NCBI GenBank assembly: GCA_002087915.1
Contig: LWDP01000011.1
Location: 1 to 41,247, forward strand
Direction: 5' to 3'
DNA: 41,247 bases
Origin: Enterospora canceri
Lineage: Eukaryota; Microsporidia; Enterocytozoonidae
Below are positions 1 through 41,247 of the stretch, piece by piece. The first letter of the stretch is position 1; each line of letters opens with the position of its first letter. Both the position numbers and the translations under genes were made by a program. The notes below the pieces were generated by a model. It did not search any database. It was given only the letters and a program-made list of their open reading frames with translations, and had not been told where the DNA came from.

Positions 1-110
1 ACTGCTCTGATGTACTCATCCTTGGTACTTGGTTCCAGTTGATTCAGGTTTCCTACGCCAGTGTTTTTCATCAATTCGTGTGGATTGTATTCTGGAAAGT
101 TGTTGTTCAT
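1..110 (-). CDS. partial unknown protein, cut by left window edge
   Basis: Read on the minus strand, the first 155 bases stay open to the window edge. The composition looks protein-like (Asn, Asp, Glu and Tyr rich). The first in-frame ATG lies at 110-108. The open frame continues upstream of that ATG to about 155, where a TAG inside the adjacent (CTAA)n repeat closes it. The gene may therefore start at 110, or its true 5' part may have been broken by repeat expansion. No CCC/GGG motif precedes the ATG. The family is not recognised and only about 36 codons are visible. Confidence 0.35.
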   Translation of the reverse strand, partial: MNNNFPEYNPHELMKNTGVGNLNQLEPSTKDEYIRA

Positions 111-151
111 CAGAAAACTATTCAAATCATCAGCATACTTCTCATAGTTAT

Positions 152-218
<67 letters not shown>
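152..218. repeat. (CTAA)n tetranucleotide microsatellite
   Basis: About 17 perfect tandem copies of CTAA (TTAG on the other strand), followed by two degenerate CTAACTATT units up to about 235. It separates the truncated left-edge ORF from the gene starting at 328. TTAG resembles, but is not, the TTAGG telomere unit reported for some microsporidia. Confidence 0.95.
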
Positions 219-219
<1 letters not shown>

Positions 220-327
220 TCTAACTATTCTAACTAATACTTTGGTCCACATTTGCTACTTTTAGACTCAATTATCGACTTATTACATCAGACCACTATT
301 TCGACTTATTAATTTATCCATGAAAAA

Positions 328-1173
328 ATGCGTTTAAATCCCCCTATAACTAGTTTAGCAATTAAAAGAATGCTATTCACAAATGATGTGATTGAATTGG
401 ATATTGAAGAATTACATGATATTGTAAACTTCAGACCATATGAAAACGTCTCAGACAATACAGAATTGGTAGCTTGCAAAGAATCCATTGAATCCTTTAG
501 ACTTATTTCAGAATGGTACTTCAGCAGCTATAATTCATTAGAACTGGTAAGTTGTCGAATGAGGGGAAAACCAACACTACTATTGCATATGGACGCTTCA
601 AAACTACATGGCCAATATTTTGTACTACCAACTAAGAACAAATATGTCATTACATTTCAGGAGGATGGTATGAGATATCTCATAGGAATGAGTGTAACCA
701 ATTATGTGTTATCTCATACCAACTGTACAGATATCAGATTCCACAAAATACATTTCACTACAGATGGAATATCATCACTGATTGGAATCAACTGCAATAT
801 CCATAAGAGAAATGCAAGAACAATATTTCGCAATCCGATGCTGATTAGGAAGGATCTTCTCTCAAAGATATTTAGTGGATTCACAACATCCACTGGATTT
901 AAATTTGTTGCCAAAAGTGAATTAGAGAAATTGTGCTCTAATCTCAAGAACAAATATTCTACACTATTTGTATTTGATAAAGCATACACATTTCAGGACA
1001 TCAACAACATACCAGAATATAAATTAGGAAAGAAAGAAAAAGAGGAAGAGAAGAAAAAGAAAAGCACTGTAAAGCCAGTCAAGGAGAAGAAAGCAATGTT
1101 GATGCTTGTGATATTGCTTGGAATATTGATATCAATAATGCTGATTTTGAATATCAAAATAAAACGGAAATAA
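328..1173 (+). CDS. unknown protein with C-terminal membrane anchor
   Basis: A 281-aa protein of no recognised family. Residues 1-230 are a mixed alpha/beta-looking soluble region without an obvious signal peptide. Residues about 232-256 are strongly Lys/Glu rich. One hydrophobic segment (about 257-276) follows and ends in a short basic tail (KIKRK), so the protein is probably tail-anchored with the large domain cytosolic. The layout of a Lys-rich neck, one TM segment and a basic tail recurs in the next gene. No CCC/GGG motif is seen directly before the ATG. It is AT-rich and probably lineage-specific. Confidence 0.75.
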   Translation: MRLNPPITSLAIKRMLFTNDVIELDIEELHDIVNFRPYENVSDNTELVACKESIESFRLISEWYFSSYNSLELVSCRMRGKPTLLLHMDASKLHGQYFVLPTKNKYVITFQEDGMRYLIGMSVTNYVLSHTNCTDIRFHKIHFTTDGISSLIGINCNIHKRNARTIFRNPMLIRKDLLSKIFSGFTTSTGFKFVAKSELEKLCSNLKNKYSTLFVFDKAYTFQDINNIPEYKLGKKEKEEEKKKKSTVKPVKEKKAMLMLVILLGILISIMLILNIKIKRK

Positions 1174-1443
1174 ACCTTTGTTGTGATAGTTGAATAATCT
1201 AAATAAACATACTTGCCCCTGTAACATAAACAATGTGTATGTGCAGCAATTTGATTTGTAAATATAATACTTACAGCTAGAATTCTTTAGTAGAGTAATT
1301 TACTCATTCAGGTTCACTTAAATCTGGCCAGCTATAAGCCTATATGAAAATGTGGTCAACGATGCGTTATGATTAGAAAGATTTGTATTGGAGGCAGACT
1401 ACTTTGCTGATTATTTAACAGCAGTCAAGAACACATCAGTACT

Positions 1444-2766
1444 ATGAACACTTCTTCATCAAATACTATTCGAGATTTTTTAATACTGTTTTTCACAACC
1501 CTAAAAATGATAATTTTCACATCAGTAACCACCATGATATTCCATCTGATGCATGTTTACTGCGCTGGTGACACTGATCTAACTCAAATAAGTGATAAAC
1601 ACACTAAAAGCAAGAGTCAGAACATTGATAAAGTGATGCAGGCCAATGGAAGATATTTGGTTTTTCCAAGTATTAAAATTGGGGATTTAACAAAAGAAAA
1701 ACAGGAACTTCAAAGCATAACAAGTGCAGAAAATACACTGGTTAGTCTTAAAATAGATAGATGGACATCATCGAATGTTTTTGTGCAACGATTTCTGAAT
1801 CAAGTGATCAATAGTCATCCTCATTTTGATGTGGTTTCACAATTCTTCCGCAGTGCAACATACAAGGCTTATACCAAAGCATTCAAACAAACAGAAGAGA
1901 ATGAGGATGAATTCATTAAAATAGCACCACTGTACATCATGGATGCAATCAAAGACACTATTGTTGAATTAGGGCCAAAATGCAAATTAACACCTGAAGA
2001 AAGACAATACAGATTACAAAAGAATCTAGAGAAGTATCCTGAATACTTGGATATTTCAACAAATAAGTTTCCAAATAAGGTGGTTACAATTTATCACTAC
2101 ATGGAATTTGAGATTAGAAAGGCTAACCTGAAAAGTCCAATTATAAAATGTACGAGTACAGACAATAAAATAATGATCCATGACCTAGAAGAATATGAGA
2201 GGAATGCTAAGAAAACAACAAAANCACCACTGTACATCATGGATGCAATCAAAGACACTATTGTTGAATTAGGGCCAAAATGCAAATTAACACCTGAAGA
2301 AAGACAATACAGATTACAAAAGAATCTAGAGAAGTATCCTGAATACTTGGATATTTCAACAAATAAGTTTCCAAATAAGGTGGTTACAATTTATCACTAC
2401 ATGGAATTTGAGATTAGAAAGGCTAACCTGAAAAGTCCAATTATAAAATGTACGAGTACAGACAATAAAATAATGATCCATGACCTAGAAGAATATGAGA
2501 GGAATGCTAAGAAAACAACAAAAAAGAAAGTACCTGAGAAAGCATATGAAATATCTGATGAAGATAAGAAGATATTGATGAGATACAAGATATTAATGGG
2601 TGTATTCTTGACTAGTACAGTAATACTCATGCTACTGATTGGTGGAATTGCAGTATTGAAGAAACGAAAGAGTAAGAAAAAGAAAGGAATGAAAATACTG
2701 TTGGTTGATGCAGCTGGAAATGATGAAGATGGGACACAGACAACATATAAAGACATCAAGGTATGA
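1444..2766 (+). CDS. unknown single-span membrane protein; ORF contains an assembly duplication
   Basis: The annotated frame is 440 codons, one of them ambiguous because of the N at 2224. Bases 1925-2223 and 2225-2523 are identical, so the real protein is probably about 340 aa. The N-terminus has a hydrophobic stretch (about residues 11-40) that could be a signal peptide or anchor. The C-terminus has a Lys-rich segment, a TM helix and a KKRKSKKKK stop-transfer sequence followed by about 25 polar residues. A type I membrane protein fits best. It shares the Lys-rich neck plus TM layout with the gene at 328, which suggests a small lineage-specific family. No known domain is recognised. Confidence 0.7.
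   Translation: MNTSSSNTIRDFLILFFTTLKMIIFTSVTTMIFHLMHVYCAGDTDLTQISDKHTKSKSQNIDKVMQANGRYLVFPSIKIGDLTKEKQELQSITSAENTLVSLKIDRWTSSNVFVQRFLNQVINSHPHFDVVSQFFRSATYKAYTKAFKQTEENEDEFIKIAPLYIMDAIKDTIVELGPKCKLTPEERQYRLQKNLEKYPEYLDISTNKFPNKVVTIYHYMEFEIRKANLKSPIIKCTSTDNKIMIHDLEEYERNAKKTTKXPLYIMDAIKDTIVELGPKCKLTPEERQYRLQKNLEKYPEYLDISTNKFPNKVVTIYHYMEFEIRKANLKSPIIKCTSTDNKIMIHDLEEYERNAKKTTKKKVPEKAYEISDEDKKILMRYKILMGVFLTSTVILMLLIGGIAVLKKRKSKKKKGMKILLVDAAGNDEDGTQTTYKDIKV
1925..2523. other. exact 299-bp direct duplication flanking a single N (probable unmerged contig overlap)
   Basis: 1925-2223 is identical base for base to 2225-2523, with one N at 2224 between them. The total of 300 bases keeps the reading frame by chance or design. 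An exact copy ending precisely at an N is typical of a scaffold join in which overlapping contig ends were not collapsed. Confidence 0.9.
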
Positions 2767-3823
2767 ATAAATTCAAAGAAGAATATTTAGCAAATCAGGT
2801 AAACTTAATGCAATGAGTATTTGGCAATAGTTAATAGGCCGAATTTGGTTTTTATTATGTGTTTTAGTGGAGAAAGTATGCTTATCTTGCTTTTAGTGCC
2901 CTATATTCATTCTTAATATACTAATTTTATGTTTTATATCATGTGGTTTCATCATTTTCAGGCACAAGCAAATTCTTGATCTGCAGTTGTGCGTTGTAGA
3001 GTCATTTTCTAGGATTAAATGCCTTATTTGACAATTTCTTTTTTGTTAGCTTCTTAATAAGTCACATTTCTTCCTTCAGAGGCAACATGAGATATAAAAG
3101 TATCTGAAAATAGTCTCAATTTATATCAGTACATGTATACAGTTCTCTTAGCATTTCATTCTGTATTGCTGCAGTACCTTATCAGTGTCTTTCTCCATTT
3201 GATTCACGAGATCACTGATGTTGACTGGGGCATTTTATCTTTAGTTTTGAGTAGTGGGAAACCATGTCGCTCTTTACATTGTCTTGGTTTTGATCATTTT
3301 ATTCCTAATATTTTCTGTTACAAAGATAAATGTTTGATATATTGATGTCTAGGAAGTAAGAGTGAGGAATATGGTTATTATGGGTCTTATTTATTTGGTA
3401 TTCTCTTTGTCGCATTATGATACGTTTTGATGCTCTTTTGCAACCTTGAAAAAATCCGGCCTAATATATCGTAAAATGGCCATTTTCGGTCGATTTGAAT
3501 TTATTTATGTGGGGTTTTTACCGGGGTTTCCTATTTATAGCTATTCCATTTGCCCGGCGCCCACTGTGTTATAAAAATGATCAAAGTAATAGGGGTAATA
3601 TATAAACCAAAGCAACGTATATCAGAATGTCATCTCATTAAAACTCACTATTCTCTCTCAAATATATCACTTGTGTGTAATATGTTTAAGGATTTGTAGC
3701 TCTAGACAATTTATCACCTTTATTGATTTTCTATCTATTCTCATACCTATGAATATAGACTCTTTATTAATGTTGAAAACTCCTTATATTTTATCTTCTT
3801 AATAACTAATATACTCGTATCAT
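2767..3823. other. 1.06-kb AT-rich intergenic region, no supported gene
   Basis: This is the largest gap in the window. The only ORF above 60 codons (3133-3345, 70 codons) lacks a start motif and recognisable content. A perfect 14-bp palindrome (AAAATGGCCATTTT) lies at 3473-3486. I see no tRNA, rRNA or repeat array. The remainder is AT-rich sequence between converging genes. Confidence 0.6.
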
Positions 3824-4885
3824 TTAATCAGCGCATCTTTCACTTTCCTTGTTTCCTTTTTGAATTTCATCAATTTCTTTTTCTAATTTCATCAATTTTT
3901 CTTTGTCTTCCGATTCCTGATGTTCAAGCACAGAAACATCTTTTTGCAACTTTTCTTTTTTCCCTTCCAACTCTTTCAATTGCTCTAAATCTTTTTTCAA
4001 CTTGGCTATTTCCTCAGTTAATTGAGCGACCCCCTCATTTTCCTCTACCTGCAAGGCTTTATCAACTTCAGTCTCTTCAGGTTCTGATTCTTCCGAACTG
4101 ATTTCATAACCCGTCAAGTTATGTGATAAATCAACAATTTCATTGTTCAGGTCTTGAATTTGGCTATTTTTCATGCCAACATCCATATTTATCCTTGTAA
4201 ACTCACTAACCAATTGATCGTTTTCATTTTTTAGACGTTCTCTCTTCTCTTCCACTTCTACGAGTTTACCTTCTTTTTCTGTTTTCACTGCTTTCAATTT
4301 TTCTAATGCGTCGTTCAATTCAGTAATCTCTTCATTGGATACATTTGGCACTTCTCGCCTTTTTGTATTTTCTTTAATATCTGATAATATTGATTCAAGT
4401 TCTTGTGTAATGGTATTCTGGTTCTTTTCAAGTTTCTGTTTTTCTGTTTCTTGAATTTCAAGCTCTTCTGCCATCTTTTTCATATCAGACTCAAGTTTTC
4501 CTTTCTCTTTCTCAAGTGTATTCACCTCATCATTTTTTTGTCGAATAAGCTCCATATCATCTGTGTTAGGTTGTGAAATTTCAGATCCACTACTTCCGTC
4601 TTGTAATTCTTCTTTTAAGAGTAAGAGTGCTTCCTGTGCTGCTCTTAATTTTGTTTCAGGTGATGCAAGTTGACTGATTTGTTTTTCAACCTCATCGATC
4701 TCCTTTTTTATTCCCAATGCTTTCTCATGATTTGCATCAATCCTTTCCTTCAACACGGATGCTTGAGAATTCAAATCAACAAGTTTCCTTTTGCACAGTG
4801 AATGTTTTTCCTCCGATCTTTGTGTGCCTCCTGCCGCAGCCTTAACCAAATTAAATGCGCAATATGTGACGTATCCCAAATACAT
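3824..4885 (-). CDS. long coiled-coil protein of unknown function
   Basis: A 353-aa protein. From about residue 25 to the end it is almost entirely Glu/Lys/Leu heptad-type sequence, so a long alpha-helical coiled coil is expected. There are acidic interruptions (about residues 95-110 and 265-285). The first about 20 residues are mildly hydrophobic and could be a weak signal or anchor. The ATG is preceded four bases upstream by CCCC, supporting this start. Candidate roles are structural or scaffold (spore or polar-tube associated, or tethering), but nothing in the sequence decides between them. Low-complexity coiled coils give misleading matches to myosin or SMC proteins. Confidence 0.8.
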   Translation of the reverse strand: MYLGYVTYCAFNLVKAAAGGTQRSEEKHSLCKRKLVDLNSQASVLKERIDANHEKALGIKKEIDEVEKQISQLASPETKLRAAQEALLLLKEELQDGSSGSEISQPNTDDMELIRQKNDEVNTLEKEKGKLESDMKKMAEELEIQETEKQKLEKNQNTITQELESILSDIKENTKRREVPNVSNEEITELNDALEKLKAVKTEKEGKLVEVEEKRERLKNENDQLVSEFTRINMDVGMKNSQIQDLNNEIVDLSHNLTGYEISSEESEPEETEVDKALQVEENEGVAQLTEEIAKLKKDLEQLKELEGKKEKLQKDVSVLEHQESEDKEKLMKLEKEIDEIQKGNKESERCAD

Positions 4886-5254
4886 AATAGGGGTTATATT
4901 CCTTTTGGCAAAATACTCCTGTTGTTAGGTAGATACCATTTACTGATCATTCATTGTCCATAGTTGTGGTTCAAAGAAAACCGTTTCTTATGTAGTTAAT
5001 TTGTTATTACACACGTGACATTATTTATCTACAAGCTGACATGTTGATAAACAAAGGTATAAAAGTAAATAAACAATATAAACCCATCCGATAGCCATGA
5101 TGAACAACCTAATAAACAGTTATACACACATCACTCATTTTATATTATAGATCAAGACACACCCTACCGGTCGATCATGACAGTTGTGTTTGACACTTTT
5201 CCTGATATCAATTCAGCTATCTGACTCTGTTTGTTACAATTTACCTAATTTATA
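4886..5254. other. 369-bp AT-rich intergenic region
   Basis: It lies between the 5' end of the coiled-coil gene and the 3' end of the next minus-strand gene, so it should hold the coiled-coil promoter. No ORF, tRNA or repeat is evident. Confidence 0.5.
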
Positions 5255-5908
5255 TCACTTTTCCACTACCTTTATATTAGCCAATGTACCAGTATCCATT
5301 GCTGCATGTCTATAACTTTGTATAGTTGGTTTAACTGGTGGTGCCTTGCTTATCTTTATATAAACCATCACTCTTGTGAATATATATGTGATAATAAGCA
5401 TCGTTACTGATACAATTAGAAATATTGATGTACATTTCACCAAAAAATCCATCTCTTGAATACAATAATCAATCTTATCATTCACAGACTTAACGGGTGC
5501 ATATGCATATCTGTTATTAATGAATGTTTGAATCTCCAGGTTAAAGTAGTAACTGTATTTGATGGCATTTGGATAATTTTGTGTGTATGAAAATAGCAAT
5601 ATCACAATAAATATCACTGTTGATATTATACCTATCATCAAAGCAATCAGAGAGATCCTCATTATGAATTTGCTTGCTACATTCAATGCGTAATTGTTGA
5701 ATAGCGAACAGAATAAGTTCGTAAAGCACTGGATCTTTATGCATAAAACCAGTTTGAAGATCACATTTTTGAATATCATTGCTTCAAGTCTCCAGAATTG
5801 GAAATATCTCAGGTAGAATATGATATAGATCAGTGTGAATAGAATGAACAATGCATTGAATACAGTGATAGCTGTACTGCTATATTTGAATCCTGTTGTA
5901 ACACCCAT
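5255..5908 (-). CDS. four-TM membrane protein, unknown
   Basis: About 217 aa from the chosen ATG, with four strongly hydrophobic segments: near residues 10-35, 45-70, 80-110 and 155-185. A polar loop (about 112-150) lies between the third and fourth. The C-terminal tail is about 30 residues and polar. The open frame runs back to 6010, and other ATGs lie at 5953 and 6010. Both would overlap the divergent gene starting at 5952, so 5908 is preferred, leaving 43 bp between the two start codons. The layout is tetraspan-like but lacks a tetraspanin Cys-Cys-Gly signature. No family is recognised. Confidence 0.7.
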   Translation of the reverse strand: MGVTTGFKYSSTAITVFNALFILFTLIYIIFYLRYFQFWRLEAMIFKNVIFKLVLCIKIQCFTNLFCSLFNNYALNVASKFIMRISLIALMIGIISTVIFIVILLFSYTQNYPNAIKYSYYFNLEIQTFINNRYAYAPVKSVNDKIDYCIQEMDFLVKCTSIFLIVSVTMLIITYIFTRVMVYIKISKAPPVKPTIQSYRHAAMDTGTLANIKVVEK

Positions 5909-5951
5909 AAAGGAGATTAACCTGTTTTGATAATTGGTTGAAAATATCCCC

Positions 5952-6425
5952 ATGAAAAATAAAGAAGACGAATTGGAAAAATTCAGAGCACCAGTTGTCA
6001 AGAACATCAAACCAGTTGGTTTAAATAGAATTAAAACAGAGTATGAAATAATGATATCGTTGTATAAGCAACCATCCCAGTTTAAAACACTACTCAGAAG
6101 AATATTAAATTGCAGTGATGTTCTCGTGGCTGAACATGGTCAAGAACTTCTTGAAAAGCTCCTAAACATCATGATTGGTGGTTGTTGCGAAGACAAACTC
6201 TTTTATAAGGCTGTTAAGAAGTTGTCACAGAATGTTGAAGAAAATACACTCAGAAAAACATACAGGACATACGCAATGTGCATGCTTCAGAAATGGCAAT
6301 GCGATTACAAATTTGCATTCTTTGTAAAGAATAGGTTCAACGGTATATTCAATAATGATTCAGAGACACTAAAGAGAATTCTGAAAAACAAAGGCGTTTT
6401 AGGTCGCCTGTTAAACACCCCATGA
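5952..6425 (+). CDS. unknown alpha-helical protein (possible N-terminal half of a broken gene)
   Basis: 157 aa from the ATG at 5952, which is immediately preceded by CCCC; an earlier in-frame ATG at 5934 lacks the motif. The protein is predicted mostly helical, with a Leu/Lys-rich repeated-helix character reminiscent of small adaptor domains such as VHS, but no diagnostic motif is seen. Its stop codon overlaps the next ORF's start as ATGA (6422-6425), directly after a CCCC run. One extra C in that run would fuse the two ORFs, so the pair may be a single protein of about 250 aa split by a sequencing error or mutation. Confidence 0.65.
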   Translation: MKNKEDELEKFRAPVVKNIKPVGLNRIKTEYEIMISLYKQPSQFKTLLRRILNCSDVLVAEHGQELLEKLLNIMIGGCCEDKLFYKAVKKLSQNVEENTLRKTYRTYAMCMLQKWQCDYKFAFFVKNRFNGIFNNDSETLKRILKNKGVLGRLLNTP

Positions 6426-6700
6426 AAAATTTCTCTGATGCAATGAAATCACTAGACGTAAAACCATTTGAATTTAGAAAGAAAACACCGAATGAGATAT
6501 TTAAAGAGCTTGAGAAGCAACTAAATGCTGACTTCATTAGTCTAAAAGAGAAGATAGAGGAGAAATGGGAAAATACAAATACATCACAGATTGATGAAGC
6601 CGATTTATCAAATGAGTTCAATTGGAACGAGTTATCATCAGATGATAACATTCTTAACAAGCCAGCCTGCGAAGTGGCCGAATTGTTTTATAAGAAATAA
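6422..6700 (+). CDS. unknown small acidic protein overlapping the upstream ORF
   Basis: 92 aa, rich in Lys, Glu and Asn, with a helical segment around residues 20-50 and an acidic C-terminal half (several Asp/Glu plus NWNEL). The ATG follows CCCC directly, which matches the start motif and favours independent translation. It nevertheless shares four bases (ATGA) with the stop of the preceding ORF, so it may be the C-terminal part of that gene. No family is recognised. Confidence 0.55.
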   Translation: MKNFSDAMKSLDVKPFEFRKKTPNEIFKELEKQLNADFISLKEKIEEKWENTNTSQIDEADLSNEFNWNELSSDDNILNKPACEVAELFYKK

Positions 6701-6752
6701 GATAGTTGGATCATTTCACTCTTTGGTTTCATTCTATCCTAACTCTACAATT

Positions 6753-6887
6753 ATGAAGCTAAAGAGTGAAATAATAAGCGTCCTTGTGAGCCTGTTAAGT
6801 TTCTGTGATTTATATTTCCTAGTTTTCATCATAAGGGACTGGTGCACTTTTTCAAAAGAGTCAAAGGGTCAATATAGGAGAAAGTAA
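6753..6887 (+). CDS. possible 44-aa single-TM small protein
   Basis: A short ORF beginning MKLKSE, with one hydrophobic segment (about residues 7-28) and a basic C-terminus. Size and layout suit a small membrane-complex subunit, but no family signature is visible. No CCC/GGG motif precedes the start, so it may be chance sequence in the 3' flank of the preceding gene. Confidence 0.3.
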   Translation: MKLKSEIISVLVSLLSFCDLYFLVFIIRDWCTFSKESKGQYRRK

Positions 6888-6904
6888 TCAATAGCACAAT
6901 TCTC

Positions 6905-7567
6905 TTAGAACTTAAACACATGTGACTCTGTGTAACCTGCATCTTTCAGAATTCCCTTTAGCTCTCCTTGTTGCTTATCTGGTGTCTTTTTTCCACTGAT
7001 ACACTCCATGAATCCAGGTGGCCCACAAACATATACGAAGTCATAATCTGATTCCACATTAAAATCACGATCAAACCTATTGATGCATCTCACCTGCATA
7101 CTCTTGCAATATTCTTCAATCTCTTCCTTACAAAAGCAGTCGTCTGGTGTTGAATTGTAATTCAGTATCGTGCATTTTGTCTTATCATTTTTGTTTTTGA
7201 CAATTTCTCGTATGACTTGAAGACATGGAGTGATCCCAGTACCACCCGCAACGAACAAGATGTTCTTAAACTCGTTTGGCGTGTACGTTCTCTTTTCTAC
7301 AAAATACGTCACATTCACTGGATCTCCTTTCTTCAAATTGCCCAGGAACCGACTCACATTTCCTTTTTCATACACTTTCACATAAAATAACAGGTGTTTC
7401 TTCGTCTGTTCAATTGGCGTATACGGTCTCTTCATGCCCATGTTACTTGTAATCAGCACGAATGAACTCACAGGCATTTCAACTAAGGTATCTTCACATT
7501 CCAGCACTATTTTAACCACGTTATGATTTACAGGCGTCTTTTCAGTACATGTCATTTTCAGTTCCAT
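6905..7567 (-). CDS. NADH-cytochrome b5 reductase family flavoprotein
   Basis: A 220-aa FAD/NAD(P)H oxidoreductase of the ferredoxin-reductase fold. The FAD-binding motif RPYTP is at residues 47-51, followed by the GNVSRFL flavin/phosphate segment (70-76). The pyridine-nucleotide site GGTGITP is at 108-114 and the CGPPGFM nucleotide-binding motif at 181-187. Family members pass electrons from NADH to cytochrome b5 for lipid desaturation, sterol synthesis or related steps. The protein begins directly at the catalytic core with no N-terminal membrane anchor, so a soluble form is expected. The ATG has CCC seven bases upstream. It is divergent from the Sel1-repeat gene with 100 bp between start codons. 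Confidence 0.93.
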   Translation of the reverse strand: MELKMTCTEKTPVNHNVVKIVLECEDTLVEMPVSSFVLITSNMGMKRPYTPIEQTKKHLLFYVKVYEKGNVSRFLGNLKKGDPVNVTYFVEKRTYTPNEFKNILFVAGGTGITPCLQVIREIVKNKNDKTKCTILNYNSTPDDCFCKEEIEEYCKSMQVRCINRFDRDFNVESDYDFVYVCGPPGFMECISGKKTPDKQQGELKGILKDAGYTESHVFKF

Positions 7568-7667
7568 ATTGAGGGTGAAATATTAATCAATTTTCAGGGC
7601 ATAGAATCATTATCGTTGATCATTGTATTACTCCTTTATGCTTCAAAAATTAATATTATAAGTCCTC

Positions 7668-8846
7668 ATGATTAGTGATAAATACATAGTGATACCAGAA
7701 AAGATTAGAAAATCGCACAGAGAGGTATTCCAAGCCCAGAAAGAGAAGCATATCTTTGGATTCCTCCGGAAGTTTCTGAAATGGCTTGAGGACGATAACA
7801 AGTCGTACAACAAAATGGTTCTCTTTGAAAATCCACTCAAAATGAATGACAATGCACGATACAACAAGGAATTCAACCAGTTGATCCATGATTTCCTACA
7901 GAATGTCATCTACAAGGATTATTCTGACAAGAAGCAAGGAAAGAGGTTCAAAGGAGAAGCACATACATTTATTGGCGTAGGCTACGAGTTTGGGATGTTC
8001 ACACTGCCCAAGAATGCACAAAAAGCCTACGAAAACTACAACGTTGCTGCTCAGCTCAGCAATGCAATGGGAACGTTCAAGCTGGCCCAATGTTTTGAAA
8101 AGGGGAGTGGTGTGTCACAGTCGAATGAGACTGCACTTAGTTTCTACAGGTGCGCTGCCAAACTGGGTCTCGTGGATGCATTACACACGTATGGGATGAT
8201 CACATATCATGGATTTGTTGGATCACCTAAGGACCAGAATACAGGCTATTACTACATGAAGGTTGCAGCTAAAAAGGCAGATAAGTTGTGTCCGTATCCA
8301 CTGTATGATCTGGGACTCTTCTACGAATCAGGTGGAAATGAATGTGGCGTAAGCGAAGACTTCGTTTATGCTCTTGAGAATTTTGAAAGGGGCGCCCAGC
8401 TTGGAGATCCAAATTGCAAGTTCAAACTGGCACAGGCCTATGAATTTGGAGACTTGAAACTAAAAAAGAACAAAAGCAAATCATTGGAACTCTACAAGTC
8501 AGCGGCAGAGAGTGGATCTGTGGAAGCACAGTTCTACATCAGCGAATGCTACTTGTCAGGCAAAACTAAACAACTGAACAGAAACTACTTCAAGAGCTAC
8601 AAGTGGGCCATACAGGGAGCAATTAAGGGGCATCCAAGTTGTGCTTACAAGTGTGGGGAATCAGCAATGACTGGAACAGGAACTGATGCCAATGTCCTTG
8701 ACGCGTTATTCTGGTACGAAATTGCCAAGGTGTTTGGCCACGGAGACGCAGATCAGAAGATCAAGGAACTCAATTACAAAATCAACAAGGAGAATGTGGG
8801 ACCTGAATGGCCAGAGCCATGCTGTTGCTGCCTATTTGGAGGTTAA
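7668..8846 (+). CDS. Sel1-like repeat protein (Chs4/Skt5-type candidate)
   Basis: 392 aa with at least five tandem Sel1-like repeats (about residues 100-370), shown by repeated A-x-x-L-G and YxxAAxxG patterns such as YRCAAKLG, YKSAAESG and LAQCFEKGSG. Sel1 repeats form alpha-solenoid scaffolds. In fungi, Sel1 proteins include the chitin synthase activator Chs4/Skt5 and the ERAD factor Hrd3. With no signal peptide or TM segment here, a chitin-synthase regulator is the better guess. The C-terminus ends in a Cys cluster (PCCCCLFGG) that could be lipid-modified, loosely paralleling the prenylated tail of Skt5. It is convergent with the tRNase Z gene, 24 bp apart. Confidence 0.85.
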   Translation: MISDKYIVIPEKIRKSHREVFQAQKEKHIFGFLRKFLKWLEDDNKSYNKMVLFENPLKMNDNARYNKEFNQLIHDFLQNVIYKDYSDKKQGKRFKGEAHTFIGVGYEFGMFTLPKNAQKAYENYNVAAQLSNAMGTFKLAQCFEKGSGVSQSNETALSFYRCAAKLGLVDALHTYGMITYHGFVGSPKDQNTGYYYMKVAAKKADKLCPYPLYDLGLFYESGGNECGVSEDFVYALENFERGAQLGDPNCKFKLAQAYEFGDLKLKKNKSKSLELYKSAAESGSVEAQFYISECYLSGKTKQLNRNYFKSYKWAIQGAIKGHPSCAYKCGESAMTGTGTDANVLDALFWYEIAKVFGHGDADQKIKELNYKINKENVGPEWPEPCCCCLFGG

Positions 8847-8870
8847 ATTAATGGGCGCAATTTATTGTTT

Positions 8871-10472
8871 CTAGAAATCATCGTAAATGTAGAAATCATA
8901 TGCATTTTGAATGTGATCTGTTACCTCTGTGTATAAAACTTCATTTCTCTGACTGAAATGCGTCAGAATCAGCTTTCTCGAATTACTCTGTTTGAAAATG
9001 TCAATTGCTTCCGATTCAGTGGAATGGTTGGTTTTGATTGCTTTATCTATTTGCATATCATCAAATGTACGTTCATGAATCATCAGATCACAATCACGAG
9101 AGAGCTCTGCGAATAATTTGCTTGGTCTACAATCACCGCTATATGAGAACCTGAAATTATTGAATTCAACTGTTGTGAAAAACGAATCAATGTTGTGCAC
9201 TGATCTTGCAAATTGAAATGTTAAATTGTCATCGTGGTTGTATTCTGTCGTTGTAAAAATGTCAATGAATTTCCAATTTGCAATATTGAAATTCTTAAGA
9301 TATTTCTCAACGAGCTGTGATCCAATGACAGTAATTTCGTTCTTGGTTTCCATAAGCACCGCAACTAATCCAAGCATGTGATCAGGATGTGAATGACTCA
9401 GGTAAATTACTCTTAGAGTTTGAATGATGTTACAATTGCCATATGCTCGTTTTATCTGTCCAATGGTGTCTTCCCCACAGTCCAATAATATCGAATATCC
9501 ATCATTTTGTAATAAAATTGATGAAGTTGCTCGCGTTTTTGCTGGTACTGCACAGCCTGTTCCAAGAAACAGTAGATATTTCTTAGGAAAACTATTTGTT
9601 CTCTCATTTACAACTTTTGTTTCATTTCTGATCAACTTGAGATCACTGACTTCTTTGCTGTATATAAAGTGATCCATGTTGTTTAAGATATTCTCTTCTA
9701 CTCCATTTGTATTTGTAATTGGTTGTATTATGTTTCCTATTTCCTGCAGCTTCCTGAATTGTTTAATGTATTCAATGTTACCGTTCCTGGTGCAATTGAA
9801 TATATTTGCCACCATTTCAGTTCTATTAAGCGTATGGATCACTTCTCGATTCATACAAAATACCCATTTTGCCTTCTTACACAAATCAATTATCTCTGAA
9901 TTAATTTTGGTCGAATACAGAAACAATAGTCCTCCTAATACAATATCCTGGTTGCAATAGTCACTTCCATCATATTCAACTCCGTCAACTACCACTTTCT
10001 CTTTAGCCTTGAGCTTCTTTATACAATTCACTGGAAATCCCCTTGGTAATTTTTCAGCTATTAGTGAGCCTGCAACATTTGGTAGCTCAATATAGTAGTT
10101 TGTGATATTATCTATTGTTGTAAGTGTGGGTTTGATGTATTCATCCTCATATATGCAGTCATATGTATCCAAGAATGTGAAACTTGGTCTATATCCTATT
10201 CTCTTGATGCTTTCTATATCGAATTTGTAGTCTCCTACAAATCCACAGTTTCTTTTTCCTTGGTCTCCCATTGTGAGATACCAGCCAAGAATTCCATTCA
10301 GGTTTTCAATTCTCGTAGAAAAGACAACATCAATGTTGCCCAACGGTATTCCATATTCAGTACAGAATCTCTGAAAGCCCTCAAACATGTTTATCACGTA
10401 TGTTTTAGCATTAATATTCAGAATGAATCCATTTGACGTGTTTGTAGCCAAATGGGTGAGTTTGATTTGCAT
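8871..10472 (-). CDS. TRZ1: long-form tRNase Z (tRNA 3' endonuclease, ELAC2/Trz1 type)
   Basis: About 533 aa, beta-lactamase-fold metallohydrolase that cuts the 3' trailer from tRNA precursors. The C-terminal catalytic half shows FLGTGCAVPAKTR (about 302-314), the zinc motif HSHPDH (about 360-365), then SGDCRPS, HERTFDD, NHSTESEA and LTHFSQR in family order. The N-terminal half is the degenerate, metal-less copy typical of the long form, with a probable exosite segment around RGFPVNCIKKLK. The start is placed at the ATG preceded by GCCCCA; the frame also has an ATG at 10493 without the motif. It is shorter than yeast Trz1, in keeping with a reduced genome. Confidence 0.96.
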   Translation of the reverse strand: MQIKLTHLATNTSNGFILNINAKTYVINMFEGFQRFCTEYGIPLGNIDVVFSTRIENLNGILGWYLTMGDQGKRNCGFVGDYKFDIESIKRIGYRPSFTFLDTYDCIYEDEYIKPTLTTIDNITNYYIELPNVAGSLIAEKLPRGFPVNCIKKLKAKEKVVVDGVEYDGSDYCNQDIVLGGLLFLYSTKINSEIIDLCKKAKWVFCMNREVIHTLNRTEMVANIFNCTRNGNIEYIKQFRKLQEIGNIIQPITNTNGVEENILNNMDHFIYSKEVSDLKLIRNETKVVNERTNSFPKKYLLFLGTGCAVPAKTRATSSILLQNDGYSILLDCGEDTIGQIKRAYGNCNIIQTLRVIYLSHSHPDHMLGLVAVLMETKNEITVIGSQLVEKYLKNFNIANWKFIDIFTTTEYNHDDNLTFQFARSVHNIDSFFTTVEFNNFRFSYSGDCRPSKLFAELSRDCDLMIHERTFDDMQIDKAIKTNHSTESEAIDIFKQSNSRKLILTHFSQRNEVLYTEVTDHIQNAYDFYIYDDF

Positions 10473-10517
10473 TGGGGCTAAAATAGAAAGCATTTAAATG
10501 AAGTTGATCAGTTGCAT

Positions 10518-11060
10518 CTATGGATTCAGCATGTCATCTCCAGTAAGTTCCTTGAAATAAATGTCCAAATATAAGAGAAATACTGCATCAACATACAGTG
10601 AACCACATGCCATGAAAATGATGGATACTTTGGCAATCAAACCTGACAATGTGAAGAACATTGCAAGCAAGAAGAGTGCTGATATGGCCTGTTTGATGAA
10701 TGTTGTGATATAGCATATTCCTTTCATGTCGTACAATTCTAGGAAGTATATTCCGTAATTGACGAAATCAATGAACACAACGTAGCATATCCACGTTGCG
10801 AACTTGGAGAAGAACTTGATGAACCAGTTGTCGCTTCTTGAAGTGGCCACCAAATCACAGGCGACAAAAAGCGGAAAGAAATAGCACACTTTCACCACAG
10901 CAGCAAACTTCAGAAGATCTTCTGTTCCAAGATTCTTAACTTTTTTAGGCAGTTTTCTCGCAACTGCTGAATTGGTCAGGGCTTCATTTGCTTTGACCAC
11001 ATTTGCATCAACTGCTGTCTCAGCGCGCTTCACTTCCTCTTTCTTTTGGGAACCAAACAT
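10518..11060 (-). CDS. multi-pass membrane protein, unknown
   Basis: 180 aa. Residues 1-48 form a charged, Ala/Lys/Glu-rich cytosolic-looking segment. About four hydrophobic segments follow (near 50-70, 83-108, 118-142 and 145-165), then a short acidic C-terminus. No signal peptide or known family signature is seen. It lies 45 bp downstream of the tRNase Z start, in the same orientation as tRNase Z and the PUF gene. Confidence 0.75.
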   Translation of the reverse strand: MFGSQKKEEVKRAETAVDANVVKANEALTNSAVARKLPKKVKNLGTEDLLKFAAVVKVCYFFPLFVACDLVATSRSDNWFIKFFSKFATWICYVVFIDFVNYGIYFLELYDMKGICYITTFIKQAISALFLLAMFFTLSGLIAKVSIIFMACGSLYVDAVFLLYLDIYFKELTGDDMLNP

Positions 11061-11127
11061 TAAGGAGTTGTCTATGCATTAATTTTGTGAAAATCAACCA
11101 ATCAGATTCAGGTTGACTTTGGTTTAA

Positions 11128-12234
11128 TCATAATTTGTTAATTAGGTGATGTATTTGTGCATTATTTTCATAGCGTTGCTGTTCAAGAATGTCATTCTCT
11201 TCATCCATGAAGTATTTGATGTTCTTAGTCCACACTTTGTGTCCAATTGGATTTTCAGTGATGTAAGCTAAGTTGTCAAGAAAGAGGCTCCTGATCTCTT
11301 TGTTGTTGAAAATAAGCAGCTTCTGAATCGTGTAGTTTCCAATTTCATGGCATATCAAATAGAGTCCATTTTTCATAAAGAAATTGCAAAGCAGTTTCTG
11401 GTTGTTTGTTGATTTCACACATAAAATAATGCGTTGAATAACGTATGCTCCGTATTTCGTGGCTGCAATTGGTGCAATGTCCCCTTCCATCTTCATAATC
11501 AGGTTCTGAATGTCTGTCTCACTCATCCTTTGCAAATGATCCTGTACTACAACATTTGTATACATTCCCACGCATAATTCCTTTGTGTTTTGGTACAGGA
11601 AGTCATCCACTCCTCTCTCCAACAAAAGTTTGAATTTTTTGGCATCATTCTTGCTAAACAAGTTGTGCATGTTGTTGAAGAACTGTACACGTTCCATGAA
11701 TCTCTTACATGTCAGTGTTTCGTTCATTTCTGTGCTTTGTTTCTTGCCTGGTTTGTAGTAATCCAACACAAATGATTCTTCATGTTCAATTTCTATGTTT
11801 TTTGCCTTAAATATTTCATTTTTCTCGTAGAACTCTCTCATTTTCGTCCTGTTTAAATCTTTTTCATTGATCAATGCACATTTATACAGCTCAAACTCAC
11901 CAACAAATCTCATTTTAAACATGCTGAAATACTGTTTGTAAAATTGAATGGCATCTTCTATTGACCAGAATTCGATCAGTTTCTTCTTTCCCTTCGATGT
12001 CTCTTCTCTGATCCTCAGGTCACTTGCAATCTGCTTTCTTAGGAACATTTCCATATCAATTGTCTCCATTTTCCTCGTCTTTTCTCCACTTATCTCATAG
12101 AAATCAATTTTATTAAATATTTCCTTGTTTTTCATTCTCCAGTTTTGTCCATGCTTTTGATGTTCTGCCATGACATTCCTTCCTCCCATTTCGATGCAGA
12201 TGCATTTGGTTGGTTCTTCTACTGCCTTATTCAT
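11128..12234 (-). CDS. divergent Pumilio (PUF)-repeat RNA-binding protein
   Basis: 368 aa. The C-terminal part (about residues 215-340) carries PUF-type helical repeats. The clearest are a KYGAYVIQRII repeat and an IGNYTIQKLL repeat, with the N/Y-x-x-x-Q arrangement that reads RNA bases. Earlier repeats are degenerate. The N-terminal 200 residues are basic and helical, without a recognised domain. PUF proteins bind mRNA 3' UTRs or, in the Puf6/Nop9 branches, rRNA precursors. Too few repeats are clear to choose a branch. No CCC/GGG motif lies at the ATG at 12234, and in-frame ATGs at about residues 16 and 22 are alternatives. Confidence 0.7.
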   Translation of the reverse strand: MNKAVEEPTKCICIEMGGRNVMAEHQKHGQNWRMKNKEIFNKIDFYEISGEKTRKMETIDMEMFLRKQIASDLRIREETSKGKKKLIEFWSIEDAIQFYKQYFSMFKMRFVGEFELYKCALINEKDLNRTKMREFYEKNEIFKAKNIEIEHEESFVLDYYKPGKKQSTEMNETLTCKRFMERVQFFNNMHNLFSKNDAKKFKLLLERGVDDFLYQNTKELCVGMYTNVVVQDHLQRMSETDIQNLIMKMEGDIAPIAATKYGAYVIQRIILCVKSTNNQKLLCNFFMKNGLYLICHEIGNYTIQKLLIFNNKEIRSLFLDNLAYITENPIGHKVWTKNIKYFMDEENDILEQQRYENNAQIHHLINKL

Positions 12235-12386
12235 GACATGGAACCTTATTGTTTTTTATTTCACAACTTGTATCTCCTTTTATCAATTAGCCTGTAATTT
12301 CATTCTATAACTCAACACATGCAACGAATCATCTTATATCACAATTAGGTCATTTATTGATCAGGTTGTTGTGACCCTGACTGAAA

Positions 12387-12755
12387 ATGACTAAAAAGCA
12401 ACTTCACGAGAAACTATCTTCTCTTCTTGATAACATTGAATATAGCAATATGTTGGATTCATTCACTACAATCATATACAATCTGCAACAAGAAGATAAG
12501 AACGATGGGAAACTGCTGATTCCACTCGAAGCCAACTTTCAGCTACCAAACCAATTCCTGGGCGTAAAGACAAACATGGCCGCAGAACGCTTTCTATCAG
12601 AAGCCAATAAGCTCAACGTGGATGAAAACAAGATTCTCGCAGCACAGATCTACTTACAAGACACTGGTTTGAGCATAGTTGAGACAGAAACAACCGAAGC
12701 AAAACAGTCTCAAAACCAAATTAGCGAATTCGTCAGACGCAAATTTTTTGGTTGA
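12387..12755 (+). CDS. prefoldin alpha-type subunit candidate (PFD3/UXT-like)
   Basis: 122 aa. A leading helix is followed by a beta-like stretch (LLIPLEANFQLP, then FLGVKTNMAAERFL) and a helical C-terminus. This order resembles prefoldin alpha subunits, in which V/I-P-L precedes a G-x-x-x-x-E strand pair and the distal helix. If correct it would deliver nascent actin and tubulin to CCT. The call rests on pattern only. CCC lies 10 bases upstream of the ATG. It ends 13 bases before the Snu13 start codon in the same orientation, so the two transcripts must overlap or be shared. Confidence 0.4.
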   Translation: MTKKQLHEKLSSLLDNIEYSNMLDSFTTIIYNLQQEDKNDGKLLIPLEANFQLPNQFLGVKTNMAAERFLSEANKLNVDENKILAAQIYLQDTGLSIVETETTEAKQSQNQISEFVRRKFFG

Positions 12756-12768
12756 AATTGCCCAGCAA

Positions 12769-13113
12769 ATGGAACGTGAAATTTTATCAGCAAAGAAATC
12801 AGAGGCTCTTTACAAGTTGATCAAGACGTACAAGAACGAGGATAAAGTGCGAACTGGTACAAACGAGACAATAAAAGCAGTCAAGAACGGCACAGCAGTG
12901 CTCGTTGTCCTCGCAGACAACTCAGTTCCACTCTGCTTGACCAATGCCATTGTTGACTTGTGTGAGCAGCAGGGGATTCGGTTTGTCTACGTGGAGCAGA
13001 AGGAGCTGCTTGGAAAGGCGTGTCTTCTCACGACCAATGCCATTTCACTCGCAATTGTCGAAGACAAGGAGAATGATAGCAGCCAGATGCTCAAGGCCCT
13101 CTCTGTTGTATAA
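12769..13113 (+). CDS. SNU13: Snu13/15.5K-type L7Ae kink-turn RNA-binding protein
   Basis: 114 aa, L7Ae/L30e fold. Landmarks are the RTGTNETIKAVKNG segment (the RNA-binding G-x-N-E-x-T/K loop), the VVLADNSVPL strand, and the C-terminal YVEQKELLGKAC segment. Together they match Snu13/NHP2L1, which binds kink-turns in U4 snRNA and box C/D snoRNAs; Nhp2 or L7Ae-like ribosomal proteins are less likely. The frame is open further upstream to an ATG at 12679 inside the preceding gene. The ATG at 12769 is chosen because CCC sits five bases before it and it leaves the L7Ae domain intact. Its presence implies retained spliceosomal or snoRNP function. Confidence 0.85.
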   Translation: MEREILSAKKSEALYKLIKTYKNEDKVRTGTNETIKAVKNGTAVLVVLADNSVPLCLTNAIVDLCEQQGIRFVYVEQKELLGKACLLTTNAISLAIVEDKENDSSQMLKALSVV

Positions 13114-13253
13114 TGTTTACAAACAATAAACAGTGAGTAAAAGTGCATCTCTTATGCTACATCATCATAGATTTCCTACTTGTTTCCATTTCATACGCTT
13201 CAATCATTGGCTAATTATTTTGGTTTAAAAATATTTGTTTAGCCACAAATAGA

Positions 13254-16200
13254 ATGGACGATGGCGACTTGAATGACACAACAAGTTTCAGCAAGAAGAT
13301 CACTAGCGAAACAGATATAGCAAATCCAGATCAGGCACTGATATCAAACATAGTGCTGCAACTTGCGGTGGGAACAGTCCTAATCTGCGTCTTCCTGTTC
13401 TGTAGAAAGCGAGCACCGTACGTTTATTACCCGAATAGCGATCTGCGTCCCAATCACCCGTGTCACGAATACACGGGCTATTTAAATTGGATTAAGCCTG
13501 TTCTGCAACTGGAAGACGCCAAGCTGCTTGGAATGGTTGGATTGGATGGCTTTATGCTTCTACAGACCCTGAAGCTGCTTTACAGAATGCTCTTCATCCT
13601 CTCCTGCGTCTATTGCCCACTGCTTCTAGGCGTCTATTACGCCTTACAGTACAACCAGAAGGCGACATTCTTCGAGTCATTCTCGATTCGTGGTGCAAAC
13701 AGCACCATAGTCTACTACCTGTGCATCGCACTGGTCTACATCACCACACTCTTCATATTCTACATGATATTCATCTACTTCAAGAGGTACGTCACACTTA
13801 GACAGATCTATTTGGTATCCCCTGCTTCATTGACATCGGTGGAGGCACTGAAGAATCTCTCGAAGCAGCTGAATTCGTACGAGAATTCGATTGAATTTGT
13901 GAACATGTCATCCAAGACTGTGATTCTGAACAGGCTGCCTTCGTATCTCAGAAACGACCAGGACGTCTTCGACTACGTGCGTCAGCTTGGAATTGGGGAC
14001 GTGGAGACTGCAATTCTGATTCAGGACACCTACTACCTTACGAAGTTGTATGAGAAGAGGGACGTGATTCTGCAGAATTTAGAAAAGGAAATCAACTTTG
14101 CCTTCCTGCGCATGAAGAAGTATTTTGAGAAAAACAGGGACGAATGCATGGAGAGCTTCAAGGAGACGTATCATAACAAGTTGGAACAGAGTGCAATACG
14201 CGTGTTCAGGAACATGCGATTTGATGTGGAAGAGAAGGTGCGACTGTTGAACTGCTTCGTGCAGAATGGAAACAAGTTTCTTGGTTTAGCTGGTGATGAC
14301 ACGTCCTTTCTGATTGTGTACATCGAGCAACTCAGATACTGCAACCAGAAGATTCTTGAAGAGAAAGAGTATCTGGCCAAGGCAAAAGAAGTCGACCTCT
14401 ACAAAAATGAAGTCCAATTGAACAACAACAACGATAAGGATAATTCAGGTAAAGATAACAAAGGTAGTTCAGGTAGAGATAGCAAAGGTAGTTCAGGTAG
14501 TTCAGGTAAAGACAACAAGGGTAAAAATAGCAAGGGTAATAACAACTCTAATAACAACTCTAATAATGATAACAATGATAACTCTGAAGGCAGTACAACT
14601 TCAATATACAAACACACTCCTGATGCAACTACAGCCAATAAAAACGACTTCAGGAAGATTGTGGTAGAACATAGCGTATCAGACGAATTCAACTACAAAT
14701 TGGATGAGCAGAAGCCAACTCAGAACATGATGCCTGACGTAAGCAAGAGTCTCTTTGTGCGAACTGACATCGACAACGACGTCAGCTTCTTCTCGTTCAA
14801 GCAGATCAGGGAATTCTCAAAATACAAGAGCTACTTCACACTTGATCTACCAATGAACAAACAGAGGGCATTTGTGACATTTTCAGATGCAAAGCAAACT
14901 GGTCTCATCAAACAGTCTCAAATTGGAACAAAGGTGTTCTCGCCAACAGCAGAGGCAGCACCTGCGCCAAATGACATCATTTGGAAGAACCTGACGAAGT
15001 CTGAGCTGTCGTGCTTCCTGGGCCGCCTTGGATCCACCTTCATGTTCGTAGGGTACAACATCTTGTTCTATTTCACGGTGAGTTCAATTGTGGGAATGCT
15101 TGATTTGGACGCAGGTGACCTGAATTGGGTGCTGAAGAAGATCAAGGCGTCCAAGACACTCTCCGCCTACTACGATGGATTTGTGACACCAGCAGTCTAC
15201 AACCTGTGCATTGCCATATCGCCCTTCATCATCGAATTCCTGATCAACCTGGAGGGAATCGTGGCCTTCAGCGTCTCTCAGATCCGCCTGATGAAGCTCT
15301 TCTCGATCTTCCTCTTTTACAACGCGTTCCTGTCGATCTTCTTCTCGACCAGCTTCTTCAACATGCTCAACAACTTCTTCACGGACTCGAACTACAAAAT
15401 GGACGACCTGCTGGTTGATCTCGGAAAGGGCTACTCCGAGTACTCGCTCTTCTTCATGAACACGGTGATCCAGCGAATCGTGGTTGGGTCGCTGATGACG
15501 CTGCTGAAGCCAGGCCCGTTCTTCATCAACTTCGTGGTCTACCACTTTCAGACGAGAACAAGGCGCGAGGAGGAGGAGCTCCACCTGAGCCCGCCCTTCG
15601 ACTTCGGAAACGTGATGCCTCAGGTGCTGCTGATCTTCCCAATCACGCTCAGCTACGGCTGTGTCTGCCCATTCATGCTTGTTCTTGGCTTCGTCTACTA
15701 CTACATCAACTACTTCGTCTACAAGAACGAGCTTGTCTACTCGCAGCGAAACTCATTCGAGTCAGGCGGAATATTCTGGACTGAAACAAGCATGTTTCTG
15801 ATTCTGGGCGTCCTTGCCTTCCAACTTGCCACAATTGCAATTCTCTTTGCCGAAAAGCACAAGCACATCATCTACTTCACGGTGCCACTGATCATCATGG
15901 ACTTCTACTTCTACGACGCCCTGAAGCTCCTCTTTGACAAGAACGTCAAGAACTACCCGCTCAACGAGCCAGAGGAGCACTTTCTGGACGAGTTTTCGAC
16001 GAAGTTCGTTGCTGAGAGACGCGACATGCTCGAGAACTGGGACGAGGCGGAGAAGGCGGAGGACGAAGACCGCTTTCCAATCACCGAGCTTGGTCTCCAC
16101 GACCGAAACATCGTCACAAACACCTCCTACTACAAGGACCCATCCACAGTCGTCAACATCTCCCACATCATGATGCCCCACAACTTCTACATTTGCCTAC

Positions 16201-16286
16201 ACTTTCTCAGGACATTCGACTACAAGAACGTCTTTGGATTCAATGTAAATAGAGAGCGAGTGAACGAGGAGCATTCAGCCATCTGA
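13254..16286 (+). CDS. OSCA/TMEM63/Csc1 family mechanosensitive cation channel
   Basis: 1010 aa. Three N-terminal TM segments (about 28-48, 105-130, 155-178) precede a large cytosolic PHM7-type domain (about 180-590). A 7-TM channel region (about 595-885) follows, then a cytosolic tail. This is the standard DUF221/RSN1 layout of hyperosmolality- or stretch-gated channels. A low-complexity Ser/Gly/Lys/Asn insert (about 395-445) interrupts the cytosolic domain. Codons in the channel part are visibly G/C-ending compared with the left end of the window. No CCC/GGG motif lies next to the ATG. It is convergent with the RING gene, 20 bp apart. Confidence 0.92.
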   Translation: MDDGDLNDTTSFSKKITSETDIANPDQALISNIVLQLAVGTVLICVFLFCRKRAPYVYYPNSDLRPNHPCHEYTGYLNWIKPVLQLEDAKLLGMVGLDGFMLLQTLKLLYRMLFILSCVYCPLLLGVYYALQYNQKATFFESFSIRGANSTIVYYLCIALVYITTLFIFYMIFIYFKRYVTLRQIYLVSPASLTSVEALKNLSKQLNSYENSIEFVNMSSKTVILNRLPSYLRNDQDVFDYVRQLGIGDVETAILIQDTYYLTKLYEKRDVILQNLEKEINFAFLRMKKYFEKNRDECMESFKETYHNKLEQSAIRVFRNMRFDVEEKVRLLNCFVQNGNKFLGLAGDDTSFLIVYIEQLRYCNQKILEEKEYLAKAKEVDLYKNEVQLNNNNDKDNSGKDNKGSSGRDSKGSSGSSGKDNKGKNSKGNNNSNNNSNNDNNDNSEGSTTSIYKHTPDATTANKNDFRKIVVEHSVSDEFNYKLDEQKPTQNMMPDVSKSLFVRTDIDNDVSFFSFKQIREFSKYKSYFTLDLPMNKQRAFVTFSDAKQTGLIKQSQIGTKVFSPTAEAAPAPNDIIWKNLTKSELSCFLGRLGSTFMFVGYNILFYFTVSSIVGMLDLDAGDLNWVLKKIKASKTLSAYYDGFVTPAVYNLCIAISPFIIEFLINLEGIVAFSVSQIRLMKLFSIFLFYNAFLSIFFSTSFFNMLNNFFTDSNYKMDDLLVDLGKGYSEYSLFFMNTVIQRIVVGSLMTLLKPGPFFINFVVYHFQTRTRREEEELHLSPPFDFGNVMPQVLLIFPITLSYGCVCPFMLVLGFVYYYINYFVYKNELVYSQRNSFESGGIFWTETSMFLILGVLAFQLATIAILFAEKHKHIIYFTVPLIIMDFYFYDALKLLFDKNVKNYPLNEPEEHFLDEFSTKFVAERRDMLENWDEAEKAEDEDRFPITELGLHDRNIVTNTSYYKDPSTVVNISHIMMPHNFYICLHFLRTFDYKNVFGFNVNRERVNEEHSAI
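14432..14590 (+). repeat. in-frame Ser/Gly/Lys/Asn low-complexity repeat tract
   Basis: Imperfect tandem units of about 12-24 bases, built on GGTAGTTCAGGTAAAGATAA, encode runs such as GSSG, GKDNKG and NNNSNN. The tract lies inside the cytosolic domain of the OSCA-like channel. It is AT-richer than the flanking coding sequence, which suggests recent slippage expansion. Confidence 0.85.
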
Positions 16287-16306
16287 GTCTATTTAATAAG
16301 CTATAT

Positions 16307-16942
16307 TCAACTATCTTCGAATTTGGTGTATTCGGGTGGATTATCCTTTGGCTCATGCGGCGTGATGTTGTGTGTTTTGATCAGGTTCGACAGAATCAGG
16401 CGCCTCTGACTCGAGATGTCTCGTGGTGTGATGATTTTGGCCGGATTCTCGACCGTCTCGGCCTCAGAATGGGCTGCCTTCACAAAAGGCGTCTTCTTGG
16501 GCGCAGATGCCCGAACGGGCCTGCTTCTCTTTGCCACCGTTCTGACGTATTCCTCAGACGAGTTCGACTCCCGCCTCCTCTCTTTTTTCTGCCCCCTGGC
16601 CACTTTGACTGGCTTCTCCTCCATCTCCCTCACCTTCCTCATCAGCACGTTTCTGTTTGAACTCATCAGTCGCATCTCCTGCACAACCTGTGCCAGAAAG
16701 AAGTCGGTGGCCACCTTGCACATGTCGTGGATGTATCCAATCGAGTATCCACGTAGATCCAGTTTCACGAACTTCTTGGGTCTGATTTCCGAGACATCGA
16801 TCTTTGACTTGCATCGGATGCATCGCTCCTTGCGCTCCAGAAGCAGGACGCAGTCGCCGCAGAAGAGGTGCTTGCACTCTGTGATGCAGTACTTGTACTT
16901 GATGTCTGCCCTGCATTGCATATTGTTGCACTTTAGAAACAT
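16307..16942 (-). CDS. RING-finger protein resembling meiotic HEI10/Zip3 E3 ligases
   Basis: 211 aa. An N-terminal RING (residues 5-44) has the spacing C-x4-C-x8-C-x4-H-x2-C-x2-C-x10-C-x2-C and begins almost at residue 1. A helical segment (about 62-110: GYSIGYIHDM, then FFLAQVVQEMRL) follows, then a basic, Ser-rich disordered tail. This order, including a hydrophobic helix that aligns by eye with CCNB1IP1/HEI10, points to the ubiquitin/SUMO ligases that stabilise crossover intermediates in meiosis. CCC lies 13 bases upstream of the ATG. It is divergent from BRCA2 across only 82 bp, so co-expression is plausible. A generic RING ligase cannot be excluded. Confidence 0.6.
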   Translation of the reverse strand: MFLKCNNMQCRADIKYKYCITECKHLFCGDCVLLLERKERCIRCKSKIDVSEIRPKKFVKLDLRGYSIGYIHDMCKVATDFFLAQVVQEMRLMSSNRNVLMRKVREMEEKPVKVARGQKKERRRESNSSEEYVRTVAKRSRPVRASAPKKTPFVKAAHSEAETVENPAKIITPRDISSQRRLILSNLIKTHNITPHEPKDNPPEYTKFEDS

Positions 16943-17024
16943 ACAAATTTTTGGGATTAAAAATCACTAACATAGTCAATAGAGAAAGAATTGTTCATAT
17001 GGGCAAAATGTTTTGTAGGGGTTT

Positions 17025-18434
17025 ATGACCAAAAAGATCCCTCCTATGCAAAAGGCAAAAATAGAAGTGGCAACTGCTCAGAGCGACTCATTGCAGGATG
17101 AGAGGGTGGAATGGGACTCAGAGGGAAACATGAGCACGTTTGTGGAACAGGAGGAGTCAGACAACACCAAAGAGGAGTCTCTGAGTAGCATAGCAGAAGC
17201 AGATTTCTCAGAAATATTCTTCGATAACCTGGAGCCAGCCAAGGCAGAGCAGTTTGCAACTGGATTTGTGACAGGAAACAACAAGAGCATCCACGTGGAC
17301 CAGGAGAAGATAAAAGAGGCAGAAGAGAAGCTTGAATTAAACAAAGAAAACATTTCAAACAACAATTCAAGGAAGGAAGACGAAACACCGAATGAAGCGA
17401 GCACATTCACTGGCTTCTGTACAGGAAACAATAAGCGAATCAAAGTAGGAAGCAGTCGAATTCAGGTGGCAGAGGAGCAGCCAAAGGGAGCACCAATCAG
17501 GAAGTACAACAGTCCACAACGAGGGCATTTCACCCAGGTTGTCAGAGACGAGATCAAAATGATGGAATTGTACGAGACGTGTAGGCAGATATTCAGCAAG
17601 AAGCCACTTGGGTGGATACGGGAGCAGTTCAAGTGGATTTGGCTCCATTTTGTGCTGAATCCAATCGACTACGCGATGCTCAGGGACGAAATGATTCGAA
17701 TGATGAATTTCAGGGTGAAAAATGAGCAGTCGTTTTTCAGGGGTGTTTTGGAGACATCGATTCCACCCTTCAAGTATTGCGTATTGGGAATATTGGGTAT
17801 CAAAAAGGAGACAGTTGAGTTGTTTGATGGATACTACAGCCTGGTTGCTGAGATAGACAGTCAGACACACGCGTACCTGAAGCACGCTGACTTTGGATCC
17901 AAAATCCACGTATTTGGAATGGAGCTGCTTGTGAATGGGCCATGCGACATCCTGGAGACCAATAGAGCCACTCCCATTCTCAGACTGTCCTACAACAGCG
18001 TGAGACTGTGCCACACGCACCATGCAATTGGATTCAAGAACAAAATAGCATTTATGCGCAAATTGAATGAAATACGGCAGAATGGAGGCGTAGTCCCTGC
18101 CATAGAAGTCACCATCAGCCGCGTCGTTGATGAGCTGTTTCTTGTCGTAGTCGGAAACTACCGCGTGAAGACAGGCGACCTTGAGGGTGAATTTGATAAA
18201 ATCAGGGCGATGGCTGAGAAGGCGAAGAAGGAGATCAGGGCCGAGGACGTCGTGGTGCGCCGATTTGCGACTGTGGTGGTCGAAGACGACTCGACCTCTG
18301 CCCTGCTGACGTGGTGGAATCCGCCTGAAATCAGGGCAAATGAGACGTATCGGATCGTCCACACTGCTCCTCGTCAAAGCAGTAGCGGATTGCACCTGAA
18401 TACGACCAGAAAGTCCTTCTATCAGCGAATCTGA
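17025..18434 (+). CDS. BRCA2: minimal BRCA2 homologue (two BRC repeats, helical domain, OB1, OB2)
   Basis: 469 aa. Two BRC-like repeats lie at about 79-103 (GFVTGNNKSIHV) and 129-153 (GFCTGNNKRIKV). The DSS1-binding helical domain follows at about 165-262 (with WIREQFKWIWLHF). OB1 is at about 262-345 (ELFDGYYSLVAEID, then LKHADFGSKIHVFGMEL). OB2 is at about 355-469, ending in TYRIVHTA and TRKSFYQRI, the family's OB2 ending. The tower inserted in OB2 is reduced to about 30 residues, and OB3 is absent. BRCA2 loads RAD51 on RPA-coated ssDNA. GGGG three bases before the ATG supports the start. The adjacent divergent HEI10-like gene suggests a recombination role. Confidence 0.93.
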   Translation: MTKKIPPMQKAKIEVATAQSDSLQDERVEWDSEGNMSTFVEQEESDNTKEESLSSIAEADFSEIFFDNLEPAKAEQFATGFVTGNNKSIHVDQEKIKEAEEKLELNKENISNNNSRKEDETPNEASTFTGFCTGNNKRIKVGSSRIQVAEEQPKGAPIRKYNSPQRGHFTQVVRDEIKMMELYETCRQIFSKKPLGWIREQFKWIWLHFVLNPIDYAMLRDEMIRMMNFRVKNEQSFFRGVLETSIPPFKYCVLGILGIKKETVELFDGYYSLVAEIDSQTHAYLKHADFGSKIHVFGMELLVNGPCDILETNRATPILRLSYNSVRLCHTHHAIGFKNKIAFMRKLNEIRQNGGVVPAIEVTISRVVDELFLVVVGNYRVKTGDLEGEFDKIRAMAEKAKKEIRAEDVVVRRFATVVVEDDSTSALLTWWNPPEIRANETYRIVHTAPRQSSSGLHLNTTRKSFYQRI

Positions 18435-18578
18435 GCACCTTTGTTTATTTACGGTGGTTTGTTTGGTGGAGCATTCTGGTGGATTGGTCGCCTCCTCCTG
18501 TTTCCAGCCCATTTCATTCTGCTAGAGATTTGTTTGTTTGATCAAAAACATTTAAAAAAACACAAACAATGGGACCCT

Positions 18579-19604
18579 ATGATTAGTTTCGGAGTGATGT
18601 CACAGTACGCGCTGGTTGCATCAGCTGCGTTCTCAGCCAACCCAAATGCGCCCACTGGCAACGGGCAAGAGAACGCCCTGCTTATGCACAACCTGAATTT
18701 CAGTGGTAGCTCCCTCAAGTTCGACTCGCACACGACCGACTCCTACAAGGACGGCGAGCTGCTCTTTGAGCAGATGCGCGAGATCGTGGACGACCTGTGC
18801 GTGAACACGTCACCAAATGCGATCTTGTGCGGCGAGCTGGAGTCCCTCCGCTGCTACGGATTCAGAATCTTCTCGCTCTCCGAAGGCAGCTACGCCTCGA
18901 AGATGTGTCGCCAGAAGGACTTGCTCTACTTCTATTTCAACCAAATGGAGTCACTTGTTCCACCATTCGTATACAACGACTACGTTAAGGCACTGGGAGA
19001 TGGCAACCTGGATGACTGCTACAAGATCCTGAACTCAGTCTTTGGCAAGATCAGCACGGAGGAGGCAGCGTATCTCGCGGCCTATAAGATTCGAGACAGA
19101 TTGAACGGAAAGCACCAACGAGGAGTCCTCTTCGTGGACGTCCTCTCTGGAAAGACGTTCTTCATGGAGCAGCGTAGACGCGATTCAGGGGAGAAGGGCG
19201 GCAAGAACCGCATTCTGCTGGTTCCAAATGGATTCCTGAATCTCTACAAGTTCTTCGGATACTCGCTCTACCTGGTTGATCTGATGGTCAGTACGTCTTC
19301 CTATGCATCGGAAATCAGGGCAGTTGAAAGTGCACTGATTGGTGGCAAGACATTCAAGGGAGCAAATGTCACAATCAACGTCGAGTCACGGGAGTTGCCA
19401 GTCTGCAAGATTCTCACCTACAAGTATTTCGTGTACACGGTGTTCTCAATGGAAGTATGTGGGCTGCCAAGCACAACGATAAAGAAGACAATTGCGGCAT
19501 TGAGGGAGAAAATGTTCGAAGTGCAGAACTCAGTCATCCTCATCAGGAAGGAAGTGGACATCTTGGGATACCTGAATGTAGTGGTACTAAGCAATAAAAA
19601 GTAA
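18579..19604 (+). CDS. conserved-looking protein of unknown function
   Basis: 341 aa from the ATG at 18579, which follows GGGACCCT. The frame is open upstream to 18441 with a hydrophobic stretch, but that part lies in the BRCA2 3' flank and lacks the start motif. The protein looks soluble, with alternating strands and helices (for example RGVLFVDVLSGKTFF, then LGYLNVVVLSNKK at the C-terminus). Codon use is G/C-ending like its neighbours. The folded, well-composed sequence suggests a conserved but diverged family. I cannot name it. Confidence 0.8.
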   Translation: MISFGVMSQYALVASAAFSANPNAPTGNGQENALLMHNLNFSGSSLKFDSHTTDSYKDGELLFEQMREIVDDLCVNTSPNAILCGELESLRCYGFRIFSLSEGSYASKMCRQKDLLYFYFNQMESLVPPFVYNDYVKALGDGNLDDCYKILNSVFGKISTEEAAYLAAYKIRDRLNGKHQRGVLFVDVLSGKTFFMEQRRRDSGEKGGKNRILLVPNGFLNLYKFFGYSLYLVDLMVSTSSYASEIRAVESALIGGKTFKGANVTINVESRELPVCKILTYKYFVYTVFSMEVCGLPSTTIKKTIAALREKMFEVQNSVILIRKEVDILGYLNVVVLSNKK

Positions 19605-19705
19605 ATGTAAGTGACTGTGAACAGTATATTGTGGTTGTAAAGGTAATTAGTAATGTAGTTGTAATAACCAATACATTACTAATTATAATTGTAACTACCC
19701 CATTT

Positions 19706-20410
19706 ATGACTGAGATTGGTGCAGTGATCCACATTGGTTCAAAATACCACAGGATGCTCTATGAAGCAGATGGAATTGGATTCGTATTCAAACTGAATGA
19801 GGATGAAGAGACCTGCAGAATACGACTGAATGGGAGAGTGTATGAGATGGATGTGGTGGAGTACCAGGATGTGGCTGAATTCACGAGGAGATCAGCCAAA
19901 TCAACTGTGGTTCTCATTCATGGGAGAGATGCATTCACTAGGGACATGAGCAGGAAGATGGATAAGGCATTCAAAATAGGCAGAATGGTGGAAGTGGAGA
20001 GATTGGAGAAAGTGGTTGAAGAGAGTAGAGTGGCATGGAATGGGGCTGTGATTGGGAAGTGTCTGACTGGGCTACACTTTGAGAATGGGGTGGAACTGGT
20101 TGAGATGTTGGAGCAGGTTGTGGCATCGTATTCATCACCAATTCCATTCGTAAGGAAACAGGAGAGGTGTGGAAGTGGGAAGGAGTTGTTGGCTGCGTAC
20201 ATTTGTGACAGGGCAGGCGTCTCTTTGGAAGTAGCATCTGTTGTGGCTGACTTCTACAAGACAATTGGAATGTTTTTGACTAGGGCAGGGGTGGATGAAG
20301 TCAGTGGTCTGGCTGTTCCAGGAAGACGAGGCACATTGGGGCAAAAGGTGGCTGCTGAAATATGTAGAGGGGTAGTTAGTGCTAATAGAGAGGAGTCCAA
20401 GTGTGACTAA
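19706..20410 (+). CDS. candidate EME1/MMS4-type (ERCC4-fold) nuclease partner
   Basis: 234 aa from the ATG at 19706 with CCCC four bases upstream; the frame continues to an in-frame non-ATG codon at 19631. An N-terminal alpha/beta region (VVLIHGRDAFTRDM) resembles an inactive ERCC4 nuclease core without the ERK(x)3D catalytic motif. The C-terminus (about 165-225: GVSLEVASVVADFY, then LAVPGRRGTLGQKVAAEI) has the shape of a helix-hairpin-helix pair as in EME1/MMS4 or FAAP24. EME1 partners MUS81 to cut branched recombination intermediates. Support is pattern-level only, but nearby BRCA2 and SMC6 make a repair role credible. Confidence 0.4.
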   Translation: MTEIGAVIHIGSKYHRMLYEADGIGFVFKLNEDEETCRIRLNGRVYEMDVVEYQDVAEFTRRSAKSTVVLIHGRDAFTRDMSRKMDKAFKIGRMVEVERLEKVVEESRVAWNGAVIGKCLTGLHFENGVELVEMLEQVVASYSSPIPFVRKQERCGSGKELLAAYICDRAGVSLEVASVVADFYKTIGMFLTRAGVDEVSGLAVPGRRGTLGQKVAAEICRGVVSANREESKCD

Positions 20411-20441
20411 TTTGTCTATACTTCTTTCTTAGACATTTATA

Positions 20442-20609
20442 ATGGGGAAGGTACACTGTAAAGCATTTAACTTTCTCTATAATAAACTGTTATGTCATAC
20501 TTTTGAACCTTATGACAGTCTTGGACAAAATAAGATTGTGTTTCAAGGTGATTTTGACACTACGGCAATAAACAACGCGATATACTTCTTATCTGTACCA
20601 AATGAGTGA
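20442..20609 (+). CDS. possible 55-aa small protein, unknown
   Basis: An ORF of 55 codons starting ATGGGGAAGG and ending TGA, in the 404-bp gap between the EME1-like gene and the next minus-strand gene. The composition is protein-like (aromatic residues, balanced charge, two Cys near the N-terminus, IVFQGDFDTT in the middle). No CCC/GGG triplet lies just upstream, although GGGG follows the A of the start codon. Microsporidia encode several conserved proteins of this size, but none is recognised here. The remaining 205 bp (20610-20814) show nothing beyond AT-rich sequence. Confidence 0.4.
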   Translation: MGKVHCKAFNFLYNKLLCHTFEPYDSLGQNKIVFQGDFDTTAINNAIYFLSVPNE

Positions 20610-20814
20610 GTATATCACCGTGTTGGTCTGTAAAATGCTGTTGATATCAAATTTATTCACCTGAATTAGATATTATTGAAATACGATAAATATACAATAA
20701 TCAGTATGAGCACATCTTTGATTATTTCCTTAGTTGTGGATCATCCTGATCTAACACCTACTCAAATTGTACTCACTTCTTACTATTTACTGCTATTTAT
20801 CAAATCTCCCTTAC

Positions 20815-21849
20815 TTATTCCATGTACTTCTTCAAGTCGGTGTCTACGTTTGCTGGATCAATCAGTCCTGAAACACCAACGAGAAGCGTCTTGTTGGATG
20901 CAGTCTGTTCTGTGTATGGAATGTACATGTTTCCGAAGAACATCTTTGACATGTTTGAAACGAATCCATCTACGTTGTCTCCCGAAGTGGTCATCACCTC
21001 CTTTGACTCCTCCAAGAAGCTCTTCAGAACGACGTAGTAGAGCGACTGCGTGTCAAATCCGATCTTCACCTCGCCTTCGGATGTCATTGCCTCCTTGAGC
21101 TGCTCCAGCAGTGTCTCGATGAATGCAGTCGTATACTTCTCGTAAATTGGAGACCTCACAATTCGCTTGAAAATGGTGAATTCACCGCTGTAGTATTTGA
21201 CATCGTCTCCTGGAATCAGAGTCAGGTAGTTATACTCCTCTTCTGGCAGACTTGGGTTCTTCATGTGAAGAATCTCATTCGAAATGAATACGTCGTACCT
21301 GCGCAGGAAGTACTGGACGAATCGGATTGCAACCTGCTTCTTGTCCGAATTCATCATTCCGTTGTAGGCGTCTGCCTCGTAGAACAAGTTCTTCAGAATG
21401 TCGTAATCCTGGTTGAAGATGAATCGCTCAAGCTTCTCGCCCTTGTCATTTGAGCCCCTCCTTCTATTGCTCATTCTCGTGCTGTTTGATGAGAAAACGA
21501 GGTTGCTGTGCAAGTCTGATAGAACCGATACAAATGTTGCTTCCACGTCAGTATCATCGATGTTGCTGTTCTTGTTCTTACTGGACCCACAGATTCGTGT
21601 CAGAATCGTGCTCAACTGATTTGAATCCCTGGTTGGGCTGTCTGTGAAGAGGTAGAGTCGCGAGATGAACGAGTCGTAGAACGCGTATCCAACGTTGCTT
21701 GTGGTGTTATCATCATCAACGCCTGGAATCATGTTCTCAAAGTATGGCTCCTCAACTGATCTGCTTGTGGACCCATCGCTTGAGTCGTGGAACCCACCAA
21801 ATGCCGCCCTAAGCTGTCCTAACATCACTACCAGGTTGTTTCCCAACAT
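20815..21849 (-). CDS. unknown protein, possibly conserved among microsporidia
   Basis: 344 aa from the ATG that follows CCCAT; the frame is open to 21906 with other ATGs that lack the motif. There is a hydrophobic N-terminal start (MLGNNLVVMLGQL) too weak for a confident signal peptide. A disordered Ser/Asn/Asp segment (about 25-50) comes next, a second basic-Ser linker lies around 125-140, and a folded C-terminal half with alpha/beta character follows (FIFNQDYDIL, LEQLKEAM). No domain is recognised. Confidence 0.75.
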   Translation of the reverse strand: MLGNNLVVMLGQLRAAFGGFHDSSDGSTSRSVEEPYFENMIPGVDDDNTTSNVGYAFYDSFISRLYLFTDSPTRDSNQLSTILTRICGSSKNKNSNIDDTDVEATFVSVLSDLHSNLVFSSNSTRMSNRRRGSNDKGEKLERFIFNQDYDILKNLFYEADAYNGMMNSDKKQVAIRFVQYFLRRYDVFISNEILHMKNPSLPEEEYNYLTLIPGDDVKYYSGEFTIFKRIVRSPIYEKYTTAFIETLLEQLKEAMTSEGEVKIGFDTQSLYYVVLKSFLEESKEVMTTSGDNVDGFVSNMSKMFFGNMYIPYTEQTASNKTLLVGVSGLIDPANVDTDLKKYME

Positions 21850-22062
21850 ATGGGTAACCATTTGTTTGTTTTTGAAATAGTTTGTTTGTTTGTGATTTGT
21901 GATCAAAAGACCAGGATGAGTTGGCTAGGGAAAGTGGATTGGTTTCTGCCTCCTTGTTTCAATTTCAGTTTGTTAGTAAACAAACAATAAGTATTGTTAG
22001 GTCTCTCTTCTGTGCTAGTGCATGCTCCTATTCAAGGCATTTTTGGGTCTGATGACTCCTTA

Positions 22063-22863
22063 ATGAACAAAACATTTTTACAGAAACTCAGAGACTTCTT
22101 CTGTTGTTGTCCACGAGAGAGCATTGGCTCATCTGATGAGTTCAAGAACACCGAATTCAGTCTCGACATGGAGTATGAGAGTCAGTCTGAGAAGACGTGT
22201 TCAAGTGGGACAGCTAATTTGACGCAAGAAACAAGTAGAGAGAATGATGAAGAGAAAGACGTGAAAGAGAAGGAGAAGGAGAAGGAGAATGTGAGAGATG
22301 TTAAAGACCAAGAGAATGATGTGAAGGAGAAAGACCAAGAGAAACAAAATGAAATGAAGGAATATGTTTATAGGAAATTGGATATCAGGCATTCAGAGGT
22401 TGAAAATGCAACAAAAAGAAGCAAATTGAAGAAGATGGCAGAGGATGAACGAAGCAACTCGATGACAGTGAACGAATTGAATGAGATAATCAGCACAGAG
22501 GAAAAAGAAAAGAAGGAGATTAAGGAACCTGAAGAGCAAAATGGTCACAATGAGAGAATTAGACGCCTGGAACGAGTACTATCAAGTATAAAGGATATTG
22601 AGGGGATCAAGAAGAAGGAAGAGGAAGAGACGCAAGTGATGTCACTGCGATCGAAGAAGACGGAGACTGAACCAAGTGCAAGTAACAGTTGCACATCACT
22701 CTCTAATTTCGTACGAACAGCTGAGGATGATTCCACCAAAAGTGAGGCAACTGATTCTGACGTAACCTGCTTCATAAACCACTACAGCACCAAGGAGTAC
22801 AGCAAATCACTGGCTAAGAAAATGGAGAGGCACCTGAAGAAGTCACAGGGGAAAAAGAAGTAA
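22063..22863 (+). CDS. charged, largely disordered protein of unknown function
   Basis: 266 aa from the first in-frame ATG; the open frame begins at a TTG (21994), which I do not use. The N-terminus has a Cys cluster (FFCCCPRES) that could be palmitoylated. Residues about 55-210 are Lys/Glu-rich repeats (EKEKEKE, KEKDQEK) with helical or coiled-coil tendency, then a Ser/Thr-rich stretch and a basic C-terminus (KKSQGKKK). No catalytic domain is visible. A GGG lies about 15 bases upstream. It is convergent with the ubiquitin protease gene. Confidence 0.65.
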   Translation: MNKTFLQKLRDFFCCCPRESIGSSDEFKNTEFSLDMEYESQSEKTCSSGTANLTQETSRENDEEKDVKEKEKEKENVRDVKDQENDVKEKDQEKQNEMKEYVYRKLDIRHSEVENATKRSKLKKMAEDERSNSMTVNELNEIISTEEKEKKEIKEPEEQNGHNERIRRLERVLSSIKDIEGIKKKEEEETQVMSLRSKKTETEPSASNSCTSLSNFVRTAEDDSTKSEATDSDVTCFINHYSTKEYSKSLAKKMERHLKKSQGKKK

Positions 22864-22954
22864 ATTTGTAAGTTAGAAAGAATCAAGGGCAACAGGAATT
22901 ATCACCGTAATTAGCTACAATTCTACTCTGGTTAATTTATATGACAAATATCAT

Positions 22955-23833
22955 TCAAATGCGCTGGTAGAACAAAATGTAGGGCGTAGTCGGATCGGAA
23001 ACACCACTGGACGAGGAAACCAAGGTATCGTTGAATTTCTGCATTTTGGCGCATTCTTCGCCTGGACTCCTCGTGGCATACGCGTAGTAGTGGCCGAAAT
23101 GCAGTGATCCAGAATGGCATACAACTCCAATCAGCCTATATTTGGTCTGATTCAGACTGATTCGCTCTTCGATTTCTATTGCAGCCCTGTTCTTGTTCTG
23201 TAGGTCTGAGAATCGATTCAGGTGAATTACGACGTACAGGGACGAGCTGATTATTTTGTGCCTGATTCCGGCTATGACTTTGCTCTGACACTTTTCACAT
23301 GACCAGAGTGCCCTGCTGTCGTCCACGACGTCCTCTTCGTCCTCGTACGACGAAAGTGACTCCTGAACAGTGCGACTGATGAATAGAAACTGGACTGGCG
23401 AGATGCTTCGTCTTTCGACCTTGAACAGACACGTCTTGCACGTAACCAGTGCACGATGCTCCACCGTAAACAGCCTCTCCAACTCGCCAATCTTGTTCTT
23501 TCCTGGCTTATTCTCCTCAAATACGGAGCATAGGAGATTGTCCAGGAAGCAATGGGCGTCCTGCTGCTGGCCGTTGAAGAGCTGTATTTTGCGACCAATG
23601 TCCCGAATGAATGTGCTGGGATCAACGGTGCCGTATTCTCCACCAGTATAGAGACGCATGAAATTCTGTAATGCCCTTGAAACAGGCTGCCTTTCACTGA
23701 ACTTCCCAGTCTGAAAATAGTCCACGAACCTGTCCAGTGCCATTACGCATTGCATGGTTGCGTTGAAGAAGCACGTGTTGCCCTGGTTGCTGAGTCCTTT
23801 GCTTGGGACCCGTTTCAGTGCTCTATTTTTCAT
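22955..23833 (-). CDS. ubiquitin carboxyl-terminal hydrolase (USP/UBP family)
   Basis: 292-aa cysteine protease removing ubiquitin. The Cys box is GLSNQGNTCFFNATMQ with the nucleophile at residue 21. A QQQDAHCFL segment follows, then a Cys4 zinc ribbon (CKTC and CEKC), the VVIHLNRF strand, and the His box SGSLHFGHYYAYA with the distal Asn/Asp region and YILFYQRI at the end. It is a bare catalytic domain without accessory domains, at the small end of the family (Ubp16/USP36-like core). CCCT immediately before the ATG supports the start. It is divergent from the next gene with 87 bp between start codons. Confidence 0.96.
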   Translation of the reverse strand: MKNRALKRVPSKGLSNQGNTCFFNATMQCVMALDRFVDYFQTGKFSERQPVSRALQNFMRLYTGGEYGTVDPSTFIRDIGRKIQLFNGQQQDAHCFLDNLLCSVFEENKPGKNKIGELERLFTVEHRALVTCKTCLFKVERRSISPVQFLFISRTVQESLSSYEDEEDVVDDSRALWSCEKCQSKVIAGIRHKIISSSLYVVIHLNRFSDLQNKNRAAIEIEERISLNQTKYRLIGVVCHSGSLHFGHYYAYATRSPGEECAKMQKFNDTLVSSSSGVSDPTTPYILFYQRI

Positions 23834-23920
23834 AGGGTAAAAAACAAACTGGGCATCAGTCTCTGGCCAGCTGAAACAACTGTTTCAAACCTACAATAAA
23901 ACAGCCACTATTTGTATCAC

Positions 23921-24487
23921 ATGTTTGGAATGATAACCCTGTACATGGCATTGAGGACGGCAGTCATGATTGTGCCTACAGACGATACAATTAAGCAGGC
24001 GACACAGGCGCCAATTGCAAGTCCGCTCTACAACGACGTGAACACGAATCACCTCAGCGTGGCCAAGATCGTGACTGTGCTCGTGAATGGGGAGCACCAG
24101 GACGAGGTGGACAAGATTCCAGAGTGGATTAAGTCGTATGCGAGCCAGCAGGCTGGAAATGCAAGTGGCGACAACTCCAAACAGTACAACCTGTTCACAG
24201 GAGATGCCGTTTCTAAGTTTCCGGGATGGACTGAGGACCAGAACAACAATGTTTTGCACCATGCGGTGGTTTGCGAGTTGAAGCAGGTTGGTCCATGCCC
24301 AGAAGGTTACAAGAAGGTTTATGTAGATAATTTCAGGCCAAGAACTGTAGAAGAGCTACAGACACTCCTGAAATCTAACGACAAGACACCACGTGGTTCC
24401 AGTGTCAAGGAGACTGGCGCAACGAAGCAAAAGAACGAAGATAGCAGCTCGGCTGAATCAAATCGTACTACAACTAAGCAGGAATAA
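23921..24487 (+). CDS. predicted secreted protein, unknown
   Basis: 188 aa from the ATG at 23921. The first about 20 residues (MFGMITLYMALRTAVMIVP) look like a cleavable signal peptide. The mature part is hydrophilic, with two Cys (CELKQVGPC) that could form a disulfide, and a Lys/Ser/Thr-rich disordered tail. The small size, signal peptide and lack of any known domain suit a host-exposed, spore-wall or ER-lumen protein. No further identification is possible. An ATG three codons later (MITLY) is an alternative start. Confidence 0.7.
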   Translation: MFGMITLYMALRTAVMIVPTDDTIKQATQAPIASPLYNDVNTNHLSVAKIVTVLVNGEHQDEVDKIPEWIKSYASQQAGNASGDNSKQYNLFTGDAVSKFPGWTEDQNNNVLHHAVVCELKQVGPCPEGYKKVYVDNFRPRTVEELQTLLKSNDKTPRGSSVKETGATKQKNEDSSSAESNRTTTKQE

Positions 24488-24518
24488 ATAATAGTAACCA
24501 AGAATATTTGACCATAAA

Positions 24519-27350
24519 ATGAGGTACAAAAATCTGATACGAAGGATTCAGCTGAACAACTTCATGTGCCACGACAACTTCCAGATTGAGTTCGAGAACA
24601 TGATTACGTGCATAACAGGCAGGAATGGGTCAGGAAAGAGCGCAGTTATGGTCTCATTGGGTCTCGTTTTTGGGCAGAAGTCGAGTCAGATGGACAGAGG
24701 CAACACGTTTGCTGAATTGATTAAGAATGGCAAGGATAATGCCACAATCACAGTCTACCTGTCAAACATCCACAATTTGCCTGGATTTGAAGATGAAATT
24801 GTAATTCAAAAGAGACTGTATAATGCGCCTAAGAAAAGTGAAACTAGAATTCGAAAAAGTGGGAAGTTTACAGTGATCACCAAAAGTGAGTTGGATTTGG
24901 TTACGAAGGAGATGAATCTGACATTCAGCAATCCAATCAACTTCCTGACGCAGGACAACTCCAAGAAGATTCTGAATGTGACAACACCAAATGAGCTGTA
25001 TCGATTCTATTACGAAGGAACTGAATTCAAGAATATTGAGGAAGAGATAGAAGAAGGAGAGGAGCGGATTGAAAAGATGAACGAGAAGATGAAACAGACG
25101 GCCAGTAAGCTCGATGAGTTCCAGAATAAGGCAAATGCAACCAAAAAGGTGTTGAAATTTGTTTCGAAGGATTTCAGAAAGGTGTTGGAAGAATTGGATT
25201 GGGAAGAGGAGTGGATTGAGGTGAAAGAGAACAAAATGAAGATGATAGAGCAGCAAACAAAGCTGGATGAAGTAGTCAGACAACTGGAGGTGCTTGATAC
25301 TGAAGTCAGGAGCACAACCATAGATATACCAAGGGTGGAACTCATTGACACCAAGGAATTTAAAACTAAACTAGCAGAGGTAACTAATGATTACACGGCA
25401 ATCAAAGCAGATTATGAGAAGTCGACATCTGATTTCAGACAGAGAGAACAGACGTACAAAGCAGCTAAGGCTAGAAACAATAAGGAGGTGTTAGTTCAGA
25501 AGATCACTAAATTGACTGAAACATGCGAAAGTTATGAGAAAGAGAAGAAGATGTTGGAGAGTGAGCAGATGGCGATATTTGATAAGGTGGATGAAGAGAA
25601 AGAGCGAAACAAAACAGTAGAAACAAGGCGAAGAGCAATCAGCAACACGGTTCAGGAAATCAGAAACAAGCAATCAGCTTTATACAGTACCGTATTCAAG
25701 AGGAAATTTGATGGTCTAAGAAGAGCACTGCGTTCTAAAATAGAAGCAGGACACTTTAAGGATGTCATTATTGGACCAATCTGTGACTACGTGAATCTCA
25801 ATGACAAAAAGTGGTATAAACCAGCCTCAATAATTCTGAAGAAATCATTGGACAACTTCGTGGTATTCAATTCAGAAGACAAAAATAAGCTGTTTCAGGT
25901 ACTGCGAGAACAAAACGTATTCTGCTCAATTCTACTGCTACAAAGCAAACAGGTCATTGATCCAAAGAAATTCAGTGACTATAAGACACTTTTGGATGTG
26001 ATTGATGTGAAATTTGATATTATCAGAAACGTATTAATAACGATGCATGGTGCAGAAGAAACCGTTTTGATTGAAGAAAGGTCCAAGGCGTATGAAATAG
26101 CACAACTTGAAGGAAACAGAATTGGATCAGTTTATTTGCCAACAGGAGACAGAATTAAGTGTGTTAGGGGAAATATGAGTGATTACAGGGAAAGAGAAAC
26201 AGGAAAGTATTTCTTTGAAGACAGTGGCCTGAGAATGGAAACACTGCTATTGGATCTCAAGAAGTGTGTGCAAACGAATGAATGGATACAGAAAGATAAT
26301 GAGTTGAACAAGAAGCAGGCTGATTTATACTTAAGATTGAAGAATGAGCAAATGAAATTGGATGATTGTAAAAGTGAGTTGAAGAGTTACGATACGATGA
26401 AAGACGATGATTTGGTGCAGTTGGAGAGGAAACTGGCTGTAATGAACAAGCAGAGTGCAAGTATGAAGAATAAAAAAGAGAGTTTGGAACAAATAAAGCT
26501 AGATGCAGAGAAGCAGCTACAGGAAGCAGAAAGAGCCAATATTGAGGGACTTAGGAAGCAAAGAGAGGTGCAGAATGAGCAAATGAAAAAGCACAGACAA
26601 TATTATGCTGATAAAGAACGCATAAATACTCAAATAAAAATGTATAAACAGGCATTAGAAATGACCAAAAGAGCAATTGCTAACAAGACAGAGAGCCTGC
26701 TTACGAAAGGGAGTGAAGCTGTGGACAATCCAAGAACCAAAGAACAGGTTGATGAGCAACGAGCAAAGACACACGGTCTGATTAAGAGAGCAGAAGACCT
26801 GGGGACTAAGGCAGAGATTGAAAATGAGCTACTGGAATTGGAAGGGGAAAAGAACAATTTGTTGAACATTTATTCGAATTTCAAGGGATCCGTTGAGATG
26901 ACGAAGGATGCGGTGAAGCACAGGAAGCTCAAGAGAGACGAAATAAAGAACAAGAAAACAGTGGAAACAATTCAGGCATTTCGTGAATTCACGGCCACGA
27001 GTGGATATGATGGTGAATTGGTATTTGATCACGTGTCTAAGAAGCTGGATTTGAAGATGCGAGTCCACAACAACACAGTCAAAGGAAACAAGAACACGCT
27101 TTCTGGTGGCGAGAGATCCTTTGCAGGTGTCTGCTTCCTGTTGAGTCTCTGGAGTTCATTCAATTGCCCTGTGAAGATACTGGATGAGTTTGATGTGTTT
27201 ATGGATGCTGAAAACAGGAAGAATGCAATCAAACGCATCTGTGAATTTGTAAGAACCAGTCACTGTCAGATAATTCTGATTACACCACTTGAAGTTGGTG
27301 ATATTCAGAAGCAAGGCGGTGACGTACAGCGCATTGAGAAGCGGCCCTGA
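24519..27350 (+). CDS. SMC6: SMC6, ATPase of the SMC5/6 complex
   Basis: 943 aa. The Walker A motif GRNGSGKS is at 34-41, preceded by LNNFMCHDNFQIEF, which is typical of SMC6. Two long coiled-coil arms (about 170-400 and 600-840) flank a hinge (about 405-590, including GPICDYVNL). The C-terminal head carries the signature LSGGERSF at 861-868 and Walker B VKILDEFDVFMD (885-896); the DEFDVxMD form separates SMC6 from SMC1-5. SMC5/6 acts in recombination repair, resolution of joint molecules and SUMO signalling. It is shorter than yeast or human SMC6 (about 1100 aa), mostly in the arms. Confidence 0.97.
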   Translation: MRYKNLIRRIQLNNFMCHDNFQIEFENMITCITGRNGSGKSAVMVSLGLVFGQKSSQMDRGNTFAELIKNGKDNATITVYLSNIHNLPGFEDEIVIQKRLYNAPKKSETRIRKSGKFTVITKSELDLVTKEMNLTFSNPINFLTQDNSKKILNVTTPNELYRFYYEGTEFKNIEEEIEEGEERIEKMNEKMKQTASKLDEFQNKANATKKVLKFVSKDFRKVLEELDWEEEWIEVKENKMKMIEQQTKLDEVVRQLEVLDTEVRSTTIDIPRVELIDTKEFKTKLAEVTNDYTAIKADYEKSTSDFRQREQTYKAAKARNNKEVLVQKITKLTETCESYEKEKKMLESEQMAIFDKVDEEKERNKTVETRRRAISNTVQEIRNKQSALYSTVFKRKFDGLRRALRSKIEAGHFKDVIIGPICDYVNLNDKKWYKPASIILKKSLDNFVVFNSEDKNKLFQVLREQNVFCSILLLQSKQVIDPKKFSDYKTLLDVIDVKFDIIRNVLITMHGAEETVLIEERSKAYEIAQLEGNRIGSVYLPTGDRIKCVRGNMSDYRERETGKYFFEDSGLRMETLLLDLKKCVQTNEWIQKDNELNKKQADLYLRLKNEQMKLDDCKSELKSYDTMKDDDLVQLERKLAVMNKQSASMKNKKESLEQIKLDAEKQLQEAERANIEGLRKQREVQNEQMKKHRQYYADKERINTQIKMYKQALEMTKRAIANKTESLLTKGSEAVDNPRTKEQVDEQRAKTHGLIKRAEDLGTKAEIENELLELEGEKNNLLNIYSNFKGSVEMTKDAVKHRKLKRDEIKNKKTVETIQAFREFTATSGYDGELVFDHVSKKLDLKMRVHNNTVKGNKNTLSGGERSFAGVCFLLSLWSSFNCPVKILDEFDVFMDAENRKNAIKRICEFVRTSHCQIILITPLEVGDIQKQGGDVQRIEKRP

Positions 27351-27429
27351 ATATTGTAGTGCAATTAAATAGCATATAATTGGCTCATTGTGATATGTTT
27401 CAGCATTTATTGGAATAATCCATAAAAAT

Positions 27430-28224
27430 ATGAAATTAGAGAAAATGTACAAATTATTCAGTACAAAACTAGGTAAACCCATCATAAAACCAAAAGAGAA
27501 GGAAACAGACGAAAAGAAGGAAGAGAAAAAGGAACAAAGTGGCGAATATGCCCCATGGAATAGCAACATTCTGCCGGAAACAGCCTATTCCAAGGACAAT
27601 TCCCTGAAAAATCAGTCAGAAAATGATGAAATTATGAAAATGAGTGTAGGAAACAAGAAAATGGCAAACATTCTGCATGCAATTGATCTAGAACTGATTA
27701 AGAAGATTGATGCATCTGATTTGGTGAGTTATGATGGAACTAACTGCACACAGGGTGTCACACACCTGATTAATGCAAATAGGGGAACCCAGAATTATCT
27801 GAAGACATTCGAGTACAAAGACCTTAAGAAGATGGCTAAGGAAGCAGAATTGCTTAAGAACTACAACATAATTCGGATGATAGTCACATCAATGGAGACA
27901 AAGGAGCTGGATCACAAGAAAATAACCGAACTGAAGTTCTATAGGGATTTGTTGGAGAAGCAGGAACGGGGCGTGATTCCATTTGAGTGGATGCTAAAGG
28001 ACTGTGAGGACAGCAACATGAACGTGGAGAGTGCAGTTGCGTCCATACGGTTCTGTAGAATTGTGGAGAAGTTGAACGATATGCAGGAGATTGAGACAAT
28101 ATTTCCACTAAAAGAGAAACATAGGCATTTTGCGTATTCTAAGATGCATAAATTCATGGAGGGTGAAACAGAAGAGACCAAAAAGAGAGTCACAGTCAAA
28201 GAATCACTCTACCTGGTGATATGA
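27430..28224 (+). CDS. unknown helical protein
   Basis: 264 aa. The N-terminal 45 residues are Lys/Glu-rich and disordered (EKETDEKKEEKKE). The remaining about 200 residues appear wholly alpha-helical, with regularly spaced Leu/Ile and charged residues, as in solenoid or regulatory helical-bundle domains. There is no TM segment or catalytic motif. It follows SMC6 by 79 bp in the same orientation. The family is not recognised. Confidence 0.75.
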   Translation: MKLEKMYKLFSTKLGKPIIKPKEKETDEKKEEKKEQSGEYAPWNSNILPETAYSKDNSLKNQSENDEIMKMSVGNKKMANILHAIDLELIKKIDASDLVSYDGTNCTQGVTHLINANRGTQNYLKTFEYKDLKKMAKEAELLKNYNIIRMIVTSMETKELDHKKITELKFYRDLLEKQERGVIPFEWMLKDCEDSNMNVESAVASIRFCRIVEKLNDMQEIETIFPLKEKHRHFAYSKMHKFMEGETEETKKRVTVKESLYLVI

Positions 28225-28279
28225 GGAGTAGAATAGGACCAAATTGGTGTATTGATATTCAGTACTATACTCACTCACC

Positions 28280-29308
28280 TTACTCGTATGCCACGTATTT
28301 CATCCCATTCTTCTCCACTAGCACCACTTTGTATCCTTCTATTCCTTTGATCTCACGTCTGTTTCCTACTTTGATCATCCTCACTGTCCCATCCAGAACA
28401 ATCTGCTTCTTTTTGCTTATCATATTTTGTAGCTGCCAAACTCGTAGTCCAAGAAGCCGTAAGCTGCTCAACGCATCCTCTGCTGAGTCGTGACTTCCTT
28501 GCTGAATTCTGCTTCCCAGGTGCTTCTGAACCAGTGTTTTCAGGGCCACTTTGAATCCATCAGTGCTCAGAAACTGATAGGCGGTGTCAATGATTCTACC
28601 GTGTTTGATACAAAGCACCTTTAGATCGTGTTCCAGGCTATGGCCAACAAGAATTGTGTTGGATCCTACAATTTGCAACACCTTGGATTGGGCCAATTTG
28701 AATCCAATACCATCTTTTAGATCAGTCTCGGTTATTCCTGACCATTTTGTGCGATAATCCACCACATTTCCATTTGGTATCACAAACTGATCGTATACAA
28801 CTCGACCATCCTGTCCTACGATTGTAACACGCCCAAGTTCCTGGCCACGGTCTGTCTCAATCATCTCACAGTCCAGTCCAACCAGCCTATGCTGACTGAT
28901 TCCACTCGTCCCAACATATTGATCAAAATAGTCTTTGGCCAATCTTGATCGTGTTCTGATGAATTCGGTGTAGCTGAACATGTGATGAATATCCGTGTAC
29001 TCAATGTACCTGGATATGAAATCAGTATCATTGAGACACTCTTCGTATTTGATTCCTTGATACTTGATATTGAGGTCGTACAGAATAACAGTCCATAACT
29101 CAGGTAGTGGCATCTTTTCAGCCAAATGGACGAATTTATAGGCTGAGTCATCGAAAGAGGTGTCCTCACAGAGCACAATTGCAAGGGATGCTGGCTTTGG
29201 ACTGAGTTTGATGTAGTGGGGCCTCCTTCTCTCACCCAATGCGTATTTAAGGATGTTCTGGATGTTACTGGCTCTGAAATGGACTGGGTCTCTAAATTTG
29301 TTAGGCAT
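28280..29308 (-). CDS. REX-type DEDDh 3'-5' RNA exonuclease (Rex1/Rex3/REXO family)
   Basis: 342 aa. The exonuclease fold lies in the C-terminal half. ExoI LVGLDCEM has catalytic D146 and E148. ExoII is VGHSLEHDLKVL (D228). ExoIII is HDSAEDALSSLRLL, with the DEDDh His at 273 and Asp at 278. The KWSGIT segment before ExoII is typical of the REX branch. These enzymes trim 3' ends of 5S rRNA, tRNA and snRNA precursors. The N-terminal 130 residues are an undivided helical domain, much shorter than in yeast Rex1. Its ATG is only 26 bp from the divergent GOLPH3-like start. Confidence 0.93.
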   Translation of the reverse strand: MPNKFRDPVHFRASNIQNILKYALGERRRPHYIKLSPKPASLAIVLCEDTSFDDSAYKFVHLAEKMPLPELWTVILYDLNIKYQGIKYEECLNDTDFISRYIEYTDIHHMFSYTEFIRTRSRLAKDYFDQYVGTSGISQHRLVGLDCEMIETDRGQELGRVTIVGQDGRVVYDQFVIPNGNVVDYRTKWSGITETDLKDGIGFKLAQSKVLQIVGSNTILVGHSLEHDLKVLCIKHGRIIDTAYQFLSTDGFKVALKTLVQKHLGSRIQQGSHDSAEDALSSLRLLGLRVWQLQNMISKKKQIVLDGTVRMIKVGNRREIKGIEGYKVVLVEKNGMKYVAYE

Positions 29309-29334
29309 CGAACAAGGACGAATTGGCCCCTGAA

Positions 29335-30000
29335 ATGGAGCAGCAAATATCTCACAAAAGAAGCAGTGGATCTGGGGGAAGTGGATTCAACCTTATGCAA
29401 AGGCTAGCAATTCTATTAAGGACGCATAAGGAGCACAAGTATCTCTGTACGAGCACTAGCATCGCATACAGGGTGGCTGGTCTCTGTGACCTGGCAATAA
29501 ACAGATACGTGGAGACACGAGCTGGACGCGTAGCAGTGGTGAAGGCCCATTCGAATCCAATTCTGAATGACTTCCTTATGAAGATTACACAAGTAGATGG
29601 GACACCAGCACAGGTGATACGCAGTTTGAATGGAGAAAGGAAGAAGGTTGATTCAATTAGGCATTTGAGAAAGAGAATTTATAAGGAAATAGACAGTACA
29701 AGCATAGTAAGCAGAAACAGGGGTGTTTTGAGCAACAAAATTGTGTTGAAGGATACTGAGATTTGGAGGGTGATTTTTGATGAATTGGTTCAGGAATGCG
29801 TTGATGGGAGAGTCAGCCCAGGAAATCAGGTGATTCTGCTTTGTTTGGAATACATAAATAATATGCATGACATATCAGTGCAACTGCCACGAGAGAAGAA
29901 TGAGGCAGTGGTGCAACGGATGAGTGAGGCAAGGAGTCTGTTTCTGGGTGGAAGTGACTTAGTGAGCATGTTTGTGCGTTACATGTCAAACAAAGGATGA
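29335..30000 (+). CDS. GOLPH3/Vps74-like (GPP34 domain) protein
   Basis: 221 aa. After a short disordered Gly/Ser N-terminus, the sequence follows GPP34 order. There is an AGLCDLAINRYVETRAGRV segment (first helix plus beta-hairpin), then NPILNDFLMKI, a LNGE helix, SIRHLRKRIYKEI, the RGVLSNKIVL beta-loop with aromatic follow-up, and a final helical pair containing ILLCLEYINNM. GOLPH3/Vps74 binds PI4P on the Golgi and retains glycosyltransferases. The start is at 29335, with CCCC five bases upstream. The stop overlaps the kinase start as ATGATG, so the genes share up to four bases. Confidence 0.7.
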   Translation: MEQQISHKRSSGSGGSGFNLMQRLAILLRTHKEHKYLCTSTSIAYRVAGLCDLAINRYVETRAGRVAVVKAHSNPILNDFLMKITQVDGTPAQVIRSLNGERKKVDSIRHLRKRIYKEIDSTSIVSRNRGVLSNKIVLKDTEIWRVIFDELVQECVDGRVSPGNQVILLCLEYINNMHDISVQLPREKNEAVVQRMSEARSLFLGGSDLVSMFVRYMSNKG

Positions 30001-30836
30001 TGGAAGTGGAACAGGTGAAAGCAAAAAGAGCCCTAAAAATGTTCAACAAAATTGACGACTTTGAGTTGGGAAAGGCGATTGGAGTGGGGCAGTTTGGGCA
30101 GGTTTGGCTTGCGAGACACAGGGAAGAGGGATTTGTTTGTGCAATAAAAATATTCGACCTATCAAAAATACAGGACGAGGCACAGGTGAGAAACATCAGG
30201 CGTGAGATTGAAATCCACCTGAACATGGAGCATAAGAACATTATTGGAATGTACGGCTACTTCTACGACAGAAACAACCTGTATTGCGTATTGGAGTATG
30301 CTGGAAATGGAGACTTGTACGGATTCATAAACAACGAGACTGGAAACAAGGACAGGAGTGAGAAGACTGTTAGGAAGTACGTCAGAGACGTAGCAGAGGC
30401 ACTGGAATATTTGCACGACCAGAACATAATTCACAGGGACATAAAGCCAGAAAACATTCTGATTGGCTGTGACGGAAGAGCGAAGTTGGCCGATTTCGGG
30501 TGGTCTGTTTGCGACCAGGAGCATCGTAGGGCAACATTCTGTGGCACGCCTGACTACCTTTCGCCTGAGATCTGTCAGAAGAAGAGCTACTCGATGGCAG
30601 TGGACATCTGGTGCCTGGGGATTCTGACGTACGAGATGCTGGCTGGGGCAATTCCATTCAAGGCAGAAGACAAGAGCATTAGAAGCACCAAAAAGGCCAT
30701 TCTTGAGGGAGAGGTGTCCTATCCTGCCTCATTCAGCACACTGGTCAGGGAATTCATCGCAGGATGCACGGAGAAGGACCCAGCAAAGCGAATGACGGTC
30801 AAGGAGACCCTGGCTCACAGGTGGCTCAGTCAGTGA
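29997..30836 (+). CDS. IPL1: Aurora-type serine/threonine kinase
   Basis: 279 aa, essentially only the kinase domain. It shows the Gly loop GVGQFG (29-34), the ATP-binding Lys in CAIK (K51), HRDIKPEN (146-153), DFGWSV (166-171) and the activation segment RRATFCGTPDYLSPE with T180 in the Aurora phosphosite position. DFGWSV plus RRxTxCGT is the Aurora hallmark. The kinase controls chromosome biorientation and cytokinesis with INCENP and survivin. Either ATG of ATGATGG (29997 or 30000) could be used. Both overlap the preceding stop codon, an unusual eukaryotic arrangement implying an overlapping or shared transcript. Confidence 0.93.
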   Translation: MMEVEQVKAKRALKMFNKIDDFELGKAIGVGQFGQVWLARHREEGFVCAIKIFDLSKIQDEAQVRNIRREIEIHLNMEHKNIIGMYGYFYDRNNLYCVLEYAGNGDLYGFINNETGNKDRSEKTVRKYVRDVAEALEYLHDQNIIHRDIKPENILIGCDGRAKLADFGWSVCDQEHRRATFCGTPDYLSPEICQKKSYSMAVDIWCLGILTYEMLAGAIPFKAEDKSIRSTKKAILEGEVSYPASFSTLVREFIAGCTEKDPAKRMTVKETLAHRWLSQ

Positions 30837-30882
30837 CGTCATATGCAATTTGTTTGTATTTAAGCTTATTTATTCATGCATT

Positions 30883-31617
30883 TCATAGGTCATTTGTGAT
30901 TACGACGGCGTAGATGTAGAGAAGAAGGGCGTTGATGAGAAGAGCCTCGTAGAACCTGCTGAATACCATCGAGACAGACGTCCCCAGACTGATCTCGTGT
31001 ATCTCTACGCCCCTTTCTATGTGGTATATCACCATTCCGTATCCTACTAGTGTTGCAACCACAAGGAGTATCGCAGGCCAGTTTCTCTTGACGTAGCTCC
31101 ATGCACCTGCATTCGTCGTGCTCAGTCTTCGTATCACAGCCAGCTCAACCAACAGAAACAGCCCCACAAATACTGCTGCATGCATAACCAATGAACTTGT
31201 CATATCGTACTGGACTAGATAGCTCAGTAGACTGTTGTTGTACTTGGCCACTCTTATGTAGAAGTAGAATGTGTCACTAAGAGCCAGTTTCGTGTAGAAT
31301 GCGAACAGTTGCTTGAATACTCGTATGAGATAGGATAGAAGAAGAATATTGTATATGATTGCGTATGATGCCAGTGGACTCTTCACCTCGCTGAACACCT
31401 GCTTCTTCGTCAGCATAATGGTCACTGTTATTGCCACAAGTGGCCCTGCAACCAGTAGGAAGGCAAGAATGACGTAACATCCCATTCGTGACATATTCAG
31501 TCTCATTATTGTTGAGAGTGTCTTGTGGAGCGGAGGCAGCGAGTTAAGTTCCTTGTGGATGAATGCAATAAGAATTAGGTCGATTCCAAGTAGTATCACG
31601 TTCACTTGTTGGAACAT
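30883..31617 (-). CDS. polytopic membrane protein, about six TM segments
   Basis: 244 aa with hydrophobic segments near residues 3-22, 46-70, 85-105, 140-165, 180-200 and 215-240. They are joined by short loops that are more basic on alternate sides. There is no signal peptide separate from the first TM segment and no transporter motif. CCC directly precedes the ATG (CCCATG), fixing the start. It is convergent with the Aurora gene, 46 bp apart. The family is not recognised; an ER or Golgi membrane protein is as specific as the sequence allows. Confidence 0.8.
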   Translation of the reverse strand: MFQQVNVILLGIDLILIAFIHKELNSLPPLHKTLSTIMRLNMSRMGCYVILAFLLVAGPLVAITVTIMLTKKQVFSEVKSPLASYAIIYNILLLSYLIRVFKQLFAFYTKLALSDTFYFYIRVAKYNNSLLSYLVQYDMTSSLVMHAAVFVGLFLLVELAVIRRLSTTNAGAWSYVKRNWPAILLVVATLVGYGMVIYHIERGVEIHEISLGTSVSMVFSRFYEALLINALLLYIYAVVITNDL

Positions 31618-31780
31618 GGGTCAAACAAACACTGGTTGCCAATAATGTTATTCTAAATAACAATAACAAATTATACGGTAGTAAAACAATAGTGGAATAG
31701 GGGTGGAATCCAATTAGTATTTATTAGGGGTAAGAATAATCACCATAATGTGTTACAGTAAGTGTTGAATAATCACCCCA

Positions 31781-32494
31781 ATGACAGAGAATAACTCACA
31801 AGAAGCATCCAACAACCACAATCAGCTGCCACACCACTACATTGAGATATCAACACGTAACATATCACTTAGATCAGATGCACCAGTCTCCTTTAACGAA
31901 CATATCTTAGTATTTGATATGGATGACTGTCTCTATCACAACCGTGGGGTGGAAGAGATGTGTCGTAGCCACGCCCTGGGCATCTTCTGCTCCAAAACCA
32001 ATGGAACTGAGGCTGAGTTTGATGAAAAGTGTAGGAAACACGGAACAAGGCGAATGCTGTTTCTGACTGAATTTGACATGGAGAGTGATGAGATCTGCTG
32101 TGGAATTGAATCACCTGATTTCAGTGGACTTCTGAAGCCAAGTGATGAACTCATTGCCAAGTTGAGTGGTCTCAACCATCGCGTGTTTCTGTTGACCAAC
32201 TCAACTCGCTGTCGAACGCAGCACGTTCTTGGTCTCCTTGGCCTCGATGCCCTCTTTGAACGCGTATTCGTCATGGATTTGAGGGAGAGTGCCCTCTTTA
32301 TGAAACCAGGCAGAAATGGATACCAATTTGTGGCTGACTACCTCGGGGTGGAAGCAGAACGAGTTCACTTCTTCGATGACATGCCACGGAACATTGATGG
32401 AGCCACTGCAGTTGGATGGAACGGGTATCTGGTTCAGAACAACCTGATTGATCAAATTGATAGGGCTGTAGAGAAAATAGAGAAAGGTAAATAG
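31781..32494 (+). CDS. HAD-family phosphatase, pyrimidine 5'-nucleotidase (Sdt1/Phm8-like)
   Basis: 237 aa. HAD motif I is VFDMDDCLYH, with nucleophile D46 and acid/base D48; the DxDxCLY form marks the Sdt1/Phm8 nucleotidase branch. Motif II is LLTNST, motif III is the Lys in FMKPGRNGY, and motif IV is HFFDDMPRNIDGA. A helical cap lies between motifs I and II. Relatives dephosphorylate UMP and CMP, or lysophosphatidate in Phm8. About 40 polar residues precede the domain. CCCC one base before the ATG supports the start. In a parasite that imports nucleotides, a salvage role is an inference. Confidence 0.9.
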   Translation: MTENNSQEASNNHNQLPHHYIEISTRNISLRSDAPVSFNEHILVFDMDDCLYHNRGVEEMCRSHALGIFCSKTNGTEAEFDEKCRKHGTRRMLFLTEFDMESDEICCGIESPDFSGLLKPSDELIAKLSGLNHRVFLLTNSTRCRTQHVLGLLGLDALFERVFVMDLRESALFMKPGRNGYQFVADYLGVEAERVHFFDDMPRNIDGATAVGWNGYLVQNNLIDQIDRAVEKIEKGK

Positions 32495-32651
32495 AACTAG
32501 TAGTTAGAATGGATTTCTAGTTTATTCCAGTCTATCCTGTTTCCTCCTTCTCTTACTCCTACACTTCTAGTACGTGTCTCCCTGATACCCCAATAATCAG
32601 GTGATAATTGTAACAGGTGTCATGGCCATTCTACCACAGTTAGTCTGATTA

Positions 32652-33491
32652 TTATTTCTCCTTATTCATTTCCTTAGTCAACTCATCAACGACTGTCTCT
32701 ACGCTGTAGGCGTGTTTCTCCAACAATGCCCTGTTCTTTGCTTTGTCTGTGAATCCCATTGCTTCGAGCATGTCCAACTTCGCATCCAAATCATCAGCTG
32801 CCTTCACCACATGCAGTGGATAGAAACCATGAGAACATGGACCATTTGCAGGTGGAGCATTCGTGTTCATCTGATTATTCATAGGGTTGTTCATCTGATT
32901 GTTCATAGGGTTGTTCATAGGGTACATTTGATTCATCTGATTCATCATAGGATCCATTTGACCCATCTGTCCCATTTGACCCATCATTGGATTATTCATC
33001 TGATTCATTGCCATCTCCATCATAGCTGGATTATTCTTCACCATCTCAAACTGCTTCCTTAGCATCTCCTTCTGATCCTCACTTGCATTTGGCATTATCA
33101 TATTGATCGAATTCTCAATCATTTCTGGGTTATCCAACATGCTCTTCATCATCTCATTCATTCCAGGTGATGCTGGCTGCCCGAAGTTGCCAAATGGATT
33201 CCCCTGTGGCTGTGCTGGCTGCTGTGGCTGTGCTGCCTTTGTCTCTGCCTTCTTCTTGATCTCCCTCTTTATGTACGTAAACAGCTTCGTGTCGTCCTCC
33301 ACTCTCTCCTCAGCGAGTGTCTTCTCTGGATTCAGTCGAGTGGACTTGTTGAAGACCTTCACGTCCTCAGGCGCAGGCCGCTCGCCCTCTGGCCTGCTGG
33401 CTACGATGGCCTTGATGAGAGACCTCACTGTCTTCTCCTCCAACTCGGCCATTTTTATTTCAATGGTTTCCATGCAGATCGTAATGAACAT
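32652..33491 (-). CDS. Dsk2/ubiquilin-like UBL-STI1-UBA shuttle protein
   Basis: 279 aa. A diverged ubiquitin-like domain (about 8-75) is followed by a Gln/Pro-rich linker. One STI1-type segment comes next (about 110-158: MLDNPEMIENSINMIM, MVKNNPAMMEMAM). A Met/Asn/Gln/Pro repeat tract lies at about 158-212, and a C-terminal UBA domain at about 236-275 (LDMLEAMGFTDKAKNRALLE). Such proteins carry ubiquitylated clients to the proteasome and chaperone membrane proteins. CCC immediately precedes the first ATG. The UBL is weak; the STI1 and UBA parts are clear. Confidence 0.85.
   Translation of the reverse strand: MFITICMETIEIKMAELEEKTVRSLIKAIVASRPEGERPAPEDVKVFNKSTRLNPEKTLAEERVEDDTKLFTYIKREIKKKAETKAAQPQQPAQPQGNPFGNFGQPASPGMNEMMKSMLDNPEMIENSINMIMPNASEDQKEMLRKQFEMVKNNPAMMEMAMNQMNNPMMGQMGQMGQMDPMMNQMNQMYPMNNPMNNQMNNPMNNQMNTNAPPANGPCSHGFYPLHVVKAADDLDAKLDMLEAMGFTDKAKNRALLEKHAYSVETVVDELTKEMNKEK
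32868..33005 (-). repeat. in-frame Met/Asn/Gln repeat tract
   Basis: Tandem imperfect units of 9-12 bases (ATGGGTCAA, AACCCTATGAACAATCAG and variants) encode GQM and NPMNNQM repeats in the Dsk2-like protein. Near-identity among units suggests recent expansion. Confidence 0.85.
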
Positions 33492-33525
33492 GGGATAAAA
33501 ACAGGAGATGTTTATTGATACAAAA

Positions 33526-33633
33526 CATAAGGGGTAGTAAGTGTAGTTATAGAATAAGGGGTAGTTACGATAGTAATAGAATAAGGGGTAGTTATGGAGT
33601 AATAATAGAATAAGGGGTAGTTATGGAGTAATA
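33526..33633. repeat. 27-29-bp tandem repeat, about 3.5 copies
   Basis: Copies begin at 33549, 33576 and 33605 with ATAGAATAAGGGGTAGTTA and diverge in their last third. A partial copy (ATAAGGGGTAGTAAGTG) starts near 33526. The array fills most of the 199-bp spacer between the 5' end of the Dsk2-like gene and the 3' end of the cyclin-like gene. Confidence 0.9.
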
Positions 33634-33690
33634 CTAGTAACACTATAACACTACTATAACACTACAACCCTTATCAATTCCAGTACCTTA

Positions 33691-34311
33691 TTAAATATCA
33701 AATGCGTAGTCACACAGTGAAACAACCTTGGCCTCAAGGAAGTTGAGGTGTCGTAGAACCATTCCAAAGTGCCACGCGTAGTGGTCATTTGTGGAGTGGT
33801 CGTCGTGACGCCACTTTGTGACGAGGATGCAGCACGAGACGATGACGTCAAGGAGACTCTCTCCAACGAAGTGGGAGAGATCGAGGCGCAGGAGCAGGGC
33901 GAATGCGTCTGAGAGCGACTCGGCCGAGAAGACGGCCAGCTGGGCCAGGAAGTGGGTGATGGCTGGGTGGTTTGTGAAAAGTGTTCGAATCAGAACCAGA
34001 ACCACGGTGTGGGCACCAGGGCTGTTTGAGTCCCTGATTCTACGAAACAGGCTGAGCAAGCAGGCGGTGTGGTGGCACAGGTTGGCTCCAATCAGCGACT
34101 TGATGGAGCATTCAGGCGAAATGAGCACCCCTTGCACTTTCAGGGGAATTTGATCATTTTCGCATTTTTTACTGATATCAATTTTACAATGGGAAATGGG
34201 GGAGCGGCGGGGTTGAAGCAGTCTTCCGGTGGTGCCACTGGGGTGGAGGTGGCGCATGGCCTGATCAGGCTGCCCTGCCAATCTGCTCAGAAAGTTTTCA
34301 CGTCTGATCAT
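33691..34311 (-). CDS. cyclin-like (Pho80/PCL type) protein candidate
   Basis: 206 aa from the ATG that follows CCCC; the frame is open to 34380. The C-terminal half is helical. Its last about 60 residues (ESLLDVIVSCCILVTKW, then STNDHYAWHFGMVLRHLNFLE, ending in LCDYAFDI) follow the pattern of helices 3-5 of a Pho80-type cyclin box, including the N-x-x-Y/W-A-x-x-x-G and L-N-x-L-E landmarks. Such cyclins activate Pho85/CDK5-class kinases. The N-terminal 50 residues are basic and Pro/His rich. The call rests on pattern and should be tested by profile search. Confidence 0.5.
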   Translation of the reverse strand: MIRRENFLSRLAGQPDQAMRHLHPSGTTGRLLQPRRSPISHCKIDISKKCENDQIPLKVQGVLISPECSIKSLIGANLCHHTACLLSLFRRIRDSNSPGAHTVVLVLIRTLFTNHPAITHFLAQLAVFSAESLSDAFALLLRLDLSHFVGESLLDVIVSCCILVTKWRHDDHSTNDHYAWHFGMVLRHLNFLEAKVVSLCDYAFDI

Positions 34312-34490
34312 GGGGAGAAATATTTGTGAAATTAATCTGGGACACGTGATCAGATGATGGGGATGGACGCCCAATTCCACTGAGTGGACTAGTCAAATTA
34401 ATTAAATTAAATGCCTGATAAAAGTGATTTGTTTGGGTGAGTTGGATGGTGCCACTCTCCTACTCCTCTTTCGCCTTCCTTCAGAATTGA

Positions 34491-34931
34491 TCAGTTTTGC
34501 TGCTCTCCAAACAAGTAGAGTCTGATTCGTTCGAAAATGCCTGTTTTCCTGGCGTAGACGTCCTCGCTCTGGACGACACCGAAGTTCTTCCTGAAGACTC
34601 CAACAATCTCCCCGTTTATCTTCGAATGAGTCAGCTTCATCAGGCGCTCGAGGTCTCCAACCTCCTCGCACCAAACAGAAAGCGAGTTCTTGCCCTCTTC
34701 AACTCGCTGGACAGTCGCAACCTGCCTGATTTTTGATAGAACCGCTCCCCTGTTTCCTGGGCTGAATCCAAAGACCACGACGTGCTTGGTCTCGGTGCTG
34801 TGCTCCCTCGTTGCTGCCATGTCGTAGTACGTGCCCTGTGGAATCGTATTCTTCCTTGAATCAATGGATTTGGCTGCCTGGGTGCTTCCAAAGAGACTTG
34901 GCATGTACGACGAGTTGTTCTCAGACTGCAT
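34491..34931 (-). CDS. NUP53: nucleoporin Nup53/Nup35 (RRM-like MPPN domain)
   Basis: 146 aa. A disordered N-terminus with FG-like pieces (SLFGSTQ) leads to an RRM-type domain at about 48-115 (HVVVFGFSPGNRGAVLSKI as beta1-alpha1, KINGEIVGVFRK as beta4). A short linker and a C-terminal amphipathic helix (IFERIRLYLFG, about 132-142) follow. The VxVFGFxP opening and LFG-type membrane-binding end are characteristic of Nup53/Nup35, which links the inner pore ring to the nuclear membrane. It is less than half the usual length. CCC lies upstream of the ATG. It is followed on the same strand by the cyclin-like gene. Confidence 0.75.
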   Translation of the reverse strand: MQSENNSSYMPSLFGSTQAAKSIDSRKNTIPQGTYYDMAATREHSTETKHVVVFGFSPGNRGAVLSKIRQVATVQRVEEGKNSLSVWCEEVGDLERLMKLTHSKINGEIVGVFRKNFGVVQSEDVYARKTGIFERIRLYLFGEQQN

Positions 34932-34944
34932 TTATGGGCTAAAT

Positions 34945-36630
34945 TTATTGTGACTCGTTTGTGGGCAGTCCGCCAGTCAGGTAGACGAGGACTTCGTCTG
35001 AGGATACGCGAAGGGCATCCACAAACAGCAGTGCCTCTCTATTCACCAGAAGTCGGAGCCAGTCTTCCTCAGACTCAACAAACATGTTTTCGGCGTAATA
35101 GACTCGATAGTCTCCAGCAAGAGAGACGCGAAGCAGTCTCTGGCTCTCCACAACGGTGCCACTGCCTTCGTTCTCAGCCAGATAGTCGACGTACGTCTCT
35201 GTTTCATCGACTCCTCTCACAACCCCCTGAAAGTAGAACTTCTTCACCTCATTTATGGCCAGGCTGTAGACGGTGCTTCTGCTCTCATTCGGCCCCTGCT
35301 CATCTACCGCCTTAAAAAGCTCCTCAGCCGTCGTTTGAACTGGCGCATAAAACAGGTCAACCTGTTTGTGGACGCCCCTGAATATTTCAGTAGTTCCCTC
35401 TAACTCCTCAACTCTACCAAAATTATCAGGAAGATACCCAATTGCGCCCTCCTTGTAGCGACTCCTTCTCTCCCTTCGTACCATTCTGTTCTCTTCCGCA
35501 TTATAGTACGTCCTACAGCCACCATCGTCCTCTATCCTTATTCTCGTGTATATTGAGCTGATATAGAGCTCTGCTCCGCCCCTATGGATCCTCCTCATCT
35601 CACACAGCTCAACCACCCTGTTTCTGAGTCTGTAGAAGTCCTCTTGTGAATTATTCTGCAATAAGACAGAAAACACGTTTCCGTCTTCATCCTCCATTCT
35701 GAGGAGCAGATACTCCTGGTAGACGTGTTTGGTGGTCTGTCTGAGTGTGACAGAGGAGTAGACCACTCTTCCTCTGATTGTATCCAACAGTCTGATTTCC
35801 CTATGGCCAATTGGTCTCCTGGGAAACACCTTGAAAACTTCCTTAGGGGTGATTTCTTTCACCTTGAAGTAGCAGCTTTCTGTAAATGTGCCGTAGATGA
35901 TTTTATCAGGCACGTTGCTCGCAGATCGCTGTGAAAACGACTTCACGTAGACCGAGTCGCCCACCTGCAGCGACGAGTAGAGCGTAAGATGCTCCTTCCA
36001 GAAGACCAGTTTCACAAAGACGTTGTTGGCCGTGACTATCGCAAAGCAGAACGGGTTGTAGGCGTGTGGGTAGATGTTGATTCGTGTTTTCTGGACTATT
36101 CTGCCTATGAATGCACCAGTGACACGCGCCTGGAGGTTTCCAACTTCCTCGTTATTCAGCCCCTGAATTCGGTATTTTCCAACAAATGACCCATTCAGAC
36201 GAACTGGCTCGAAGTAGATCGGATCGTGCTCCTCTCTGGTTGGAACCAGTGCGCCTGATGCATTGTAGGCCACGCCACAGTTCCTGCTTTCAGGAAGTGT
36301 GTCATTCAGAAATTTGGTCAAATTCAGGTCCAATAGAAATTCAAGCTGGTTATTTTCCTCGCGTATCCTGGCTACGTCGACTGCGGTTGCAAAGTGCCTG
36401 CTTTCATCGCCGCATATCACGAACTCAATCCCGCTCTCGCTGTCCCTGGTGACCTGAATGAAGTCGCCCTCGAAGAATGCGCCCATCTCAATAATGCGAC
36501 TCATTTTCACTGATACGGAGACCATCTCCGCCCTCTCATCGTCTGCGAGTGATATGACGTACGATGGAATGGCCCCGTGCTTCTTGAATATCCCGATAAT
36601 TTGGTAAATCTTGTTCAGAATATTCTCCAT
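34945..36630 (-). CDS. OB-fold protein, RPA/RADX-like ssDNA-binding candidate
   Basis: 561 aa from the ATG with CCC directly upstream (CCCATG). The frame stays open to 37734, but that extension is antisense to Rpt4 and is rejected. A central OB-fold is visible at about 175-260: a CFAIVTANNVFVKLVFW strand pair, then SSLQVGDSVYVKSF, matching the RPA-type D/N-x-x-x-x-V-x-x-W ... L-x-x-G-D motif. A second OB-like module lies at about 290-380 (DTIRGRVVYSSV, then EDEDGNVFSVLL). The C-terminal part is acidic, with strands suggesting a third. RADX antagonises RAD51 at forks; RPA1 or a telomere-binding protein are alternatives. Confidence 0.5.
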   Translation of the reverse strand: MENILNKIYQIIGIFKKHGAIPSYVISLADDERAEMVSVSVKMSRIIEMGAFFEGDFIQVTRDSESGIEFVICGDESRHFATAVDVARIREENNQLEFLLDLNLTKFLNDTLPESRNCGVAYNASGALVPTREEHDPIYFEPVRLNGSFVGKYRIQGLNNEEVGNLQARVTGAFIGRIVQKTRINIYPHAYNPFCFAIVTANNVFVKLVFWKEHLTLYSSLQVGDSVYVKSFSQRSASNVPDKIIYGTFTESCYFKVKEITPKEVFKVFPRRPIGHREIRLLDTIRGRVVYSSVTLRQTTKHVYQEYLLLRMEDEDGNVFSVLLQNNSQEDFYRLRNRVVELCEMRRIHRGGAELYISSIYTRIRIEDDGGCRTYYNAEENRMVRRERRSRYKEGAIGYLPDNFGRVEELEGTTEIFRGVHKQVDLFYAPVQTTAEELFKAVDEQGPNESRSTVYSLAINEVKKFYFQGVVRGVDETETYVDYLAENEGSGTVVESQRLLRVSLAGDYRVYYAENMFVESEEDWLRLLVNREALLFVDALRVSSDEVLVYLTGGLPTNESQ

Positions 36631-36786
36631 GGGTAAAATAATGTTAGTCAAGTAGATAGAAGAACTAGTGAAATTTTTACAGGTGAAAGTGATCGTGGAC
36701 GAAGTTGACCAGGCAGGTGATCCAGGCGAATTGGAACTGGAAATGGCGCCTTCCTCCTGGTCATTTTTGGGGCTGGAACCCCCAAG
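36631..36786. promoter_or_regulatory. divergent intergenic promoter region (OB-fold gene / Rpt4)
   Basis: 156 bp between two divergent start codons, each with a CCC motif: CCCATG on the minus strand at 36630 and CCCCCAAGATG on the plus strand at 36787. No other coding potential is preferred here, so it should contain both core promoters. No TATA-like element is convincing. Confidence 0.5.
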
Positions 36787-37953
36787 ATGGCAACAAAGGA
36801 AGAGGCAGTTGAGAGCTACCACAATGCGGTGAGACAGCACGAGATTGTGCTTGAGGAGCTGAAGAGCGAGCGAAACATCCTGAAGCAGACTGAGAAGTCG
36901 TACGAGAAGAGCGAGAGGGACATGAAGGCGATGCAAACAATTGGGCAGAATGTTGGAGAAATACTGAATGGGCTGAGTCCTGAGAAGTACATTGTGAAGA
37001 CGAACCACGGGCCACGATACGTCGTAGGATGCGCGAAGAACGTGGACAGGGCCCTTCTGAAGAGCGGAAGACGAGTTGCCCTTGACGTGACCACGCTCAC
37101 GATCGTAAGGGCCCTTCCAACTGAAGTTGACCCCACTGTTTATGCAATGGCTGAGACCACGAAAGTGGAGGAAATCGACTTCAACAGCATCGGCGGGCTG
37201 ACTGAGCAGATTCGAGACATCCGCGAGGTCATCGAGCTGCCTCTGAAGAACCCTGAGATCTTCAGGCGAGTTGGAATTCAGGCGCCAAAGGGGGTGCTGC
37301 TCTACGGGCCACCTGGAACTGGAAAGACGCTGCTTGCGAAGGTGGTTGCTGCCACGATGGGCGTGACGTTCATGAAGGTGGTTGCGTCCTCTCTGATTGA
37401 GAAATACATCGGGGAGAGTGCCAGGATGGTCAGGGAGATGTTTGCGTATGCTCGAGCCAATGCCCCTTGCATTATTTTCATGGACGAAATTGATGCAATT
37501 GGAGGCAGCCGATCTGACGAGAGCAACTCGAGCGACAGGGAGGTGCAGAGGACGCTGATGGAGCTGCTGAACCAGCTCGACGGATTCAGCGCCCTCGACG
37601 ACGTGAAGGTGATCATGGCCACAAACAGGCCCGATATTCTCGATCCAGCCCTGTTGAGGCCTGGGCGACTTGATCGTAAGATTGAGATTGGGCTTCCAAA
37701 TGAGCAGGGGCGAAAGGAGATACTGCGAATTCACAGCCAGAAGATGAATCAGGAGGAGATTGACCTCGATTTGGTGGTGAAGATGAGTGCTGGATTCAAC
37801 GGGGCTGATTTGCGAAACGTGTGCACCGAGGCAGGGATGATAGCACTGAGGGAGGAACGAGACTACGTCATAAACGACGATTTCGTAAAAAGTGTTCGAA
37901 AAATGGCAGAATCCAAGAAATTAGAGAGCAAATTGGACTACAAACGCAGGTGA
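36787..37953 (+). CDS. RPT4: 26S proteasome regulatory ATPase Rpt4 (PSMC6)
   Basis: 388 aa. An N-terminal coiled coil (about 5-55) is followed by an OB domain ([23 protein letters not shown]). The AAA+ module then has Walker A GPPGTGKT (174-181), Walker [10 protein letters not shown] (228-236), sensor MATNRPD and arginine fingers RPGR (291-294). The C-terminus is ESKLDYKRR. The DMTTLTI/VDPxVY context and KLESKLDYK ending single out Rpt4 among the six Rpt subunits. It unfolds ubiquitylated substrates in the proteasome base. CCCCC four bases before the ATG supports the start. G/C-ending codons suggest strong expression. Confidence 0.97.
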
Positions 37954-38058
37954 ATAATTGGATGAGTTGTTACTCAAGAAATCAAACATTATAGCTAAGG
38001 GTTTATTTTAAAAGTTCTCTAATCCTCAACATACTGAATTGCTGCCTATTTCTCTTCC

Positions 38059-38152
38059 TGATTATTCTGACTATTCCGATTACCTTGATTACCCTGATTA
38101 CCCTGATTATTCTAATTACCCTGACTATCCTGACTATCCTGACTACCCTGAT
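38059..38152. repeat. 9-bp minisatellite spanning the phosphomannomutase 3' end
   Basis: About ten imperfect copies of CTGATTACC / CTGACTATC. On the minus strand they encode QGN and QDS units at the end of the phosphomannomutase and continue in frame past its stop codon. Confidence 0.92.
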
Positions 38153-38891
38153 CACTGCCTATAATTCTGTCTACTATTTCGATTGTCTCCTCTGGTCCAG
38201 TTGTCGTGAATCCAACTGTTCTTGAATCAGAAAACAGCCCATGATCATTTCCACCCTCTTCTGTTTTATCCCCTATGAAATAAATCAGCCCCTCTTCAAT
38301 CATATTCAGGCACTGTGTCTTATCCCACCCTACTGGAAATATGTCAACTGAAATCTGACCACCAATTGCACAGTCGAGACCCAATTCATCGAGAAGTGGC
38401 CTAATCTGCTCCACCAGTCTCCGTCTTATCCCATTCTTCCTGTCAAATGCGTCGAACTCCACTCTTTCAGCCGTGCTACAGCTTCTTCCTATCACACTCA
38501 CGTTTACGCCTGATTCCCTCATTTCCACGAATGTCCCACGCTTCACTGGACAGTCTGTCTCGCCAAGAATGACCAGAATCCGATTAATCAGCCTCGAATA
38601 CTCTTCCTCGCTGATCTCGTCAAGCAGTCTCCTGCTTCTCACCAGTTTGCCATTTTTGTGGAATTGTGCTCCATTTTCCGTAAAGACGTAGTCAAAGAGC
38701 TCAATGAGATCTGGACCAAGTTGGCTGACTTGTTCTCTGAGACTCGATCCACTTACGAGTGCCAGACTGTGGCCACTCTCCCTGATTCGTCCCAGCATCC
38801 GTCTGATTCCATCTGGTGCCTGACACTTGTTCACTGCCAGTGTTCCATGGACATCAAACAGAAACAGCCCTCTTCTTTTCTCATCCCCCAT
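38112..38891 (-). CDS. SEC53: phosphomannomutase (Sec53/PMM) with altered catalytic motif
   Basis: 259 aa, eukaryotic alpha-PMM of the HAD superfamily, converting mannose-6-P to mannose-1-P for GDP-mannose synthesis. Conserved landmarks are SGSSLREQ, DYVFTENGAQ, CPVKRGTFVEMRE, NVSVIGRSCS, GGQISVDIFPVGWDK and FIGDKTEEGGNDH. The catalytic loop reads FDVHGTL: nucleophile D13 is present, but the usual acid/base Asp two residues on is His (CAT instead of GAT). The core is otherwise intact. The C-terminal SDQGSQDSQDSQGN tail comes from a 9-bp repeat. The ATG has GGGGG after rather than before it. Activity cannot be assumed. Confidence 0.93.
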   Translation of the reverse strand: MGDEKRRGLFLFDVHGTLAVNKCQAPDGIRRMLGRIRESGHSLALVSGSSLREQVSQLGPDLIELFDYVFTENGAQFHKNGKLVRSRRLLDEISEEEYSRLINRILVILGETDCPVKRGTFVEMRESGVNVSVIGRSCSTAERVEFDAFDRKNGIRRRLVEQIRPLLDELGLDCAIGGQISVDIFPVGWDKTQCLNMIEEGLIYFIGDKTEEGGNDHGLFSDSRTVGFTTTGPEETIEIVDRIIGSDQGSQDSQDSQGN

Positions 38892-38989
38892 TAATTGGCT
38901 ACCAAAATGAATTATGAAGCAGAATACTCAGGTTGACCAATGATAGATCGAGTAGGCAGCTATAAAACAGAGAAGGAGACTCTCATAGG

Positions 38990-39478
38990 ATGAGTCGGAG
39001 TCAACGAGTAGCAGGCATGCTGAACGAGGCAGTGGCATTGGAGCATAAGGCGTGGTACTACTACACTCTTGTTGCTGGAATGATGGATAGAAGTGCGTAT
39101 CCAAATCTGTCAGTCTGGTTCAGGAAGGAGGCCCTTGATGAACTGGAACACGCCCAGATTGTGATATCGTTCATAAACAGGCTGAATACGCCACTCAGGT
39201 TCCCTGATATTGGGAGACCTGTTTTGGATGAATCAGATCAGTTGGTGATTGACGCATTCAGAAAGGCAGTTGAGTTTGAGCAGATTGTGCTAGGCCACTA
39301 CTCGAAGATGGCTGCTGTTGCTGATGAGGAGGGTGATTTGGTTGTTGCTGAATTCTGTGATCAGTTTCTACGGTTGCAGATCAAGGAAGTGAAATCATTC
39401 AGGGATCACCTGAGAAATGCAGAGAGGTGCAAGAGGGAGGCAGACACGTTCGTATTTGATCAGTCATTTGGTAAGTGA
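38990..39478 (+). CDS. ferritin with complete ferroxidase centre
   Basis: 162 aa, four-helix ferritin fold. Aligning by eye with H-chain ferritin gives every ferroxidase ligand: E18 and Y25 (ALEHKAWYYY), E51 and H54 (DELEHA), E97 (VEFEQIV) and Q130 (FLRLQIKEVK). It should therefore oxidise Fe(II) and store iron as a 24-mer. There is no signal or transit peptide, so it is cytosolic. It is slightly shorter than human H ferritin (183 aa), with a short fifth helix. Upstream 98 bp separate it from the divergent PMM gene. No CCC/GGG motif lies before the ATG. Confidence 0.94.
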   Translation: MSRSQRVAGMLNEAVALEHKAWYYYTLVAGMMDRSAYPNLSVWFRKEALDELEHAQIVISFINRLNTPLRFPDIGRPVLDESDQLVIDAFRKAVEFEQIVLGHYSKMAAVADEEGDLVVAEFCDQFLRLQIKEVKSFRDHLRNAERCKREADTFVFDQSFGK

Positions 39479-39523
39479 TTTATTAGTAAATGTTTTATTA
39501 GTAAATGATTTACGAGTTACTGA

Positions 39524-41247
39524 TCACTGTCCGTAGATGGCTCTCATTGCTGCATCCACGTTGACTGACTTGTTGCATGGAAGTGGTTTAGGCAGCACTG
39601 GTGCATTACAAGGGGCTGTTGTCTGAGACTGAGACCGTAGCAAGTCAGCTGCTCTGATTTTGGTAGCGTATGCGATGCAGTCTGTTCGACCAGTGACGTC
39701 ACTGAGTCGCACTGATGGCTCTGGCTTAGTGCATGGCTCAGGTTTGTAGTCAGCACCACAATTCAGAATATCAGCATTGGTGAAAGTGACCTTCTTAGAC
39801 TGTTTACATGGCATAGGTTTGGTGAGGCAGTTATCGTTGCACTTATCAGTACATCCACTATTACACCCATCATTACACTTATCATTACAACTATTACACT
39901 TATCATTGCACTTGTCATTATTACACTTATCATCACATCCACTATTACACTTATCATTACAACTATTACATCCACTACTATTACAACTACCACAACTACC
40001 ACAACTATTACCATTACAACCACTACCACAATTACCTTCTTCAGTTGAAAAACTTTCTTGTGGCCTTGGCTTCTCAGTTGGCTTTATTGGCAATTCAGTC
40101 CCACACTTTGCACTTGATATTTTGTTTCTGATCCAGTTGAACAGGTGTGATCTCCTATCACTGCCCTGCGTAAACAGCCTGGAGCTGATTGATCCAAGGA
40201 GACTGCTCTTCCTCTTCTTTGCCTTGTGCTTCTCAATGGCCCGTGAAAGTGGATCAAATATTGCACTCAACTTGTCACTCCTCTTCTGGGAGTCCTTCTC
40301 AATGAAACAGGTTCGCTTCACTTCCTCGTACTGCGACCCAAACAGTCGAAGAAACTTCCTGAACTCAGCCAGTGCAACGTGCTTCTCGCGATAGAAGCCA
40401 AATTCAACCTGTTTTCCACCGTAGTTGATTCGGACGTACTCCTTTCCACCGTGTTCGTAGACTTCTACGAATAGGGCAGCAGCGTAGGACGGAAATGAGC
40501 TCACAGCCACGTCCAGTCCACTCATCAGCATGTTCAGGGTGGAGTCGTGGGCTGAGACAAGGACGAGGCTGCTTTCTCCATCGAGATACTCGAGGAGCTG
40601 CTGGGCGTAGTAGGAGAAGACTGTTCCAGTCAGACCGCGATTCTCCTTCATTTCGGCCATTTTGTCCTCAAAGAGCATGGCCTCGTTTCCAATGAACTGG
40701 GCCACCGATGAGTAGTCGCAGCTGTCGTCCTTGCAGTCGTATGGTACGTCATTGCACAGTGACGTCATGATTCTATCGAACTTGTAGACGTCTTCCTGCT
40801 TCTTCACCATTTTCTGATCAAAACAGCTTGTTGGATTGATCAGCTGGAAATCGAGAATGGTGCTCTTGTTTGACGTAGGCAGCTGGCTCAGGACGCCCTG
40901 GAGCATCGCCTGTGTCCGATTCAGCCCAGTGTGTACGCCAACCACTGCTCCACCCTTTTTGCCAATTTGACTGAAATAGGCATCGTTGATGTGTTGTCCC
41001 AGTGTCTGGGCCTGTTCGTACCCCTTCACAGTCAGGTCGCCATCTCCACATTTTATCAGGGCACACTCATCGAGAGTGCATTTCATACAGTTTCGGCTGC
41101 TCCAGTTGTCTGGATCAGTCTCATCCTCCTTCTTTACGACGAGTGGAGACCTGTCTCCGTGTCGGAAGAAGGCAACTACCTTCTTCAGAGTGTGTCCATT
41201 TGGAATATACTCGTATTTTGGTTTACAGTAGCCCCTGTATTTGTCTA
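39524..41247 (-). CDS. histidine acid phosphatase with Cys/Asn-rich C-terminal tail (5' end beyond window)
   Basis: 573 residues visible; the N-terminus is cut by the right edge. The phosphohistidine motif RHGDRSP lies near the visible start (about 41164-41144), and the partner motif SAHDSTLNML is about 215 residues later. This is the branch-2 histidine phosphatase layout (acid phosphatase, phytase-like or PXYLP1-like). An ATG at 41086 exists, but the true frame continues upstream through RHGDRSP. After the catalytic domain, a basic linker precedes about 65 residues of tandem CNDKCN/CNSGC units, then a Cys-Pro-Lys tail. The Cys-rich tail suggests disulfide cross-linking in an extracellular or spore-wall setting. 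Confidence 0.9.
   Translation of the reverse strand, partial: DKYRGYCKPKYEYIPNGHTLKKVVAFFRHGDRSPLVVKKEDETDPDNWSSRNCMKCTLDECALIKCGDGDLTVKGYEQAQTLGQHINDAYFSQIGKKGGAVVGVHTGLNRTQAMLQGVLSQLPTSNKSTILDFQLINPTSCFDQKMVKKQEDVYKFDRIMTSLCNDVPYDCKDDSCDYSSVAQFIGNEAMLFEDKMAEMKENRGLTGTVFSYYAQQLLEYLDGESSLVLVSAHDSTLNMLMSGLDVAVSSFPSYAAALFVEVYEHGGKEYVRINYGGKQVEFGFYREKHVALAEFRKFLRLFGSQYEEVKRTCFIEKDSQKRSDKLSAIFDPLSRAIEKHKAKKRKSSLLGSISSRLFTQGSDRRSHLFNWIRNKISSAKCGTELPIKPTEKPRPQESFSTEEGNCGSGCNGNSCGSCGSCNSSGCNSCNDKCNSGCDDKCNNDKCNDKCNSCNDKCNDGCNSGCTDKCNDNCLTKPMPCKQSKKVTFTNADILNCGADYKPEPCTKPEPSVRLSDVTGRTDCIAYATKIRAADLLRSQSQTTAPCNAPVLPKPLPCNKSVNVDAAMRAIYGQ
39828..40035 (-). repeat. in-frame Cys/Asn-rich repeat tract of the acid phosphatase
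   Basis: Tandem imperfect 9-15-bp units (TGTAATGATAAG, TGTAATAGTGGA and variants on the minus strand) encode CNDK, CNSG and CGSC units with Cys at every third to fourth residue. Confidence 0.9.

Follow-up and report, generated by a model that had tools for sequence, protein, structure and literature searches.

How much of BRCA2 is left in the very small ortholog of the microsporidian Enterospora canceri, and could what is left still load RAD51? The gene lies within a window (the whole stretch of DNA that was analysed) of 41,247 nucleotides. Its open reading frame has exactly the limits given in the first-pass annotation, 17025-18434 on the forward strand, with the start, the stop and the length of 469 aa verified. 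When the genome (2.24 Mb, 75 contigs) was searched with the protein, the single match was the gene itself. On sequence and model evidence, the protein is a BRCA2, as had been proposed. Pfam detects BRCA-2_OB1 (PF09103) at residues 260-338 (E 1.6e-11) and the BRCA2 repeat (PF00634; E 1.6e-5, 24.7 bits, cut-off 20.3). In a phmmer search of the PDB, three rodent BRCA2 chains (1miu, 1mje and 1iyj; E 1.7e-8 to 9.3e-8) are the only matches below E 1e-6, the next one at E<=1 scoring 0.47. The alignment to 1mje runs from OB1 through the end of OB2, stopping at aa 467. In the AlphaFold2 model, block-mean pLDDT is below 50 for residues 1-166 and lies at 74-96 for the stretch that begins with residue 171 and includes the C-terminus; Foldseek and VIA-align both rank the three BRCA2-DSS1 structures top for this model. 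The order helical domain-OB1-OB2, seen in 1iyj, 1mje and 1miu, is present in the model, and AlphaFold2, Foldseek, VIA-align and phmmer agree on it. The features mapped are as follows.

17025..18434, forward strand: BRCA2 ortholog, ORF from ATG to TGA, 469 aa
17259..17345, forward strand: BRC-like repeat 1, aa 79-107, TGFVTGNNKSIHVDQEKIKEAEEKLELNK (Pfam BRCA2 repeat in two stretches; motif scan)
17409..17480, forward strand: BRC-like repeat 2, aa 129-~152, TGFCTGNNKRIKVGSSRIQVAEEQ (best Pfam stretch 127-144; motif scan)
17514..17774, forward strand: shortened helical domain, aa 164-250 (AlphaFold2)
17775..18056, forward strand: OB1, aa 251-344 (PF09103)
18057..18431, forward strand: OB2, aa 345-469, the protein's end (single-OB model matching ~343-469; phmmer to 1mje)
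18156..18248, forward strand: tower stub within OB2, ~aa 378-408 (AlphaFold2 model; anchor spacing in orthologs)

Divergently oriented to BRCA2, 82 bp from its start, is a gene for a RING protein (16307-16942, reverse strand; zf-RING_5 E 1.5e-4, under the cut-off), which, judging by eye, we take to resemble the HEI10/Zip3 crossover proteins; the two genes possibly form a recombination pair. The window also codes for an SMC protein (24519-27350, forward strand; PF02463, E 9e-19), SMC6-like by eye and possibly a repair gene, and for a ferritin-like protein (38990-39478, forward strand; PF00210, E 7e-25), here in a microsporidian genome. The window's only N (position 2224) sits in an ORF at 1444-2766 (forward strand) between two copies of one stretch of about 100 residues, and looks like an assembly join. 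Over the window (1-41247), 11 of the first 12 kilobase steps have a G+C of 0.31-0.38, and the later ones have 0.39-0.53.

Protein searches revealed, among the matches listed, eight further orthologs of 314-895 aa, the difference in size being mostly N-terminal. They include Ecytonucleospora hepatopenaei EHP00_1738 (automatically annotated in one source as 'BRCA2 OB1 domain-contain...'), Nucleospora cyclopteri NUSPORA_01666, Pancytospora philotis PAPHI01_1796 and Cucumispora dikerogammari CDIK_0211, as well as P0005, P0006, P0008 and P0009. The final profile search scored the 7990 candidates with the most shared words and returned eight proteins, the query members P0008 and P0009 not being among them. 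With E. canceri the set comprises nine orthologs, and a tenth protein, V866_002676 (P0011) of the yeast Kwoniella, served as an outside comparison. Identity to the E. canceri protein is 21-42%, and the orthologs have the same C-terminal architecture and the same stub tower. At E<=0.1, Pfam detects OB1 in eight of the nine and the BRC repeat in four; the helical (PF09169), tower and OB3 models match none of them.

In the E. canceri protein four helices are nevertheless modelled in the helical domain (164-189, 195-211, 216-232 and 237-242; aa 164-166 have pLDDT below 50), and S236 aligns with the serine of rodent RRSALKKILERDD. This domain, too, looks shortened, which corrects the first-pass annotation. 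The claim that the tower is reduced to about 30 residues held up: in the AlphaFold2 model its place is taken by a single 14-residue helix (386-399). As a measure of tower length we used the number of residues from the 'GG' anchor between OB1 and OB2 to the OB2 tryptophan (phenylalanine in Cucumispora); fixed anchors were preferred because MAFFT misplaces the Kwoniella tower. The spacing is 77 residues in seven of the nine orthologs, that of E. canceri among them; Pancytospora has 75 and Cucumispora 81, compared with 172 in Kwoniella P0011 and ~176 in rodent 1miu and 1iyj. By this measure, too, the full tower is absent from E. canceri BRCA2.

The two BRC repeats reported earlier are supported by the Pfam BRCA2 repeat above its cut-off, by the motif scan and by shuffling. 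Both open with TGFxTGNNKxIxV and fit the BRC consensus Fx[ST][AG]xGx(12)[ASV], as quoted in PMC10684384 (here and below, papers are cited for the portions of their text that were available), save for N in place of the last G. Ten proteins were scanned with the strict published consensus, and not one of them, that of Kwoniella included, matches it. In composition shuffles of the N-terminal 163 residues, two relaxed motifs occurred in 4 of 200,000 and one or more in 0.44%, rates that rest on a motif whose last-G position was loosened after inspection of the sequence. The core motif F.T[AG].[NGK]K.[IVL] is found in eight of the nine orthologs, in numbers per protein from none to two; the one lacking it, P0003 (314 aa), begins just upstream of the helical domain.

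In both repeats the alanine of FxxA is glycine (FxTG), and FxTG is also what most BRC-like repeats of the orthologs have. The suggested check of the genome for RAD51 and DMC1 was half positive. A search for the RAD51/DMC1 family gave at least one match (L002 1492-2505, reverse strand), assigned by NCBIfam to RAD51 (548.5 bits, cut-off 478) and not to DMC1 (430.6, under the cut-off of 447.7); DMC1 was not found in the genome by this family search. The genome also codes for RAD52 (E 2.2e-52), a SPO11-type TP6A_N domain (E 4.2e-12) and MND1 (E 3.0e-23). Compared with human RAD51, an alignment count gives P168T, L186F, V189I and A190S, positions that presumably line the FxxA pocket. The FxTG repeats might covary with these pocket changes; however, the FTTA motif of RAD51 itself has not changed, and the BRC repeat of P0008 keeps FQTA.

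Taken together, the gene is very probably a BRCA2 ortholog, the single one found in the genome, with a putative division of labour between N-terminal RAD51 capture and C-terminal ssDNA binding and RAD51 delivery. The disordered N-terminal third (aa 1-163) would capture RAD51 through the two BRC-like repeats, and the folded unit of helical domain, OB1 and OB2 would bind ssDNA and hand RAD51 over to it, that is, load it. By sequence and model, the tower is reduced to a single short helix, and OB3 is missing, a lack shared with other fungal BRCA2s. A working RAD51 loader is thus the most likely prediction, and the first-pass description of the protein as a 'natural minimal RAD51 loader' is, given the RAD51 gene in the genome, a reasonable inference for a putative function. 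Three observations count against this explanation. The repeats read FxTG where FxxA is expected, and the last consensus G is replaced by N. RAD52 could be the mediator. Finally, the three-helix bundle at the tower tip, required in human mini-BRCA2 (PMC3240595), is missing here; in the human construct this requirement is relaxed in part by a PALB2-binding site.

The same human study reports that DSS1 binding is critical if the folded domain is present in mini-BRCA2 (PMC3240595), and it had been claimed that the E. canceri protein keeps the DSS1-binding core. In that form the claim lacks support, for it presupposes a DSS1 that was not found in the genome (see below), though on the protein side DSS1-linked positions are largely kept. 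Among the residues of human BRCA2, R2659 and G2748 are in contact with DSS1, and D2723 is next to DSS1 (PMC8191791). D268, aligned with D2723, is conserved in all nine orthologs, and G291, aligned with G2748, in eight (Cucumispora is the exception); R230 aligns with R2659, and at this position, within a gapped stretch of the alignment, six orthologs have R and three have K. The equivalent of K2630, another DSS1-binding residue, depends on the method: it is His208 by eye in an ungapped comparison with Kwoniella, varies by protein in pairwise alignments and differs again in MAFFT, and we assign none. The two or three kept positions speak against a full loss of DSS1 binding, with the caveat that D2723 also stabilises the interface between the helical domain and OB1.

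These positions favour an ordinary DSS1-dependent fungal BRCA2, a reading to which we give about an even chance; an encoded DSS1 would then have escaped our searches through divergence or small size. Proteasome subunits also favour it. SEM1 bridges Rpn3 and Rpn7 in yeast, and both are encoded here. Four PCI-domain proteins were found in the genome, one of them a divergent Rpn3 on contig C50 (L008 1306-2502, reverse strand; PDB E 3e-8), where 10 of 11 PDB matches at E<=1 are named PSMD3/RPN3 and the other 'PCI domain-containing protein'.

On the genome side, the suggested check for SEM1/DSS1 did not find it. Neither the DSS1/SEM1 family (PF05160) nor human DSS1 as a protein query gave a genome match at E<=10, both searches having been run without a positive control. 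Motif searches were likewise empty. The pattern W[DE]xxW[DE] has one site in the genome, carrying an in-frame stop (reversed control pattern, 17 sites). For [DE][NDEK]W[DE][DE] there are 13 sites (reversed control, 5), nine in open frames of at least 30 codons and four without such a frame, none of them in a DSS1-like short acidic frame, and the same is true of the six exact sites of [DE][DE]F[DE][DE]F. With up to one mismatch the latter has 42 sites (control, 19), with loci for 15, the exact motifs alone having been examined. Moreover, Rpn3, Rpn12, Rpn13 and Rpn15/Sem1 are given as missing from all microsporidia examined in the available portion of a survey (PMC8615682). The three empty searches and the survey weigh against an encoded DSS1. 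Together with the shortened helical domain, they favour a BRCA2 with a folded DNA-binding unit that is DSS1-independent; DSS1/SEM1 would have disappeared from the lineage, and the reduction of helical domain and tower would accompany the loss. This is quite possible, at rather less than an even chance. Against it, in addition to the uncontrolled searches and the largely kept DSS1-linked positions, the genome assembly may be incomplete. Furthermore, Rpn3 is present here in spite of being surveyed as missing, so part of the reported absence fails in this genome; divergent subunits can be overlooked, and the absence of SEM1 needs care.

A different function is conceivable from OB2. In VIA-align this domain is also similar to RPA, to telomere-end binding protein and to HIN domains, and the entries in rows 4 to 50, all OB-fold proteins, align mainly with this part of the model. 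Given that annealing is an additional activity of BRC-2 in C. elegans (PMC8121103), the protein might be a DNA-annealing or telomere-type OB protein and no RAD51 loader. We regard this as unlikely, as the BRC-like core motif recurs in eight of the nine orthologs and RAD52 is already encoded.

The absence of OB3 agrees with the first-pass annotation. The protein stops past the OB2 motif, and the C-terminus lies 37-40 residues past the OB2 anchor in all nine orthologs (55 in Kwoniella). The OB3 model PF09104 has no match in the six-frame genome, a search run without a positive control, and Pfam gave nothing at E<=0.1 for the downstream ORF (18579-19604), whose model is mostly helical and of too poor a quality to judge (pLDDT 39). 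A decayed gene, or an OB3 masked by a frameshift, is largely contradicted and extremely improbable: nothing beyond short length favours it, and the masked OB3 was rejected because the nine orthologs end at the same place. Stub tower and C-terminal end, being common to the nine, are no sequencing fault.

Returning to the putative RAD51 loader, we compared it with known BRCA2s. It resembles those of fungi (Brh2 of Ustilago maydis, Naganishia liquefaciens, Kwoniella P0011), which have one to three BRC repeats, a helical domain, OB1 and OB2 but no OB3 (PMC10684384, PMC8121103); Kwoniella P0011 likewise ends soon after OB2. It differs from them in being under half the length, in the shortened helical domain, in the FxTG-NN repeats and in that DSS1 was not found in the genome; its tower region is ~95 residues shorter than that of P0011. 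OB1 and OB2 without OB3 and the few BRC repeats are Brh2-type features, yet the tower that protrudes from OB2 and is retained in Naganishia (PMC10684384) is missing, and we therefore file the protein as a variant of the Brh2-type BRCA2. OB3 loss is thus not special to E. canceri, being common to fungal BRCA2 according to the same paper.

Nor is 'very small' extreme. C. elegans BRC-2 has 394 aa with one BRC repeat and one OB fold (PMC8121103), compared with two BRC-like repeats and two OB folds here; the worm protein resembles that of E. canceri, with its mere stub, in having no tower, and its OB fold is said to be closer to that of RPA (PMC3240595). The BRCA2 of the moss Physcomitrium has 391 aa (PMC12412785), and two sister proteins have 444 aa. 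The label 'smallest known BRCA2' was dropped, as the worm and moss proteins, P0005 and P0009 are all smaller. The moss and Drosophila proteins are likewise reduced forms that promote recombination, perhaps with no need of DSS1 (PMC12412785); in contrast to E. canceri, the folded DNA-binding domain is absent from them altogether. Small size and lack of OB3 thus have precedents, and much of what had been called special is not. E. canceri BRCA2 represents a variant of the fungal protein that is common to a set of microsporidia, and what distinguishes it is a tower reduced to a stub, a helical domain that looks shortened and the possible lack of DSS1. No description of a microsporidian BRCA2 was found in the part of the literature on BRCA2 and microsporidia or Encephalitozoon that was covered, and the word BRCA2 is absent from the available main text of the Nucleospora sequencing paper (PMC12134460).

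It is possible, and we put this forward tentatively, that microsporidia have a BRCA2 with its folded DNA-binding unit from which the tower tip is gone and which has no DSS1 to pair with. If true, nature would have supplied a DSS1-free BRCA2 and, with it, a mini-loader ready for use, although human work deems both features necessary with that unit. Both human rules become testable with an ortholog that occurs naturally, has the folded domain but almost no tower and may have no DSS1 partner; such a protein could also tell which portions of BRCA2 are dispensable to cells. The 2.2 Mb assembly has, besides BRCA2, also retained RAD51, RAD52, MND1 and a gene of the SPO11 type, a set of genes relevant to the question of recombination in these parasites.
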